64,000 nucleotides of DNA, from positions 62,001 through 126,000 of the forward strand of contig NZ_KB907623.1 in the NCBI RefSeq assembly GCF_000382145.1, read 5' to 3'. Shown here piece by piece: positions 1-64,000 of this stretch. Source of the stretch: Psychrobacter lutiphocae DSM 21542 (GTDB lineage Bacteria; Pseudomonadota; Gammaproteobacteria; Pseudomonadales; Moraxellaceae). The position numbers and the translations under genes are program-made. Position 1 is the first letter of the stretch. Every line of letters begins with the position of its first letter. The notes below the pieces were generated by a model, which was not told the DNA's origin, did no database searches, and worked only from the letters and a program-made list of their open reading frames with translations.

Positions 1-1
1 A

Positions 2-1183
2 TTGCCTTCTGGTGTCATCTATCTTGATGGTAATTCATTAGGAGCAAAACCTAAAACGGCCCTTGCAAAAGCTGAGCAAGTCATCTCAAAAGAATGGGGG
101 ATAGATCTTGTCAATAGCTGGAATAAAGCGGACTGGTGGGGACTAGCGACCCGACTAGGTGATAAGATTGCTCGATTGATGGGTGCCAACCCTAACGAGA
201 CGGTGGTTTCAGATTCTACCAGTATCAATTTATTTAAAGTATTGGCAGCGGCTATTAAGCAACAAGCCGAAGTAGCTCCTGATCATAAGGCTATCATTGT
301 CGAAAGAGATGTATTTCCAACCGATATTTATATCGTACAAGGGTTTATTGACTATATTGATCAAGGTTACGAGTTAGTACTGCTTGAAGATCCTAATGAC
401 TTGGAAAAAGTGTTGACTGACAATAAGGTAGCAGTGACCGTGTTGTCACACGTGAATTACCGCAACGGTTATCTATACGACATGGAACAATGCAATCAGC
501 TTATCCATAAGCATGGGTCGCTGATAATTTGGGATTTATGCCATTCGATTGGGGCGGTGCCGATGGACCTGAATAAGACAAATAGTGACTTTGCTATTGG
601 CTGTACTTATAAATATCTAAATGGAGGTCCAGGTTCTCCTGCCTTTGCTTGGGTAAATCAAAAGCATCTAAATAAGTTTAGTCAACCTCTTTCTGGTTGG
701 TGGAGTCATAAGCAACCCTTTGCGATGGCAGACAGTTATGAGCCCGCAGAAGGAATACGGCGCTTTTTATGTGGCACTCAAAGCATTGTGTCTATGAGCT
801 TGATTGAATGTGGCTTAGACATCTTCTTGGCTACTACAATGGAAGAGGTACGTAAAAAGTCGCTTAAATTAACCGATTTATTTATGGATTTAGTCGCACA
901 AGAATGTGGGGAATTTGGCTTAGAACTGATTACCCCTAAAGACCACCATTTCCGTGGTAGTCATGTAAGTTTTGAACATAAAGAGGGCTATGCAATTATT
1001 CAAGCACTGATTGCCCGTGGTGTGATTGGGGATTATCGTGAGCCTGAAGTCCTAAGATTCGGTATTACGCCTTTATACCTAAGCTATGAAGATATTTGGA
1101 CAGCGGTGCAAGAGCTTAAGCAGGTTATGCAAAACGAAGAATGGAAAAATGAGAAGTTTCAGGTTCGTGCTGCGGTGACCTAA
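2..1183 (+). CDS. kynU: Kynureninase, 5' end cut off by window edge
   Basis: This PLP enzyme hydrolyses L-kynurenine to anthranilate and alanine (and 3-hydroxykynurenine to 3-hydroxyanthranilate) in cytosolic tryptophan catabolism. The visible 393 codons begin inside the conserved N-terminal motif around VIYLDGNSLGA, so about 20 residues lie upstream of the window; the first codon (TTG at 2) is not the real start. The PLP lysine sits in TYKYLNGGPG at about visible residue 204, and the cofactor-contacting aspartate is in WDLCHSIGA near 178. The C-terminal part is full length for the family. An MFS transporter follows on the same strand after 241 bp and then an M20 amidohydrolase, suggesting a catabolic cluster whose other genes lie to the left. 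The family call is firm. Confidence 0.93.
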   Translation: MPSGVIYLDGNSLGAKPKTALAKAEQVISKEWGIDLVNSWNKADWWGLATRLGDKIARLMGANPNETVVSDSTSINLFKVLAAAIKQQAEVAPDHKAIIVERDVFPTDIYIVQGFIDYIDQGYELVLLEDPNDLEKVLTDNKVAVTVLSHVNYRNGYLYDMEQCNQLIHKHGSLIIWDLCHSIGAVPMDLNKTNSDFAIGCTYKYLNGGPGSPAFAWVNQKHLNKFSQPLSGWWSHKQPFAMADSYEPAEGIRRFLCGTQSIVSMSLIECGLDIFLATTMEEVRKKSLKLTDLFMDLVAQECGEFGLELITPKDHHFRGSHVSFEHKEGYAIIQALIARGVIGDYREPEVLRFGITPLYLSYEDIWTAVQELKQVMQNEEWKNEKFQVRAAVT

Positions 1184-1303
1184 TGCAAAACCTTGTTTAA
1201 ACCCAAGTGGTGTTCATACAGGGTGAATGCATGACATTAAGTTGTGGGTGAAAACTAAACTAGTAATGGTACATACTTTGCTAATTAAAAATAAGTCAAA
1301 GCG

Positions 1304-1327
1304 GGTGCAACGGTTTGTCCTTGCACC
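1304..1327 (+). other. Hairpin in kynU-MFS intergenic region
   Basis: A perfect 7-bp stem (GGTGCAA / TTGCACC) with a 10-nt loop lies about 100 bp before the MFS start. No T-tract follows, so it does not look like a simple terminator. It could affect transcript processing or expression of the transporter; no known riboswitch was recognised. The rest of 1184-1424 shows nothing else convincing. Confidence 0.3.
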
Positions 1328-1424
1328 TGAGCCAGAACTTACCCAAGCTTTACTTGATAAAAAGTGGTTGGTATTGTTGGTTTCACTCACTGTTACAGGA
1401 AGTTTTCATTTTAAAGGAATAATT

Positions 1425-2771
1425 ATGTCAACCACTGTATCTAACCCTTTGCCTAATAGCCCCAATTCCAAAAAAATTGTTACTGCGGCCATCATCGGCA
1501 GTGCTTTAGAGTTTTATGATTTTGTACTCTATGCTTTTTTTGCAGTTTATATTGGTAAAGCTTTTTTCCCTTCTGACGATCCCTTCATCAGCTTGTTGTT
1601 GTCATTAGCAGTATTTGGTATTGGATTTATAACGCGTCCACTCGGCAGCATTATCTTAGGTATCGTGGCTGACCGTAAAGGGCGTAAAATTGCCCTGTTA
1701 CTTACCATTCTTTTTATCACTGTGGGTACCATAGGGTTGGCTTTGACACCTTCTTATGCCAGTATTGGTATTGCTGCTCCGATTATCGTTTTAACCTGTC
1801 GTTTATTACAAGGATTTGGGTTAGGGGGTGAAGTTGGCCCCTCTTCGGCCTTTTTAATCGAAAGCGCACCCTCGCATAAACGTGGGTTATTTGGAAGCTG
1901 GCAACTAGCGTGTCAAGGTTTTGCAGCCATTATGGCAGGTGCTTTCGGGATAATAATGATATTATCTTTAAATACTGAAGATATGTTCGCTTGGGGTTGG
2001 CGGGTACCCTTTTTCTTGACGCTTTTACTGATTCCGATAGCCTTATATTTGCGTAACAACATGGCTGAGACTTTGCATGAAAATGATGTAAATACCTTGT
2101 CTTCGCCTACTAACTCCCTTCATTCATCTGATAAAGCTCATCCCTCAAAGACCAAAAAAGCTTACGTCCCTTCGGTTGTTAAAACGGGTGAATTTTGGCG
2201 TAAGGTTTTTATAGCATTTTGGGCAATTGCTGGTATCACCGTGCCCCTTTATATCTCTATCTATATGAATACGTATGCGACAACCACTTTGAAGCTGAGT
2301 CCTGCCATTTCTATGTCAGCCACACTGGTTTCTGGTATCGCCATATTGATGTTTGCAGTATTAGGCGGTTGGCTTAGCGATAAATTCGGCAGAAAAAACC
2401 TCATGTTTTGGCCACGGATTGTCTTAGTCCTTATATCCTTACCCCTTTTTAATTACTTGGTAAATAATATTGGATTGTCATCATTGATGATAACAACCTT
2501 TGTTCTGACTGGATTTACGGCATTAAGTGGTGGCGCTTGTTTGGTAGCGGTTCCTGAATTATTTGATAGAAAAATTCGTGCCACAGGGCTTTCTGTCGCC
2601 TATGCAGGAGTGGCTATTTTATTTGGTAGCACAACTCAGCCCGCTATTGCTTGGCTTATTGAGTGGACAGGTAGCCCTGTTGCGCCAGCGTGGTATATGA
2701 TGTTTATCGTTTCATTATCAATCATTGCGGTTTGGTTTATGGAAGAAACTGGCAATAAGCCATTGAAATAA
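1425..2771 (+). CDS. MFS transporter, metabolite:H+ symporter (MHS/ProP-like) family
   Basis: An inner-membrane proton-coupled transporter of about 448 residues with some 12 hydrophobic segments. The N-terminal TM1 motif ALEFYDFVLYAFFAVYIG and the loop signature with DRKGRK (and SDKFGRK in the second half) are typical of the MHS subfamily, which carries organic acids, betaines and aromatic acids. The open frame extends upstream to 1227, but ATG 1425 is preferred: it has an AAAGGAA ribosome site at the right spacing, and the protein then starts just before TM1 as in relatives. A longer than usual hydrophilic loop rich in Ser/Thr/Lys lies near residues 220-250. Placement between kynureninase and an amidohydrolase suggests kynurenine, anthranilate or a conjugate as substrate; that is inference. 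Confidence 0.85.
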   Translation: MSTTVSNPLPNSPNSKKIVTAAIIGSALEFYDFVLYAFFAVYIGKAFFPSDDPFISLLLSLAVFGIGFITRPLGSIILGIVADRKGRKIALLLTILFITVGTIGLALTPSYASIGIAAPIIVLTCRLLQGFGLGGEVGPSSAFLIESAPSHKRGLFGSWQLACQGFAAIMAGAFGIIMILSLNTEDMFAWGWRVPFFLTLLLIPIALYLRNNMAETLHENDVNTLSSPTNSLHSSDKAHPSKTKKAYVPSVVKTGEFWRKVFIAFWAIAGITVPLYISIYMNTYATTTLKLSPAISMSATLVSGIAILMFAVLGGWLSDKFGRKNLMFWPRIVLVLISLPLFNYLVNNIGLSSLMITTFVLTGFTALSGGACLVAVPELFDRKIRATGLSVAYAGVAILFGSTTQPAIAWLIEWTGSPVAPAWYMMFIVSLSIIAVWFMEETGNKPLK

Positions 2772-2868
2772 CTAAGCCAATAACTAAGCCAATAATGTCA
2801 CTTAGACAATAACTATGCCATAGCTAAACCAATTACTAAACCAGTAGCTAAACCAATTACTAAACCAA
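2769..2868. repeat. Degenerate 12-bp tandem repeat array between MFS and amidohydrolase genes
   Basis: Starting at the MFS stop codon, units like TAACTAAGCCAA recur (2769-2780 and 2781-2792 are identical). After some divergent units, two almost identical 24-bp blocks follow (2821-2844 and 2845-2868), each made of two 12-mers of the form TAGCTAAACCAA / TTACTAAACCAG. The array fills nearly the whole intergenic gap and ends about 35 bp before the next start codon. It contains several in-frame stops and is not coding. Confidence 0.8.
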
Positions 2869-2902
2869 TGAAATTTGCACTATTTATTATGTGGAGAATA
2901 TT

Positions 2903-4087
2903 ATGAACCAACATCCTTTGCTCGTTGAATTAGAGCAAACTGCTGATAAGTTTGCCAAAATCCGTCAGGACATTCACCAACACCCTGAATTGGGCTATGA
3001 AGAATTTCGTACCAGTGATTTGGTGGCAAAAAATCTTGAAGCTTGGGGTTACACGGTTACTCGAGGTTTGGGCGGTACAGGCGTGGTCGGTCAATTAAAA
3101 AAAGGCGATGGTAGCCGAACTTTAGGGTTGCGAGCCGATATGGATGCTCTACCCTTAACTGAGCTTACGGATTTACCCTACGCCAGCAAGTATGAGGGAA
3201 AAATGCACGCTTGCGGTCATGATGGACATACCGCTATGCTATTGGCAGCGGCCGAGTATTTAGCGCTACACGCTGACTTTAATGGCACGCTTAATCTAAT
3301 ATTTCAACCTGCTGAAGAAGGGCTTGCAGGGGCCAAACGTATGATAGATGAGGGCTTGTTTGAAAAATTTCCCTGCGATGCCATATTTGGCATACATAAT
3401 ATGCCAGGCTATAAGCCAGGACAGCTTTGTTTTAATGAACAAGCATTGATGGCATCTGGAGACCGTATCGATGTTACGCTTCATGGCAAAGGTGGCCATG
3501 GTGCAATGCCTCATTTGGCAAATGATCCTGTCGTGGCAGGTGCGGCAATTATTATGGGATTGCAGACTATTGTTTCTCGTAATATTGACCCTTTAAAAAC
3601 GGGCGTGATTACGGTTGGGGAGTTTAAATCAGGTCATACAGATAATGTCATCCCCGATACTGCCGTATTAAAATTAAATGTTCGAAGCTTAGACCCTGAC
3701 TCACACTCAACATTGTTAGAGCGTATACAGGAGATGGTGAACCATCAAGCAGCTGCTTATGGTGTCACTGCTAGTTTTAACTTTATCACTCATTATCCTG
3801 TGCTAATGAATGACGCTGAACAGACTCAATTTGCTTATAAAGTAGCCCAAGAGTTGATTGGAGAAGATAACACACTCACTGATATAAAACCTTTAACGAC
3901 CAGTGAAGATTTTGCCTTCTTCTTACAAGAAGTACCAGGGTGTTATTTATTTATTGGCAATGGGGATGAAACCACAGGGGGACCTGGTGCTTGCTCAATC
4001 CATAACCCAAACTATGATTTTGATGACACTAACATTCCTATCGGCGCTGCTTACTGGGTTTTATTAACCCAAAAGTTTTTAGTATAA
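2903..4087 (+). CDS. M20D-family metal-dependent amidohydrolase (hippurate / N-acyl-amino-acid hydrolase type)
   Basis: A cytosolic dinuclear-metal hydrolase that cleaves amide bonds of N-acyl or N-aroyl amino acids. The M20D signature is clear: HACGHDGH around residues 102-109 supplies metal ligands C104 and H106, QPAEEG at 135-140 supplies the catalytic glutamate and metal ligand, and a further conserved His lies in FGIHNMP. The length of 394 aa is typical. ATG 2903 is chosen over the in-frame GTG at 2891 because GGAG at 2892-2895 is an ideal ribosome site for it. It follows the MFS gene and kynureninase, so a plausible but unproved role is releasing an aromatic acid from an amino-acid conjugate. 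Exact substrates cannot be read from the sequence. Confidence 0.87.
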   Translation: MNQHPLLVELEQTADKFAKIRQDIHQHPELGYEEFRTSDLVAKNLEAWGYTVTRGLGGTGVVGQLKKGDGSRTLGLRADMDALPLTELTDLPYASKYEGKMHACGHDGHTAMLLAAAEYLALHADFNGTLNLIFQPAEEGLAGAKRMIDEGLFEKFPCDAIFGIHNMPGYKPGQLCFNEQALMASGDRIDVTLHGKGGHGAMPHLANDPVVAGAAIIMGLQTIVSRNIDPLKTGVITVGEFKSGHTDNVIPDTAVLKLNVRSLDPDSHSTLLERIQEMVNHQAAAYGVTASFNFITHYPVLMNDAEQTQFAYKVAQELIGEDNTLTDIKPLTTSEDFAFFLQEVPGCYLFIGNGDETTGGPGACSIHNPNYDFDDTNIPIGAAYWVLLTQKFLV

Positions 4088-4089
4088 GG

Positions 4090-4884
4090 TTCTCTGTACA
4101 CGACAAAAAAGCTGACTAAGGACAAGGCATAATAGTAATTTTTTTCACGAACCACACTATGCCAAACCTTAATCAGCTCATAAGTATATTATCGCAAAAC
4201 CTAACCATGAACAAGGCAAGACCAACCTGTTTAGCCTTAATTATTCTAGCGATCATACAAGTACAAAGCAGTAGCCTTAAACAAATAGCAAGAGGATTTA
4301 TAAAGCCTGGTTAAAATGGCTAAATAAAGAGCAAATAAAGTTTTGCATTCGCATCACACACAACACCTTGGTACCTAATCATCAGGGTAAATTGGTGCAA
4401 GTAAAAACATCATTACCTCATCTATCTCATCATGAAACGTTTATGTTAGCCAGAGTCGTTTGCATGGCGCTAAAGTTCGTCTATTTGCAAGGCGTGATAC
4501 GGACAATGATTATGTCATTGTGGCGACCAACAATTTATAGCTAAACTCAAATTAAAATACACACTCTGTATTACCTTTGAGGTCGCATTTATTGGTGCGT
4601 GGAACGACACCCTACCGATGGTTTTGTGTATTAAAATATAGTATTAGCAATAGAGCCTACGGATGTGGGATTAAGGCTGTACAGCAATACCCTAAAAGAC
4701 GAAAGCTTAAGAAACAAGGTCGACCCCAGCAAAGTTTGTTTGCTATTGGTTTGGATATCCTGATTGATGGTTTGCGTGCGTATTTCTTTGCTGGTAATCG
4801 ACGTGTGTTTGAGATTTTGGTAAGTTATTTGTCTCCTAGACCACGACCTTTGAGGCTTTGAGCGTTTTTGTCGTGTATAGAGAA
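4090..4884. mobile_element. Decayed IS4-like insertion sequence with terminal inverted repeats
   Basis: The left end (4090-4113) and the reverse complement of the right end (4861-4884) match at 22 of 24 positions; both start TTCTCT and contain ACACGACAAAAA. Between them lie fragments of an IS4-type transposase broken by a stop, frameshifts and deletions, so the roughly 795-bp element is shorter than a complete member and surely not autonomous. No convincing target-site duplication was seen. It separates the kynurenine cluster from the hydroxyproline island. Confidence 0.85.
4159..4861 (+). pseudogene. IS4-family transposase remnant
   Basis: ATG 4159 opens a 51-codon N-terminal fragment (begins MPNLNQLISILSQN) that ends at a stop at 4312-4314. 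A second fragment, roughly 4315-4540, encodes text such as WLNKEQIKFCIRI and, in another frame, VRLFARRDTDNDYVIVATNN, the DDE-domain region of IS4 transposases. A C-terminal fragment at 4577-4861 ends with a basic segment and LFAIGLDILIDGLRAYF, as at the family's C-terminus. Frame changes and missing middle segments show the gene is dead. The open frame at 4577 is only this tail and should not be called as a separate protein. Confidence 0.82.
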
Positions 4885-4903
4885 AAAAAGGAGTAATATC
4901 TAA

Positions 4904-5683
4904 ATGGATACTAAGACATGGTCTGAAACCCTCAAGCTGAGTATTAAAAAATACTTCCCTAAAAATGAAGAGGATTTTGTTAATAATATTTTCTTAATTC
5001 TTCCATTATTAGACATGCTTTCCAATGTAGTTTTTTTTGTCAAGGATGCACAAGCTAGATATAGAGTTGTTAATAAAACACTGGTTAAGCGCTGTGGTTT
5101 AGATAGTCATCAACAACTATTGGGTTTAACAACTGAGCAGGTTTTTTTACAGAAAAGAGGGGCTGAATACCTAACTCAGGATTTTAAGGTGTTAAAAAAG
5201 GGTGTTGTTATAAAAGATAAGCTTGAACTTCATAGATATGCGTCTGGAAAGATGGGATGGTGTATTACTCATAAGATTCCAATTTATGGGTTAGGTCAAA
5301 AAATTATAGCTATGGTTGGGGTCTCTATAGATGTTGATAATGACAATGAAAGAGTATTAAGGAAGCATAACCAACTAGCTATTGTTGAAAGCTATATTAA
5401 ACATAATATTGATCAAAGGATAAAGGTTTCTTATTTAGCGGAAATAGCTGGTTTAAGTCAATCTCAATTAGAAAGAGTATTTCAGACAGTTTTAAAAATG
5501 ACCCCAATACAGTTTATTCAAAAAATACGCTTAGAGCATGCTATTAACCTTTTAAGTCAACCAGATCTATCAATTACAAATATTTCATTAAGTTGCGGTT
5601 ATGCTGATCATAGTGCTTTCAGTCGTCAATTTAAACAACTGACTGGGTTATCGCCAACTTCTTTTAGAACTTCGTATTTATAG
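4904..5683 (+). CDS. PAS-domain AraC-family transcriptional regulator
   Basis: A 259-aa DNA-binding regulator. Residues about 30-135 resemble a PAS sensor domain (LSNVVFFVKDAQARYRVVN, then VGVSIDVD). Residues about 150-259 form an AraC/XylS double helix-turn-helix with SYLAEIAGLSQSQLERVFQ and the hallmark ISLSCGYADHSAFSRQFKQ. It precedes the hydroxyproline catabolic genes in the same direction, with a terminator-like hairpin in between, so it probably has its own transcript and controls the genes downstream; that is inference from context. A small-molecule ligand bound by the PAS domain, such as hydroxyproline or an intermediate, would fit. Start ATG 4904 lies downstream of the IS right end with AAGGAG near 4888-4893. 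Confidence 0.87.
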   Translation: MDTKTWSETLKLSIKKYFPKNEEDFVNNIFLILPLLDMLSNVVFFVKDAQARYRVVNKTLVKRCGLDSHQQLLGLTTEQVFLQKRGAEYLTQDFKVLKKGVVIKDKLELHRYASGKMGWCITHKIPIYGLGQKIIAMVGVSIDVDNDNERVLRKHNQLAIVESYIKHNIDQRIKVSYLAEIAGLSQSQLERVFQTVLKMTPIQFIQKIRLEHAINLLSQPDLSITNISLSCGYADHSAFSRQFKQLTGLSPTSFRTSYL

Positions 5684-5767
5684 TTGTGATAAAATGCCAG
5701 TGATAAAAATAATATTTTGAACCAACTGTTCATCTGATGTAGTTTTAAAAAATAGTTAATTTTTTAG

Positions 5768-5801
5768 CCGTTCTAAGATTTATTCTTGGAGCGGTTTTTT
5801 T
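5768..5801 (+). terminator. Rho-independent terminator after the AraC-type regulator
   Basis: An 11-bp stem (CCGTTCTAAGA with TCTTGGAGCGG, two G-T pairs) with a 5-nt loop is followed by seven T residues. It ends the regulator transcript before the epimerase gene. Confidence 0.75.
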
Positions 5802-5822
5802 ATTGGGTGTATCTCATTTGAC

Positions 5823-5873
5823 TGTACAATTATTAAGTTGTGCAGAATTCAGCATATTTCAAATGAAAAATAT
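5823..5873. promoter_or_regulatory. Candidate operator region of the hydroxyproline operon
   Basis: Two inverted repeats lie 90-140 bp upstream of the epimerase start: TGTACAA / TTGTGCA (5823-5829 and 5838-5844, one mismatch) and ATATTTC / GAAAAATAT around 5854-5873. They sit between the regulator's terminator and the first catabolic gene, where an AraC-type activator would bind. No clear sigma-70 promoter pair was picked out. The assignment is positional only. Confidence 0.3.
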
Positions 5874-5960
5874 CAAGATATTGTAGTTTTAAAGGGTTAG
5901 TCTGTTATTAGTTGCTTTGATTAATAAATATATTGTTCATGGATGAAAGAGAGGATTGAT

Positions 5961-6953
5961 ATGTCGTTACCACCCTACAATATAAAAACAATAGATTCAC
6001 ATACTGGGGGTGAGCCCACCCGCATGGTGTATGAAGGTTTTCCAAAGCTTAAAGGGGAGTCTATAAAAGATAAGCTAAGCTATTTTAAGCAGAATTTAGA
6101 CCATATCAGAAAAAGCATTATTTTGGAGCCGAGAGGCAATGATGTTTTGGTTGGTGCTCTTCTTTGTGAGGCTTCCAATCCGAAAGCAGCAACTGGCGTT
6201 ATTTTCTTTAATAACTCAGGTTATTTGGGAATGTGTGGTCATGGAAGTATCGGTGTGATTATCTCTCTTGCATATCAGGGAAAAATTCAACCTGGTGAGC
6301 ACTATCTTGAAACACCTGTGGGTTTAGTAAAAACAGTGTTGCATGAGGATGGTAGTTGCAGTGTGGAAAACGTGCCCTCTTATCGATATGCCAAGCAGGT
6401 TGAAGTGACTGTTCCTGGTTTTGGTTCATTGAAAGGTGATGTTGCATGGGGAGGTAATTGGTTTTTTTTAGTTAATGAACACAACCAAAAAATTGCGTCA
6501 GAAAACGTTGGTGAACTCACTCAATTTAGTTTGAAAATAAAGAAGGCATTGTCTGACTCAGGTATCACTGGTGAAGGTGGTGCTGAGATTGATCACATTG
6601 AGCTTTTTGCAAAAAGTGAAGATGATAATGTGAACAGCAAAAGTTTTGTGCTATGTCCAGGAGCTGCTTATGACAGATCGCCTTGTGGAACCGGTACAAG
6701 TGCCAAGCTGGCGTGTTTGGCAGCGGATGGCTCATTGCAAGAAGGGGAGCTATGGGTTCAGCAAAGTGTCATCGGTAGTCTCTTCCAGGCCAGCTACCAA
6801 AATGCAAGCTTATCAGTGAAGAAAGAGCAAACACTTCCACCCAATATTGATAATGCAATCATACCGACCATAAGAGGTCGGGCCTATGTTTGTGCAGAAA
6901 CCGTCTTAATCATTCAACAAAATGATCCTTTTAAATGGGGAATAACTCTGTAG
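5961..6953 (+). CDS. lhpA: 4-hydroxyproline 2-epimerase (proline racemase family)
   Basis: Converts trans-4-hydroxy-L-proline to cis-4-hydroxy-D-proline in the cytosol, the first step of bacterial hydroxyproline catabolism. The proline-racemase fold is evident, with the two catalytic cysteines in MCGHGS (C92) and SPCGTGTSA (C242) and the conserved [10 protein letters not shown] near the N-terminus. A Cys pair rather than a Cys/Thr pair fits an epimerase or racemase and not the dehydratase branch. ATG 5961 is preferred to the in-frame ATG at 5943 because AGAGAGG at 5948-5954 is its ribosome site; this gives 330 aa, normal for the family. It leads a co-directional set of hydroxyproline genes, which separates it functionally from proline racemase. 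Confidence 0.9.
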
Positions 6954-7050
6954 GGATCTACCATAACATCTGCTAATGAGCAGCCTAAAGGTTGATAGTA
7001 ATTTATGCAGAAAACTCCTCTATTTTGTTAATTTTAAAGTTGAAAAAGAG

Positions 7051-8298
7051 ATGGTTAATAAGACGTATGACATACATATCATAGGCGGTGGAATAATCGG
7101 GCTCTGTTCGGCGATTGCACTACAAGAACGCGGTGTGAAAGTTTTACTCATCGAAGCCGAGGAAGTGGGAAAGGGCGCTTCTTATGGGAATGCAGGACAC
7201 ATTGCAACAGAGCAAGTTTTTCCAATTGCTGATGCCAGTGTTTTAAATCAAATACCTGCGATGTTGCTTAACCCAGAAGGTCCATTACGAATAGATTGGA
7301 AATATATCCCTCGTTTGTTGCCTTGGGCTTTTCGGCTGTTGCTGAATATGTGCCCCGGCCCTTTTGAAAAGACTCACAAAGCCTTATTGGAAATGAACGC
7401 GCACAGTTTGAGCGCTTGGCAAGACTTTGCGAAAAAGTGGGACTTGAATCAATGGGTCAAGGTGGAGGGGTCATTATTGGTTGCCGAGAAAAAACAAAGC
7501 TACCAAGAGCTAATCTCGCATGGGAATCGTTTGAATGAGATGGGGGTACAAAACACTCTTGTTGAACAAGAAGAGCTTTTAGCCTGTGAGCCAGCGCTTA
7601 ATAACAATCAGCTTGGTGCTTTGTTTTTTCCAGACACCGGTCATATCACAAATTTAGATGGGGTTACTGAGCAGCTTGTTAATGAGTTTAGGCAGCTAGG
7701 TGGTGATGTGCTCGAACAGTGTCGAGTAATCAATGCAGTTAGTGGTTTGGAAGGGGTTCAGCTAACAACAACACAAGGGAGTATGTTGGCTGACAAGGTT
7801 TTGGTATCAACCGGAGCTTACTCTAAAGCTTTGGTAAAACAATTAACAGGTATCTCTGTACCGCTAGATACAGAGCGTGGGTATCATCTCATGCTGCCTC
7901 AAGAGAAAGACGTATTTAAGGTACCAGTGTCTAGTATAGACCGTCGTTTTATCATGACACCAATGGAAGGTGGTCTTCGACTTGCAGGGACGGTGGAGTA
8001 TGCAGGTCTTGAAGCACCGCCAAACATGAATAGAGCAGGCATGTTATTAAAGAATGCTCAAGGAATGTTGAATCACTCTCTCAACTCTGAAAATAGTACT
8101 AAGTGGATGGGTTTTAGACCATCAACATCGGACTCTCTTCCCGTAATTGATAGATATGACCGTGTTTTTCTGAATTTTGGTCATCAGCATCTTGGACTTA
8201 CCCAGGCTGTGACAAGTGCTGAAATTATCACTGCTCTTTATTTTAATGAAGAGCCTCCAGTGAGTAGAAGTCCATATAAGATTGAACGTTTTCAATAA
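7051..8298 (+). CDS. FAD-dependent D-amino-acid (D-hydroxyproline) dehydrogenase/oxidase
   Basis: A DadA-like flavoprotein expected to oxidise cis-4-hydroxy-D-proline to 1-pyrroline-4-hydroxy-2-carboxylate and pass electrons to the respiratory chain or oxygen. The Rossmann FAD motif IIGGGIIG lies at residues 10-17 and an acidic ribose-binding residue ends the second strand (LLIEAE). The C-terminal MGFRPSTSDSLPVI and the following FGHQHLGLT are typical of DAO/DadA proteins. The frame opens at 6976, but ATG 7051 puts the FAD motif at the usual distance from the N-terminus; its ribosome site is weak, so the start is less certain. Context between the epimerase and the deaminase makes D-hydroxyproline the likely substrate; general D-amino-acid dehydrogenase is the alternative. 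Confidence 0.85.
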   Translation: MVNKTYDIHIIGGGIIGLCSAIALQERGVKVLLIEAEEVGKGASYGNAGHIATEQVFPIADASVLNQIPAMLLNPEGPLRIDWKYIPRLLPWAFRLLLNMCPGPFEKTHKALLEMNAHSLSAWQDFAKKWDLNQWVKVEGSLLVAEKKQSYQELISHGNRLNEMGVQNTLVEQEELLACEPALNNNQLGALFFPDTGHITNLDGVTEQLVNEFRQLGGDVLEQCRVINAVSGLEGVQLTTTQGSMLADKVLVSTGAYSKALVKQLTGISVPLDTERGYHLMLPQEKDVFKVPVSSIDRRFIMTPMEGGLRLAGTVEYAGLEAPPNMNRAGMLLKNAQGMLNHSLNSENSTKWMGFRPSTSDSLPVIDRYDRVFLNFGHQHLGLTQAVTSAEIITALYFNEEPPVSRSPYKIERFQ

Positions 8299-8394
8299 AA
8301 CTGCTCTCAAGAAGATTTTTGAAATTCTTGAGGGTAAAAACAAATGGTAAGAGCATCTTACTCATTATCTTCAATGTAAATAAGGAATTTAAAA

Positions 8395-9258
8395 ATGAAT
8401 ATAAATGGAATTTTAGTGCCGATCGTGACTCCTTTTGATAACAACGGCAATGTTGATACGGCTGTTTTAACCACCATCGTGAATGCTTTCATTGAGAAAG
8501 GAGTGGCAGGTATTGTGGCATGTGGCACAACGGGTGAATATTACACATTTTCACCTGAAGAGCGCGAATTGGTTCTAACGACTATTGCAGAGGCTGTAAA
8601 AGGAAAGGTCACGCTAATGGCAGGCATTAATAGTCTTTCAACAGATCATTCTATTGAGCTTGCCGATCAGGCCAAACAGCTTGGTTATGACGGCTTAATG
8701 CTATCTGCGAACCCTTATAGCTTGCCGAGTCAAGATGGCGTTATTGCGCACTTCGAAAAAGTGGCAGATGCAAGTAGCTTGCCAATTATTATGTATAACT
8801 TTCCTGACAGAGTGGGTGTAAGCCTTGAATTTGACACCGTTGCTCATTTGGCAAAACATCCAAATATTGTCGGCATCAAAGAGAGTAGCGGCGACTTTAG
8901 CCATGCGCTTCGCATGATGCAAGCGAACTTCGAGAACTTTGAAGTGGTTTGTGGGTGTGATGATCAGCCAGTAGACTTCTTCTTTTGGGGATCGAAAAGT
9001 TGGATTGCTGGCGCAGCGAACGTTTTCCCTGAAGAGCAGGTGAAACTGTTTAATGCGGCTCAAGATGGCAATTGGGATCTAGCGAAGCAAATCATGAGTG
9101 ATATATATCCAGCGATTCATTCTATGGAATCAGGGAATTATAACCAAAAGGCTAAAGCAGGCTGTTTGAAGGGTACTGTGAATGTTGGCGATGTTCGCCT
9201 TCCATTGGTTGCAATGTCAAAAGAAGAAACTGATGAGTTCCTAAGCCTTCTGTCATAA
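8395..9258 (+). CDS. lhpC: 1-pyrroline-4-hydroxy-2-carboxylate deaminase (DapA family)
   Basis: A class I aldolase-fold enzyme that converts pyrroline-4-hydroxy-2-carboxylate to 2-oxoglutarate semialdehyde (2,5-dioxopentanoate) with release of ammonia. DHDPS/NAL superfamily features are present: GTTGEYYTFSPEER near 44-57, Y134 in YNFPDRVG, and the Schiff-base lysine K162 in GIKESSGD. At 287 aa it has standard family length. Chromosomal dapA is excluded as the best reading because of the hydroxyproline neighbours and the subgroup-like substrate loop. ATG 8395 follows AAGGAATTT. The gap to the previous gene is 96 bp and to the next 46 bp, consistent with one operon. Confidence 0.88.
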   Translation: MNINGILVPIVTPFDNNGNVDTAVLTTIVNAFIEKGVAGIVACGTTGEYYTFSPEERELVLTTIAEAVKGKVTLMAGINSLSTDHSIELADQAKQLGYDGLMLSANPYSLPSQDGVIAHFEKVADASSLPIIMYNFPDRVGVSLEFDTVAHLAKHPNIVGIKESSGDFSHALRMMQANFENFEVVCGCDDQPVDFFFWGSKSWIAGAANVFPEEQVKLFNAAQDGNWDLAKQIMSDIYPAIHSMESGNYNQKAKAGCLKGTVNVGDVRLPLVAMSKEETDEFLSLLS

Positions 9259-9304
9259 AGCTGGTAATAAAACACGTACTTTCATTTTATATAAGGATAT
9301 AGAA

Positions 9305-10789
9305 ATGACAAAAACAAAAGAGCAGGTTTTTGAACAAGCAAAAAAGCAGAGCTTATGGGCTGGACATTTAGTTGCATCTGAAAACATCTCTACAGAGGTA
9401 ATGGATAATTATAGCCCTATAGAAAACAGTGTTATTGGACAGATTGCCAAAGGCAATGAAAAAGATATCGACACTGCTGTTGAAGTGGCTAGAAACGCCT
9501 TTGAAAATGGTGCATGGAAGGCCTTATCACCATCTGAGCGCAAAGCTGTTATGAAGCGTTGGTGTGATTTGATGACTGAGCATCTAGAAGAGCTTGCTGC
9601 TTTAGATTGTGTTGATGCGGGTAAGCCCATCACGGAATGCTTAAATACAGATATGCCGGCGACTATCGAAACGTTTGAATGGTATGCCGAGGCTGCAGAT
9701 AAGGTGTTCGGGAAAATATCTCCCACAGGTTCTGATGCCTTAGGTTTGATTGTTGAAGAGCCGATAGGCGTAGTTGGTGTTGTGCTGCCATGGAATTTTC
9801 CTGCACAAATGTATGCGTGGAAAGTAGCGCCAGCGTTAATTAGTGGAAACTCAGTGATTGTTAAGCCAGCAGAGCTTACATCACTTTCAGCCTTCAGACT
9901 AACAGAACTGGCTTATGAGGCGGGAGTGCCTAGAGAAGCATTGCAATTGGTTTGTGGGCTAGGAGAAGATGTTGGTAGAGCATTAGGCCTACACAACGAT
10001 GTGGATATGGTTTCGTTCACTGGTTCAACAGAAGTGGGCCGTATGTTTTTACAGTATTCAGCACAAAGCAATTTAAAAGAGATTGTTTTAGAGTGTGGTG
10101 GTAAGAGTCCTCAAATCGTATTTGAGGATGCACTCATTAACGCAAATACAGTTGAGCACATCTTGTCAGCCGCTTTTTGGAATATGAGTGAAAACTGTAG
10201 CTGTGGATCACGATTATTGGTTCACTCCAGTCAAAAAGACAACCTGCTGTCTATGTTGAAGCAGGAGTTGAAAAACTGGAAGGTGGGATCGCCTTATGAT
10301 GTCGATGTTTCGATTGGGCCGATGATTGAGGAAACACATTTCAATAAAGTAGTGAGTCACCTGAATACTGCTAAAGAGCAAGGTGCTACCTTGATCGCAG
10401 GCGGGCAGATTAAACAAGATATCGGTAGTGGCTGGTATGTAGAACCAACGATCTTTGATGATGTTAGCGCTGATATGACTTTGTTCCAAGAGGAAGTTTT
10501 TGGACCAATATTAGCTGTTACTACTTTTGAAACAGAAGAGCAGGCCATCGAGTTGGCCAACCAAACAAAGTACGGACTAGCCGCTTCATTCTATACGCAG
10601 AACATTCATAGAGCGTATCGCGTGGCATCTGCTATTAAAGCGGGAACAGTGTCAATTAATGGCTTCTCAGAAGGGGATATTACTACGCCTTTTGGTGGGT
10701 ATAAGCAGTCAGGTTTTGGTGGACGTGATAATGGACTAGAAGCGTTATCACAATACACGCAAACCAAGACAATTTGGTTGGTTAACTAG
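9305..10789 (+). CDS. Aldehyde dehydrogenase, probable 2-oxoglutarate-semialdehyde dehydrogenase
   Basis: An NAD(P)-dependent aldehyde dehydrogenase of 494 aa. Landmarks are PWNFP (cofactor/aldehyde loop), FTGSTEVGR (about 238-246), the general base E263 in LECGGKSP and the catalytic C298 in SENCSCGSR, with the C-terminal PFGGYKQSGFGGRDNG. As the last enzyme in the hydroxyproline set it would oxidise 2-oxoglutarate semialdehyde to 2-oxoglutarate for the TCA cycle. Sequence style alone is close to the betaine-aldehyde / gamma-glutamyl-aminobutyraldehyde group, so the substrate comes from context. AAGGATAT precedes the ATG. Confidence 0.85.
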   Translation: MTKTKEQVFEQAKKQSLWAGHLVASENISTEVMDNYSPIENSVIGQIAKGNEKDIDTAVEVARNAFENGAWKALSPSERKAVMKRWCDLMTEHLEELAALDCVDAGKPITECLNTDMPATIETFEWYAEAADKVFGKISPTGSDALGLIVEEPIGVVGVVLPWNFPAQMYAWKVAPALISGNSVIVKPAELTSLSAFRLTELAYEAGVPREALQLVCGLGEDVGRALGLHNDVDMVSFTGSTEVGRMFLQYSAQSNLKEIVLECGGKSPQIVFEDALINANTVEHILSAAFWNMSENCSCGSRLLVHSSQKDNLLSMLKQELKNWKVGSPYDVDVSIGPMIEETHFNKVVSHLNTAKEQGATLIAGGQIKQDIGSGWYVEPTIFDDVSADMTLFQEEVFGPILAVTTFETEEQAIELANQTKYGLAASFYTQNIHRAYRVASAIKAGTVSINGFSEGDITTPFGGYKQSGFGGRDNGLEALSQYTQTKTIWLVN

Positions 10790-10878
10790 ATTAAAGACTA
10801 TGAGAGATCAATACTTGTAGTTCTACTATTATCTTATTAATCACAGCGTTATAGATCAACTAACAAGGAAGTTTAGTT

Positions 10879-12333
10879 ATGGAAAATATTATTAATGCTA
10901 TTGTTGGGTATATATGGAGTGACGCCTTAGTTTACCTCGCTCTAGGAGTGGGTGTCTATTTTACAATTATGACTCGAGGGGTTCAGTTCCGATATTTTAA
11001 GGAAATGATTAATCTTTTATTCGATAAAGATAACTCTAAAGAAGGGATTAGTTCATTCCAAGCATTCTGTATGTCCTTATCAGGACGTATTGGTGTCGGT
11101 AATATTGCAGGTGTGGCAACCGCAATCGCTGCAGGTGGCCCAGGCGCTGTATTGTGGATGATTATCATGGGACTGCTTGGCGGTGCCAGTGCTTTTGTTG
11201 AGTCTACTCTTGCACAGGTTTATAAGCACAGTGTAGATGACCAGTATCGAGGTGGCTCACCGTTTTATATTGAAAGAGGTCTGAAGCTCAAGCCTTTTGC
11301 GATTTTAGTGGCCGTTGTGACTTGTTTGTCCTATGGTGTTTTGGTTCCGGGTGTTCAAGCAAATACCATTGCTGACTCTTTCCAAACAGCATTCAATATT
11401 CCACCAAGCATAACTGGTCTACTTATTGTTGTGCTACTAAGTATTATCATTTTCGGTGGTGTAAAAAGAATAGCAAGCTTTGCCGGCAAGGTAGTCCCTC
11501 TGATGGCTATTGGCTATATTGGCTTGATGGCTATTGTCCTACTGTTTAACCTAGCCAATATCCCCTCTATGTTAATGCTAATCATCAAAAGTGCATTTGG
11601 AATGGATGCGGTATTTGGTGGTATTGTTGGTACGGCTGTTTCTTGGGGTGTTAGACGCGCTGTGTTTTCAAACGTTGCGGGTGCTGGTGAAGCGACATTC
11701 AGTTCAGCGGCAGCAGAGGTTTCTCATCCAGCAAAACAGGGTCTTGTTCAAGGTTTTTCAATTTATGTAGACACTGTATTGGTTTGTACAGCTACTGCTC
11801 TGATGATACTGTCGACTGGCATGTATAATGTAATCACGCCAGAAGGTGTGACTTTGGTTGAGAACATGCCTGGAATTGCGGCAGGTACTGCATATACTCA
11901 GGCGGCTGTCTCTACTGTTTTTGGTTCGTATGGTAGTGGTTTTGTGGCGTTAGCAATTTTCTTATTCGCCTTCACTTGTTTGATTGCTTACTACTATATT
12001 GCAGAAACGACACTGGTATACTTGGACAATAAGCTTCGTTATCCTATTCTAAAACCCCTTCTGAAAATTGTTTTCTTAATTGTGTGCTTCTCAGGCAGTA
12101 TTCAGTCTATTGGCATGATGTGGGCGTTGGGGGATATTGGGTTTGGTAGTATGTGTTACTTAAACTTCGTTGCGATTGTGCTATTAAGTAAAGTGGCATT
12201 TAAAGTACTTAAGGACTACGACGAGCAAATGAAGCAAGGCCTAAATCCGGTGTTTGATCCTAGAAAAGCGGGTGTTGAGAATGCCGAATTTTGGATTAAA
12301 TATAGCGATACATTTGGGCATAAGGATAAGTAA
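10879..12333 (+). CDS. AGCS-family sodium:amino-acid symporter, probable hydroxyproline uptake
   Basis: An inner-membrane sodium-coupled amino-acid transporter of 484 aa. Family motifs are present: SFQAFCMSLSGRIGVGNIAGVATAIAAGGPGA-type text in the first third, and VFSNVAGAGEATFSSAAA in the middle. About ten or eleven hydrophobic segments are visible. Most family members carry alanine or glycine; here its position as the last co-directional gene of the hydroxyproline cluster suggests hydroxyproline or proline. A canonical AAGGAAG ribosome site precedes ATG 10879. A second, clearly different paralogue lies at 51831-53381. Confidence 0.87.
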   Translation: MENIINAIVGYIWSDALVYLALGVGVYFTIMTRGVQFRYFKEMINLLFDKDNSKEGISSFQAFCMSLSGRIGVGNIAGVATAIAAGGPGAVLWMIIMGLLGGASAFVESTLAQVYKHSVDDQYRGGSPFYIERGLKLKPFAILVAVVTCLSYGVLVPGVQANTIADSFQTAFNIPPSITGLLIVVLLSIIIFGGVKRIASFAGKVVPLMAIGYIGLMAIVLLFNLANIPSMLMLIIKSAFGMDAVFGGIVGTAVSWGVRRAVFSNVAGAGEATFSSAAAEVSHPAKQGLVQGFSIYVDTVLVCTATALMILSTGMYNVITPEGVTLVENMPGIAAGTAYTQAAVSTVFGSYGSGFVALAIFLFAFTCLIAYYYIAETTLVYLDNKLRYPILKPLLKIVFLIVCFSGSIQSIGMMWALGDIGFGSMCYLNFVAIVLLSKVAFKVLKDYDEQMKQGLNPVFDPRKAGVENAEFWIKYSDTFGHKDK

Positions 12334-12359
12334 ACATCCACGTATTGATGTAGTTTTTT
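12334..12359 (+). terminator. Weak terminator-like hairpin after AGCS gene
   Basis: A 5-bp stem ACATC / GATGT with an 8-nt loop followed by six Ts comes directly after the stop codon. The stem is short, so this is tentative. Confidence 0.35.
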
Positions 12360-12376
12360 AATGATCCTTGCATCTT

Positions 12377-12496
12377 ATACCTATTCTATAAAATAACCTA
12401 TCTTCGTCAGACTCATTGAACCTACTATTGTAGCGTTTGCACTCGTGTAGCGTTTGCACTCGCCTTCCTCGATAGGTTTATTTCTAGATTTGGTAT
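12377..12496. repeat. Dispersed repeat family A, copy 1
   Basis: Starts ATACCT and ends ATTTGGTAT, so its ends form an imperfect inverted repeat (ATACC...GGTAT with related flanks). The core shares AACCTATCTT, GTAGCGTTTGCACTCG and CCTCGATA with copies at 31628-31731 and 46568-46671. This copy is longer because GTAGCGTTTGCACTCGT is duplicated in tandem near 12431-12465. No open frame; probably a miniature non-autonomous element. Confidence 0.85.
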
Positions 12497-12540
12497 TATA
12501 GGGGTATTAAAAAATAATATCGTAAAATAGCAGGCAAAGA

Positions 12541-12572
12541 AAAAGGCTTCCAATTGCTTGGAAGCCTTTTTT
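12541..12572 (-). terminator. Terminator of the tRNA-Cys/tRNA-Leu transcript
   Basis: A perfect 11-bp stem AAGGCTTCCAA / TTGGAAGCCTT with a TTGC loop, T-rich on both sides. It lies just beyond the 3' end of tRNA-Leu on the minus strand and could also work for plus-strand transcripts. Confidence 0.8.
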
Positions 12573-12594
12573 CTGTTTTCATCGTTCTATATAA

Positions 12595-12681
12595 TGGTAC
12601 CCGGAGCCGGACTTGAACCGGCACGATCTTGCGATCGAGGGATTTTAAATCCCTTGTGTCTACCAATTTCACCACCCGGGC
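12595..12681 (-). tRNA. tRNA-Leu (anticodon TAA)
   Basis: The 87-nt minus-strand gene starts GCCCGGGTGG and ends TCCGGGTACCA, with CCA encoded. The anticodon arm AGGGA-TTTAAAA-TCCCT gives anticodon TAA, the T arm contains GTTCAAGTC, and a long variable arm (CGATCGCAAGATCG) marks a class II leucine tRNA. It is probably co-transcribed with the tRNA-Cys about 130 bp upstream on the same strand. Confidence 0.96.
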
Positions 12682-12814
12682 AAAACTTTTTAATTTTTAA
12701 TCTTTTATAAGTAAGTTCTTGGTAGTGAACTCGTTAAGTGCGCGTATATTAGCATAAAAATAATATTCGTCAACACTTTTTTTCTTTAATTTATAAAACG
12801 CCTAAGCGTAAATT

Positions 12815-12888
12815 TGGAGGCTGAGGTCGGAATCGAACCGGCGTCCACGGATTTGCAATCCGCTGCATAACCACTCTGCCACCCAGCC
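12815..12888 (-). tRNA. tRNA-Cys (anticodon GCA)
   Basis: The 74-nt minus-strand gene starts GGCTGGGTGG and ends TCAGCCTCCA with CCA encoded. The anticodon arm CGGATTGCAAATCCG has GCA, and the T loop is GTTCGATTC. It lies upstream of tRNA-Leu on the same strand and diverges from folD. Confidence 0.96.
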
Positions 12889-13142
12889 ATTTGAGGTCAA
12901 CTATAATAACAAATAAAAATTAAAATACAAGCCATATTGGCAATATATTTCAAATTTATCTGCCAAACCGCTAAAAATTGAGCAAAAAGTCGCATTTTGA
13001 CAGTAAGCGACTCGGATTATTGGTGCGTCATGGGGTACAATATAGCCACCGATACTGGATATTATAATCCTATTATTGATTATTCCCTTTAACACCTTTT
13101 TAGAATTTAAATATTTAGATTTTAAACATGATGGAGTCCAAT

Positions 13143-14009
13143 ATGTCAGATGCTTCAGCAGTACTGCTTGATGGTAAGGCGCTTGCCAAACAAATCGAAC
13201 AAGACTTAAGCCAGCGCGTGGCGACCTTGATTGAAAAGACAGGGCGTACCCCGATTTTGGCAACGATTTTGGTCGGTGATGATCCTGCCTCAGCCACTTA
13301 TGTACGCATGAAGGGCAATGCCTGTAAGCGTGTGGGTATGGAGTCAATTAAGGTTGAGATGCCAGCGAGCACCACGACGGATGAGCTGTTGGCCAAGATT
13401 GATGAGTTGAATAACAACCCAGATGTGCATGGCATCTTGTTACAGCATCCTGTGCCTGCACAAATTGATGAGCGTGCGTGCTTTGATGCCATTGATTTAA
13501 ACAAAGACGTGGATGGCGTGACTTCATTAGGCTTTGGACGTATGAGTATGGGTGAGCCAGCGTATGGCTCGTGCACACCACAAGGCATCATGCACCTGCT
13601 TGAGCATTACGGCATTGCGCTTGAAGGTAAGCATGCGGTGGTGGTCGGTCGTAGTGCCATTTTGGGCAAGCCGATGGCGCAAATGTTGTTAAATGCCAAC
13701 TGCACAGTGACGACTTGCCACTCACGTACTCAAAACTTAGCTGAGCATGTGGGCCGTGCAGATATTATTGTGGGTGCGGTCGGTGTGCCTGAGTTGATCA
13801 AAAAAGACTGGATTAAGTCTGGTGCTGTGGTGGTGGATGCTGGTTTTCATCCAAGAGATGGTGGCGGTGTCGGTGATGTTGAGCTGACCGGTATTGAGTC
13901 GATCGCCTCAGCTTATACGCCTGTACCTGGTGGTGTGGGTCCGATGACGATTAACACCTTGATTCGCCAAACCGTTGAAGCTGCCGAGCAGGCTGCTGAA
14001 TTAAGTTAG
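13143..14009 (+). CDS. folD: Bifunctional methylenetetrahydrofolate dehydrogenase / methenyltetrahydrofolate cyclohydrolase
   Basis: A cytosolic one-carbon enzyme interconverting 5,10-methylene- and 10-formyl-tetrahydrofolate with NADP. The first signature is [20 protein letters not shown], including Y51 and the catalytic lysine K55 (YVRMK); the second is [10 protein letters not shown] near the C-terminus, and the NADP-binding [12 protein letters not shown] lies in the middle. ATG 13143 is preferred over ATG 13128 because GGAG at 13133-13136 precedes it at good spacing; this gives 288 aa, the normal length. Monocistronic, with a strong terminator at 14063. Confidence 0.95.
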
Positions 14010-14062
14010 CTGGTTTGCCTATCCTATTTTACTTATTATGTTGAGCGTGGAGGCTATCTTGG

Positions 14063-14088
14063 GCGTGTAGCTACACGCTCTTTTTTTT
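14063..14088 (+). terminator. Terminator after folD
   Basis: A perfect palindrome GCGTGTAGCTACACGC is followed by CTC and a run of eight to nine Ts. Confidence 0.85.
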
Positions 14089-14201
14089 ACTTCTGACTTA
14101 ACGGTCGCCAAAAAATAAAGACAACTCATATAGTTAACTGCTTATATAAAGTTAACGCTTTGAGCGATTTTAGGTTTTAAAAGTGAGAAATGGAGGTAGG
14201 T

Positions 14202-14708
14202 ATGCAGCCAAAAAGTGATTGGGATAGCAACATTCAGGCATTGGGTGAGTTATTGGTCGATGTTAGCCATTATATTGCATTATTGGTCATCGGTTTTGTG
14301 GTGGTATGGGCCGCAGGGACAGAGTTTGTCGGTATTATTCAAAATGGTAAGGCAGCATTAAAAGATATTTTAATGCTGTTTATTTATTTAGAGCTGTTGG
14401 CGATGATTGGGATTTATTTTAAAACGCATCGTTTGCCAGTACAGTTCTTGATTTATATTGCTATTACCGCTTTATCACGCCACTTGGTGGTTGATGTACA
14501 AGCAGTGTCTGAGACCTTTCATTTATGGTTGCTAGTTACCATTACTGTTTCTATATTTATACTAAGTTTGGCTGTATTTGTGCTGACTTGGACTGCTAAT
14601 TTGTATGGCAGCCCTGAAGATAGTAATGTATTGCATAAACATCAAAAAAAACCACTATCTAAGCCAGAGAAAGTGATGAAACCAGATGTGGAAGTAAAAA
14701 AAGAATAA
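14202..14708 (+). CDS. psiE: PsiE-family inner-membrane protein
   Basis: A 168-aa protein with four predicted membrane segments (about residues 25-50, 60-80, 85-105 and 115-140) and a lysine-rich hydrophilic C-terminal tail. ALSRHLVVDV and the overall layout match the phosphate-starvation-inducible PsiE family, whose biochemical role is unknown. ATG 14202 is chosen because GGAGG at 14192-14196 is an optimal ribosome site; the frame also contains an ATG at 14190. No Pho box was identified upstream by eye. It is transcribed toward the convergent corA gene. Confidence 0.78.
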   Translation: MQPKSDWDSNIQALGELLVDVSHYIALLVIGFVVVWAAGTEFVGIIQNGKAALKDILMLFIYLELLAMIGIYFKTHRLPVQFLIYIAITALSRHLVVDVQAVSETFHLWLLVTITVSIFILSLAVFVLTWTANLYGSPEDSNVLHKHQKKPLSKPEKVMKPDVEVKKE

Positions 14709-14788
14709 AATAAAGAAGTCTAGGGCGTGTCTTCGTTTTGAAAATGGTGATAACTATGTTGACAAACACCGAAAATCAGGAGTTATCA

Positions 14789-16060
14789 TTATAGCCAGCC
14801 TGACTTTTTAAATTGACGGTATAAAATTGCACAGGTTGTAAAAATAGCCCCTAAAATTACAAAATAAGCATATTCATAGTGCAACTCTGGCATAAAGTCA
14901 AAGTTCATGCCATATATGCCAGCTACTGCTGTTGGTACTGCCAAGATACCTGCCCAAGCAGCCAGCTTGCGAACTACCTCGTTTTGCCCCATATTGACCA
15001 CTGCCAAATAGGTATCCATGGCGACACTGAGCATCTCATTGAGCCCGTTTACCGCATCTAGTGCTCGTAGCAGATGATCGTTGACATCGCGGAAGTACGG
15101 CTTGGCTGCATTTGGAAAGGTAGAAACTAGGTCGTCTTTTTTATGATTGATAAAAAAGTTACAAACATCTTGCACAGGCAACATCACGGCACGCATATGT
15201 ACCAGTTGTGATTTGAGCTTATATAAGCTCTTTAATGTGTCTTGACTGAAGGTGTAGGAGAAGATATTACGCTCTTGCTCACGCAGATACTCACCTAAGC
15301 TGTCGGTGATCGGTAAGTAGCTGTCAACCACATAATCGAGTACGGCATGCAATACAAATACAGGGCCCATTGCCATTTTTTCAGGGCGGCGGTGGCAATA
15401 AGCACGGACAGGAGCGTAGGAGTTTGAAGCACCCGTACGGATGGTGATGATGTAGTTATTTCCCATAAACATCGAAGTGGTGCCATAGTGAATTTTGTTG
15501 TTGGACAAAAAGGCGGTACGTACGACCACGAAAATGGCGTTGTTGCCATAGTTTTCGATTTTGGCACGTTGATTTTCATTAAAGGCATCTTCTAATGCCA
15601 GTTCGTGGATATCGAAAGCTTTTTGTACGGTTTGTACGGTTTCCATGCTGGGGTCATATAGACCTAACCAGATAAAGTGGCTTTTATTAGTTAGAGTGCG
15701 ACTAACAGCATCTAGGCCAATTTTCTCTACAAACTCTCCAGTTTTGCGTGAATAAACACAGCAATTAACCACCTCGTTAATTCCAGAGTGTTCAAAGTCT
15801 TCAATACGCTCGGCATCTGGGTCATAGACGGCCATGGTGGAGGAGATGATCTCTTTGGCAGCTTTAGGATCTAGCAATCGAGTATAATCATCATAAATAT
15901 CGCCAGTCATTTTTGGTTGTTTATTTGCTTTACGTTTTAATTTGCTTGGAATTATCAGCCTTCTTTTGGTTTTTTGGCTTTTTGTATTTTCTGCTGATGT
16001 TGGTGTTGCTAGCATTGGCGTTGAGAGGCGTTGGTCTTTGTTATTATTTGCTGTGGTCAT
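14789..16060 (-). CDS. corA: CorA-family magnesium/cobalt transporter
   Basis: A divalent-cation channel of the inner membrane. The signature YGMNF lies near residues 383-387 at the end of the first of two C-terminal membrane helices, and MPEL follows in the connecting loop. A long cytoplasmic domain with helical segments occupies residues 60-360. The N-terminal 50 residues are lysine, threonine and proline rich and longer than usual, so translation may start at the internal ATG of MTGDIYDDY. The last residues (KKSGWL) form the expected positively charged tail. It stands alone, convergent with psiE. Confidence 0.9.
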   Translation of the reverse strand: MTTANNNKDQRLSTPMLATPTSAENTKSQKTKRRLIIPSKLKRKANKQPKMTGDIYDDYTRLLDPKAAKEIISSTMAVYDPDAERIEDFEHSGINEVVNCCVYSRKTGEFVEKIGLDAVSRTLTNKSHFIWLGLYDPSMETVQTVQKAFDIHELALEDAFNENQRAKIENYGNNAIFVVVRTAFLSNNKIHYGTTSMFMGNNYIITIRTGASNSYAPVRAYCHRRPEKMAMGPVFVLHAVLDYVVDSYLPITDSLGEYLREQERNIFSYTFSQDTLKSLYKLKSQLVHMRAVMLPVQDVCNFFINHKKDDLVSTFPNAAKPYFRDVNDHLLRALDAVNGLNEMLSVAMDTYLAVVNMGQNEVVRKLAAWAGILAVPTAVAGIYGMNFDFMPELHYEYAYFVILGAIFTTCAILYRQFKKSGWL

Positions 16061-16110
16061 GATGTTTTCACAATTGATGGAATATAAATAAATCTTAGGG
16101 CTTTAGGTGC

Positions 16111-16497
16111 TTAAAGCGCATATCGTTGTAAGGTATCGATATCGACTAGCTCAAGCAGACTTTCATGACAAGCGGTGAGTTTAATCTTAGGGGCAACACC
16201 GTGATCTAACGCATCTAACCAGCGTAGCGCACAAACACACCAGTAATCACCTGGTTTTAAGCCAGGGAAGCCAAATTGTGGTACAGAGGTGACGAGGTCA
16301 TTTCCAGTTTTTACCGAAAAGTTTAAAAACTCACTGGTCATTTTTGCACAGACGGTATGCAGGCCAACATCTTGTGGTCCAGTATGACAAAATCCATTGC
16401 GATAATAGCCAGTGATCGGATCAAAACAGCAACTGGCCAGCTCTGTGCCAAGTACATTACGTTGATTTAAACTAGGGTTTGGGTGGCGTGATGACAT
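16111..16497 (-). CDS. DUF2237 family protein
   Basis: A 128-aa cytosolic protein with the family's conserved features: NVLGTELASCCFDPITGYYRNGFC, then GPQDVGLHTVCA, and PGDYWCVCALRW. The conserved cysteines and aromatic residues suggest a compact folded domain, but no function is established. It lies 50 bp upstream of corA on the same strand, so both may be on one transcript. Confidence 0.85.
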   Translation of the reverse strand: MSSRHPNPSLNQRNVLGTELASCCFDPITGYYRNGFCHTGPQDVGLHTVCAKMTSEFLNFSVKTGNDLVTSVPQFGFPGLKPGDYWCVCALRWLDALDHGVAPKIKLTACHESLLELVDIDTLQRYAL

Positions 16498-16679
16498 AAA
16501 TCAGATCTCTTGGTAACAGTTGAGTTTTTCAGGAAATACAAGAATATGGCTGTGACTATATTAGTCCGTTGAGCTATATAACATAACCCTGAACCTAAAA
16601 TGAAATGGTAACATATCTTATCGATCAAGGCTCAATTCGCTTACGATGCATTGCGCTGTTGTTTGCTCTGTCTTTTCTT

Positions 16680-16830
16680 TAGGACTTACGTACGAGTAGA
16701 TATTATGGCAACTGCTAATCATTTATGAGTCCTATGAAGGTAGAGTCAGACGCTCCATAAATAATAATCAATCGCTTTTAAAGCCTTGAAGTCGTATTCT
16801 TGCGTAAGTCCTATTCTTGCGTAAGTCCTA
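16680..16830. repeat. MITE family B, copy 1, with duplicated right end
   Basis: Inverted ends GGACTTACGTACG and GCGTAAGTCC are flanked by TA on each side, as expected for TA-targeting IS630/mariner-type elements. The body is nearly identical to 30952-31085 (shared GAAGGTAGAGTCAGACGCTC and CTTTTAAAGCCTTGAA). The core element is 16680-16813; the last 17 bp (TTCTTGCGTAAGTCCTA) are repeated in tandem at 16814-16830. Apart from this and the hisZ promoter, the 590-bp gap 16498-17087 shows nothing else recognisable. Confidence 0.85.
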
Positions 16831-17030
16831 TTCTTATAATTTTTTCGATGATGGGGTTGTAGGCGTGATCATTTTTGATAAAATTCAAGTGTTTCTCTAG
16901 GCGAACGTGGATAGCTATGCTAGACTAAAAAGGTTGTGCTGTTCATTTAATTATTTTGTAAGCTTTCACGATATTGTAAGCTTATAATTTTTAACATACC
17001 GTACTAATTACTTACACTTTAACTAACGAT

Positions 17031-17058
17031 TTGGTCATGACTTAGAAATCTGTATAAT
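17031..17058 (+). promoter_or_regulatory. Probable sigma-70 promoter of hisZ
   Basis: TTGGTC at 17031-17036 and a perfect TATAAT at 17053-17058 are 16 bp apart. The -10 box ends 29 bp before the GTG start of hisZ. Confidence 0.5.
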
Positions 17059-17087
17059 GAGATGTCACTACCAAACAAGGATTACTT

Positions 17088-18380
17088 GTGTCTGAAAGTT
17101 CTATTTTAGCCCGCAAAAATCGAATTCAATCGTCAAATAAGTTAGCGCAGGTCTCTGATACAGATAACATCTGGCTGCTGCCTGACGGGGTCAGTGATTT
17201 ATTATCAGAAGAGGCTCAAAAGCAAGAGTGGTTGCGTTATAAGTTGACCCGCTTATTAATTAGCCGAGGTTATGAGCTAATTTGTCCGCCGATGATAGAG
17301 TTTACTGAATCACTATTAGGCAATGCCTCAGAAGATCTAAAACGTCAAACCTTTAAAATTATTGACCAGCTGTCAGGGCGATTAATGGGAGTACGTGCTG
17401 ATATTACGCCACAAATCCTACGTATTGATGCGCATTTAAATAAAATGGGGAGGGCTAATAAGATTGCTCGCTATTGTTATGCTGGTCATGTTATTCGTAC
17501 CTTGCCAAATGGTTTATTTGGCTCACGTACACCACTACAATTGGGTGCCGAAATCTTCGGTAGCGACAGTCTTGATGCCGATATTGAGCTGATCGATGTG
17601 CTATATACCTTATTTGAAAGCCTTAATCTAAAACAGCATTTGCACATTGACATTGGACATGTGGCAATTTTTGCACGTCTAAAAGAGCTGGCTGGATTGT
17701 CAGACAGTGATGCAGAGGTACTGATGAATCTTTACGCTAATAAGGCATTGCCAGAGCTACACAGTATTTGTGCTGACTTACCTATGGGTAATGACTTCTA
17801 CCAGCTTGCCGTACATGGGCATGATATGAACGCATTAAAGCAAGCTTTATCATCGAGTGCGACTCAAGATGCCTCGATCATTAAGGCTGTGCAAGAGGTA
17901 CAAACCATGGTCGCTCATATAAAGCAGACCTATCAAAGCAATGTCAGTGTTGATATTACCGAGCTTGGCTATCATTATCATACAGGTATCGTATTTAATG
18001 CCTATTTTGATAACGAGTCACAGGCGGTGGTCAGAGGCGGTCGCTTTAATGGTGAAGGTTTTAATACGGCTCAACAGGCAGCAGCCATAGCCGAAGAGTT
18101 ACCATCACGAAGTGCGACAGGTTTTAGTTTGGAAGTGACACGCTTACAGCGCTTTATTAGTTTGAATGAATCGAAGCTGGTGTTGGTGCGTTTTGCAGAT
18201 ATGCAAGGGGTACGTGCAGATAACAATGCGAAGCTGGCAAAAGATTTGGACAACAAAGTGGCAGAGTTGCGTGACTTAGGTCACAAAGTGGTGCGTCCGT
18301 TAAGCGAGCTGGATGTACCTCACAATGTGACCCATTATTTGGTTTTAGAAGATGGTGAGTGGGTTTTAAACGCTGTATAA
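17088..18380 (+). CDS. hisZ: ATP phosphoribosyltransferase regulatory subunit
   Basis: A paralogue of histidyl-tRNA synthetase that activates the short form of HisG in histidine biosynthesis. The N-terminal WLLPDGVSDLL and motif 2-like VRADITPQILRIDAHL are typical, and VVRGGRFNGEGF near residue 305 corresponds to the degenerate GGRYD region. At 430 aa it is close to the long HisZ form of Moraxellaceae. The start is GTG 17088, with AAGG eight bases upstream. purA follows after 220 bp, an arrangement common in gammaproteobacteria that carry hisZ; no hisG lies in the window. Confidence 0.88.
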   Translation: MSESSILARKNRIQSSNKLAQVSDTDNIWLLPDGVSDLLSEEAQKQEWLRYKLTRLLISRGYELICPPMIEFTESLLGNASEDLKRQTFKIIDQLSGRLMGVRADITPQILRIDAHLNKMGRANKIARYCYAGHVIRTLPNGLFGSRTPLQLGAEIFGSDSLDADIELIDVLYTLFESLNLKQHLHIDIGHVAIFARLKELAGLSDSDAEVLMNLYANKALPELHSICADLPMGNDFYQLAVHGHDMNALKQALSSSATQDASIIKAVQEVQTMVAHIKQTYQSNVSVDITELGYHYHTGIVFNAYFDNESQAVVRGGRFNGEGFNTAQQAAAIAEELPSRSATGFSLEVTRLQRFISLNESKLVLVRFADMQGVRADNNAKLAKDLDNKVAELRDLGHKVVRPLSELDVPHNVTHYLVLEDGEWVLNAV

Positions 18381-18466
18381 GCCGTCATACTAGGCTTAAC
18401 TTAAGCGAGAAGTGAGCACTAAACTTTAAGTGAGCGCTAAGCTTAATTAAAGTCAATGACAATGTT

Positions 18467-18506
18467 TAGCTAGATCTAACTAGGTTTAGCAAGGTCTAAC
18501 CAGGTT
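18467..18506. repeat. Four 10-bp imperfect tandem repeats between hisZ and purA
   Basis: Consecutive units TAGCTAGATC, TAACTAGGTT, TAGCAAGGTC and TAACCAGGTT follow a TARCNAGGTY-like consensus. They are non-coding and lie about 95 bp upstream of purA. They could be regulatory or simple replication-slippage products. Confidence 0.65.
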
Positions 18507-18591
18507 TAAGCAGCAACAAGCCTAAAAACAGCCTAAAAAATGCGCCACCAATGACGCAATTTAACTTTTACAGTTCAATACAAGTGGTTAA

Positions 18592-19890
<1,299 letters not shown>

Positions 19891-19955
19891 TCTGCTTGGC
19901 TGATTGGATAAGTGTTTGATTCATTCAAGCTAGTTTTTATTGATAAATAAAAGCC

Positions 19956-19988
19956 AAAACCCTAGGCTAGATGACCTAGGGTTTTTTT
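19956..19988 (+). terminator. Terminator after purA
   Basis: An 11-bp stem AAAACCCTAGG / CCTAGGGTTTT around an 8-nt loop runs into a T tract. Confidence 0.88.
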
Positions 19989-20035
19989 ATAAGTTTTTTT
20001 GAGGCTTATATTCATACTCAACAGGTGACAAACCT

Positions 20036-21109
20036 ATGTTGCAACTGACCTTTTTAGGCACCTCAGCCGGTATTCCCACCAAGCACCGTAATGTGACGGC
20101 GTTGGCGGTTGAATGCATCAATCCCTTTGCTTCCAAGCGTAGCCAGCAAAGCGGCAGCAAAAAGCCTTGGCTGTTAATCGATTGTGGCGAAGCAACTCAG
20201 CATCAGCTGTTACATACCAAGCTGAGCGGTCAGCAGTTGGCAGCGATTTGTATTACCCATGTGCACGGTGATCATTGTTATGGTCTGCCAGGGCTTCTGG
20301 CCAGTCTGGCAATGGTCGGACGTACTGAGCCGTTGACTATTATTGCTCCGAAAGCTATTGAGCAGTTTATGAGTGTGATACAGCAAACCACCGAGCTGTA
20401 TTTGTCATATACAATCAATTATATTGCCACTGAGACTCTGGTTGCTGAAACAGGTGAGTCTAATCAGCCTGTATTACTAGATTTATCAGCCACTCATCAG
20501 CTTCAAATTGAGGTGACCAAGCTGTCGCATCGTGTTGATTCTTACGGCTTTAGTCTAACTCAATATGTCAAAACCATTGCGCTAGATAAAGATAAATTGC
20601 TGGCCTCTGGTATCGAGCCGAGTCCAATTTGGGGGCAACTGCAAGCAGGGAGGGATGTGGTGACCGAAGAAGGGCAAAGATTAGCTTCGGTTGATTTTAC
20701 CCTGCGCAAACAGCAGCAGCTTAAATTAGTGGTGGCTGGTGACAATAACCGTCCTGAGTTATTACAACAAGCGGTGCAGGGTGCAAGCTTGCTGGTTCAT
20801 GAGGCCACTTATACTCAAGCGGTGGCGGATAAAATTGCCTTGCGTGCTGATGGCTTTGACCCGATGCACACAACCGCAAAAAGTGTGGCACAGTTTGCGC
20901 AAGCGGTTAATTTGCCATACTTAATCGTAACGCATTTTAGCGCCCGTTATCAGCCTTATGATGACCCAGATAGCAAGGTTTCCAATATGGCTGATATTCG
21001 TCAAGAAGTTGAGCAGTTTTATCAGGGCAATATATGGCTGGCACGTGATTTTGCGCAGTTTGAGGTCAGTGCAGATGGAGTACAAGCCAGTGACCATCCA
21101 GCCGTTTAG
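20036..21109 (+). CDS. rnz: Ribonuclease Z / metallo-beta-lactamase-fold nuclease
   Basis: A zinc-dependent endonuclease of the tRNase Z (ElaC) family that matures tRNA 3' ends or acts on other RNAs. The N-terminal FLGTSAGIPTKHRNV and the metal motif HVHGDH (H75, H77, D79, H80) followed by CYGLPGLL are diagnostic of the short form. A further conserved histidine lies in VTHFSARY near the C-terminus, and HEATY is the equivalent of the family's HEaT motif. At 357 aa it is slightly longer than typical, partly from an insertion near residues 30-45. The window's tRNA-Arg lacks an encoded CCA, so such an activity has a local substrate. Confidence 0.9.
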   Translation: MLQLTFLGTSAGIPTKHRNVTALAVECINPFASKRSQQSGSKKPWLLIDCGEATQHQLLHTKLSGQQLAAICITHVHGDHCYGLPGLLASLAMVGRTEPLTIIAPKAIEQFMSVIQQTTELYLSYTINYIATETLVAETGESNQPVLLDLSATHQLQIEVTKLSHRVDSYGFSLTQYVKTIALDKDKLLASGIEPSPIWGQLQAGRDVVTEEGQRLASVDFTLRKQQQLKLVVAGDNNRPELLQQAVQGASLLVHEATYTQAVADKIALRADGFDPMHTTAKSVAQFAQAVNLPYLIVTHFSARYQPYDDPDSKVSNMADIRQEVEQFYQGNIWLARDFAQFEVSADGVQASDHPAV

Positions 21110-21112
21110 AGT

Positions 21113-22150
21113 TTAATTTAAATTATCTTGATTTAGCAACTGTTGACCGACCCAGTGTCTTGCAAACTGATACGCCACACGCCCCGAGCGACCACCTCGA
21201 GTGGAAGCCCACATCAGTGCCTGCCCACGTACGGTGTCATCATAGGTCACATCTTGCGCTTGTAAATAATGCGCCACAATATTGAGATAAGTCTCTTGAT
21301 TCATCGGATAGAAAGACAACCACAGCCCAAAGCGATCTGATAAAGAAACCGTTTCATCAATGGTTTCATACGGATTGACCTCATCGGTCTGGCCGTCATA
21401 GATATTGACATTATCTTTCATTAACTGTGGCAGCAAATGACGTCGATTACTGGTCGCATACACCAACAGCTTATCTTGCTCAGAGTCTAATGCGCCATCG
21501 AGTACACTTTTTAGGGTGCGATAATTCTCATCTTGCCCATTAAATGCCAAGTCATCGCAATAAACGATATAACGAACTCCTGCATTCGTAGGTAACTCAC
21601 TAATCGCATGACGAATCTTATCTAGCATTTGTAAGTCATCACGTGCCACCTCGATCATACGCAAACCGTCAGCTTGAAACTCATTCAATAACGCTCGAAT
21701 TAAAGATGATTTTCCCGCACCTCGAGTGCCTGTCATCAGTACATGGTTAGCTGGATATCCTACCAAAAATTGACGAGTATTTTGCACAATTTTAGACTTT
21801 TGGGTGTCAATGCCAATAAGGTCATCTAAGCTCAGCAAAGAACTCACTGCTATCGGCTCTAATCGACCTTGATGACCACCAATCCAGCGATAGGCGACTT
21901 GATAGGGGTCAAGTTTGACTTTTGGCGTGATCTGTTGCTTTAGATAGTCTCGCAGCAACTCTGCCAACTCATTATCTAGGCTCAAGTTATTCACTGTACT
22001 ATTGTTAATACCGTTAATATCATTAATTTGATTGCTATTTTTATTAACATTTGACATTGAGAGCGCCATCCACACATTAAAATTAAAAAATACAGCAAAA
22101 ATAGTGCCAGTAACCTTTGATAAAAGCAAGCTTATGATAAAAGCAAGCAT
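21113..22150 (-). CDS. DUF815-family AAA ATP-binding protein
   Basis: A P-loop ATPase of unknown role. Walker A is GTRGAGKSS, Walker B is IVYCDDL with the DUF815 signature FNGQDENYRTLKSVLDG after it, and a sensor-like YATSNRRHLLP follows. The longest frame (345 aa) starts with a hydrophobic stretch (about residues 1-27) that relatives generally lack. Internal starts at MALSMSN (22069 or 22057) would give a soluble protein of about 314-318 aa and seem at least as likely; no strong ribosome site settles it. It converges with rnz, with only 3 bp between the stops. Confidence 0.85.
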   Translation of the reverse strand: MLAFIISLLLSKVTGTIFAVFFNFNVWMALSMSNVNKNSNQINDINGINNSTVNNLSLDNELAELLRDYLKQQITPKVKLDPYQVAYRWIGGHQGRLEPIAVSSLLSLDDLIGIDTQKSKIVQNTRQFLVGYPANHVLMTGTRGAGKSSLIRALLNEFQADGLRMIEVARDDLQMLDKIRHAISELPTNAGVRYIVYCDDLAFNGQDENYRTLKSVLDGALDSEQDKLLVYATSNRRHLLPQLMKDNVNIYDGQTDEVNPYETIDETVSLSDRFGLWLSFYPMNQETYLNIVAHYLQAQDVTYDDTVRGQALMWASTRGGRSGRVAYQFARHWVGQQLLNQDNLN

Positions 22151-22398
22151 ACGAAAAGTTAAGTATGCTAAAAGTAGGTATTGTACTTACAGATCCTAAG
22201 CTAAGGTTGGTGAGTTTTTACCGTACCTCTTTTTGTATTACCTTCCTTCCTAAAAATCTAACAACAACTTGATAACGCTTTGTATCATTGTTTGATGCGA
22301 GCTTTTGGTAATATAAATTGATATAAGATTCTGTTTTATAGCTTATGACTTAAAACAGCCCCTGAGCTAACAATTAAAAAACCAATTAAGGAGTTATT

Positions 22399-22956
22399 AT
22401 GAGCGACAACAAACCTTTAAATATCGCTTTAATTATAGGTAGTTTACGCAAAGAGTCTATCAACCGAGCTTTTGCTGAATATATGGTATCGCAAATGCCT
22501 GAGCATGTGACTGTGACTGAGTGTCAAATCGATGATCTGCCTTTGTACAATGAAGATATAGATACGGACACAGCGCCAGAAAGTTATACTCGTATTCGCA
22601 ACCAAGTTGGAGAGGCGGATGCCTTGTTGATTGTTTCACCTGAGTATAATCGCAGTATTCCAGGAGGACTAAAAAACGCGATGGATATTTTGTCACGTCC
22701 AAAGGATGGCTCTGTGCTCAACAATATCAAGGTGGCCTTTGTGACCGCTTCACCTGGAACCTATGGTGGTAGGAGTTGTGGTTTTGACTTACGAAAAATC
22801 ATGCTACCTTTTGCAGCTCAAGTTTTATTAGCCCCCGAAGTATATTTGAGTCATGCTACCGATGCCTTAGGTGAGGATAACAAGGTCAGCAGTGAACGCA
22901 CCCAACAGTATTTACAAAAATTTGTGGATGCTTTTGTTGAGTTTGTAGAAGATTAA
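22399..22956 (+). CDS. NADPH-dependent FMN reductase / quinone reductase family
   Basis: A flavodoxin-fold reductase of 185 aa, likely cytosolic and FMN-binding. GSLRKESINRAFAEYM near the N-terminus is the phosphate-binding loop, and SPEYNRSIPGGLKNAMD (about residues 79-95) is the family signature, as in ChrR/azoreductase-like quinone reductases. The probable role is two-electron reduction of quinones or xenobiotics to limit oxidative stress. AAGGAGTT precedes ATG 22399. It stands alone between a divergent ATPase gene and pncB. Confidence 0.88.
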   Translation: MSDNKPLNIALIIGSLRKESINRAFAEYMVSQMPEHVTVTECQIDDLPLYNEDIDTDTAPESYTRIRNQVGEADALLIVSPEYNRSIPGGLKNAMDILSRPKDGSVLNNIKVAFVTASPGTYGGRSCGFDLRKIMLPFAAQVLLAPEVYLSHATDALGEDNKVSSERTQQYLQKFVDAFVEFVED

Positions 22957-23215
22957 GGATACAGTTAGACTTGACAGCGCATTTATTTTCACATTTTAGC
23001 TTTAGGCTTTGTAGCTTTTGTTTTGCGGTTTTGACTTAGAGTCGCTAGGTGTGAAACCTATTAATGTGCATTGCCTAAAATGTGCATTGCCTAAAATATA
23101 GTCTCTGTCAGTTCCGTAAATGAATTCTATACAGCGCCTAACTCTACTTGTCAATTCTATACTAGTTCCAAGCCATATTAAAAAACTTTTAGATAAATAA
23201 CTGTTGAGCAATGCT

Positions 23216-24427
23216 ATGCCCCAATCTTCTCAGCCAATAATAACCTCACTATTAGATAATGACTTGTACAAATTTACTATGCTACAAGCCATGTTGCATC
23301 AATTTCCAAGCACCCATGGTGTTTATCGTTTTCGCTGTCGCAACTATAAAGATACTGCATATCCGTTGGCAGATATTAAGCAGGACTTGGAGGCGCAATT
23401 AGATTATCTATGCCAGCTTAGCTTTACCCAAGATGAGCTAGATTATTTAAGTAGTCTTCGCTTTATTCGCTCTGATTTTGTTGATTATTTGGAGCTGTTT
23501 AAGTTAAAACGTCGCCATATTAAGGTAAGTATAGATCATAAAAATCGGCTGAGTATAGATATTGAAGGCCCAATGATTCAGGCGATGTTTTTTGAGATTT
23601 TTGTATTAGCCATTGTTAATGAGCTATATTATAGGCGGTTAACCACTCCTGCAGTATTAAAAGAAGGGGAAGCAAGGCTACAAGATAAAGTGGCATTGTT
23701 GCAAGAATATACGTTAAAACAGCAAAGAGGGCAGCCTCCTTTTATTGTGGCTGATTTTGGTACTCGCCGACGCTTTAGTAAGAATTGGCATTCTCATGTT
23801 GTTGAGACATTGCATCGAGCTGCACCAAGTATTCTGCGTGGTACTTCCAATGTGTATTTGGCAAAAAAATTAAAAATAACACCGATTGGAACGATGGCGC
23901 ATGAGTTTATGCAAGCATTTCAGGCGCTTGATGTGCGTCTGCGCGATTCTCAAAAAGCAGCCCTTGAAGCTTGGGTACATGAGTATCGAGGTGATTTGGG
24001 TATCGCCTTAACTGATGTGGTTGGTATGGATGCTTTTTTACGAGATTTTGATTTGTACTTTGCAAAACTATTTGATGGTTTACGCCATGACAGTGGTGAC
24101 CCTTATGTATGGGGCGATAAGGCCATTGCACATTATAAAAAATTAAAAATAGATCCAAAAACTAAGATTTTGACCTTTAGTGATGGATTAAGTCTAGATA
24201 AAGCATGGCAACTACATCAATATTTTAAAGATCGCATTCAAACTAGCTTCGGGGTAGGCACCAATCTAAGCAATGATATGGGGCTAACTCAGCTTAATAT
24301 TGTGTTGAAGCTGGTGGAGTGTAATGGACAGCCAGTAGCGAAGTTATCTGATAGCCCCGGAAAAACAATGATCCAAAATGACACTTATTTGGCGTATTTA
24401 CGTCAAGTATTTGAAATTGATGAATAA
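23216..24427 (+). CDS. pncB: Nicotinate phosphoribosyltransferase
   Basis: Salvages nicotinate to nicotinate mononucleotide for NAD synthesis, using PRPP and ATP. Conserved features are [20 protein letters not shown] at the N-terminus, [11 protein letters not shown] in the middle, [13 protein letters not shown], the PRPP-region [14 protein letters not shown], and [10 protein letters not shown]. From ATG 23216 the protein is 403 aa, the family norm. The frame also opens at TTG 23204, but neither start has a strong ribosome site and ATG is preferred. A degenerate palindrome resembling 25233-25282 lies about 90 bp upstream. Confidence 0.93.
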
Positions 24428-24489
24428 TTGTTGTCAGCAAAATATTTGTGAGCAAGACGCTAGACTGTCAATCAAACACTAGAGTGATG

Positions 24490-25092
24490 TTAGAATGAGG
24501 AATTGGGTTGCTGTAAAAACTTAACTTCTTCTGTGCTTGACTTGCGTCCTAATACGGCATTACGGTGTGGATAGCGGCCAAATTTATCAATAATTTGTTT
24601 GTGTCTAATCTCAAAGTCTAGTGCTGTCGCATCGCCTAACTGTTCAAATAATATCAAGGCTTGCTCATGAATTTTGGCAGATTCAGAGTGCATAAAAGGC
24701 ATGATGGCAAACATCTGTTGCTTTTGACTAAGCTTTGAGTAGTCAGGATGTTGAATAATCTGCTGCGCTAATACCAGAGCCATCCCATCTTGAGCAAAAG
24801 CTTGGGCAGAGTTACGATATAGATTACGTGAGAACTGATCTAGTACGATAATCTCAGCCAATGCGCCTTCTACTGTGTTGCGCCAATGCGCACACTCACC
24901 CGCTGTGGCAGCCTGTAATGTCTCACCAAATTGAGTTTTAATTTTAGCATCAAAGGAATCTTCTTTAGCAAACCAATAAGGTTGATTGGCCGTATCAAAC
25001 CAAAAGTCGAGAACCTGCTGAGCTTCTGTGGTAACTGGAACTGAGGCTGGAGGGGATAGCTTGTTTGTATGTTGGTTATTTTGTTGTGACAT
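24490..25092 (-). CDS. DUF924 family protein
   Basis: A 200-aa all-helical protein. VLDFWFD near the N-terminus, IIVLDQFSRNLYRNSAQAFAQD in the middle, and FMHSESAKIHEQ followed by FGRYPHRNAVLGRKS are the conserved DUF924 blocks. Members resemble tetratricopeptide-like helical proteins and have no established function. The N-terminal 20 residues are polar and unconserved. It converges with pncB. Confidence 0.87.
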   Translation of the reverse strand: MSQQNNQHTNKLSPPASVPVTTEAQQVLDFWFDTANQPYWFAKEDSFDAKIKTQFGETLQAATAGECAHWRNTVEGALAEIIVLDQFSRNLYRNSAQAFAQDGMALVLAQQIIQHPDYSKLSQKQQMFAIMPFMHSESAKIHEQALILFEQLGDATALDFEIRHKQIIDKFGRYPHRNAVLGRKSSTEEVKFLQQPNSSF

Positions 25093-25232
25093 AGAATATC
25101 CTCTTTTTTATCATGCGCTTTTTTTATTATAATGTGGTACTTAACAAAAGGTAATGATTTGCAGGGTTAAAAGTACTAGATTACAGTGGATTTTATTACC
25201 TTTAAAATAAGGTATACTAAGGGCTTTATCTG

Positions 25233-25282
25233 GGACTGTATAGAATGCATTTATTAGTTCCGTAAATAATTATATACAGTCC
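25233..25282. repeat. 50-bp palindromic element upstream of aqpZ
   Basis: The arms GGACTGTATA and TATACAGTCC are perfect inverses, and the pairing continues imperfectly (AATGCATTTA with TAAATAATTA) around a central TTAGTTCCG. A half-matching fragment (AGTTCCGTAAATGAATT then TATACAG) lies at about 23109-23135, upstream of pncB. It is probably a small repeat family; it could form a cruciform or RNA hairpin. The rest of the 367-bp gap 25093-25459 shows only AT-rich DNA. Confidence 0.65.
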
Positions 25283-25459
25283 GTAATACTTGTAATAGAC
25301 TCGTTTGAGGTATTGTTTTAACTTTCAAAAGCACATGTTTAAAATGGCTACCTAGTATAAATTAACTGGTGTAAGTATTTGATGCAAGCCGATAAGGGAA
25401 GATAAAGATAGTTTGAATGGATATTAATAACGTGTCAAAATTCATCAGGAAAAAACATT

Positions 25460-26221
25460 ATGACAAAATCAAAAAAACTCGCTGCTGAGTTCTTAGGCAC
25501 TATGTGGTTAGTACTAGGCGGTTGTGGTAGTGCAGTATTTGCTGCAAACTTTGGTGGCGATGGCAACCCTTTAGGCATTGGCTTTGTTGGGGTTGCGCTG
25601 GCCTTCGGTTTAACGGTATTGACAGGGGCTTATGCCTTTGGTCATATTTCAGGTGGCCACTTTAACCCAGCTGTTAGTATTGGGCTTATGGTCGGTAAGC
25701 GTTTCCCGGCTGCTGAATTACCAGGCTATATTATTGCTCAAGTAGTTGGTGGTGCATTTGGTGCTTTTATTATCTATTTGATTGCCAGTGGTCAAGCTGG
25801 ATTTGCAATTGATGCTACCAGCGCAGGGGCGTTTGCTACTAATGGCTTTGGAGAGTTTTCGCCAGGCGGCTATAATTTGGTTGCCGCTTTTATTGCTGAG
25901 GTAGTATTAACCGCTGTATTTTTGCTGATTATTATGGGCTCAACCCATCACCGTGCTCCGATTGGCTTCGCACCTATTGCCATTGGTCTGGGCTTAACTT
26001 TGATTCATTTAATCAGTATTCCTATTACTAATACCTCTGTTAATCCAGCTCGTTCAACAGCAGTGGCTTTATTTGTTGGTGGCGAGTCACTGTCGCAGCT
26101 GTGGCTATTTTGGATAGCACCTATTTTTGGTGCGGCACTTGGTGGTGCTCTTTATGCCTGGCTAGGTCATGAGGGTCCTGATATTACAGGTGGAGTGTCG
26201 ATGGAGAAGAAGATTGGTTAG
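25460..26221 (+). CDS. aqpZ: Aquaporin Z-like water channel
   Basis: An inner-membrane MIP channel with six membrane segments. The two NPA boxes are HFNPAVSIG and SVNPARSTA, and the arginine of the selectivity filter follows the second NPA. A short histidine after the first filter segment ([11 protein letters not shown]) fits the water-selective AqpZ type. At 253 aa it is slightly longer than typical because of a loop insertion near residues 115-140. CAGGAAAA precedes the ATG. A terminator follows at 26279. Confidence 0.94.
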
Positions 26222-26278
26222 AATTTAAGACAGCTTTTATCAAGTCATTTATCTTTTGATATGAGTAATATCTTACTC

Positions 26279-26313
26279 AAACCAGATCGGCAATATGTTG
26301 GTCTGGTTTTTTT
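26279..26313 (+). terminator. Terminator after aqpZ
   Basis: An 8-bp stem AAACCAGA / TCTGGTTT is followed by a T run. The loop is about 15 nt. The 26314-26521 stretch beyond it holds only AT-rich DNA. Confidence 0.7.
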
Positions 26314-26521
26314 ATCCATACTGCTTGACTTTTTCTTGTTGAGTGTAACTCCTTGTATGTAGTTGTAATAGCCTTCTCTTTTAGCCTACTTTATGCTTAT
26401 AATAACTTGTGGTTATAATGAGATACAATGTTTCATTAATAGTTGCAGATGTATTCAATTTAGATTAAGTGCTATTAACAGGAAGGTTAATAGATAGATT
26501 ATACATAGACTCAAGGAAGAG

Positions 26522-28276
26522 ATGACCATGTCACAAGAGTTACAAGATTTATTACAGCAGCGCTATCCAAATGCTGCATCTCGCCATACACCTTTGTTAC
26601 TAAGTCATGATATCGGCCCTAAAGAATCACCACTAATCGAAGAGACTATTGGTGATTATTTTGATCGCATTGCCAACCGTTATTCTGATAAAGAGGCCTT
26701 GGTCTCATGTCATCAAAATATCCGCCTAAGCTACCAACAGTTGCAGCAACAAGCCAATCAGCTGGCAAGTAGTATGATTAATATGGGACTTGAAAAGGGA
26801 GATCGTGTTGGCATTTGGTCACACAACAGTGCTGAGTGGCTATTAATGCAATTAGCAACTGCAAAAGCGGGCATTATCTTGGTTAATATTAACCCAGCTT
26901 ATCGTATCTCAGAGTTGCAATATGCGTTAAATAAAGTTGATTGCAAAGTACTGGTATTTATGCGTCACTTTAAAACCAGCGATTATGTACAAATGATTCA
27001 GCAGATGGCACCAGAGATTTGTCATCAACAATATCAGTGCTTAGAATTAATTGGACTGCCCAATTTAAAGCGGGTGATTTGGATAGATGCACCCAATAGT
27101 ACAGAACACTTTGGCTTTATGCAGCCCTTCTCAGAGTGGATGGCCGAGGGTGACGCGAATGATCCAAAACTGGTAGAGCGTGCGAGGCAACTAACTGCTG
27201 ATGATCCGATTAATATTCAATTTACTAGTGGTACCACAGGGACGCCAAAAGGTGCGACATTAACCCACAAAAATTTATTAAATAACGCTTATCACTTGGG
27301 TGAAACTCTGTGCTTAACTCCAGTAGATAAACTATGCTTACCGTTGCCACTGTATCATTGTTTTGCGATGGTGTTGGGTAATTTGACCTTTTTAATGCAT
27401 GCTGCGGCTGTGGTTTATCCAAGTACTAGCTTTGAGCCGCTAGCGGTGTTGCAAGCCATAGATGCCGAAAAGTGTACGGCTTTGCATGCAGTACCAAGTA
27501 TGTTCTTGGCGATTTTAAACCATCCTGACTTTGCACAATATGATGTTAGTAGCTTGCGTACAGGCGTCTCTGGGGGCTCTAGTTGTCCAAGAGAGTTAAT
27601 GCAGCGCATTATCAATGATATGCATATGCAGCAATTAACCATTGCTTATGGGATGACAGAAACCAGTCCTAAATCGACCCAAACCTTGCCCACAACGTCA
27701 TTTGAAAAGCGCATCTCAACGGTGGGCTTAGTGCAACCACATCTTGAGGTTAAGGTGGTTGATCCTCGTACTGGTGACACTTTACCTATTGGTGAGGTTG
27801 GAGAGGTATTAACCAAGGGTTATGCAGTAATGGCAGGTTATTGGAACGATCCAGTTAAGACCGCAGAAGCTGTGGTGGATGGCTGGATGCATACTGGAGA
27901 CTTAGGCACAATGGATGAGGAGGGCTATATTACTATTGTTGGTCGTAGTAAGGATATGATTATCCGAGGTGGAGAAAATATTTATCCCATTGAGGTCGAA
28001 AACTTTTTATACACCCATCCTAAAATTGCCGATGTGCAAATTGTGGGGGTACCAGATGCGCACTATGGTGAGGTATTGGCGGCTTGGATTATACCGAATA
28101 AAGGAGAGCAACTTACCGAGCAAGAGGTACGTGACTTTTGCTATAACCAGATAGCGCACTTTAAAATTCCAACCTATATTCGTTTTGTTGAGCACTATCC
28201 GATGACAGTCACTGGAAAAATACAGAAGTTTAAAATTGTTGAGGCTATGAAGGAGGAGTTAGGCATTGTTGCTTAG
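26522..28276 (+). CDS. AMP-binding acyl-CoA synthetase (fatty-acyl-CoA ligase)
   Basis: Activates a carboxylic acid with ATP and CoA through an acyl-adenylate. The P-loop is FTSGTTGTPKGATLTHKN, followed by YGMTETSP, then GWMHTGDLGTMDEEGYITIVGR, the hinge and ligase block KDMIIRGGENIYPIEVE, and the catalytic lysine in TVTGKIQKF near the C-terminus. At 584 aa it resembles the medium/long-chain acyl-CoA synthetase group found next to beta-oxidation genes, though none adjoin it here. ATG 26522 and ATG 26528 share one AAGGAAG ribosome site, so the start is uncertain by two residues. Substrate chain length cannot be assigned from sequence. Confidence 0.9.
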   Translation: MTMSQELQDLLQQRYPNAASRHTPLLLSHDIGPKESPLIEETIGDYFDRIANRYSDKEALVSCHQNIRLSYQQLQQQANQLASSMINMGLEKGDRVGIWSHNSAEWLLMQLATAKAGIILVNINPAYRISELQYALNKVDCKVLVFMRHFKTSDYVQMIQQMAPEICHQQYQCLELIGLPNLKRVIWIDAPNSTEHFGFMQPFSEWMAEGDANDPKLVERARQLTADDPINIQFTSGTTGTPKGATLTHKNLLNNAYHLGETLCLTPVDKLCLPLPLYHCFAMVLGNLTFLMHAAAVVYPSTSFEPLAVLQAIDAEKCTALHAVPSMFLAILNHPDFAQYDVSSLRTGVSGGSSCPRELMQRIINDMHMQQLTIAYGMTETSPKSTQTLPTTSFEKRISTVGLVQPHLEVKVVDPRTGDTLPIGEVGEVLTKGYAVMAGYWNDPVKTAEAVVDGWMHTGDLGTMDEEGYITIVGRSKDMIIRGGENIYPIEVENFLYTHPKIADVQIVGVPDAHYGEVLAAWIIPNKGEQLTEQEVRDFCYNQIAHFKIPTYIRFVEHYPMTVTGKIQKFKIVEAMKEELGIVA

Positions 28277-28423
28277 TTTTTTTTGACTTAGCTTTATAGT
28301 TGTAATGTTCAAGGCTAAGTTTACAGTTCATAAACTATTAATACCAATGTGTACGATGGTTTACATTTAAAAGTTAAAGGCTATGTTAAAATCAAGGCAA
28401 CGAGAGTTAATTAAAGCAACAAT

Positions 28424-28465
28424 AATTAGAATCGTAAATGAAAGAATTAGAATCGTAAATGAAAG
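28424..28465. repeat. Perfect 21-bp tandem duplication upstream of S-formylglutathione hydrolase
   Basis: The unit beginning AATTAGAATCGTAAATG and ending AAAG occurs twice back to back, ending about 44 bp before the start codon. A third partial match (AAATTAGAAC) follows. It may be a recent slippage duplication near the promoter. Confidence 0.85.
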
Positions 28466-28508
28466 TGCAAATTAGAACTTCATCAACCCTAATAAGTTTG
28501 GAGGCGTT

Positions 28509-29372
28509 ATGAGTAAATTAACACTGACCAGTAAAAATCGCTGCTTTAATGGTGAGCAGCACTATTACACTCATCAGTCGAGCACTACCAATTCTGAGAT
28601 GAGCTTTAGTATTTATTTACCCGATGAGGCGCTTGCTGGCAACAGTTGTCCAGCGATTATGTATTTATCTGGCTTAACTTGTAGCCCAGATAACGTTACC
28701 CACAAAGCTCATGCTCAGCAAAAATGCAGCGAGCTTGGGATGGTTTTTATTGCGCCAGACACTTCTCCAAAAGGAGATGATATCGCTGATGATGAACGTT
28801 ACTTTGTCGGTCAAGGGGCTAGCTATTATGTCGATGCAACACAAGTACCTTGGTCAGAGCATTTTAATATGCACAGCTATATCATAGATGAGTTGTATAA
28901 TTTATTGCGTGAGCAGTTCGCAATTAGCAGTGTGGGTATTACTGGGCATTCTATGGGCGGTCATGGGGCGCTGATGTTTGGCTTTAAATATCCAGGCAAG
29001 TTTGTTAGTGTGTCAGCGATTGCGCCTGTGTGTGTCGCAAGCGAATCAGAGTGGGGGCAGGCTGCCTTTGCCGAGTACTTTGGTGCTGACTCTAACCAAG
29101 GTGATAGCGCTTGGTCACAGTATGACGCGGTGACAGCAGTTGAGGATGCTGGCAAGCTGTATCCTTCAATATTGGTAGATCAAGGCGGTGCTGATGACTT
29201 TTATCTGCAAGGTTATTTGCGTCCAGAAACGCTACAACAGGTGTGCCAGAAAGTCGAGCAGCCGTTAACCTTGCGTTACCATGCTGGCTATGATCATGGC
29301 TATTACTATGTCCAAACCGTTATCGAAGATCATATCGAGCACCATTACAATGCGGCAATGTCTTTAGGTTAA
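28509..29372 (+). CDS. fghA: S-formylglutathione hydrolase
   Basis: A serine hydrolase that releases formate and glutathione from S-formylglutathione in formaldehyde detoxification. The nucleophile S148 sits in GITGHSMGGHGAL, the oxyanion region in YLSGLTCSPDN, and the acid/base pair in the C-terminal DQGGADDF and GYDHGYYY segments. It is esterase-D-like and full length at 287 aa. Its usual partner, glutathione-dependent formaldehyde dehydrogenase, is not adjacent; rpe follows after 92 bp. GGAGGCGTT gives a good ribosome site. Confidence 0.93.
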   Translation: MSKLTLTSKNRCFNGEQHYYTHQSSTTNSEMSFSIYLPDEALAGNSCPAIMYLSGLTCSPDNVTHKAHAQQKCSELGMVFIAPDTSPKGDDIADDERYFVGQGASYYVDATQVPWSEHFNMHSYIIDELYNLLREQFAISSVGITGHSMGGHGALMFGFKYPGKFVSVSAIAPVCVASESEWGQAAFAEYFGADSNQGDSAWSQYDAVTAVEDAGKLYPSILVDQGGADDFYLQGYLRPETLQQVCQKVEQPLTLRYHAGYDHGYYYVQTVIEDHIEHHYNAAMSLG

Positions 29373-29464
29373 GATAAAGCGTTTAGCCGCTGTGATAATT
29401 GTTATAATAGTCTTAGTTCTTTATCCCTTTAAATCAAAACTTAAATCAAAAAAAGAGTTTGACT

Positions 29465-30175
29465 ATGAGCCGTACACAGCAAGCAGCCACCAAGTCCAAT
29501 TACTTAATCGCTCCCTCTATTTTATCTGCCGACTTTGCTCGTCTAGGTGAAGAGGTGGATGCGGTATTGGCTGCTGGAGCAGATGTTATCCATTTTGACG
29601 TGATGGATAATCATTATGTGCCCAATTTAACTTTTGGTAGCATGATATGTAAGGCATTGCGCGATTATGGCATTGAGGCACCTATTGACGTGCATTTGAT
29701 GGTAACGCCAGTCGATAGCATGATTGAGCAGTTTTTAGAAGCTGGTGCGAGTATTATTACCTTTCATCCAGAGGCCAGCTTGCATGTGGATCGTTCCTTG
29801 CAGATGATCAAAGATGGTGGCGCTGAGTGTGGCTTGGTATTAAATCCAGCCACGCCTTTGCACCATCTTGATTATGTAATGGATAAGGTTGATCAAATCT
29901 TACTGATGAGTGTGAACCCAGGCTTTGGCGGTCAGTCCTTTATTGACGGTACACTTGAGAAAGTCAGGCAAGTGCGTCAGCGCATTGATGCCAGCGGTCG
30001 AGACATCCGTTTGGAAGTCGATGGCGGTGTCAAAGCCAATAATATCAAAGCCATTGCCGAAGCGGGCGCGGATATGTTTGTCGCTGGTTCCGCTATTTTT
30101 AATCAGCCAGATTACAAGCAGGCCATTGATGCGATGCGCCATGAGTTAAGCCTTGTGGGTGCAACCCAAGTTTAG
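29465..30175 (+). CDS. rpe: Ribulose-phosphate 3-epimerase
   Basis: Interconverts ribulose 5-phosphate and xylulose 5-phosphate in the pentose phosphate pathway. TIM-barrel signatures are [28 protein letters not shown] (metal-binding His and Asp), [16 protein letters not shown] and the second catalytic aspartate in LEVDGGV. ATG 29465 is chosen over the in-frame TTG at 29459; AAAGAG at 29452-29457 serves it, giving 236 aa. A small membrane-protein gene follows 18 bp downstream, probably in the same transcript. Confidence 0.95.
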
Positions 30176-30193
30176 TCGATAATAAGTGATGTT

Positions 30194-30529
30194 ATGAGTA
30201 ATAATAATTTAGAGCAACAGGCAAGCCCAAAAAACTCGCCAAGCTTAATTCCCAAAGGCGTCACCATTGGCTTGGCTCTGTTTGCATTGGTGTTAAGCTT
30301 GGCAGGTTATGTGTTTCGCTTACTGGCTGGTGATCCGTTGGCGGATGTTATCCGTCATGCGTCAGTGTTAGTGCCTTTGTTTGTGGTCGTTATCCCTGTC
30401 GGCTTTTGGCTGGGTTCAGTTATTATGAATAAAGTCAAAGGCATGCACATCCAACGCCGTAATGCGTTAACCCTAGGCTGGCTAATTTCTTGTGTCACCA
30501 TGCTGTGGTTTATGGGTGCATACAGCTAG
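30194..30529 (+). CDS. Small membrane protein of unknown function
   Basis: A 111-aa protein with three hydrophobic segments (about residues 22-45, 57-77 and 92-109) and a polar N-terminus of about 20 residues. No known family was recognised. It starts 18 bp after rpe and is followed 50 bp later by another small membrane protein, suggesting an rpe-linked unit. Between segments 2 and 3 is a basic loop (NKVKGMHIQRRN), consistent with a cytoplasmic face. Real coding is supported by codon pattern and spacing, not by homology. Confidence 0.6.
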   Translation: MSNNNLEQQASPKNSPSLIPKGVTIGLALFALVLSLAGYVFRLLAGDPLADVIRHASVLVPLFVVVIPVGFWLGSVIMNKVKGMHIQRRNALTLGWLISCVTMLWFMGAYS

Positions 30530-30579
30530 TTTCGTTACGTTAACAGCAGCCTGTTGCTACAACTAAAAAAGGAACCAAT

Positions 30580-30891
30580 TTGTCCCTATTTGATCGCCAT
30601 TCATTTTATTATCCGTATCCACAAAATATCCCTAAAGGCTTAATTAAAGCGTTAGTCATTGCTTGTTTACTGATGGGGTTGTCTGGCTTACGTCACGCCC
30701 CAGGTTGGCAAGGCTGGCTGGCTGTCTTTGAGCAATGGCTGTTGATGCTGATTATTTTTCCTTGCGCCACTGCTGTGGTGGCGGTACCGTTTAAATATCG
30801 AGATCCAAGCTTTGAGCTAAAGAACGCTTATTATTTAGGTATGTTTGTGGCATTGCTTTTTACCCTTGCCAAATTGCGTTATTGGCGCTAA
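30580..30891 (+). CDS. Small membrane protein of unknown function, TTG start
   Basis: A 103-aa protein with three hydrophobic segments (about residues 23-40, 48-70 and 84-100). The start appears to be TTG 30580, served by AAAGGAACC six bases upstream; no ATG of suitable position exists, and the next residues MSLFDRHSFYYPYPQ form a tyrosine-rich N-terminus. No family was recognised. Like the preceding gene it may be co-transcribed with rpe. The reading is moderately secure. Confidence 0.55.
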   Translation: MSLFDRHSFYYPYPQNIPKGLIKALVIACLLMGLSGLRHAPGWQGWLAVFEQWLLMLIIFPCATAVVAVPFKYRDPSFELKNAYYLGMFVALLFTLAKLRYWR

Positions 30892-30951
30892 ATCAATCGC
30901 TAAATTGTTTTTTTAGCGCTTGCTTATATTCGGTTTTTTTAGCAATATATT

Positions 30952-31085
30952 TAGGACTTACGCACGAGTGGATATAATGGCAACTGCAAATCATTTATGA
31001 ATCCTCTGAAGGTAGAGTCAGACGCTCCATAAATAATAACCAGTCGCTTTTAAAGCCTTGAAACCGTATTTTTGCGTAAGTCCTA
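30952..31085. repeat. MITE family B, copy 2
   Basis: A 134-bp element with ends GGACTTACGCA and TGCGTAAGTCC as inverted repeats and flanking TA on each side. The body matches 16680-16813 closely. It lies downstream of the small membrane genes. Confidence 0.87.
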
Positions 31086-31196
31086 ATATTTTGTTGTAGT
31101 AAGTTGTTGCAACTCATTGCAACAATTCAGGCTTGAAATTAAGCATCAAAGCGTCCATTGTAATAGATACACAAGCCAATTCGAGGTAAAATAAGT

Positions 31197-31529
31197 ATGG
31201 TGTTTGATTCTAAAAAAGATAAGTTTGACACTGAAATGGACACAGAAACCAGTGAGCGCCGTACGCGTCAAAGCTCGGGATTTGTACAAGAGACTGTGCT
31301 TGAGCTGGTTGAAAATGATCAAGGTCAAATTGTACTACGTGATGCAGCGGATACAGATGAGCCGCTAGTTACTATTGATTTTTCAAGTAAAGTAAAAGAC
31401 ATACTAGGTAGTGATGCCCAATTCATTGGACATAAGATGATTCATGCTGCTATCCAAGAAGTAATGCAGCGTCAAGTCAGTCTCTGGCATGCCAATGTCT
31501 TTGATGAAGAGCCAGAGCACTTTAGCTAG
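31197..31529 (+). CDS. Conserved-looking acidic protein of unknown function
   Basis: A 110-aa soluble, acidic protein with no membrane segment. The N-terminal 30 residues are charged and probably flexible; residues 30-110 look folded, with alternating strand-like text (ETVLELVENDQGQIVLRD) and a C-terminal helix (MIHAAIQEVMQRQVSL). The family was not identified. GAGGT nine bases before the ATG is a reasonable ribosome site. The gene is isolated between MITE B and repeat A. Confidence 0.65.
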   Translation: MVFDSKKDKFDTEMDTETSERRTRQSSGFVQETVLELVENDQGQIVLRDAADTDEPLVTIDFSSKVKDILGSDAQFIGHKMIHAAIQEVMQRQVSLWHANVFDEEPEHFS

Positions 31530-31627
31530 AATTTTTTGAGCTAAACTTTATTAGCTACTAAATTTTATTAGCTTCTAAACTTTATTAGTTACTTTGGTAA
31601 TAGTCAATAGTGACTGCTAATTAAGTT

Positions 31628-31731
31628 ATACCTTTTCTAAAAAACAACCTATCTTTGTCAAACTCGTTGAACCTACTGTATGTAGCGTTTGTACTCGTTT
31701 TCCTCGATAGCTTAATTTTTAGATTTGGTAT
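31628..31731. repeat. Dispersed repeat family A, copy 2
   Basis: A 104-bp copy, starting ATACCTTTTCT and ending AGATTTGGTAT, with the same core as copies at 12377 and 46568. It lacks the internal duplication seen in copy 1. It lies between the acidic-protein gene and the rpmG terminator. Confidence 0.88.
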
Positions 31732-31770
31732 TAAATCTAACAGCTAATCTAATAAAAAATCAGCAAACAA

Positions 31771-31813
31771 AAAGAAAGAGGCTGGTTATCACTGATAACC
31801 GGCCTCTTTCTTT
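31771..31813 (-). terminator. Strong bidirectional terminator after rpmG
   Basis: A 20-bp stem (AAAGAAAGAGGC..GGTTATC with its inverse, one G-T position) has a 3-nt loop and A/T-rich flanks. It is placed to end the rpmB-rpmG transcript on the minus strand. Confidence 0.88.
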
Positions 31814-31887
31814 GTTCTAAAACCAAAAAGCTTCTAAAATTAATAAGCTTTTAAAGTGAATAAGCGATACGCTTACTCAGTAATAAA

Positions 31888-32043
31888 TTACTTGATTTTA
31901 GCTTCTTTGAAGATTACATGCTTGCGTACTTTAGGATCAAACTTTTTGATCTCCATTTTGCCAGGCATAGTACGTTTGTTTTTGGTAGTGGTGTAGAAGT
32001 AACCAGTACCTGCAGTAGATACCAACTTGATCTTGTCTCTCAT
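31888..32043 (-). CDS. rpmG: Ribosomal protein bL33
   Basis: A 51-aa basic large-subunit protein. The translation begins [20 protein letters not shown] and ends with [29 protein letters not shown] in the middle is diagnostic. No zinc-binding CxxC pairs are present, so it is the zinc-independent C-minus form. It lies 80 bp downstream of rpmB on the minus strand, the usual order, and ends at a strong terminator. Confidence 0.96.
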
Positions 32044-32123
32044 GATGCTTTCCTATTAAATTATAAAAGTAAGAGGCTGTAATAATTAATGAATGACAGC
32101 CATCTTGTTAGCCGATTAGATGA

Positions 32124-32360
32124 CTATACTTTTTCACCTTTGGCACGTAAATCAGCAAGCACTTTATCAATGCCATGCTTATCAATAATACGCAAACCTT
32201 TAGTAGAAACGCGAAGACGGACAAAACGGTTTTCTGACTCTACCCAAAAACGATGGTTATGTAGATTTGGTAAAAAGCGACGACGGGTTCTGTTCAGCGC
32301 ATGCGAAACATTGTTACCCACCTGAGGGCGCTTTCCTGTCACTTGACATACTCGAGACAT
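32124..32360 (-). CDS. rpmB: Ribosomal protein bL28
   Basis: A 78-aa large-subunit protein. [20 protein letters not shown] at the N-terminus and [15 protein letters not shown] are characteristic. The single cysteine means it is the zinc-free form, consistent with its partner L33. It is the first gene of rpmB-rpmG. The plus-strand open frame across the same stretch is a shadow. The 517 bp upstream (32361-32877) hold the promoter region and, at the left end of the DUF559 gene, a palindromic repeat. Confidence 0.97.
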
Positions 32361-32809
32361 GACGGACTCCTAATAAAGTTGTAAGGCATCAGTTGTGGCA
32401 TGTAAATCATGCCAGAATAATAGATTGCCTTAACTACTCAAGATAACGAATCACAATGCGGTTATGGACACATAGGACTGAAACTTGAATAAAATGTTAA
32501 CAGAAAATTATTGGCCAGCCCTTTAATCGCCACAACAAATAAAGGGGAACCATGATAAAATTTTTAAGGGCGTATTTATACCACAGAAATGGTATTTTTT
32601 CAAATCAATTATCCCGCTATTATCGCACAACTTAGCGCAAACGTTAAGTAAAAACCGATAAATAATAACAAAGCTCACAACTTAGCCCACAGCGACCGCT
32701 AAAAATGGGTTGTTTTTTAATTGAGATGTTAATTATAGGCTACAGCTACAGCACCAGCTAGCCAATGAAGGCAGTTCTAACTTCTTCTACTATCTTGCTT
32801 GGCTAAATC

Positions 32810-32877
32810 AAAAATCCCCCTTTGAAAAGGGGAACTTGTAATCTTTGAAGATTATTGCATGGTTGGAGGTGGTTTTT
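32810..32877. repeat. Palindromic repeat module D, left of DUF559 gene
   Basis: AAAAATCCCCC then TTTGAAAAGGGGAACTTG forms a hairpin with C-rich and G-rich arms, and the segment ends GGTTGGAGGTGGTTTTTTTA against the DUF559 stop codon. Similar text occurs on the other side of the gene and at 56866-57024. The T run could end transcription of plus-strand messages. Confidence 0.75.
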
Positions 32878-33237
32878 TTACAAGCGACTGCGTATAACAC
32901 TCTCAATATGACTAATGACATCAATGGTCTGTGTCAATATTCGCTTATTTTTATATCGTAGCGTTAACAAGCCGATATCTTGTAAACAATTATCTCGGTT
33001 AATATCTGCTTCTAACCCTTGTTTTGTGTAGTGTTGATGGCCATCACATTCTATGATCAGTTTGGCGGATGGGCAGTAAAAGTCAACAATAAAATTAAGT
33101 ATTGGACGTTGGCGATAAAACTGTGCCTTTGCTATTTGTTTTTTACGTAGTTTTGACCACAATAGGCGCTCAGCATCAGTTTGATTACTACGTAATGTCC
33201 GTGCTGGCAGTTTTAAATTATTATTGTACTTTGGCAT
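32878..33237 (-). CDS. DUF559-domain protein (Vsr/PD-(D/E)XK nuclease-like fold)
   Basis: A 119-aa protein almost wholly made of one DUF559 domain. The conserved RTLRSNQTDAERLLWSKLR opens it, FYRQRPILNFIVDFYC provides the aspartate, and LIIECDGHQH supplies the E-x-D/H segment of the restriction-endonuclease-like active site. Such proteins are presumed nucleases; a biological role is not established. The gene is bounded on both sides by C-rich/G-rich palindromes of one family, with little other flanking sequence, so it may travel with or depend on those repeats. It starts at ATG 33237. Confidence 0.87.
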   Translation of the reverse strand: MPKYNNNLKLPARTLRSNQTDAERLLWSKLRKKQIAKAQFYRQRPILNFIVDFYCPSAKLIIECDGHQHYTKQGLEADINRDNCLQDIGLLTLRYKNKRILTQTIDVISHIESVIRSRL

Positions 33238-33276
33238 AAAAATCCTTTTTTAAGCTAAGTCTGGTCTTGTGAGCAT

Positions 33277-33377
33277 AAAATACCCCTAAATTCTGATAAG
33301 GGGGACTTGCGACCTTTGCATATACTTCGCAAGATAGCTCCCTTCCTTTTCCAAAGGAAGGGTTGGGGATGGATTTT
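33277..33377. repeat. Palindromic repeat module D, right of DUF559 gene
   Basis: AAAATACCCCTAAATTC with AAGGGGGACTTGC forms one weak palindrome. A perfect hairpin CCCTTCCTTT / AAAGGAAGGG with a 3-nt loop follows at 33340-33362, then TTGGGGATGGATTTTT. The same parts, rearranged, occur at 56866-57024. Confidence 0.75.
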
Positions 33378-33418
33378 TGTTGTTAGCTTGTTAGCCAGAG
33401 GGTTTTGTTAAGCATTAA

Positions 33419-34216
33419 CTAGCCTGCTATGAGCATCTCAAGTACGAACTTACTACCGATAAAGCCGATTGCCAATAAGATAAATGCCAAAATAGTCATG
33501 TTCGCTGCTCGGCGACCACGCCAGCCATATTTCCAGTGACCGACCAATAGCGCACCAAATAACAGCCAAGAAATAACGCTAAATACTGTCTTATGAACGA
33601 TGTGCTGCCCCAATAGATCATTGACATAAACAAATCCAACTGCCAGTGCAATCGTTAGGATAGTAAATCCAACCAAAATCATATCAAATAACAGCGATTC
33701 CATACTTTGCAGAGATGGTAGTTTATCAACCCAGACTCGGTGATTGGATTTACGTTTGAGCTCTCGAATCTGAAACCGGACAATAAGCGCTTGCAACGCT
33801 GCCATCAACAGCATACAGTAAGCGGCAATGGATAATATAATATGCAGCTCAAGACCAGCGCTGATATCTGGCAATGGCGCATAAGGAGCGATGCCAAAGT
33901 AACCAAGGCTTAATCCAATCATGGCTAAAGGTGTCGCAAAAATACCGAGGCTTAATACAGGGCGGTAAAAGCTAAACATGACATAAAATAGGGTAAAATA
34001 AAAACAAATCAGGCTGGCTGTGTTAAATAGGTTAAAATTAAGGCCATACAAGGTATAGATATTTGGATATAAACAGATAGCATGGGCGACTAAAGCGACC
34101 AATAGCATGCCAATAGTGAAGCCCTTGGCAATGGGCTTCATCCTAAGTAGTGCCCAGATAAGATGAAAGCTAACCAGGGCGTAAGCGATCAGTGCGATGA
34201 GGTATGCGAGCAACAC
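33419..34216 (-). CDS. ypjD: CcsA/HemX-like cytochrome c assembly-family membrane protein
   Basis: A polytopic inner-membrane protein of 265 aa with about eight hydrophobic segments. LHIILSIAAYCMLLMAALQA and HKTVFSVISWLLFGALLVGHWKYGWRGRRA are typical of the cytochrome C assembly (CcsA/HemX) family, with conserved His in each. It resembles YpjD, which lies divergently beside ffh in many gammaproteobacteria, as here. The exact role is unknown; involvement in heme or cation handling is suggested for the family. The start is GTG 34216, with GGGGAT upstream. Confidence 0.82.
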   Translation of the reverse strand: MLLAYLIALIAYALVSFHLIWALLRMKPIAKGFTIGMLLVALVAHAICLYPNIYTLYGLNFNLFNTASLICFYFTLFYVMFSFYRPVLSLGIFATPLAMIGLSLGYFGIAPYAPLPDISAGLELHIILSIAAYCMLLMAALQALIVRFQIRELKRKSNHRVWVDKLPSLQSMESLLFDMILVGFTILTIALAVGFVYVNDLLGQHIVHKTVFSVISWLLFGALLVGHWKYGWRGRRAANMTILAFILLAIGFIGSKFVLEMLIAG

Positions 34217-34656
34217 GGTGATTTGATCCCCAAATAAATCGAGTTAACAGATTAGGCCGTATAATGTCTGATATGCTATTCTGTAAAGCTAATCTTGACC
34301 TGTGATAGGCTTGTGTGCTGCTAGAGTTAAAAGATACTTATGGACAGTCAGTCTCTAATCTGTCAAAAATCGTTTTTTATCAACGTTTAGCAATACTGCC
34401 TACTGATAGATAAAACAGTGTAATAGATAGAACAGCGACAGCACTAGCGATGGTAAAATCACAGACAATAAAAGCCTAAGATGCTAATTTAACATAGAAT
34501 GACTCTTATTTGCGATTGTTATTGATGCTTATGTGATATTTAAGCTTTATCATTTTGTGTAGAGCGATAATAGCGGACTTGACATTGTCTACGGACAACC
34601 GATTTAATTAACCAACTCATTTAATTAACTAACTAACGAAAGATTGAGAAGCCTTT

Positions 34657-36195
34657 ATGTTTGATACTTTAACCGAACGACTTTCTGGCAGCCTGCGTAA
34701 GATTTCAGGCACAGGTCAATTAACCGAAGATAATATTAAAGATACGTTGCGTGAAGTGCGTATGGCACTGCTTGAAGCCGATGTGGCGTTACCGATCACT
34801 CGTGACTTTGTGAAGCGTGTTAAAGAAAAGGCGCTGGGTCAAGAAGTACTAAAAGAATTGGCACCAGGTCAAGCCTTCGTCAAAATCGTCTATGACGAAC
34901 TAACAGAAATGATGGGCAGTGCCAATCAGCAGCTTGAAATGACAGGTAAGCCGCCGATTGTCTATTTACTCGCTGGTTTGCAAGGTGCAGGTAAGACGAC
35001 CACTGCTGGTAAGCTTGCTAAGTACTTGCAAGAGCGTCACAAAAAGAAGGTCATGTTGGTCTCAGCTGACGTCTATCGCCCTGCTGCAATCAAGCAGCTA
35101 GAGCAGGTAGCAGGTCAGGTCAACGCTAAGTTTGTCAACTCAAGCACAGACGAAAATCCAATCGATATTGCCAAACGAGCCATTGAAGAAGCTAAAATTC
35201 AATATCAAGATATCTTGATCATCGATACCGCTGGTCGCCTACATATCGATGAAGAGATGATGGATGAGATTAAGGCGCTAACCGCTGCTGCCAATCCGTC
35301 AGAAACTCTGTTCGTTGTTGACTCGATGACCGGTCAAGATGCGGCCAACACTGCCAAAGCCTTTAATGACGCCTTGCCTTTAACCGGTGTCATCTTGACC
35401 AAGACTGACGGTGATGCGCGTGGTGGTGCTGCGCTATCGGTACGTGCCATTACAGAGAAGCCGATTAAATTCTTAGGCCGTGGTGAGAAGCTTGATGCAC
35501 TTGAGCCGTTCCATCCTGAGCGTATTGCGCAACGTATCTTGGGCATGGGTGACGTCTTAAGTTTGGTTGAAGAAGTCGAGCAAAAGATTGACCGCGATAA
35601 AGCCGAAAAAATGGCGAAAAAAATCCAAAAAGGCGGTGATTTTGACCTTGAGGATTTGCTAACCCAGTTCCAACAAATGAAAAATATGGGCGGCATGGCT
35701 GGCTTCTTAGATAAGATGCCAGGCATGAGTGGTGCAGGTGTCAAAGAGGCACTAGAAGAAGCTAAGCCAGAAGAAAAAGTAAAAGAGATGGAAGCGCTGA
35801 TCAACTCGATGACCCCTTATGAGCGCAAAAACCCAGATAAGATTAACCCAAGCCGTAAGCGCCGTATTGCCGCTGGCTCTGGTAAACAGGTTCAAGACAT
35901 TAACCGTCTGCTTAAACAGCATAAGCAAATGGCAAAAATGATGAAAATGTTGTCTAAGCCAGAAGGTTTGGGCAAAATGATGAAAGCAGTCCAAAGCCTA
36001 ACTGGTATGGGGGGCGGCGCAGGTGGCGGTGGTCCACTGTTTGGTGGTGGTGCTAAACCTGCTGGCAAAAAAGGTGCTGGTGCTATGCCTCCATTTGGTT
36101 TAGATCCAAACAATATGCCTAGCAAAGAAGATATGGAGCGCCAAATGAAAGATTTGGAAAAACAGCTGCCACCTGATTTTAAGAAGCGTTTTTAA
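34657..36195 (+). CDS. ffh: Signal recognition particle protein Ffh (SRP54)
   Basis: The GTPase of the signal recognition particle, which binds 4.5S RNA and signal peptides and targets membrane proteins to FtsY. The N domain covers about residues 1-90 and the G domain 100-290, with G1 GLQGAGKTTT, G3 DTAGRL and G4 TKTDGDARGG. The methionine-rich M domain, with RKRRIAAGSG for RNA binding, covers 330-450. The C-terminal 60 residues are an unusual glycine-rich extension, making 512 aa compared with about 450. The 440 bp to ypjD (34217-34656) is a shared upstream region with no recognised site. Confidence 0.96.
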   Translation: MFDTLTERLSGSLRKISGTGQLTEDNIKDTLREVRMALLEADVALPITRDFVKRVKEKALGQEVLKELAPGQAFVKIVYDELTEMMGSANQQLEMTGKPPIVYLLAGLQGAGKTTTAGKLAKYLQERHKKKVMLVSADVYRPAAIKQLEQVAGQVNAKFVNSSTDENPIDIAKRAIEEAKIQYQDILIIDTAGRLHIDEEMMDEIKALTAAANPSETLFVVDSMTGQDAANTAKAFNDALPLTGVILTKTDGDARGGAALSVRAITEKPIKFLGRGEKLDALEPFHPERIAQRILGMGDVLSLVEEVEQKIDRDKAEKMAKKIQKGGDFDLEDLLTQFQQMKNMGGMAGFLDKMPGMSGAGVKEALEEAKPEEKVKEMEALINSMTPYERKNPDKINPSRKRRIAAGSGKQVQDINRLLKQHKQMAKMMKMLSKPEGLGKMMKAVQSLTGMGGGAGGGGPLFGGGAKPAGKKGAGAMPPFGLDPNNMPSKEDMERQMKDLEKQLPPDFKKRF

Positions 36196-36236
36196 TCTAA
36201 ACCGATAAATATTGAATATTGATAGGTTATAAAAAC

Positions 36237-36270
36237 AAAAAGCTAAGCCAGACACTGGCTTAGCTTTTTT
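36237..36270 (+). terminator. Terminator after ffh
   Basis: The arms AAAAGCTAAGCCA and TGGCTTAGCTTTT pair perfectly around a 5-nt loop and run into Ts. Confidence 0.9.
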
Positions 36271-36337
36271 AGTTTAACTAAACCATAATCAATTACTGAG
36301 TATAACTCTTATAAATATTTCTTCCTAGCAGTTCAAT

Positions 36338-37270
36338 TTACTTTGCTTTATCTCTGCCTACAAAGAAGTTCGCAACCAGTGCTCCGCTGAAGTTATGCCA
36401 AACACTAAATACCGCACTCGGTAAACTGGCGGCAGGATTAAAGTAAGTAGCAGCCAGAGCCGCACCCAATCCAGAGTTTTGCATACCCACCTCAACCATA
36501 ATCGCACGGCGCTGAGCTTCACTAAAGCCGCTAATACGAGCAATCAAATAACCCAAGGTATAACCGATACAGTTGTGTAGGGCCACTACGATAAACACCA
36601 ACACGCCACTGGTTAGAATAGTTTCTCTAGAGGCAGCAACCACTGCAGCTATGATTATGGCAATACCAACCACTGAGACTATGGGTAAGATATCGTTGGC
36701 AATTTGAACTTTTTTACCCAATAGCTTATTGAATAATAGACCTAGTATGATGGGAATAATGACCATTTTGGTGATGGATATCATCATGCTGGCAAGGTCT
36801 ATTTCGATTAATTGTCCGGCAAATACTTTAAGTAGAATAGGAGTGAGTATGGGGGCAAGTAAAGTTGAAATTGCTGTAATGGAGACACTTAATGCCACAT
36901 CTCCTTTGGCTAAAAAAGTAATAACATTGCTAGAAGTGCCACCAGGACAACAACCTACTAATATCAAACCAACGGCAACTAGGGGATCAAGATGGAATAT
37001 TACCGTCAGTAAATAGGCAATTAACGGCATTAGGGTAAACTGGGCTAATAGTCCAACCACTACCAATTTAGGACGCTTTACTATTTCAGCAAAGTCAGAT
37101 GTTTTCAGCGTAATTCCCATTCCAAACATAATTATGCCAAGTATAGGCACAATAAACTTAGATAATGAAGCAAAAAATTCAGGAAAAATAAACCCTAATA
37201 TAGCGCTTACCAATGCCCATATGGCAAACGTTTTTCCTATCCATTGTGAGGCTTTGACTATTGCTTGCAT
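36338..37270 (-). CDS. Bile-acid:sodium symporter family transporter
   Basis: A 310-aa inner-membrane protein with about nine to ten hydrophobic helices. VGLILVGCCPGGTSSNVITFLAKGD is the BASS family's discontinuous-helix signature, and VGMQNSGLGAALA marks the second crossing helix. Bacterial members carry organic anions, keto-pantoate-like acids or sulfonated compounds with sodium; bile acid is unlikely to be the substrate here. ATG 37270 is preceded by AGGAGTTAG. It lies upstream of nothing recognisable and converges with ffh. Confidence 0.88.
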   Translation of the reverse strand: MQAIVKASQWIGKTFAIWALVSAILGFIFPEFFASLSKFIVPILGIIMFGMGITLKTSDFAEIVKRPKLVVVGLLAQFTLMPLIAYLLTVIFHLDPLVAVGLILVGCCPGGTSSNVITFLAKGDVALSVSITAISTLLAPILTPILLKVFAGQLIEIDLASMMISITKMVIIPIILGLLFNKLLGKKVQIANDILPIVSVVGIAIIIAAVVAASRETILTSGVLVFIVVALHNCIGYTLGYLIARISGFSEAQRRAIMVEVGMQNSGLGAALAATYFNPAASLPSAVFSVWHNFSGALVANFFVGRDKAK

Positions 37271-37479
37271 GTACTAACTCCTGTCCTTTGGTTAATAGAT
37301 TCTAATTAGAAGTATAAAAGTATCATATACACTTAATGAGAATCATAAAAGTTAATTATATTTCAATTAACCAAACCAACAGTTATGTGTCGGATTTAGG
37401 AGTTTTATTATCTGTGGGATTTGCCATCTTTCAAATATGCCAGTAATGATATGTATAAATTTAAGTCATTCAAGCCCCC

Positions 37480-38835
37480 CTATAAGGTATATCTTTTTTC
37501 TTTAGTATTTGACTTATATAACTCACCGAAAGTTTCGCGATGAACCAAATGCCAACCAATGATAAGTGCAGTAATACCTATAATAGAAAGGTATATAGCA
37601 GGAGCAAAACTAACATAATCGGTTAATTTAAATAGAAGAAAAGGTAGAGCAGCGCCTAGCAAAGCTGAAATACAATTATAAGTTACCGAAACTGATAACA
37701 GACGGATATTAGTTGGGAATAGCTGGACAAAGATAGCGGTACACAAGCCTATCATCCCTGTGCAGAACCCTACTAAACCATACATGGCTAGCGTAAACAC
37801 CCCTTCACCGTTGATAAGATAGGCATAAAATATCCATACCTGAAGTGTTAAGGCCAGTGACGCTAACATAAAGGTTTTTGCTGTGCCTATTTTATCGGCT
37901 AAGATGCCATAAAATATACAACCAACAATCTGTGTTACTAATGCAAACAGGCTTGCAAATGTTGCGAAATTCGGTTGCGTATAGAACTTCAAAGCAATTA
38001 ACTTTGGTAGTAATATCATTACCACCATGATTAAGCTTGCTCTGACAAATGAGATTGCACAGGATAAAAACGTTGCAGAGGCTATATTGCTAAAAGAATT
38101 AACCGTTAAAAGGTCAGGGTTATCCTGTAGCTTTTTTTGATGATTGACATATACAGGGGTTTCTCTGACATGATGCCACATTAACAGAATTAAACCACTC
38201 ATCACTCCCCCCATTACAGCTGGAATACGCCAACCATAATCGAGTAAAGCTTGTAACTCGAAAGTACCAACCAATACTTTAGCAAAAATCACTGAAATTA
38301 CTGAGCCAAATATTCCCCCTGCCACTGCCAAACTACAGTAAGTGGCAAGCTTAGTTTGTTTGGTATGTTCTGCTACAAATACCCAACTCAGAGGAGCATG
38401 AGCCCCAAAAGCGATACCTTGTAGCATACGAATAAACACAAACAGTATTGGGGCAATTATGCCTACTTGTGCATAAGTGGGTAAGAAAGCAGTCAGTAGG
38501 GTAGTTGCAGACAGTAAGCCGATACTAATCAAAAATGCTGGCTTACGGCCTTTTATATCTCCGTAACGACCTATAAGAATTGCACCTAGAGGCCTAGATA
38601 AAAAACCAACGCTCATCAAGCCAATTATTTTTAATTGGGTGACCAGCGCATTATCACTACTTGGAAAAAATACGGAACTTATGACGTCTGCAATATGTAA
38701 GTAGATTAAAAAGTCAAAAGCTGCTAGCGCATAGCTCAAGCAAACAAAAATAATTTGATAATTAAAATTTATCTTACTTAAGTAAGACTCACTTCGATTA
38801 CCGGTATTATTATTAGGGAAAGCAGCTTTTGTCAT
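37480..38835 (-). CDS. MFS transporter, metabolite:H+ symporter (MHS) family
   Basis: A second MHS-type carrier, 451 aa with about 12 hydrophobic segments. AAFDFLIYLHIADVIS at TM1, RPLGAILIGRYGDIKGRKPAF as the loop 2-3 signature, and RMLQGIAFGAHAPLSW near TM4-5 are typical, although the usual GGE triad is replaced by FGAHAP, which is unusual. ADKIGTAK is the second-half signature. The substrate is unknown, perhaps an aromatic or dicarboxylic acid. AAGGAGGAG lies just upstream of the ATG. It is separated by 209 bp from the BASS gene, possibly as separate units. Confidence 0.82.
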   Translation of the reverse strand: MTKAAFPNNNTGNRSESYLSKINFNYQIIFVCLSYALAAFDFLIYLHIADVISSVFFPSSDNALVTQLKIIGLMSVGFLSRPLGAILIGRYGDIKGRKPAFLISIGLLSATTLLTAFLPTYAQVGIIAPILFVFIRMLQGIAFGAHAPLSWVFVAEHTKQTKLATYCSLAVAGGIFGSVISVIFAKVLVGTFELQALLDYGWRIPAVMGGVMSGLILLMWHHVRETPVYVNHQKKLQDNPDLLTVNSFSNIASATFLSCAISFVRASLIMVVMILLPKLIALKFYTQPNFATFASLFALVTQIVGCIFYGILADKIGTAKTFMLASLALTLQVWIFYAYLINGEGVFTLAMYGLVGFCTGMIGLCTAIFVQLFPTNIRLLSVSVTYNCISALLGAALPFLLFKLTDYVSFAPAIYLSIIGITALIIGWHLVHRETFGELYKSNTKEKRYTL

Positions 38836-39338
38836 AACAACCTTTTTTAAGGAGGAGAAGAAGTATTTTATAAATTGTATATGGAGCTTATGTTTTAGTT
38901 TATCTAAAAGTTAACAAGTGTAATTTTTAGTATACAGCTATTTAATGACAAAATACTTAAAATTATTTTTTATTTTGAATTGAGTATATATCTTTATAGT
39001 TTGTGGATAAATCATCAGCAATTGGCTGAACTGTTAGATCGTATTGACTTCGACTTAATATTGTAGTTGAACTTAGTAATAATAAGAGGTGAGGGTTGCT
39101 GCAACAAGATTTTTAAACATACTTTATAGTTAAATTTGTCCTATACTTTTATTCTACATTGGCTATAATGATAAGTTTTAACCTGTGACATGTCATTAAT
39201 ACTAAAACATTTTTTCAATTAACAGATAACTTCAAATCACTACAATAGTACTTGGGTATTAAGCTCACTACGCCCAATCTAGTCGTATATACGCTTGCTT
39301 GTAACACTTTTAATATTAATTAAATATAGGAAAAAATC
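38836..39338. other. AT-rich divergent intergenic region before the R-M operon
   Basis: The 503 bp hold the start regions of the MFS gene (left) and hsdM (right). It is very AT-rich, with no ORF, repeat or hairpin recognised, though short open stretches like GTGGATAAATCATC occur. Promoters are expected here but none was strong enough to name. Confidence 0.5.
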
Positions 39339-40883
39339 ATGACAAGTTCTCAGCAAAGAGCTGAATTACAACGCCGTATTTGGCAAATCGCTAATGACGT
39401 CCGTGGCTCAGTTGATGGCTGGGATTTTAAACAGTATGTGTTGGGAACACTATTTTACCGCTTTATAAGCGAAAACTTTAGCCAATACATAGAGGCAGGT
39501 GATGATAGCGTTAACTACGCTAGTATGACAGATGAGCAAATTGATGCAGCAGGTATCAAAGACGATGCCATTAAGACCAAAGGCTATTTTATCTATCCAA
39601 GCCAGCTATTTGAGAATATGGTGGCGACTGCCAATACTAATGACGCATTAAATACTGATTTAAAAGCTATTTTTAATGATATTGAAAGCTCTGCCAACGG
39701 CTATCCGTCAGAAGATGATATCAAAGGCTTATTTGCTGATTTTGATACCACCTCTAATCGTTTGGGTAATACAGTAGCGGATAAAAACAAACGCTTAGCG
39801 GCTGTGCTAAAAGGGGTAGCAGATCTAGATTTTGGGCATTTTGGGGATAGTCAAATTGACTTGTTTGGCGATGCTTATGAGTTTTTAATCTCAAATTATG
39901 CTGCTAATGCAGGTAAGTCTGGTGGTGAGTTTTTTACGCCACAAAGTGTGTCGCGTTTGATAGCTAAGCTTGCCTTGCATGGTCAATCAAATGTTAACAA
40001 GATTTATGATCCAGCATCAGGTTCAGGCTCACTGCTGTTGCAAGCCAAAAAGCAGTTTGACGAGCATATCATTGAAGATGGGTTTTTTGGGCAAGAGATT
40101 AACCACACTACCTATAACTTATCGCGTATGAATATGTTTTTGCACAATGTGAATTACGATAAGTTTAATATTGCTTTGGGTGATACGTTGATTAATCCTA
40201 AGTTTGGTGATGATAAGCCGTTTGATGCTATCGTGTCTAATCCACCGTATTCGGTAAAATGGATAGGTAGTGATGACCCGACGCTGATTAATGATGACCG
40301 CTATGCCCCTGCTGGCGTGCTTGCTCCGAAATCCAAAGCGGATTTTGCTTTTGTGCTACATGCATTGAGTTATCTTTCTAGTAAGGGGCGAGCGGCGATT
40401 GTTTGTTTTCCAGGGATATTCTACCGTGGTGGTGCGGAGAAAAAAATCCGCCAGTATTTGGTCGATAATAACTATGTAGAAACGGTGATATCGCTGGCAC
40501 CAAACTTGTTTTTTGGTACATCTATTGCGGTAAATATATTGGTGTTATCGAAGCATAAAACGGACACTACCACCCAGTTTATTGATGCCAGTAAGTTCTT
40601 CAAAAAGGCTACCAATAACAATGAGCTGACCGATGCCCATATTGAGCAGATTATGACGCTATTTGCGGATAAAAAGGCTGTGGATTATCAAGCTATTAAT
40701 GTTGAAAATAGTGAGATTGCTGATAACGACTATAATTTATCGGTAAGTGCTTATGTTGAGGCAGAGGATACCCGAGAGGTGATAGATATTGATGAGCTTA
40801 ATGCCGAGATAAAGAAAACGGTGGCGAATATTGATAGGTTACGTCATGAAATTGATGCAATAGTGGCGGAGATTGAGGCATGA
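39339..40883 (+). CDS. hsdM: Type I restriction-modification DNA methyltransferase subunit
   Basis: Modifies adenine within the sequence selected by HsdS and forms the M2S core. The N-terminal helical domain ([18 protein letters not shown]) precedes the AdoMet motif [14 protein letters not shown] (about residues 223-235). The catalytic motif [10 protein letters not shown] lies at about 300-307, with [10 protein letters not shown] just before motif I. At 514 aa it is full length. AGGAAAAAATC gives the ribosome site. The last four bases overlap hsdS (ATGA), showing translational coupling. Confidence 0.96.
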
Positions 40884-42070
40884 GTCAGTTAGCGTTTATG
40901 CAAAAGCTGTTGCAAGGGGTTGAGGTTGAGTGGAAACCGTTGGGGGAGGTGACGAAATATGAGCAGCCTACTAAATATCGCGTGCAGTCAACCGATTACG
41001 ATGACTCTTTTGCTACTCCCGTTTTAACTGCCGGAAAAACTTTTATATTAGGATTTACAGATGAAATCGATGGTATTTATAAGGCGAAAGTAAGTCCTGT
41101 GATAATTTTTGATGATTTTACTACCGCTAATAAATGGGTGGATTTTGACTTTAAGGTTAAGTCATCTGCAATGAAGATAATAACGTCATCTGATAACTCA
41201 AACTATTCGCTTAGATATATTTATCATTGGTTAAATACATTACCTAGTGGGCTTATTGAGGGTGATCATAAACGTCAATGGATTAGTAATTATAGTAATA
41301 AAAGAATCCCAATCCCACCACTACCTATTCAAGAAGAAATTGTACGAATTTTAGACACACTGACCTCTCTCACCACTGAGCTCACCACTGAGCTCACCAC
41401 TGAGAATATCATACGTAGCAAACAATACAAGTATTATCGTGATAAATTATTAAATTTTTCTGATAAAGAGGTTGAGTGGAAGACGTTGGGTGAGGTGGGT
41501 GAGTTGGTTCGTGGTAGTGGTTTACCAAAATCAGATTTTACAGATTCTGGTATTCCTGCTATTCATTATGGGCAAATTTATACTTATTATGGTACTTTCA
41601 CCATTGAAACTATATCTTTTGTATCAGAAGAAACTGCTAAAAAGTTGAAAAAAGTAGATACAGGTGATGTCGTTGTAACTAATACCAGTGAGAACTTTGA
41701 GGATGTTGGAAAAGCGTTGGTTTATTTAGGAAAGGAACAGGCTGTTACAGGTGGGCATGCAACCATTTTTAAACCGAAAAAAGAAATCATTTTAAGTAAA
41801 TATTTTGCATACTTCACTCAAACCAGCTTTTTTACAAAAGAGAAAAGAAAGTACGCAAAAGGCACTAAAGTTATTGATGTTTCAGCTAGTGATATGGCGA
41901 AAATCAATATCCCAATCCCCCCACTAGAAGAGCAAGCCCGTATTGTCGCTATCTTAGATAAATTCGATACCTTAACAAACTCTATTACTGAAGGGTTACC
42001 CCGTGAGATTGAGTTACGCCAAAAGCAATACGAATATTATCGCGATTTGTTGTTGAGCTTTGAGAAGTAG
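40880..42070 (+). CDS. hsdS: Type I restriction-modification specificity subunit
   Basis: Recognises a bipartite DNA site for the whole type I complex. Two target-recognition domains lie at about 10-150 and 195-350. Each is followed by a conserved helical spacer: [24 protein letters not shown] in the middle and [23 protein letters not shown] at the C-terminus. The central spacer contains three exact copies of LTTE (residues 164-175) coded by 12-bp repeats, the same place where EcoR124-type enzymes carry TAEL repeats that set the recognition spacing. At 396 aa it is normal length. ATG 40880 overlaps the hsdM stop. Confidence 0.94.
41369..41404 (+). repeat. Three perfect in-frame 12-bp repeats in hsdS
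   Basis: CTCACCACTGAG occurs three times without a mismatch (41369-41380, 41381-41392, 41393-41404). Each unit encodes LTTE in the central spacer helix between the two target-recognition domains. Loss or gain of one unit keeps the frame and would change the distance between the two half-sites. Confidence 0.95.
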
Positions 42071-42129
42071 GGTATCGGCTTGCGCACCCTATAAACGCAA
42101 TGTTTAAAGGTGCTTAGAAAGCACCCTAC
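42067..42129. repeat. 63-bp hairpin element overlapping the hsdS stop codon
   Basis: The ends GTAGGGT (42067-42073) and ACCCTAC (42123-42129) are inverted repeats, and inside lies a perfect 7-bp hairpin GGTGCTT-AGA-AAGCACC (42109-42125). The hsdS stop is within the left end. It looks like a small mobile palindrome or a processing hairpin between hsdS and the RhuM gene. Confidence 0.6.
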
Positions 42130-42188
42130 CGCAAAATTTTGCCAATAAAAATAATAAACTTAAATAAAACACTTTAAGGACAAAGTTT

Positions 42189-43241
42189 ATGCCAAAATCC
42201 AAGCTAAATCAGCTTAGCATTCAAGACCAAACCAGTGAGTTTTTACTCTATACTGCACCCAATGGCAAAATCAAAGTTGAGGTTTTACTTGGTAACGAAA
42301 CAATTTGGCTAACCCAAGAGCGAATGGCTGAGCTTTTTGCGGTTGATCGTACCACTATCTCTAGGCATTTAAAGAATATATTTAACACTAATGAATTGCA
42401 AGAAGCAGTGGTATGTGCAGAAATTGCACATACCACTCCTCACGGTGCAATAGCAGGAAAAACGCAGACAAAACAAGTCAAGTATTACAATTTGGATGCC
42501 ATTATCTCAGTTGGTTATCGGGTTAATTCAGCACAAGCCACCCAGTTTCGTATTTGGGCAACGCAATTAATCAAAGAATACATCATCAAAGGCTTTGCTA
42601 TGGATGATGAGCGTTTAAAAAATGGGCGTTATTTTGGTAAAGATTATTTTAAAGAATTATTAGAACGGGTTCGATCTATTCGAGCCAGTGAAAGACGGAT
42701 ATATCAACAAATTACCGATATTTTTGCCGAATGTAGCATTGATTATGACCCAAAATCCGAAACTACTCGCCTTTTTTATGCCAATGTACAAGACAAATTT
42801 CACTTTGCCATTACAGGGCATACCTCTGCGGAAATTATTTCCTTAAAAGCAGACGCTAGCAAGCCCTTAATGGGTATGAGTACTTATAAAAATGCACCAA
42901 GTGGAAGGGTGCTAAAATCTGACACCGTAATTGCCAAAAACTACTTAACTGAAAAAGAGATTAAGCAATTAGAACGGCTAATCTCTTCTTTTTTTGATTA
43001 TATTGAAGGCGTTATTGAGCGTAGAAATACATTTACCATGCAAGCATTTGCTGAGAGTGTGGACAAGTTTTTAGACTTTAATGAATATAAAATCTTGGAA
43101 GGCTATGGCAAAGTAAAACGCAATACCGCTAAGAAAAAAGCCTATATGGAATATGAGCAATTTAATAAACAACAAAAAATAGAGTCTGATTTTGACCGCG
43201 AAATAAAAAAACTACTGCACAACAAAGAGCCTAAACAATGA
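42189..43241 (+). CDS. rhuM: RhuM-family protein embedded in the type I R-M operon
   Basis: A 350-aa cytosolic protein of the RhuM (virulence-protein-like) family. The N-terminal part has a helix-turn-helix, [24 protein letters not shown] at about 42-65, and [17 protein letters not shown] followed by FRIWATQ is the family hallmark. The C-terminal part is helical and ends in a charged segment, and [15 protein letters not shown] lies in the middle. Function is unknown; members recur between hsdS and hsdR or near toxin-like loci. It ends by 4-bp overlap with hsdR, so it is a true operon member. Confidence 0.9.
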
Positions 43242-46200
43242 TTGACTACACCAAAACCATTGCAGAATCTAATAACTTTATCATATTAGATAAATATACT
43301 AAGCAGCATCAAGTCAGCGAGTCCTATCAAAGTGAATACGACTTAGAAAATGACTTTATTGCCGACCTAGAAAAGCAAGGCTATGAATATGTGAAGGGGC
43401 TAAATAGCAACGACAAAATGCTGGCAAATGTGCGTCAGCAACTGCAAACCCTAAACAATATGAGCTTTAGCGATGCAGAATGGCAACGCTTTGTCGCAGA
43501 GTATCTCGACAAACCTAATGATAGCCTCATCGACAAAACTCGTAAAATCCATGACGACTATGTATATGACTTTGTCTTTGATGATGGGCATATCCAAAAC
43601 ATTCACTTACTAGATAAAAAAGTGACTGCACGCAACAAAGTACAAGTCATCAAGCAGTTTACACAAAAAGGAACACAAAAAAATCGCTATGATGTCACTA
43701 TTTTGGTGAATGGCTTACCACTGGTGCAAGTGGAGTTAAAAAAACGTGGTGTTGCCATTCGAGAAGCCTTTAACCAAGTGCATCGATATAGCAAAGAGAG
43801 CTTTAATAGCGATAATTCTTTATATAAATTTTTGCAAATATTTGTGATCTCTAATGGCACAGATACCCGCTACTTTGCCAACACCACCAAGCGTGACAAA
43901 AACAGCTTTGACTTTACCATGAACTGGGCAAAGTCGGATAACTCATTGATTAAAGACTTAAAAGACTTTACCGCTACTTTTTTTGAAAAAACCACCTTGC
44001 TCAGCGTGTTACTCAAATATTCGGTATTTGATGTCAACGATACCCTGCTCATCATGCGACCCTATCAAATAGCCGCTACCGAACGTATTTTGTGGAAAAT
44101 AAACAGTGCTTACCAGACCAAAAACTGGGGCAAGTTAGAAAGTGGTGGCTTTGTATGGCATACCACAGGCTCTGGTAAAACTTTGACCAGCTTTAAAGCG
44201 GCTCGTATGGCAACCGAGCTTGAGTTTATTGATAAAGTTTTTTTTGTGGTGGATCGTAAAGATTTGGACTACCAAACCATGAAGGAGTATCAAAGGTTTT
44301 CACCTGATAGTGTCAATGGTTCAGACAGCACAGCAGGGTTAAAGCGAAATCTTACAAAAGATGATAATAAAATCATTGTCACCACCATTCAAAAGCTTAA
44401 TAACCTTATGAAAAGTGAAAATGACCTGCCTGCTTATAACCAGCAAGTGGTTTTTATTTTTGATGAATGCCATCGTTCGCAATTTGGTGAAGCACAAAAA
44501 AACCTACAAAGAAAGTTTAAAAAATACTATCAGTTTGGATTTACAGGTACACCAATTTTTGCTGAAAATGCGTTAGGGGCAGATACTACTGCGAGTGTGT
44601 TTGGTCGTGAGCTACATTCATATGTTATCACCGATGCGATCCGTGATGAAAAAGTACTCAAGTTTAAGGTGGACTACAACGATGTACGCCCACAGTTTAA
44701 AGTCATCGAAAACAAAACCGATGAAAAGGAGCTTACTGCATTAGAAACCAAACAAGCATTGCTACACCCTGAGCGTATCAAAGAAATATCGCAATATATT
44801 TTAAATAACTTTCATCAAAAAACGCATCGGTTGCAAGTAGGGGCGAAAGGCTTTAATGCGATGTTTGCCGTCAGTAGTGTCGATGCTGCTAAGCTGTATT
44901 ATGAGACACTGAAAAACTTACAAAAACACAGTAGCAAGCCGTTAAAAATCGCCACCATATTTTCTTATAGTGCCAATGAAATGCAAGATGCAGTGGGTGA
45001 TATTGCTGATGAAACCTTTGAACCAACGGCTATGGATAGTAGTGCCAAAGAATTTTTGAGCTTAGCAATTAATGACTATAATGCTTACTTTAACACCAAC
45101 TATACTGTGGAGAGTAAGGCATTTCAAAACTATTATCGTGATTTGGCAAAACGAGTTAAAAATCAAGACATAGATTTATTGATTGTGGTCGGTATGTTTT
45201 TAACAGGCTTTGATGCCCCAACTTTAAATACCTTATTTGTGGATAAAAACCTACGTTATCACGGCTTGCTGCAAGCATTCTCACGCACCAACCGTATTTA
45301 TAACGCTACCAAAACTTTTGGTAATATCGTCACTTTTCGTAACTTAGAAAAAGCCACCATAGATGCTATTAGACTATTTGGTAATCAAAATACCAAAAAT
45401 GTCGTGCTGGAAAAAAGCTACAAAGAATATATGGAAGGCTTTAGTGACATCGTCACAGGTGAAGCAAGACGTGGTTATGTTGATGTGGTTAATGAGCTAC
45501 AAACTCACTTTGCTAACCCAGATGAGATAGTGACCGAAAAAGACAAAAAAGAATTTGTAAAATTATTTGGCGAATATTTACGTGTTGAAAATATACTACA
45601 AAACTATGATGAATTTGCTGGCTTGCAGGCGTTACAACAGGTGGATATGGCAGACCCTGAAGCTGTCGCTGAATTTAAAGAAAAATATTATCTCACTGAT
45701 GATGACATTGAGGTAATGCAAGCTATCGATATACCAAGTCAGCGAATGATTCAAGATTATCGCTCTACTTATAACGATATTCGTGATTGGTTGCATCGTG
45801 AGAAGTCTGCCGAAGCAAGTCAAAATAGCACTATTGATTGGAATGATGTTGTATTTGAAGTGGATTTATTAAAATCGCAAGAGATTAATCTGGACTATAT
45901 TCTTGAGCTGATTTTTGAACACAATAAGAAAATGAAAAACAAATCTGCTTTGGTAGAAGAGATACGCCGTACTATCCGAGCCAGTATCGGCAATCGAGCC
46001 AAAGAAAGCTTGATAGTCGATTTTATCAATCATACAAATTTGGATGAGATTCAAGATAAAGCAAGCATCATTGAAGCATTTTTCACCTTTGCACAACAAC
46101 AGCAAAAACGTGAAGCACAAGCGTTGATTGCAGAAGAAAACTTAAATGCAGAGGCAGCCAAACGCTATATTCTTACTTCTTTAAAACGCCAATATGCCAG

Positions 46201-46339
46201 TGAAAATGGTACAGATCTTAACGAGATTTTACCCAAAATGAGCCCGCTAAATCCGCAGTATCTAACTAAGAAGCAAAGCGTGTTTGAAAAGATTGCCAAA
46301 TTTGTGGATAAGTTTAAAGGAGTGGGTGGTCAGTTGTAG
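43238..46339 (+). CDS. hsdR: Type I restriction enzyme, R (restriction/translocase) subunit
   Basis: Cleaves unmodified DNA after ATP-driven translocation, in a complex with M2S. The N-terminal endonuclease domain contains [21 protein letters not shown], with the D...E-x-K pattern. The superfamily 2 motor follows with Walker [10 protein letters not shown] (about 307-315), DECH box [10 protein letters not shown] (about 406-415) and TGTPIF. The later motifs include [17 protein letters not shown] and the Q-x-x-x-R-x-x-R-like [10 protein letters not shown]. At 1033 aa it is full length and apparently intact. The 4-bp overlap with rhuM indicates coupling. Confidence 0.96.
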
Positions 46340-46567
46340 TCGTGGTGGAGTTGGTTTAGTTAGTATCGCTTGCTTGCTCTCTTTGCTGTATCTTGGCATC
46401 TTTGTTCCTTGTTGCCCCCATTTAGTTTATTCTTAGGGGGTGACAACTATCCTGACTCAGGGGGCATTCATTAGATAGACGTAAGATTTTTTTCTATATG
46501 TGTCTGATGAAGTATCTAGTAAGTATTATCAACCCAAGGCCAAGGGCTTCATGGTATAAGCGAGCTG

Positions 46568-46671
46568 ATACCTTTTCTGAAAAATAACCTATCTTTGTCA
46601 AACTCGCTAAACCTACTACTTGTAGCGTTTGCACTCTTTTTCCTCGATATCTTAATTTTCAGATTTGGTAT
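46568..46671. repeat. Dispersed repeat family A, copy 3
   Basis: A 104-bp copy. Its ends ATACCTTTTCTGAAAAAT and ATTTTCAGATTTGGTAT show the inverted relation best of the three copies. It shares ACCTATCTTTGTCAAACTCG and TAGCGTTTGCACTC with copies 1 and 2. Confidence 0.88.
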
Positions 46672-46777
46672 GAATTGCATTTACAGAGTTTCCCAACACC
46701 CAAAAATAATGCTATTTCTATGAAAGATATGGGCTTTGAAAGCTGGGACTACTGGAGTTTTTAAAAGACAATAGAAA

Positions 46778-46831
46778 ACCGCCACATTTCCTAATTCAAT
46801 GTTACCAGAGAGATTAGGTAGAGGTGGCGGT
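46778..46831 (-). terminator. Two-part hairpin downstream of metH, possible terminator
   Basis: An outer 8-bp stem ACCGCCAC / GTGGCGGT encloses an inner 6-bp stem CCTAAT / ATTAGG with asymmetric internal loops. Read on the minus strand it lies about 80 bp after the metH stop and is followed by TTTTC and further T-rich sequence. A terminator or stabilising 3' structure for metH is likely. Confidence 0.5.
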
Positions 46832-46911
46832 GCTGTTGCGGTCTATTATAGTTAATGACAGGGGTGTAAACTAGCTTTATTTAGTAATTGCTAAATTTGA
46901 ACAACAAACAC

Positions 46912-49900
46912 CTAAGCCAAATTCGGATTCAACCACTTCTCAGCAGTATTAATATCCCAATCCTTCCGTTTGGCATAGTCCTCTAACTGATCACGTCCAA
47001 TCTTACCGACATTAAAATACACACTTTCTGGATGCGAGTAATAGAAGCCGCTCACCGAAGAGGCTGGCCACATTGCATAGCTCTCGGTGAGATAAGTGCC
47101 AATCGCATTGGTAGTGTCTAACCAATCAAACAATTTACCTTTTTCGGTATGCTCAGGGCAGGCAGGGTAGCCGGGTGCTGGGCGAATACCGACATATTTT
47201 TCTTTAATCAGCTCTTCGTTGGTCAATTGCTCTTGTGGCTGATAACCCCAGTATTTGGTACGGATAAGCTCGTGTAAGTGCTCGGCAAAGGCTTCTGCTA
47301 GGCGGTCGCACAGGGCTTGCACCATAATGGCGTTATAGTCATCGCCAGCTTCTTTGTAGCTGTCTGACAGCTCTTGTGCGCCCACGATAGAGACGGTGAA
47401 GCCACCAAGATAGTCGGTATGTGTATCAGAAGGTGAGATAAAGTCAGCCAAGCTGTAATTTGGCTTACCACTGGCTTTGTCCGATTGCTGACGTAGGTGC
47501 TCAAACACATGCGTGGGCTGTCCGCCGTCATTAGGGGCTTTGTCATAGACAGTGATGGTATCGTGATCGGTACGCTTGGCAGGCATGATTTTAAACACCC
47601 CTTTAGGCGTGACCAATTGCTCATCAATTAACTTTTGAAGCAGCTCTTTGGCATTGGCAAACAGGTCTTTGGCTTCTTTACCGACCACTTCATCGTCAAA
47701 GATTTTAGGATACTTACCGACCAACCCCCAAGAGATAAAAAATGGTGTCCAGTCAATGTAAGGGATTAGGTTGTCAATAGGGTAGTTGTCTAGGATGACT
47801 TGACCAAGCTCGTTTGGTGTCGGTGGCGTATAGTTGTCCCAATCAAATTTGAAGCCTTGTTCGATTGACTCTGCATAGCTCAGTTTCGCCGCTTTTGGTT
47901 TGCGATTTGCTAAGCGTTCACGTACTTTTTCGTATTCTTCACGCGTTTCACGGATCAGATCAACTCGGTGTTCTTTGGATAATAACTTGGTTACTACACC
48001 CACAGAGCGTGAGGCGTCAGCAACGTAGATGACCGCATCGTTTTGATAATGGGGTTCAATCTTAACCGCTGTATGCGCTTTGGAAGTTGTCGCACCGCCA
48101 ATCATTAAGGGTAGATTCATGCCACGTTCTTGCATCTGCTTGGCAACATAAACCATTTCATCAAGGCTTGGGGTAATAAGACCTGATAGACCAATGATAT
48201 CGGCTTTTTCGGCAATGGCAGTATCTAGGATTTTGTCACAAGGCACCATAACGCCTAAGTCAACCACGTCATAGCCGTTACAACCGAGCACTACGCCGAC
48301 GATGTTTTTACCAATGTCGTGTACGTCGCCTTTTACCGTCGCCATGACTACTTTACCTTTGACCTCACCTTCGACTTTTTCGACTTCGATGTAAGGGTTT
48401 AACACTGCTACGGCACGTTTCATGACTCGGGCGGATTTGACCACTTGCGGTAAGAACATTTTACCTGCACCAAATAAGTCGCCGACCACGTTCATACCAT
48501 CCATTAAGGGGCCTTCAATCACGTGCAGTGGTTTTGGGTATTTTTGACGGGCCTCTTCGGTGTCTTCATCGATATAAGTGGTAATGCCTTTGACGAGTGC
48601 ATGTTCGATGCGTTTTTCTACCGATTGTTCACGCCATGAGAGGTCAACGCTACCATCGTTTTTCTTACCGCCAGCCACATAGCCTTCAGCCACAGTCATC
48701 AGGCGCTCGGTCGCATCTTGACCACTTTCACCCTGATTGCGATTAAGCATCACATCTTCAATCGCTTCACGTGCGTCTTTCGGAATCTCGTCATAAACCT
48801 CAAGCATCGCAGGGTTGACGATACCCATGGTCAGACCTGCTTTGATGGCGTGATATAAGAAGACGGCATTAATGGCTTCACGGATGGGATTGCCTCGGAA
48901 ACTAAAGGAGACGTTGGATACCCCGCCTGATACCATGGCGTGCGGTAAGTTTTCAGCAATCCATTTGGTGGCATTAATAAAGTCAGCGCCATAGTTGTTG
49001 TGCTCAGGGATACCAGTTGCCACCGCAAAGATATTGGGGTCAAAGATAATGTCTTCGGCAGGGAAGCCGACTTCATCGACTAAAATGTCATAGCTACGTT
49101 TACATATCTCGATCTTGCGCTCATAGGTATCTGCCTGACCGTCTTCATCAAACGCCATGACAATGACTGCCGCACCGTAGCGCATACACAGTTTGGCATG
49201 CTCAACAAACACATCATAGCCTTCTTTTAGCGAGATGGAGTTGACCACGGCTTTGCCTTGGGTTCGTTTTAGTCCTTCTTCAATGATGCTCCATTTTGAA
49301 GAGTCAATCATTAACGGCACACGGCTAATATCTGGCTCACCTGCAACAAGGTTTAAGAAGTGAATCATTGCCCCTTCGGAATCGAGCATGCCTTCATCCA
49401 TGTTGATATCAACGATTTGAGCACCGCCATCGACTTGGTTGCGTGCCACATCTAGGGCTTCGGTAAACTCACCAGTTTTAATTAAGCGTAAGAATTTCTT
49501 AGAGCCAGTAACATTGGTACGCTCACCGACGTTGACAAAAAGGCTGTCTTTGGTGATATTAAACGGTTCAAGTCCTGACAGTCGGCAGGCTGGCGCAATA
49601 GTTGGAATTTTGCGAGGAGGGTATTTCTGCATTACATCAGCAATGGCTTTAATGTGCTCAGGGCGTGTACCGCAGCAGCCACCAACAATATTAAGAATCC
49701 CTGACTTACCAAAGCCATCAAGTAGGGCGGCAGTTTCTTCAGGGGTTTCATCATATTCACCAAACTCATTGGGCAAGCCTGCGTTTGGATGGGCTGAAAT
49801 ATAGGTATCGGCGATATCTGATAAGGTCTGAATGTGTGGTTTTAACGCATCCGCGCCCAAAGCACAGTTGAAACCAACGGATAACGGCTTGGCATGGCGA

Positions 49901-50730
49901 ATTGAGTTATAAAACGCTTCGGCAGTTTGACCAGATAAGGTACGCCCTGAAGCATCGGTAATGGTGCCTGATATCATGATTGGTAATTCAAAGCCGATGG
50001 TATCAAAGACACCAGTGATGGCAAAAATAGCAGCCTTAGCATTTAGCGTATCAAAAATAGTCTCGACCAATATAAGGTCTACGCCCCCTTCGATTAGCGC
50101 AAATAATGCTTCGGTATAGTTGTCTACCAATTCATCAAAGGTGACATTTCGATAGGCAGGATCATTCACATCAGGTGACAGTGAGCAGGTACGAGAGGTT
50201 GGTCCAATGACACCAGCGACAAAGCGTGGCTTATCAGGAGTTTTGGCAGTAAACTCATCTGCTGCTTCACGAGCAAGACGAGCCGCTTCACGGTTAATCT
50301 CTGGCACTAGATGCTGCATGTCATAATCTGACATGGATATTTGAGTCGCATTAAAGGTGTTGGTCTCAATGATATCAGCACCAGCTGTTAAGTGGTCGTT
50401 ATGGATGGTTTTAATGATATCAGGCTGGGTGAGTACCAATAAGTCATTGTTGCCTTGCACATCTTGATGAAAGTCAGCAAAGCGTTCACCACGATAATCG
50501 GATTCTTGCAGCTTAAAGGTCTGAATTTGAGTACCCATTGCGCCATCAAGGAACAAGATTCGGTTATCTAACAGCTCAGTAATGCGCTCACGAGCAGTAA
50601 GCTGTTGTTGCTTATAAGGGAAATCAGCTGGTGGTACTAGATTGAAGTTATCGGGGTTATGTTCTTTTTTTAAAGGTGTTTCTGAGTTGGTTTTGGGGGT
50701 ATTGTGTTCAGGATGAGAGCAGGTGGCCAT
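46912..50730 (-). CDS. metH: Cobalamin-dependent methionine synthase
   Basis: Transfers a methyl group from 5-methyltetrahydrofolate to homocysteine through methylcobalamin. The four modules are in order. The homocysteine domain has zinc cysteines in [14 protein letters not shown] and [12 protein letters not shown]. The pterin domain contains [13 protein letters not shown]. The cobalamin domain has [19 protein letters not shown], where the histidine is the cobalt ligand. The reactivation domain has [15 protein letters not shown] for AdoMet. At 1272 aa it is slightly longer than usual through a charged 50-residue N-terminal tail. No cobalamin riboswitch was recognised upstream. Confidence 0.97.
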
Positions 50731-50950
50731 AGTGCTGTCTTATTTTTTTACAGTTATAGTCAATAAAATCAGGGGCAACAGTGCGCTTAGGGATGACTGT
50801 TAGCTATAACTTTGACTAATAGGTGAATAAAGTGTGATAAAAGTGTGATAGCGATTGAATGTTTGCTAGTGTAGCATAAGTTGTCGTTAAGTTATTATAA
50901 TCAGAAGCTATTATAGCTATCTTATGTGGTTATAGAATAAGGAAGTTTTT

Positions 50951-51670
50951 ATGAAAAAAGGTGATAGTGCTTTTTCTCAAGGTTTTGCTGCATTAACATT
51001 TTGGGGATTGTTAACTGGTGTTTTACTGATAAATGTAGGATGCCAAACTACGGTATCATCCCAAACGAGTAGCCATCAGGGATCCGTTCCAAGCCTTAAA
51101 AATCAGGTTAAAAATCAAAGTGTTGAAACTCAATCGACAAGCACAGGCGCTATGGTGTATAACCGTCTGCCTGAGCAACACTCAGCTAGATCACAAGCCA
51201 CCACTGCTTTGATGTTAGCACCAGTCAACACTCAGTACCAGGGGTTAAAAGCATTGGATATGGCCAAACAAAATCCAGATTTATCAATATTGGTTGAGGC
51301 AGTTGATGCGGCAGGCATTGGTACCATGTTAAGGTTTGCTGGAGATCGCTATACTATTTTTGCACCTAACAATGCTGCTTTTGCCAAGCTGTTTCGTGAA
51401 ACAACTTTGACTAAGCAAAGTTTGCTTGCGAATAAGGGGCTATTAAGGGCATTATTGGCGTATCATGTGGTTAAGTCTGATCAACCCATGACAGTATCAC
51501 AGCTGCCTAGCGGTCGGTTGCAAGCATTAAGTAAGCGAACTTTCCAAGTGACGCCAGATGCGACTTTAATTGATGGTAAAGGACGTACAGCACATATTAT
51601 TCAGCCCAATATCGCCACAGGCAATGGTATGGTGCATGAGATTGATATTGTGATGTTTCCTGCTAACTAG
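50951..51670 (+). CDS. Fasciclin (FAS1) domain lipoprotein
   Basis: A 239-aa exported protein. The N-terminus has a hydrophobic segment ending in a lipobox-like VLLINVGC at residues 24-31, so it is probably a lipoprotein. A low-complexity Ser/Gln linker follows, and the FAS1 domain covers about residues 95-238. FAS1 marks are YTIFAPNNAAFAKL, the H1/H2-like LRALLAYHVV and GNGMVHEIDIVM. These domains act in adhesion or matrix contact. AAGGAAGTTTTT precedes the ATG. It diverges from metH. Confidence 0.87.
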   Translation: MKKGDSAFSQGFAALTFWGLLTGVLLINVGCQTTVSSQTSSHQGSVPSLKNQVKNQSVETQSTSTGAMVYNRLPEQHSARSQATTALMLAPVNTQYQGLKALDMAKQNPDLSILVEAVDAAGIGTMLRFAGDRYTIFAPNNAAFAKLFRETTLTKQSLLANKGLLRALLAYHVVKSDQPMTVSQLPSGRLQALSKRTFQVTPDATLIDGKGRTAHIIQPNIATGNGMVHEIDIVMFPAN

Positions 51671-51679
51671 AGGCCACTA

Positions 51680-51717
51680 TTATATAGGCAGGCAGGTGTT
51701 ATATAGGCAGGCAGGGG
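51680..51717. repeat. 19-bp tandem duplication after the fasciclin gene
   Basis: TTATATAGGCAGGCAGG plus two bases is repeated twice (51680-51698 and 51699-51717), differing at one position near the junction. Non-coding. Confidence 0.8.
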
Positions 51718-51747
51718 TATGCACTATATAGATTGTAGCCAAATATC

Positions 51748-51782
51748 AAAAAGTCCGTCAGTTTAACTGACGGACTTTTTTT
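51748..51782. terminator. Strong terminator between convergent fasciclin and AGCS genes
   Basis: The arms AAAAAGTCCGTCAGTT and AACTGACGGACTTTTT form a nearly perfect 16-bp stem with a 2-nt centre and A/T runs on both sides, so it can serve both strands. Confidence 0.9.
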
Positions 51783-51830
51783 GTGTTTAAGTAAAAGCTA
51801 CTAAAAGCCAGTTGTTATATATTATATAAG

Positions 51831-53381
51831 TTAGCTGTCTTGAGGATTTTGTTGGTCTTTTTTCAAGTTTTCTTGATGACGCTCTTCCCAGTAAGTGGCA
51901 CCTTTGATACCAAACTTGGCAGGGTCGAAAACAAATCTCTTATAGCTTGTACCGCCACCTGCTTTTAACTGAGCTTCGTAGTCTTTTAGAATCTCAAGTG
52001 CAGGACGGGCTACGAAGAAGACAATAATAATACCAACGATGTTTAACCATGCCATTAAGCCAACACCAACATCGCCTAAGCCCCAGATGAAACCTGCGGT
52101 ATTAATGCCACCGTATGCAACCATGATCATGATCACTACTTTGACAATAAACAGACCAGTTTTACTTGCACCACGTCCCATAAAGCGTGTCAAATATGAG
52201 ATATTAACTTCAGCAATATAGTAGTAGGCCAAGATGGTGGTAAAGGCGAAGAAGAATACTGCAACCGCGATGAACGAGTCACCAAAGGTACCGTATACAG
52301 ATTGCATTGCCATTTGCGTAAACGATGGCGAGTTAATTTCAACATCAGCAGCTACGTTACGGACAATGAATTCACCATCTGGCAAAGTGCCTTGGATGTT
52401 GTACATCTTGGTCGACAAAATCATAAACGCAGTAGCAGAACACACCAATAAGGTATCAACATATACCGAGAATGCCTGCACCAAACCTTGCTGTGAAGGA
52501 TGGTCAACGGCAGCAGCAGCGGCTGCGTGAGGGCCTGTACCCTGACCTGCTTCGTTAGAGTAAACGCCACGTTTTACACCCCAACCAATCGCAGCACCAA
52601 AACCTGCTTGAGCGGTAAAGGCATCACCAACAATCATACCAAAGACCTCAGGAATCATCTCATAGTTGGCAAACATGATCAGTAGCGCTAATACAATATA
52701 GCCTAACGCCATAAAGGGAACAGCGTATTCTGTAAAGCGGGCAATACGCTTAATACCACCAAAGATGATAAAGCCTAAGATAACTAGAATCACGCCCAAA
52801 GCGATCAGACGCACACTGCCAGTCTCGACCCCCATAACTGTCATGGCAGTGCCTTCACCGGCAACTTCTGCAACTGCGTTAATCACACCGTTAGCTTGCA
52901 CACCAGGTAAGAACACTCCACAAGCGATAATGGATGAGATGGCAAAAAGAATACCGTACCACTTTTGTCCCAGTGCCTTTTCAAAGTAGTACGCTGGGCC
53001 ACCACGGTATTCACCGGTGAGGACGTCACGTTCTTTGTAAATTTGACCTAGCGTTGATTCAACGTAAGCAGTTGAGGCGCCCAAAAAGGCCACAACCCAC
53101 ATCCAAAATACCGCACCAGGACCACCAAAACCGATGGCAGCGGCAACACCAGCGATATTACCCATACCAACACGACCGGCTAGGGATACCGCTAACGCCT
53201 GAAAGGAGGAGATGCCATCATTGTCTGGTTTGCCTTTAAACAGTAGGCGTAACATCTCTTTAAAGAGGCGAACTTGTACAAAGCGAGTTAAAATTGAGTA
53301 AAAAAGACCTGCACCTAAGCACAGATAGATAAGAGCTGGACTCCAAATGATGGAGTTTAAAAAGCTAACAATGCCTTCCAT
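51831..53381 (-). CDS. AGCS-family sodium:alanine/glycine symporter
   Basis: A 516-aa inner-membrane transporter, the second AGCS paralogue in the window. SFQALAVSLAGRVGMGNIAGVAAAIGFGG and VYSNEAGQGTGPHAAAAA are the classic family signatures, and the latter fits the alanine-type group better than the hydroxyproline-linked paralogue does. About eleven membrane helices are visible. The C-terminal tail is longer and rich in Lys, Asn and Gln. AGGAATACACT precedes the ATG. It is monocistronic. The 781 bp upstream (53382-54162) shows no supported gene; the 64-codon frame at 53614 is not convincing. Confidence 0.9.
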   Translation of the reverse strand: MEGIVSFLNSIIWSPALIYLCLGAGLFYSILTRFVQVRLFKEMLRLLFKGKPDNDGISSFQALAVSLAGRVGMGNIAGVAAAIGFGGPGAVFWMWVVAFLGASTAYVESTLGQIYKERDVLTGEYRGGPAYYFEKALGQKWYGILFAISSIIACGVFLPGVQANGVINAVAEVAGEGTAMTVMGVETGSVRLIALGVILVILGFIIFGGIKRIARFTEYAVPFMALGYIVLALLIMFANYEMIPEVFGMIVGDAFTAQAGFGAAIGWGVKRGVYSNEAGQGTGPHAAAAAAVDHPSQQGLVQAFSVYVDTLLVCSATAFMILSTKMYNIQGTLPDGEFIVRNVAADVEINSPSFTQMAMQSVYGTFGDSFIAVAVFFFAFTTILAYYYIAEVNISYLTRFMGRGASKTGLFIVKVVIMIMVAYGGINTAGFIWGLGDVGVGLMAWLNIVGIIIVFFVARPALEILKDYEAQLKAGGGTSYKRFVFDPAKFGIKGATYWEERHQENLKKDQQNPQDS

Positions 53382-54162
53382 AGTGTATTCCTATTATAAA
53401 TAAACATATAGCGTCCTAGCGGATACCAGTTTATTGCAAAGTTCTAACGCCATGTACAGCACTTATTAAATTAAGCACTTATTTTTAATTAATAGAGCAA
53501 CACGTATAATACGTATAAAAAGGCGATCAATTAGATAAGTACAAACATGACAGGCGGCGGTGATAACTGTAAGCGTATTTGGCTAAATGTTACGCAAACG
53601 TATGCCTTAGTAATTGCAATTTGCCATAAAAAAGAAGAAATTACCAGATTATTTTTTTGTCATGTCGGTTTTTTTATTAGGGTGTGTTGAACATTCACCA
53701 CAGGTGCTCAATAGAAGCCTAGGTTTAAAGAAAATTTCATTTTTGTGTAAAAACAGGCTAGATTTGCGTTACTTTGTGTTGTTGAGTTGGTCAATATCTA
53801 GATATTAATTGCATTAATCACCTTGATTAAGCCAAATTTATCTCAATTTTTCCTACGAAGATGAAGGTTCAACAGACCCTGATAAAAACCACTTTTTTAC
53901 GTATTTTTGGTCACAAAAAAAGTTTATTTTACCCTGTCAAAAGAGGTTGTAATTAAGTAACAACTGATTGTAATCACTGTGCTTTACCCCCATAGCAACG
54001 TAAAATTAAGATAATAGATGTTCATACTCATAATAGGTGGCTCAGTTACGCTTATGGCTAAGTTTATGCTTATGAATTAGTTTACTAAAGCTAAATAACT
54101 GTTAATATAGCTGCCTATACATCCCTCTTTATACTCATTAAAATAAAAGTTTTGGAGTAATC

Positions 54163-54774
54163 ATGTCACGTCAATCAATCTTAAAGCCATTATTACTGTC
54201 TGTGGTGCTTAGTAGCTCAGCCGTTGGCCTTTCTGGGTGTGGTTATAATACCTTGCAAGCGCAAGATGAGCAGGTGGCCGCTGCTTGGTCAGAGGTGGTG
54301 AACCAATACCAACGCCGTGCTGACTTGGTACCAAACTTAGTTGAAGTGGTCAAGCAGTATGCCAATCATGAGCAAGAAGTGTTGACCGATGTTGCTGAAG
54401 CACGTTCACGCGCTGGTAGCGTTCAGTTAACTCCTGAGGCACTGAATGACCCACAAGCAATGGAAAACTATCAAGCTGCACAGGCGCAGATGACCAGTGC
54501 GTTGTCACGCTTAATGGCGGTATCTGAGCGTTATCCAGACCTCAAAGCGGATCAGCGCTTTGCTGACTTACAAGCTCAGCTTGAAGGTACCGAAAACCGC
54601 ATCACTGTGGCACGCAATCGCTACATTCAAGAAGTGCAGACTTATAATACCACTGTGCGCCAGTTCCCAACCAACTTAACCGCTAAGGTATTTGGTTTGG
54701 ACGCCAAGCCTAACTTTAGTGTGGATAATGAAAAAGAGATTTCAACTGCGCCAAAGGTTGATTTTGGTGATTAG
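54163..54774 (+). CDS. lemA: LemA-family lipoprotein
   Basis: A 203-aa protein with a signal segment ending in a lipobox VGLSGC (about residues 19-24), then GYNTLQAQDEQV. The helical LemA domain follows, with AWSEVVNQYQRRADLVPNLVEVVKQYANHE as the hallmark and NRITVARNRYIQEVQTYNTTVRQFP near the end. Function is unknown; it is repeatedly found with TPM-domain proteins, as here, and is linked to envelope integrity. A TPM-domain gene follows 59 bp later. TTTGGAGTAATC is the ribosome site. Confidence 0.93.
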   Translation: MSRQSILKPLLLSVVLSSSAVGLSGCGYNTLQAQDEQVAAAWSEVVNQYQRRADLVPNLVEVVKQYANHEQEVLTDVAEARSRAGSVQLTPEALNDPQAMENYQAAQAQMTSALSRLMAVSERYPDLKADQRFADLQAQLEGTENRITVARNRYIQEVQTYNTTVRQFPTNLTAKVFGLDAKPNFSVDNEKEISTAPKVDFGD

Positions 54775-54833
54775 TGATAGGCGCTCAACCAGTCGCTTTA
54801 ATCTAATAGCTTTAACTTAATATAAATGTGGTG

Positions 54834-56033
54834 ATGATGCAGATGCAAAGGTTAAAACATAGCTTATCCGTGACGTTACTTTTAGCAGCCAGTGTGCTTA
54901 CCCCAACTGCCAGCTTGGCGGTAGAAGACACAGCATCATCGCAGCAGATAAATAGCCAAACTCAACAAATGGTAGATCCAAGCGTTGAGGATATGATAGC
55001 CATTACCCGATCTGCTCAACAAAATGAAGCCATTAATGATGCGGTGCTGGGTAATGAGGCGATTCGAGAAGCGCTTCCTAACCCCGATATCGGTATTGCC
55101 ACTGCGGAGGATGCGCCAGAAGCCAGTGCTCAGTCTTCTGGGGCCTCTGGTCAAGCCCAGCCCCGTCAATCCAGTGCGCAAGCGGTAGAAAGTGACAAGC
55201 TGATTTTAAACTCGCCTGTGGTTGATCAGGCCAATATATTTTCGCCACAAGAAAATCAGATATTAAGCCAAAGACTGCGCCATATTTATCAACAAGGCTT
55301 GGCACAAGCAGCACTAGTAACTGTACCCACTACCAATGGGATGAATATCTTTCAATATAGCATGCAGGTGGCTGACCGATGGAAGTTGGGTAATAAAGAC
55401 ACAGATGATGGCTTGCTTATCCTTGTCGCTGTTAATGATCGTAATGTCTACATCTTATCTGGTTATGGACTCGAAGGTGTACTGCCTGATGCTGCACTAA
55501 AGCGTATTATTGATGAGCAAATTACGCCTTCATTTAAGCAAGGCGATTATGCGGGTGGTTTGATACGTGGTATCAATCAAATCGAAACCCGCTTGCAGAC
55601 CGATCCAGAGATATTGGCGCAGTCTGATGCCTTAGCCAAAGAGCGCAGTCAAGCACAAATGGATGCCGATGCGCCCTCATTATTTGGTACTTTCTTAATA
55701 GCCTTAATTTTTGGTTTGTTTTTGACCTCAGTATTTGGGCGTATTTTAGGCTCTTTGGTGGCGACAGGTGGCTTTGTGGTGATGTCGTTGTCCAGTGGCT
55801 CTGGACTGATTGCCACTTTGTTTTTAGCGGTGTTTTTGTGGCTGTTTTTGATATCACGTGGCGGTGGTAGCAGCGGTCGAGGTGGCCGAGGCGGTGGTGG
55901 CCGTGTGGTGGTCTTCCCAAGTAGTGGTGGCGGCTTTGGTGGCGGTGGTTTTGGAGGTGGCGGCTTCGGCGGCGGTGGTTTTGGTGGCGGCGGCGGTGGC
56001 TTCGGTGGTGGTGGCGCTGGCGGATCTTGGTAA
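54834..56033 (+). CDS. TPM-domain membrane protein with glycine-rich tail (YgcG family)
   Basis: About 399 aa. A signal sequence (residues about 1-25) is followed by a low-complexity linker, then the TPM domain near 130-265 with VDQANIFSPQENQILSQRL at its start and DDGLLILVAVNDRNVYILSGYGLEG in its core. Two hydrophobic helices lie near 283-340, and the C-terminus is an extreme glycine repeat (GGGFGGGGF-like, about 55 residues). The start is uncertain among GTG 54828/54831 and ATG 54834/54837/54843; 54834 is used. It works with LemA in families of this type; the substrate is not known. Confidence 0.86.
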   Translation: MMQMQRLKHSLSVTLLLAASVLTPTASLAVEDTASSQQINSQTQQMVDPSVEDMIAITRSAQQNEAINDAVLGNEAIREALPNPDIGIATAEDAPEASAQSSGASGQAQPRQSSAQAVESDKLILNSPVVDQANIFSPQENQILSQRLRHIYQQGLAQAALVTVPTTNGMNIFQYSMQVADRWKLGNKDTDDGLLILVAVNDRNVYILSGYGLEGVLPDAALKRIIDEQITPSFKQGDYAGGLIRGINQIETRLQTDPEILAQSDALAKERSQAQMDADAPSLFGTFLIALIFGLFLTSVFGRILGSLVATGGFVVMSLSSGSGLIATLFLAVFLWLFLISRGGGSSGRGGRGGGGRVVVFPSSGGGFGGGGFGGGGFGGGGFGGGGGGFGGGGAGGSW

Positions 56034-56181
56034 GATATAAGCTAACTGGTAGCCAGCATCTCCAACTAACGCAACAACACTATTACACTGTATTTAATGT
56101 TTTATTTTTAATAGTTTTAATAATAGCTTTTAATAGTCTTTTTACGTTCCATTTTAACGTCCTATTTTGAGGTATAACAAG

Positions 56182-56772
56182 ATGCAACACCCCCCTGTGC
56201 AACCACCTTCTAAGTCAGATGCCTCAGTAGGACATCCAAATGTGGCAGAGGGTCATGTCGTTGTCAGTCAGCCAAGCTTTGCCAGGTTATGGCGCCAAGC
56301 AATATTTATTCCAATATTACACAATCGCTGGCTCACAGAGACAGTGATGCAGCGTCTGACACAGCAGGTTGGTAAGGCAGAAAAAGGTCATCGTGGCGAG
56401 GTATTTTTGGTCATTGAAAATCACTTGCCCATCCATCAAGCCTACCGTGTTGGCAGCCGTGAGCGGGCGATTGACTTATTTAGTAACTATCGGGTTTGGG
56501 ACACGGAAGAGAACACTGGGGTATTGGTGTATGTCAATATCTGTGAGCACAGCCTTGAAATAGTCGCTGACCGTGGCATCAATGCCCATGTTAGCCCAAC
56601 TGTCTGGCGTGCTATGTGCGATAAGGCGCTGGCTGGTATGGCGAAGGGTAAGATGGAACAAAGTTTGACCGATTTGTTGGCCGAAATTGGATTGTTATTA
56701 AGACGCCATTATTACTTAGAAGATGATCCAGCAGGCAATGAGCTGTCAGATACCGTGGTGTTCCTAAGATAA
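56182..56772 (+). CDS. Second TPM-domain protein, without glycine tail
   Basis: A 196-aa soluble-looking protein whose region 60-170 matches the TPM fold: KAEKGHRGEVFLVIENHLPI then NTGVLVYVNICEHSLEIVADRGIN. The C-terminal helix LLAEIGLLLRRHYYLEDD resembles the YgcG paralogue group. No clear signal peptide is seen, but a hydrophobic patch lies near 35-45. ATG 56182 is preferred to the in-frame TTG 56167 because GAGG at 56169-56172 serves it. It is the third gene of lemA-tpm-tpm; the gap to the previous gene is 148 bp. Confidence 0.85.
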   Translation: MQHPPVQPPSKSDASVGHPNVAEGHVVVSQPSFARLWRQAIFIPILHNRWLTETVMQRLTQQVGKAEKGHRGEVFLVIENHLPIHQAYRVGSRERAIDLFSNYRVWDTEENTGVLVYVNICEHSLEIVADRGINAHVSPTVWRAMCDKALAGMAKGKMEQSLTDLLAEIGLLLRRHYYLEDDPAGNELSDTVVFLR

Positions 56773-56818
56773 TGGCGTTTTGGCTGTAACTATTATAGCT
56801 AATAAGTTTTTATAGCTA

Positions 56819-56835
56819 ATACCCCACTCTCAACT
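56819..56835. repeat. Left end of MITE family E, truncated
   Basis: ATACCCCACTCTCAACT matches the end of the full element at 61079-61203, and the following GCAGGCTGTG matches its next part. The rest is replaced by repeat module D, so this is a composite of two elements. Confidence 0.7.
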
Positions 56836-56865
56836 TAAAATGCAGGCTGTGATTTATGCGGGATT

Positions 56866-57024
56866 TAGCTCCCTTCCTTTTCCTGTTAGCCAAGCACAGC
56901 TTGACTCTTGCGAAGCTAAAAAGCTCCCCCAGAGCTTTTATTAACGCTTCTCAGGGCTGGGGATGGATTTTCGGTAAACATCACTAAAATCCCCCTAAAT
57001 CCTCCTTTGAAAAAGGGGGACTTC
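56866..57024. repeat. Palindromic repeat module D, gene-less copy
   Basis: TAGCTCCCTTCCTTTTCC and GGGGATGGATTTT, which adjoin in the copy beside the DUF559 gene, are here split by about 70 bp of unrelated sequence. AAAATCCCCC with AAAAAGGGGGACTT follows. There is no ORF inside. It suggests a rearranged or deleted unit of the same family. Confidence 0.7.
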
Positions 57025-57155
57025 CATCCTTGTCGATATTTTGTAACAAATGAGCTATACAGATACTGTCAATAAACCAATTATTGATGTTGCCAACTAT
57101 TCTTGTTGAGATTGACGTAGCTAATGGGCTTTTATTCGTGATACAAGCTGATGAG

Positions 57156-57911
57156 TTACAAAGCGTCTACCAGCTTTGGCAGTATTTCACCTGCTTTACC
57201 GGCCAACTCGACATCGACCAGTGGGTTTTGGGTTGGGTTTAAATTAACCTCAATAATGGCAGCACCTTGCTGTTTTGCCACTTGCAGTAAGCCAGCAGCA
57301 GGATACACCAAGCTAGAGGTACCAATACTAATAAACACATCACAGTCATTGACTGCGTGTTCTGCATAGCGCCACTCTTGTTGTGGTAGCATCTCACCGA
57401 ACCACACAATATCTGGACGAATCAAACCCTCGCAGTGCGGGCAGTGCAGAAGCGAGTCTTGGCTATAATCCACTGGTTCTGTATATGGGGAGTCACAGCC
57501 ACTGCATTTATTGCGCCACAGATGCCCGTGCAAATGTGTCACCTTGCTGCCAGCTTGCTCATGTAGGTCGTCGACATTTTGAGTGATGAGCGCCAAGGTT
57601 TTATGTTCGGTTTCTGCCCATTGTTGTAGTTTGAATAGGGCGTGATGTGCAGGATTAGGCTGCTTGTCTTTTACTAAGTTGCGACGCCATTGATACCATG
57701 ACCACACCATTTGTGGGTTGCGCTCGAAGGCATCAATACTGGCCAAATCTTCAGCACGGTAGTTTTCCCAAAGTCCAGTTTGCTTGTCACGAAAAGTTGG
57801 AATACCACTTTCTGCCGATATACCAGCACCAGTAAGGATGCAGATGCTTTTGGCTTGGGTCAGCAAATCAGCCGCTTGTGTTAATTCAGCTAAGGCGGTC
57901 ATATCAGACAT
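57156..57911 (-). CDS. cobB: NAD-dependent protein deacylase (sirtuin)
   Basis: A 251-aa Sir2-family enzyme that removes acyl groups from lysines using NAD. GAGISAESGIPTFR at residues 28-41 binds NAD, TQNVDDLHEQAGS carries the NAD-ribose residues, and LHG at 127-129 has the catalytic H128. The zinc knuckle is CSGC then CPHC. The pair Y73 and R76 in WYQWRR matches the Tyr-x-x-Arg pattern of class III sirtuins that prefer succinyl or malonyl lysine, so desuccinylase activity is plausible. It is convergent with the TPM genes across the module D repeat. Confidence 0.93.
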   Translation of the reverse strand: MSDMTALAELTQAADLLTQAKSICILTGAGISAESGIPTFRDKQTGLWENYRAEDLASIDAFERNPQMVWSWYQWRRNLVKDKQPNPAHHALFKLQQWAETEHKTLALITQNVDDLHEQAGSKVTHLHGHLWRNKCSGCDSPYTEPVDYSQDSLLHCPHCEGLIRPDIVWFGEMLPQQEWRYAEHAVNDCDVFISIGTSSLVYPAAGLLQVAKQQGAAIIEVNLNPTQNPLVDVELAGKAGEILPKLVDAL

Positions 57912-58123
57912 AAGTCAATCTCCTTCTTACTATCCTTCTTTTTTGTATGCTTGAATCTTTGTTGGTGACCTTTTTTATGTGGATTAGGGTCGTTAACTTT
58001 CTTTATGGTAAGGTTATGACGATACATATCAGTATGGTAGATTGTAGCGCATAATACAAGATGAGCTAGGGCAGCGGCTGGTATCAGAGTCGCCATATTA
58101 ACTTTATGTTGAATTCGGTACAC

Positions 58124-58171
58124 TATTAAAATAGGCACATTTAAAATAGGCACATTATTGAAATAGGCACG
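58124..58171. repeat. Three imperfect AAATAGGCAC repeats
   Basis: AAAATAGGCACATT, AAAATAGGCACATT and GAAATAGGCACG occur at about 15-17 bp spacing, 30 to 80 bp upstream of the next gene. They may be slippage products or binding sites. Confidence 0.55.
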
Positions 58172-58203
58172 TATTTATTGAGCGTGCACATATTGGAGTA
58201 ATT

Positions 58204-58650
58204 ATGAATCAGATGATAAGTGGACCTGTGCTACTATTGGCATTGGGTCTGGTGATAATGGTGCTGTTCGCAATTGCGTATTTCAAAAAGCCAAAAACAG
58301 GTGCCGCTACCAAAACAAGCTACAAAGTGAAGGGTAACAAAGCAAAAGTTACCAAGGCGAACCAGTCACTGTTTAAAAGCAAGCCTGGCGCTTTTAACAC
58401 CACATCTAACAGTCAAAGCTCACGCCAAATTTCAAGATTAAAAAAACGGATAGAGAGCCATTTTCCGCAGTTTGTTGCTATTGCTCGTGACAATCACTTG
58501 GTGCTAGAGCGTGCTGACCAAAAAGTGGCCATGTTGACAATAGATGCTCAAGCCACCTTAGGGCGTCGTCGTCTTGGCGAAGTGGCAGTGATTAATTTTC
58601 ATAATTTACCCAGCGTTGAAGAGTTACGCATTGAGCTAAGCGGCGTGTAA
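58204..58650 (+). CDS. Membrane-anchored protein of unknown function
   Basis: A 148-aa protein with one N-terminal transmembrane helix (about residues 7-27) and a strongly basic region (30-80, many Lys and Ser). A small folded C-terminal part follows (FPQFVAIARDNHLVLERADQKVAMLTIDAQATLGRRRLGE-like). No family was recognised. A start with GGAGTAATT upstream and a following gene 62 bp later suggest a two-gene unit with 58713. The basic linker suggests contact with nucleic acid or acidic membrane, but that is only a guess. Confidence 0.6.
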   Translation: MNQMISGPVLLLALGLVIMVLFAIAYFKKPKTGAATKTSYKVKGNKAKVTKANQSLFKSKPGAFNTTSNSQSSRQISRLKKRIESHFPQFVAIARDNHLVLERADQKVAMLTIDAQATLGRRRLGEVAVINFHNLPSVEELRIELSGV

Positions 58651-58712
58651 ATAAGCTATCGGGCTGATTGGCGCCGTAAAGATTATTAACCAAATTATTA
58701 TAGGCTTAAATC

Positions 58713-59555
58713 ATGATGCAGTGGCAAGACGAGAAAAGCGTAGAAGATGTCATATTAAGAGAGCAAAATCGGCCAGATACTGGTTTTTTGTCTTGGTCAA
58801 ACTATATCAAGCAACACAAAGATGATGCGCCGCTGCGTTATGAAGTAGCGCAACAGTTTTTGCCGTGGCCCTTGGGATTTAAAGAGTCGGTATTGGCTCT
58901 GCGGGCTATGATACGTGGGCAGAAAAAGCAGCAGGGCGATTACCAAAGGTTATTATGGCGTCTATATCAGTTAGCTGCTTGGGAGTCTTTTTATCCTAAA
59001 CAATCCGATCGGGTGGGTGAGCCTGGTTTTAAAGTATTTGTACAGTTTCCTGGTGCAAAGGTTACTGGCTTAGAGATGGATTATCGGCAGCTAGGTTATC
59101 AGCAGTTAAAACTGTTGACCAAAACTGATGCCAAAATGTTGGTTGCGCTGTATGGTGAGCCACAGGCACATTCGACTTTATATGACTTGTATCCACAGGT
59201 GTGGGCTGAAGCCGAAGACTGGTATTTGGCACATTTTAGCAAAGAAGCAGTCGACTCTACGAAACCAGAATATTCAGCTCAACCCAGCCAATTCTCATCT
59301 GCTGCTGGTATCAGTAGTGCTGCCAAAAAATATACAGCGGATGGACAGCTTGTCCCTATCTTTTGGAGCCGTGATAAAAAGATGCAAAAGCAAATGCTTT
59401 ATATTGAAAGCGCCACAAAAGCAACGAAAGTCTCCTCTAAACCTTTTGCAAAACTAAAAAATAACAAACTTATGGCAAGGGTTCGACAAATATTGGCTGA
59501 TATTAAGCCAAGGCAGCTGTTCGCAACCATTCAAGCAGGTATGGGGAGAGGTTAA
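58713..59555 (+). CDS. Protein of unknown function
   Basis: A 280-aa soluble protein without signal or membrane segment. The first 180 residues are aromatic-rich and helical (SWSNYIKQHK, LLWRLYQLAAWESFYPK), the middle carries a Ser/Thr/Ala linker (about 185-215) and the last 60 residues are lysine-rich. It lies directly after the small membrane-anchored gene in the same direction. No known domain was identified. Codon pattern and its length make it a likely real gene, perhaps limited to Moraxellaceae. ATG 58713 and 58716 are adjacent. Confidence 0.6.
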   Translation: MMQWQDEKSVEDVILREQNRPDTGFLSWSNYIKQHKDDAPLRYEVAQQFLPWPLGFKESVLALRAMIRGQKKQQGDYQRLLWRLYQLAAWESFYPKQSDRVGEPGFKVFVQFPGAKVTGLEMDYRQLGYQQLKLLTKTDAKMLVALYGEPQAHSTLYDLYPQVWAEAEDWYLAHFSKEAVDSTKPEYSAQPSQFSSAAGISSAAKKYTADGQLVPIFWSRDKKMQKQMLYIESATKATKVSSKPFAKLKNNKLMARVRQILADIKPRQLFATIQAGMGRG

Positions 59556-59691
59556 GTTTGTAGTTAAAAACTAACGGGTTGCTGTATTTGCAATATTTAT
59601 AATAATCAATATTTATAAGAATAAAGGCGGAGTTTTTAAAAAGATAGAGCAGGCAAGCGTTGCGTTACGAAAAGGAGTGTCATATAGAAAG

Positions 59692-59765
59692 TGCGCTCGG
59701 CGGGGATCGAACCCACGACCCTCGGCTTCGGAAACCGATACTCTATCCAACTGAGCTACGAGCGC
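59692..59765 (-). tRNA. tRNA-Arg (anticodon CCG)
   Basis: The minus-strand sequence starts GCGCTCGTAGCTCAGTTGG and the acceptor ends CGAGCGCA; no CCA is encoded, so it is added after processing. The anticodon arm TCGGT-TTCCGAA-GCCGA gives anticodon CCG, and the T loop is TTCGATC. Outside this gene the 772-bp gap 59556-60327 holds AT-rich DNA and, near its end, a likely promoter region for the cytochrome gene, with nothing else recognised. Confidence 0.94.
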
Positions 59766-60327
59766 ATATAAGATTTTGTTGCTGTGGTTTTAGGCGAATT
59801 AGTTTAACAAAAATTGGCGTAAAAACCAATGTATAAAAGAGTAGTGCCGAAAAACTAATTATTGAGTAGCTAATTATTGAGTAGAAGATAGCGACAGAGA
59901 TTAGATAGCTCTACAAATTTGATAGCATAAAAAGCAGAAAACTATAAATAAAAGCCATAAACAATAGGAAATATCTGGACGGTTAATGCTATGATAATTC
60001 ACCTAAAAGTGGCATATAATAGTGAATTGTCGTTATAGTCATCATTGAAACATGGCATTTAACCCTGTTTTTCCCTTATAATACTATGGAAAAGAAATTC
60101 TTACTGATTTATTGTTTATCTATTAAAAACTGATACATTAAAGTTAATATGTTTATAGTTCGTTTAATGTTAATGCGTTAAGCATGACTGTTTTCAACAC
60201 AGAGACGTTAACGAACTGATACACTAAAATAATTTAATCAATCACACACAACGGTAACGGTTGGTCTAGCTTTTATTATTTTGCCATGACTGCTTTTATC
60301 AGTTGTTCCACAAAGAGATTGTGACGC

Positions 60328-60903
60328 ATGAAAAAAATCGTGATGTTATCCGCCGCCGCCATTCTTGGTCTTTCAGGTATTACCTTAAGCCAAGCTGAAG
60401 ACGTCATTGATACGACAGAGGAAGTAGTTGCTGCTGAAGCTGAAGCGACTGATGCTGATGCCGCAGAAGAAACTGCTGCAGCCCCTGCGCCAGCTGTGGA
60501 AGAAGAGCCTATTCCTGAAGACTCACCACAAGTGAAAAAGCTCATTGCTTTATATCCTAAGCTAGTAGAGCGTATCCAGCCTTATGGTAAGGTTTGTTTT
60601 GAAGGCGATACCAATTGTGATATTACATTAACCGCTTCTGCTGGTGCTTCTGCTGATGGTGAGCCACGTGATGGTAAGGCTGTTTATGACGCTATTTGTC
60701 ATACCTGTCATGCGGCTGGTATTGCTGGTGCGCCAAAAGTGGGTGATGCGGGTGCTTGGGGCCCACGTATTGCACAAGGTACAGCAACTCTTTATGATCA
60801 TGCCATCAATGGTTTAAATGCGATGCCTGCCAGAGGTGGTGCGGATATTCCAGATGAAGAAGTTCAAAACGCTGTTGACTATATGGTCGGTGAATCTAGT
60901 TAA
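60328..60903 (+). CDS. Cytochrome c5-like periplasmic c-type cytochrome
   Basis: A 191-aa exported heme protein. The signal peptide is about residues 1-23 (cut near SQAED). A low-complexity acidic and alanine-rich linker follows (about 25-62). The cytochrome domain has C124-H-T-C127-H128 for heme attachment and M166 in NAMPARGG as the likely axial ligand. The linker makes it longer than ordinary cytochrome c5. It would carry electrons in the periplasm, perhaps tethered if the signal is not cleaved. No partner oxidase gene is adjacent. Confidence 0.9.
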   Translation: MKKIVMLSAAAILGLSGITLSQAEDVIDTTEEVVAAEAEATDADAAEETAAAPAPAVEEEPIPEDSPQVKKLIALYPKLVERIQPYGKVCFEGDTNCDITLTASAGASADGEPRDGKAVYDAICHTCHAAGIAGAPKVGDAGAWGPRIAQGTATLYDHAINGLNAMPARGGADIPDEEVQNAVDYMVGESS

Positions 60904-61078
60904 ACTGGTGTTAGCTAAGTTAAATTTAATATAAATCAAGTGAGATTTGATTGGCAACTACTGACAGTAATATGTGAGTTAGTTGTTATTATTGCTTGTT
61001 ATTTGCTTGATTTAACTTATTAATTCTTAATTAATTAAGGCTTTATAGTTTTTATATCGCTTATTTTATTATTGATTG

Positions 61079-61203
61079 ATACCCCAATCTCAACTCTTTG
61101 CGTAGGCTGTGGCTTTAGCCCAGCATATTTAGCTAAAAATTAGGTTTTGCTGGGCTAAAAGCACCAGCCTACATGGGATTGTAATTAGTTGAGAGTGGGG
61201 TAT
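61079..61203. repeat. MITE family E with 6-bp target duplication
   Basis: The ends ACCCCAATCTCAACT and AGTTGAGAGTGGGGT are inverted repeats. Inside, GTAGGCTG..CTTTAGCCCAGCA and TGCTGGGCTAAAAGC..CAGCCTAC pair again, making most of the element a long hairpin. ATTGAT occurs directly before and directly after the ACCCC...GGGGT ends, as a likely target-site duplication. A truncated relative begins at 56819. The remaining parts of the 583-bp gap 60904-61486 are AT-rich. Confidence 0.85.
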
Positions 61204-61265
61204 TGATATAAACAGTGATTTAATAGCGATAAACTAGTAACAGCGACAAACCAACAGTAACAAAG

Positions 61266-61294
61266 AACGCTTACCACACAGGTGAGCGTTTTTT
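61266..61294 (+). terminator. Terminator-like hairpin upstream of ABC genes
   Basis: A 10-bp stem AACGCTTACC / GGTGAGCGTT with one mismatch or G-T pair and a 5-nt loop is followed by four further Ts. It probably ends the cytochrome transcript or read-through from MITE E. Confidence 0.65.
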
Positions 61295-61385
61295 CGTTTG
61301 GCTATTTTGACTGAGCTTTAAAATTCATTTTAGTTTTTAATAGTGAGACCTAACTTGGGTTTAATTATTAAATTTTGCTACCATA

Positions 61386-61421
61386 TAGTAGGGGTATGAA
61401 GATTAGTAGGGGTATGAAGAT
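61386..61421. repeat. Perfect 18-bp tandem duplication upstream of ABC genes
   Basis: TAGTAGGGGTATGAAGAT is repeated twice back to back, ending 66 bp before the ABC ATP-binding gene. It may influence the promoter spacing. Confidence 0.85.
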
Positions 61422-61486
61422 AAAGAACCTTAAAATCTGCGCTTTAATCCAACACCTAAAACTTAATAACTGTTAACTGTGATTTT

Positions 61487-62452
61487 ATGACTAATTTAAC
61501 GCCTGCATTACAAGTAAAGAACCTGACCAAAACTTATAGTAATGGCTTTACTGCTTTAAAAAATGTCAATCTAACCGTACCTCAGGGCGGTTTTTTTGCT
61601 TTGCTTGGTCCCAATGGCGCAGGGAAATCAACCATGATTGGCATTATTAGCTCGCTATTTAAACCAACTGAAGGTAGTGTCAAAATCTTTGGTACAGATT
61701 TATTACAAAATCCATCAGTTGCCAAGCAATATCTAGGTATCGTGCCACAAGAGTTTAACTTCAATCAGTTTGAGAAAGTGGAAGATATTTTAATTAATCA
61801 AGCAGGATACTTTGGTATTTCAGCAAAAGAGTCTAAGCCACGTGCCAAAAAGCTATTAACTGCTTTAGGTCTATGGGACAAGCGCAATAATAAAGCGCGT
61901 GAGCTGTCTGGTGGTATGAAACGGCGGCTGATGATTGCTAGAGCATTGATTCATAAGCCTAGATTGTTAATCCTTGATGAGCCAACCGCTGGGGTGGATA
62001 TTGAGTTGCGTCGTTCTATGTGGGACTTTATGCAGCAGATTAATACAGAAGAAAACACCACCATCATCCTAACTACCCACTATTTAGAAGAAGCTGAGCA
62101 GTTGTGTCGCTATATCGCTATTTTAGATCATGGTGAAATTCGTATTAATACCGAGATGAAGGACTTGTTGTCAAAGCTGTCCATTGAAACCTTTGTATTG
62201 GATATGGCTAAGCCGATAAATGAGCCGATTCGGATAGAAGGTGTAACGGCGGTATCTCAGCCAGATGCCCAGACGCTAGAAGTCACACTGAGCGAAGGTG
62301 AGTCATTGAATCAGGTATTTACTCAGTTATCAGCACAGGGGATTGAGATATCCAGTATGCGTAATAAAGCCAACCGTTTAGAGGAGCTGTTTATGCGCTT
62401 GGTCGAGCAAGGGATAGAGACAGAAGATAGTATGGCGGAGGCAGGGTTATGA
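61487..62452 (+). CDS. ABC transporter ATP-binding subunit (YadG/DrrA-like)
   Basis: A 321-aa ATPase of an ABC-2 type exporter. Walker A is GPNGAGKST (about residues 39-47), the signature is ELSGGMKRRLMIARAL and Walker B is LLILDEPTAGVD, with the switch histidine in LTTHYLEEAE. A C-terminal extension of about 90 residues resembles the YadG/DrrA group. It overlaps the permease gene by 4 bp (ATGA), so they form one transporter. The substrate is unknown; drug, polysaccharide or lipid export are possibilities. The ATG has no strong ribosome site. Confidence 0.92.
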   Translation: MTNLTPALQVKNLTKTYSNGFTALKNVNLTVPQGGFFALLGPNGAGKSTMIGIISSLFKPTEGSVKIFGTDLLQNPSVAKQYLGIVPQEFNFNQFEKVEDILINQAGYFGISAKESKPRAKKLLTALGLWDKRNNKARELSGGMKRRLMIARALIHKPRLLILDEPTAGVDIELRRSMWDFMQQINTEENTTIILTTHYLEEAEQLCRYIAILDHGEIRINTEMKDLLSKLSIETFVLDMAKPINEPIRIEGVTAVSQPDAQTLEVTLSEGESLNQVFTQLSAQGIEISSMRNKANRLEELFMRLVEQGIETEDSMAEAGL

Positions 62453-63273
62453 GTAATAGTGGTGCAAATAATATAACAGAAAATCGTATTGACGATGGTA
62501 TGAGTGTGACACAAAAGTGGATCGCTTTTCGTACGATTGTCGTTAAAGAAATACGCCGTATTTTACGTATTTGGCCACAAACCTTACTGCCACCTGTGAT
62601 TACCATGAGTTTGTATTTTGTTATCTTCGGTAAGATGATTGGCTCACGGGTTGGTGAGATGGGTGGTGTGCCTTATATGCAGTTTATTGTACCAGGCTTG
62701 ATCATGATGTCAGTCATTACCAATAGCTACTCAAACGTAGTATCAAGTTTTTTTAGTGCTAAGTTTACCTCTAGTATTGAGGAGTTATTAGTCTCGCCAG
62801 TATCTAAACATTCTATCTTGATGGGATATATCAGTGGCGGTATTTTTCGAGGCTTGATGATAGCTATTATTGTCTCTTTAGTGGCGCAGTTTTTTACCCG
62901 ATTGGGCGTTGAGCACTTTTTTGTGATGTTATTTACAGTGCTGGGTACGTCAATATTATTTTCACTGGGCGGTTTTATTAATGCGGTGTTTGCCCGCTCA
63001 TTTGATGATATCTCTATCATTCCAAGCTTTGTGTTGACGCCTTTGACTTACTTGGGTGGGGTGTTTTATTCGTTAGAAAATCTGTCTGAGTTTTGGCAAA
63101 ACGTGTCGTTGTTAAATCCAATTGTGTATATGGTCAACTCTTTTCGTTATGGCATTTTGGGCTATTCGGATGTCAATGTGTGGTATTCAATGTTGGCAAT
63201 ATTTATTTTTTGCATCATCTTTTATGTGATTGCTTACCGCTTATTGGATAATGGTTCACGCCTAAGGTTGTAA
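62449..63273 (+). CDS. ABC-2 type transporter permease (YadH-like)
   Basis: A 274-aa inner-membrane protein with six hydrophobic segments after a 30-residue cytoplasmic N-terminus. MQFIVPGLIMMSVITNSYSNV and LTPLTYLGGVFYSLENLSEFWQ are the conserved ABC-2 membrane blocks, and NPIVYMVNSFRYGILGYSDVN near the C-terminus completes the signature. It partners the ATP-binding subunit, overlapping its stop by 4 bp. Only its family and partner are clear; the exported compound is not. Confidence 0.92.
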   Translation: MSNSGANNITENRIDDGMSVTQKWIAFRTIVVKEIRRILRIWPQTLLPPVITMSLYFVIFGKMIGSRVGEMGGVPYMQFIVPGLIMMSVITNSYSNVVSSFFSAKFTSSIEELLVSPVSKHSILMGYISGGIFRGLMIAIIVSLVAQFFTRLGVEHFFVMLFTVLGTSILFSLGGFINAVFARSFDDISIIPSFVLTPLTYLGGVFYSLENLSEFWQNVSLLNPIVYMVNSFRYGILGYSDVNVWYSMLAIFIFCIIFYVIAYRLLDNGSRLRL

Positions 63274-63423
63274 ATTAGCAATAACAGATTATCAGTCACT
63301 AATCAGAAACTACCAACGATACAAGAGCATATATACAAGACACGCCCTAGTAAAGATTACAAAGAATAGAACCTATAAGCGTAAAGACCATAACGATTAA
63401 AGATAAGATAAATAGGAAAAATT

Positions 63424-64000
63424 ATGAGCATACATGGCGTATTAGGGGAGATCACCAGCTATCCAAAAACCTATCAGCCCGATACTTTATTTGCCATCGA
63501 ACGTAAACTAGGACGTGATGCCATTGGCTGGCAAGCGGATAAATTAGCAGTCGGTATGGATTGGTGGCATGCATTTGAAGTGTCTTGGCTGACAGAGCAA
63601 GGTATCTCACAGGTGGCGATTGCTCGATTTGGTATTCCAGCCAGATCACCCTATATTGTTGAGTCTAAGTCATTAAAGCTGTATCTCAATAGTCTAAACT
63701 TCACTGAGTTTGCCAGTTGGCAAGCGGTAATAGACACCATCACCAGCAACTTGTCTGCTTGCGTGGGTGCTCCTGTAACCGTTGAATTATTTGAGCTAGA
63801 TGCATTGACACAAGCTACTGATAGCACAAGTGGATTGCTGATATCACAGCCAACAGGGCAGTGCATTGATCAGGCGCTAGAAGGCTCAGGCAAAATTGAG
63901 CTACTGGCAGATCCAGATGCCAGCTTGTTACAGCCATTAAGTTCTGTTGATTTAGAGCATCTTAAATCAGCTGATTTAGTGGCGCAAGGTGGGGTGCAAC
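63424..64000 (+). CDS. queF: NADPH-dependent 7-cyano-7-deazaguanine reductase, 3' end beyond window
   Basis: Reduces preQ0 to preQ1 in queuosine synthesis for tRNA. About 192 codons are visible and open to the window edge. GEITSYPKTYQPDTLFAIERK near the N-terminus and IPARSPYIVESKSLKLYLNSLNF in the middle are the signatures of the long (two-domain) QueF. The catalytic cysteine of this form is expected in the C-terminal half, just past the visible part. AGGAAAAATT precedes ATG 63424. It follows the ABC operon after 150 bp, without a recognised preQ1 riboswitch. Confidence 0.9.
   Translation, partial: MSIHGVLGEITSYPKTYQPDTLFAIERKLGRDAIGWQADKLAVGMDWWHAFEVSWLTEQGISQVAIARFGIPARSPYIVESKSLKLYLNSLNFTEFASWQAVIDTITSNLSACVGAPVTVELFELDALTQATDSTSGLLISQPTGQCIDQALEGSGKIELLADPDASLLQPLSSVDLEHLKSADLVAQGGVQ

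Follow-up and report, generated by a model that had tools for sequence, protein, structure and literature searches.

Type IC restriction-modification enzymes usually carry central tandem tetrapeptides in the specificity subunit HsdS, for example TAEL, LEAT, SEAL and TSEL (PMC10030836, excerpt). In the EcoR124 enzymes, two or three copies of TAEL correspond to a gap of N6 or N7 in the recognition site, and the change in copy number is credited to unequal crossing-over, not to high-rate slippage (PMC3874165, section 25). The first target-recognition domain (TRD1) of EcoR124 reads GAA (PMC3874165, Table 2, excerpt). In NgoAV of Neisseria gonorrhoeae, also type IC, the excerpted text of PMC6789123 relates one and two copies of LEAT to GACN6TGC and GACN7TGC, respectively, and describes one strain with a single LEAT and full-length genes in which the motif is unmethylated. 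Since tetrapeptide repeats of type IC enzymes are in print, the repeat and its role are already known. The mechanism has been known since the 1980s and the locus reported here is a fresh example. It lies in a stretch of 64,000 nucleotides from Psychrobacter lutiphocae DSM 21542 (the window, in whose positions all coordinates are given) and provides a clear EcoR124-like allele, for which a half-site and a gap are predicted and can be checked. Among the papers retrieved in one search on Psychrobacter and hsdS, none mentions hsdS repeats in its title or in the opening part of its abstract.

The genes hsdM, hsdS and hsdR are all present with open frames and form one locus on the plus strand, together with a rhuM-family gene. 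The methyltransferase subunit is encoded by hsdM (39339–40883; TIGR00497, PF02384, PF12161), the end of which overlaps the start of hsdS by 4 bp. The specificity subunit encoded by hsdS (40880–42070; PF01420, PADLOC Specificity_I) comprises 396 residues. The restriction/translocation subunit (hsdR, 43238–46339; TIGR00348) contains the EcoR124-type C-terminal domain (PF12008, E = 7e-72). The rhuM-family gene (42189–43241; PF13310) is located between hsdS and hsdR, which distinguishes the locus from that of EcoR124. This gene is a candidate defence gene (PADLOC PDC-S05) and shares 4 bp with the start of hsdR. A similar frame, assessed by eye on the translated sequence, follows hsdS in locus L005 of genome G039 (loci and genomes of the survey carry L and G numbers, respectively).

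HsdS of the window aligns with EcoR124 HsdS (7bst_A) over residues 1–396 (E = 4e-118). The AlphaFold2 model, calculated with 41 sequences, has a mean pLDDT of 86.9 and a pTM of 0.65; the predicted arrangement of its domains is thus of moderate confidence. The best match of the model in the PDB is EcoR124I (Foldseek, E = 5.4e-28, TM-scores 0.68/0.70). The N-terminal arm and TRD1 (40880–41320) show 71% identity with EcoR124 across 146 residues, and the first half-site is therefore probably GAA. TRD1 is followed in the model by the connecting helix D1 (residues 148–190, 41321–41449), which contains the repeat array, by TRD2 (41450–41923) and by a second connecting helix, D2 (residues 349–392, 41924–42055). 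By sequence comparison TRD2 is unlike that of EcoR124, and none of the solved structures has a TRD2 close to it. The tandem-repeat search reported no repeat in D2 of the window.

The features expected of a type IC system are present, namely full-length HsdS homology, the EcoR124-type C-terminus of HsdR and central tetrapeptide repeats. Very probably, the locus is an EcoR124-like type IC system in which the repeat sets the spacing of the TRDs and copies change in steps of 12 bp. A preliminary description of this DNA had proposed relatedness to EcoR124 and an equivalent position of the repeat; both are borne out by the homology, the identity in TRD1 and the position within D1.

Three tandem copies of CTCACCACTGAG are found at 41369–41404 (period 12, 3.0 copies, match 100%). 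The array begins with codon 164 of hsdS and reads LTTE three times in frame (41369–41380, 41381–41392 and 41393–41404). The sequence and the tandem-repeat search agree with the preliminary description in this point, and its placement of the array in the spacer between the TRDs is confirmed by the AlphaFold2 model, where residues 148–190 form one unbroken helix. The third unit is followed by AATATCATA (41405–41413, NII), which replaces the usual tail led by Leu. The tail opens with Asn in the window and with Leu in 149 of the 154 arrays surveyed; this Asn could change the packing of the helix and hence the gap.

At a lag of 12, the longest exact run in the window is 24 bases, whereas 30 first-order Markov simulations gave 7–10 bases. 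The window contains further tandem repeats of similar strength (lag 17, 24 bases; lag 24, 23 bases; lag 21, 21 bases), so that perfection of a short repeat is not unusual there by itself. Given the peptide, the probability that three LTTE units share all their codons by chance is ~1.6e-4, based on the codon usage of nine window genes including hsdS. CTC accounts for 5% of the Leu codons in these genes, yet it serves all three units. The identity of the units at the DNA level thus argues for unit copying, beyond protein constraint alone.

The span of D1 from ILD to RSKQY comprises 19 residues in the window and 15 in the two-unit EcoR124 chain. This is the length expected of the three-unit EcoR124II, so a longer, EcoR124II-like gap is predicted. 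EcoR124I and EcoR124II share with the window the full-length homology, the closely similar TRD1 region and the tetrapeptide repeats in D1; the window differs by its TRD2, by LTTE instead of TAEL and by the tail NII instead of LNM. NgoAV resembles the window in its central HsdS tetrapeptide, the LEAT count of which goes with a one-base change of the gap according to the excerpt of PMC6789123. In NgoAV, however, the length of a G homopolymer truncates HsdS, whereas the longest homopolymer in hsdS of the window has 6 bases. Phase-variable hsdS and hsdM genes driven by simple sequence repeats, as described in an excerpt of PMC7394358, likewise contain a tandem repeat within a restriction-modification gene, but their tracts shift the frame and thereby switch expression or truncate the product. 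The 12-bp unit keeps the frame, so spacing alone can change. The hsd loci of Psychrobacter plasmids (for example pPSYFG1 and pA17P2) are members of the same hsd family, and their D1 arrays have two or three units; they differ in being plasmid-borne and in having other TRDs and LTAE units, mostly CTTACAGCAGAA.

On the EcoR124 precedent, the TRDs would be kept apart by two antiparallel helices, with the LTTE units forming turns of the first. One unit would add about one helical turn, so that two units would give the shorter gap (EcoR124I) and three the longer one (EcoR124II). The allele of the window would methylate a split site with GAA as its first half and with an interval of 8 bp between the methylated bases, as in other three-unit enzymes; one unit fewer or more would shift the gap by one base. 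Over evolutionary time, the copy number would change in 12-bp steps by misalignment, either in unequal crossing-over or in replication slippage. For this locus, GAA as the half-site, the length of the gap, the way in which copies change and the influence of their number on specificity are all inferred.

Copy number was compared in 154 distinct D1 arrays from relatives, genome contigs, viral contigs and the window, with only D1 lengths of 11, 15, 19, 23 and 27 residues sought. One, two, three and four units are present in 5, 87, 61 and 1 of these arrays, respectively. The preliminary description had named a uniform count of three units in all relatives as an observation that would speak against it; counts of one to four were found. 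In a separate search, which admitted 8–32 residues between ILD and R-x-K-Q-Y, 102 of the 110 matches showed a D1 length of 11, 15, 19 or 23. Because it admitted all these lengths, unlike the fixed-length count, this search demonstrates that D1 is quantised in steps of four residues. Seven of the eight exceptions were taken for chance matches that lie outside D1, and the remaining one (L077) is a D1 of 19 residues that the pattern ended one residue too soon. Two matches among the 102 quantised ones (L115 and L140) do not represent D1, and the real 15-residue D1 of L134 landed among the odd-length matches.

Within the genus of the window and the Psychrobacter plasmids, two, three and four units are present in 16, 6 and 1 of 23 arrays. 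These were drawn from 34 loci, the rest being duplicates or lacking a D1 of the sought form. One of the plasmid records (L213) is an older version of another (L207), the two-unit array of which was treated as a duplicate of that in L115; leaving L213 out gives 15, 6 and 1 of 22. At least one CTTACAGCAGAA unit is found in 17 of the 23 arrays (list read by eye). The sole four-unit array among the 154 is that of L112 (G071:C23, same genus), which consists of four perfect LTAE units; the reading frame upstream is short (62 residues). By extrapolation, its gap would be longer still than that of the three-unit class. TRD2 of L112 is 99.5% identical to that of L007, which has two units. In the same genus, the hsd locus of G028 is ~94% identical to Psychrobacter plasmids over three quarters of its length, and G084 (L115) shares D1 and TRD2 with the Psychrobacter raelei plasmid record L213 (TRD2 100% identical).

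The closest full-length relative found is L032 in a Weeksellaceae metagenome-assembled genome (JAKLPS010000001.1). Both TRDs are as in the window (79% and 75% identity), but D1 contains two LTAE units instead of three LTTE units. L033, with TRDs 74% and 62% identical to those of the window, has three units. L152 and L199 are identical over ~1.5 kb without a mismatch and differ solely by one 12-bp unit (three and two units, respectively). When both TRDs are at least 70% identical, 10 pairs have equal and 13 have different unit numbers; at a threshold of at least 95%, two of four pairs have equal and two have different numbers. These pair counts handle related genes as if they were independent. 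Taken together, L152/L199, L032 and the pair counts indicate that the unit number changes in whole units and independently of the TRDs. As pairs of similar TRDs are found in combination with more than one unit number, the length of the gap evolves separately from the choice of half-sites.

Among the 60 matches listed out of 1395 records for the full gene of L152, all are alignments joined from two to four pieces with 88–90% identity; outside these 60, 10 of the 1395 records match at 99% identity or more. The four matches of this gene in phage records cover at most 31%. With an EcoR124-like query against complete Escherichia coli genomes, the array has equal length in 24 cases, is one base longer in one and exactly 12 bases shorter in 29. 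This tally comprises the 54 single-piece alignments spanning the array among the 60 matches listed out of 1356 records; six rows were left out (five joined from two pieces and one not spanning the array). As its TRDs are mixed, the tally is not a test of switching within one allele, but both length forms occur.

TRDs have also changed places. The TRD2 type of the window occupies the TRD1 position, with ~69–82% identity, in nine loci (L006, L089, L092, L093, L099, L102, L104, L109 and L131), and its TRD1 occurs as TRD2 in L132. The same TRD is thus found in different positions of different HsdS subunits, which shows that TRDs moved between positions. A frame of 191 residues in L133 (G187:C1) has a TRD1 like that of the window (76%) and, immediately after it, the C-terminal helix (92%). 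From its sequence, this frame looks like a half-size HsdS of the NgoAV type.

The unit sequence of the window is absent from all other arrays of the 154. Of 348 family genomes, only that of the window contains its two-unit DNA when up to two mismatches are allowed, and an exact scan of the viral contigs gave no match. No direct allele with another copy number is thus known among these arrays and genomes. The proposal that copy number changes in this strain or its relatives therefore stands in part: relatives vary in exact 12-bp steps, as seen in the 23 arrays of the genus and plasmids and in the two units of L032. For this strain itself, an ability to switch specificity would be plausible; an array of three units is short.

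The arrays carry a record of turnover in their codons. In 185 pairs of neighbouring units with the same peptide, the codon is the same at 729 of 740 positions, compared with 260.9 expected from local codon usage. The corresponding z of 37.5 treats related genes as independent, and the raw counts are relied upon instead. Among 149 arrays with at least two units, 115 are wholly identical in DNA; perfect identity is thus the ordinary state of EcoR124-like arrays. Across the 154 arrays there are 64 distinct unit sequences, and the LTTE peptide occurs in 13 arrays. The arrays look like products of concerted evolution, refreshed by the gain and loss of units, and homogenisation of codons within an array is the mark of such repeated turnover.

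Structural constraint offers another explanation of the array. The coiled-coil sequence would be selected for helix packing, with a recent duplication and a count that is fixed in the lineage. The L..E pattern is present in nearly every D1 found and D2 keeps its length wherever it was read, as such an explanation would have it. Selection on the protein, however, leaves the identity of 729 of 740 codons unexplained, as it does the exact unit step between alleles as close as L152 and L199; these two observations require turnover of whole units. Structural constraint as the sole cause is therefore a less probable reading, to be given perhaps a minor share of belief. The strain may nevertheless now be fixed at three units.

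The constancy of D2 bears on how the protein tolerates an additional unit. Loenen et al. 2013 asked how the change in helix register is accommodated (PMC3874165, section 25). In the survey, D2 comprises 19 residues wherever it was read, across one to four units in D1. In the 154 arrays, this length was read directly in 132; in 12 the pattern set in at an LD further upstream and gave 29 residues with the usual 19 inside, and 10 were unmeasured. In the search with 8–32 residues for D1, D2 has 19 residues in 99 of 100 cases and 18 in one (L042), where the pattern was cut one residue early and the other reading gives 19. Since D2 stays at 19 residues whatever the number of units in D1, no change in the length of D2 accompanies that in D1. 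Judging from these sequences, nature does not seem to use length compensation in the second helix. The change of D1 by whole units with constant D2, the homogenised codons within arrays and the separate evolution of gap length and half-sites make the family survey of wider use than the single locus; the point on D2 was left open by Loenen et al. 2013 (PMC3874165).

Active phase variation is the stronger form of the switching proposal. The strain would then be a mixture of cells with two, three or four units, and these alleles would change into one another at a frequency high enough for the methylome of the population to be altered. Three identical units, the exact 12-bp difference between the otherwise identical alleles of L152 and L199, and the occurrence of two, three and four units within one genus and its plasmids are compatible with it. 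However, 3 x 12 bp is short compared with the 7–16 units of tetranucleotide tracts in or near hsdS that were encountered in the same survey, and same-allele pairs are few, with the four pairs at 95% TRD identity or more split evenly between equal and different counts. Active phase variation of this kind is unlikely. The term "slippage-prone" in the preliminary description overstates the case: three units are common (61 of 154 arrays), arrays made up wholly of identical units prevail (115 of 149) and the review invokes unequal crossing-over (PMC3874165). If alleles of two, three and four units did coexist in a clonal population, which is similarly doubtful, it would constitute a gap-length phasevarion, in which one restriction-modification system methylates sites of the type GAA-N6/7/8 in different cells and is never off.

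That the array is due to chance or to an artefact of the assembly, a draft of 78 contigs, is rejected as next to impossible on the basis of the codon sharing and the lag-12 run (24 bases, at most 10 in 30 simulations), given also that the array occupies a short stretch of 36 bp in frame and that homologues carry such an array in the corresponding position.

The tetranucleotide tracts (CAAG, GCAA, GACA and ACAG, 7–16 units) were observed in loci of viral contigs (L164, L168, L169, L179, L194, L197, L202 and L204). They are located 105–719 bases past the start of D1, inside hsdS or near its 3' end. By their sequence they are possible candidates for frame switching in genes that also bear 12-bp spacer arrays.

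Elsewhere in the window, an open reading frame of 401 residues (54828–56033) has a repetitive, Gly-rich C-terminus (GGGGFGGGGFGG...), with DNA repeats at 55924–56021. It adjoins an open reading frame at 54163–54774, the product of which is presumably LemA-like.
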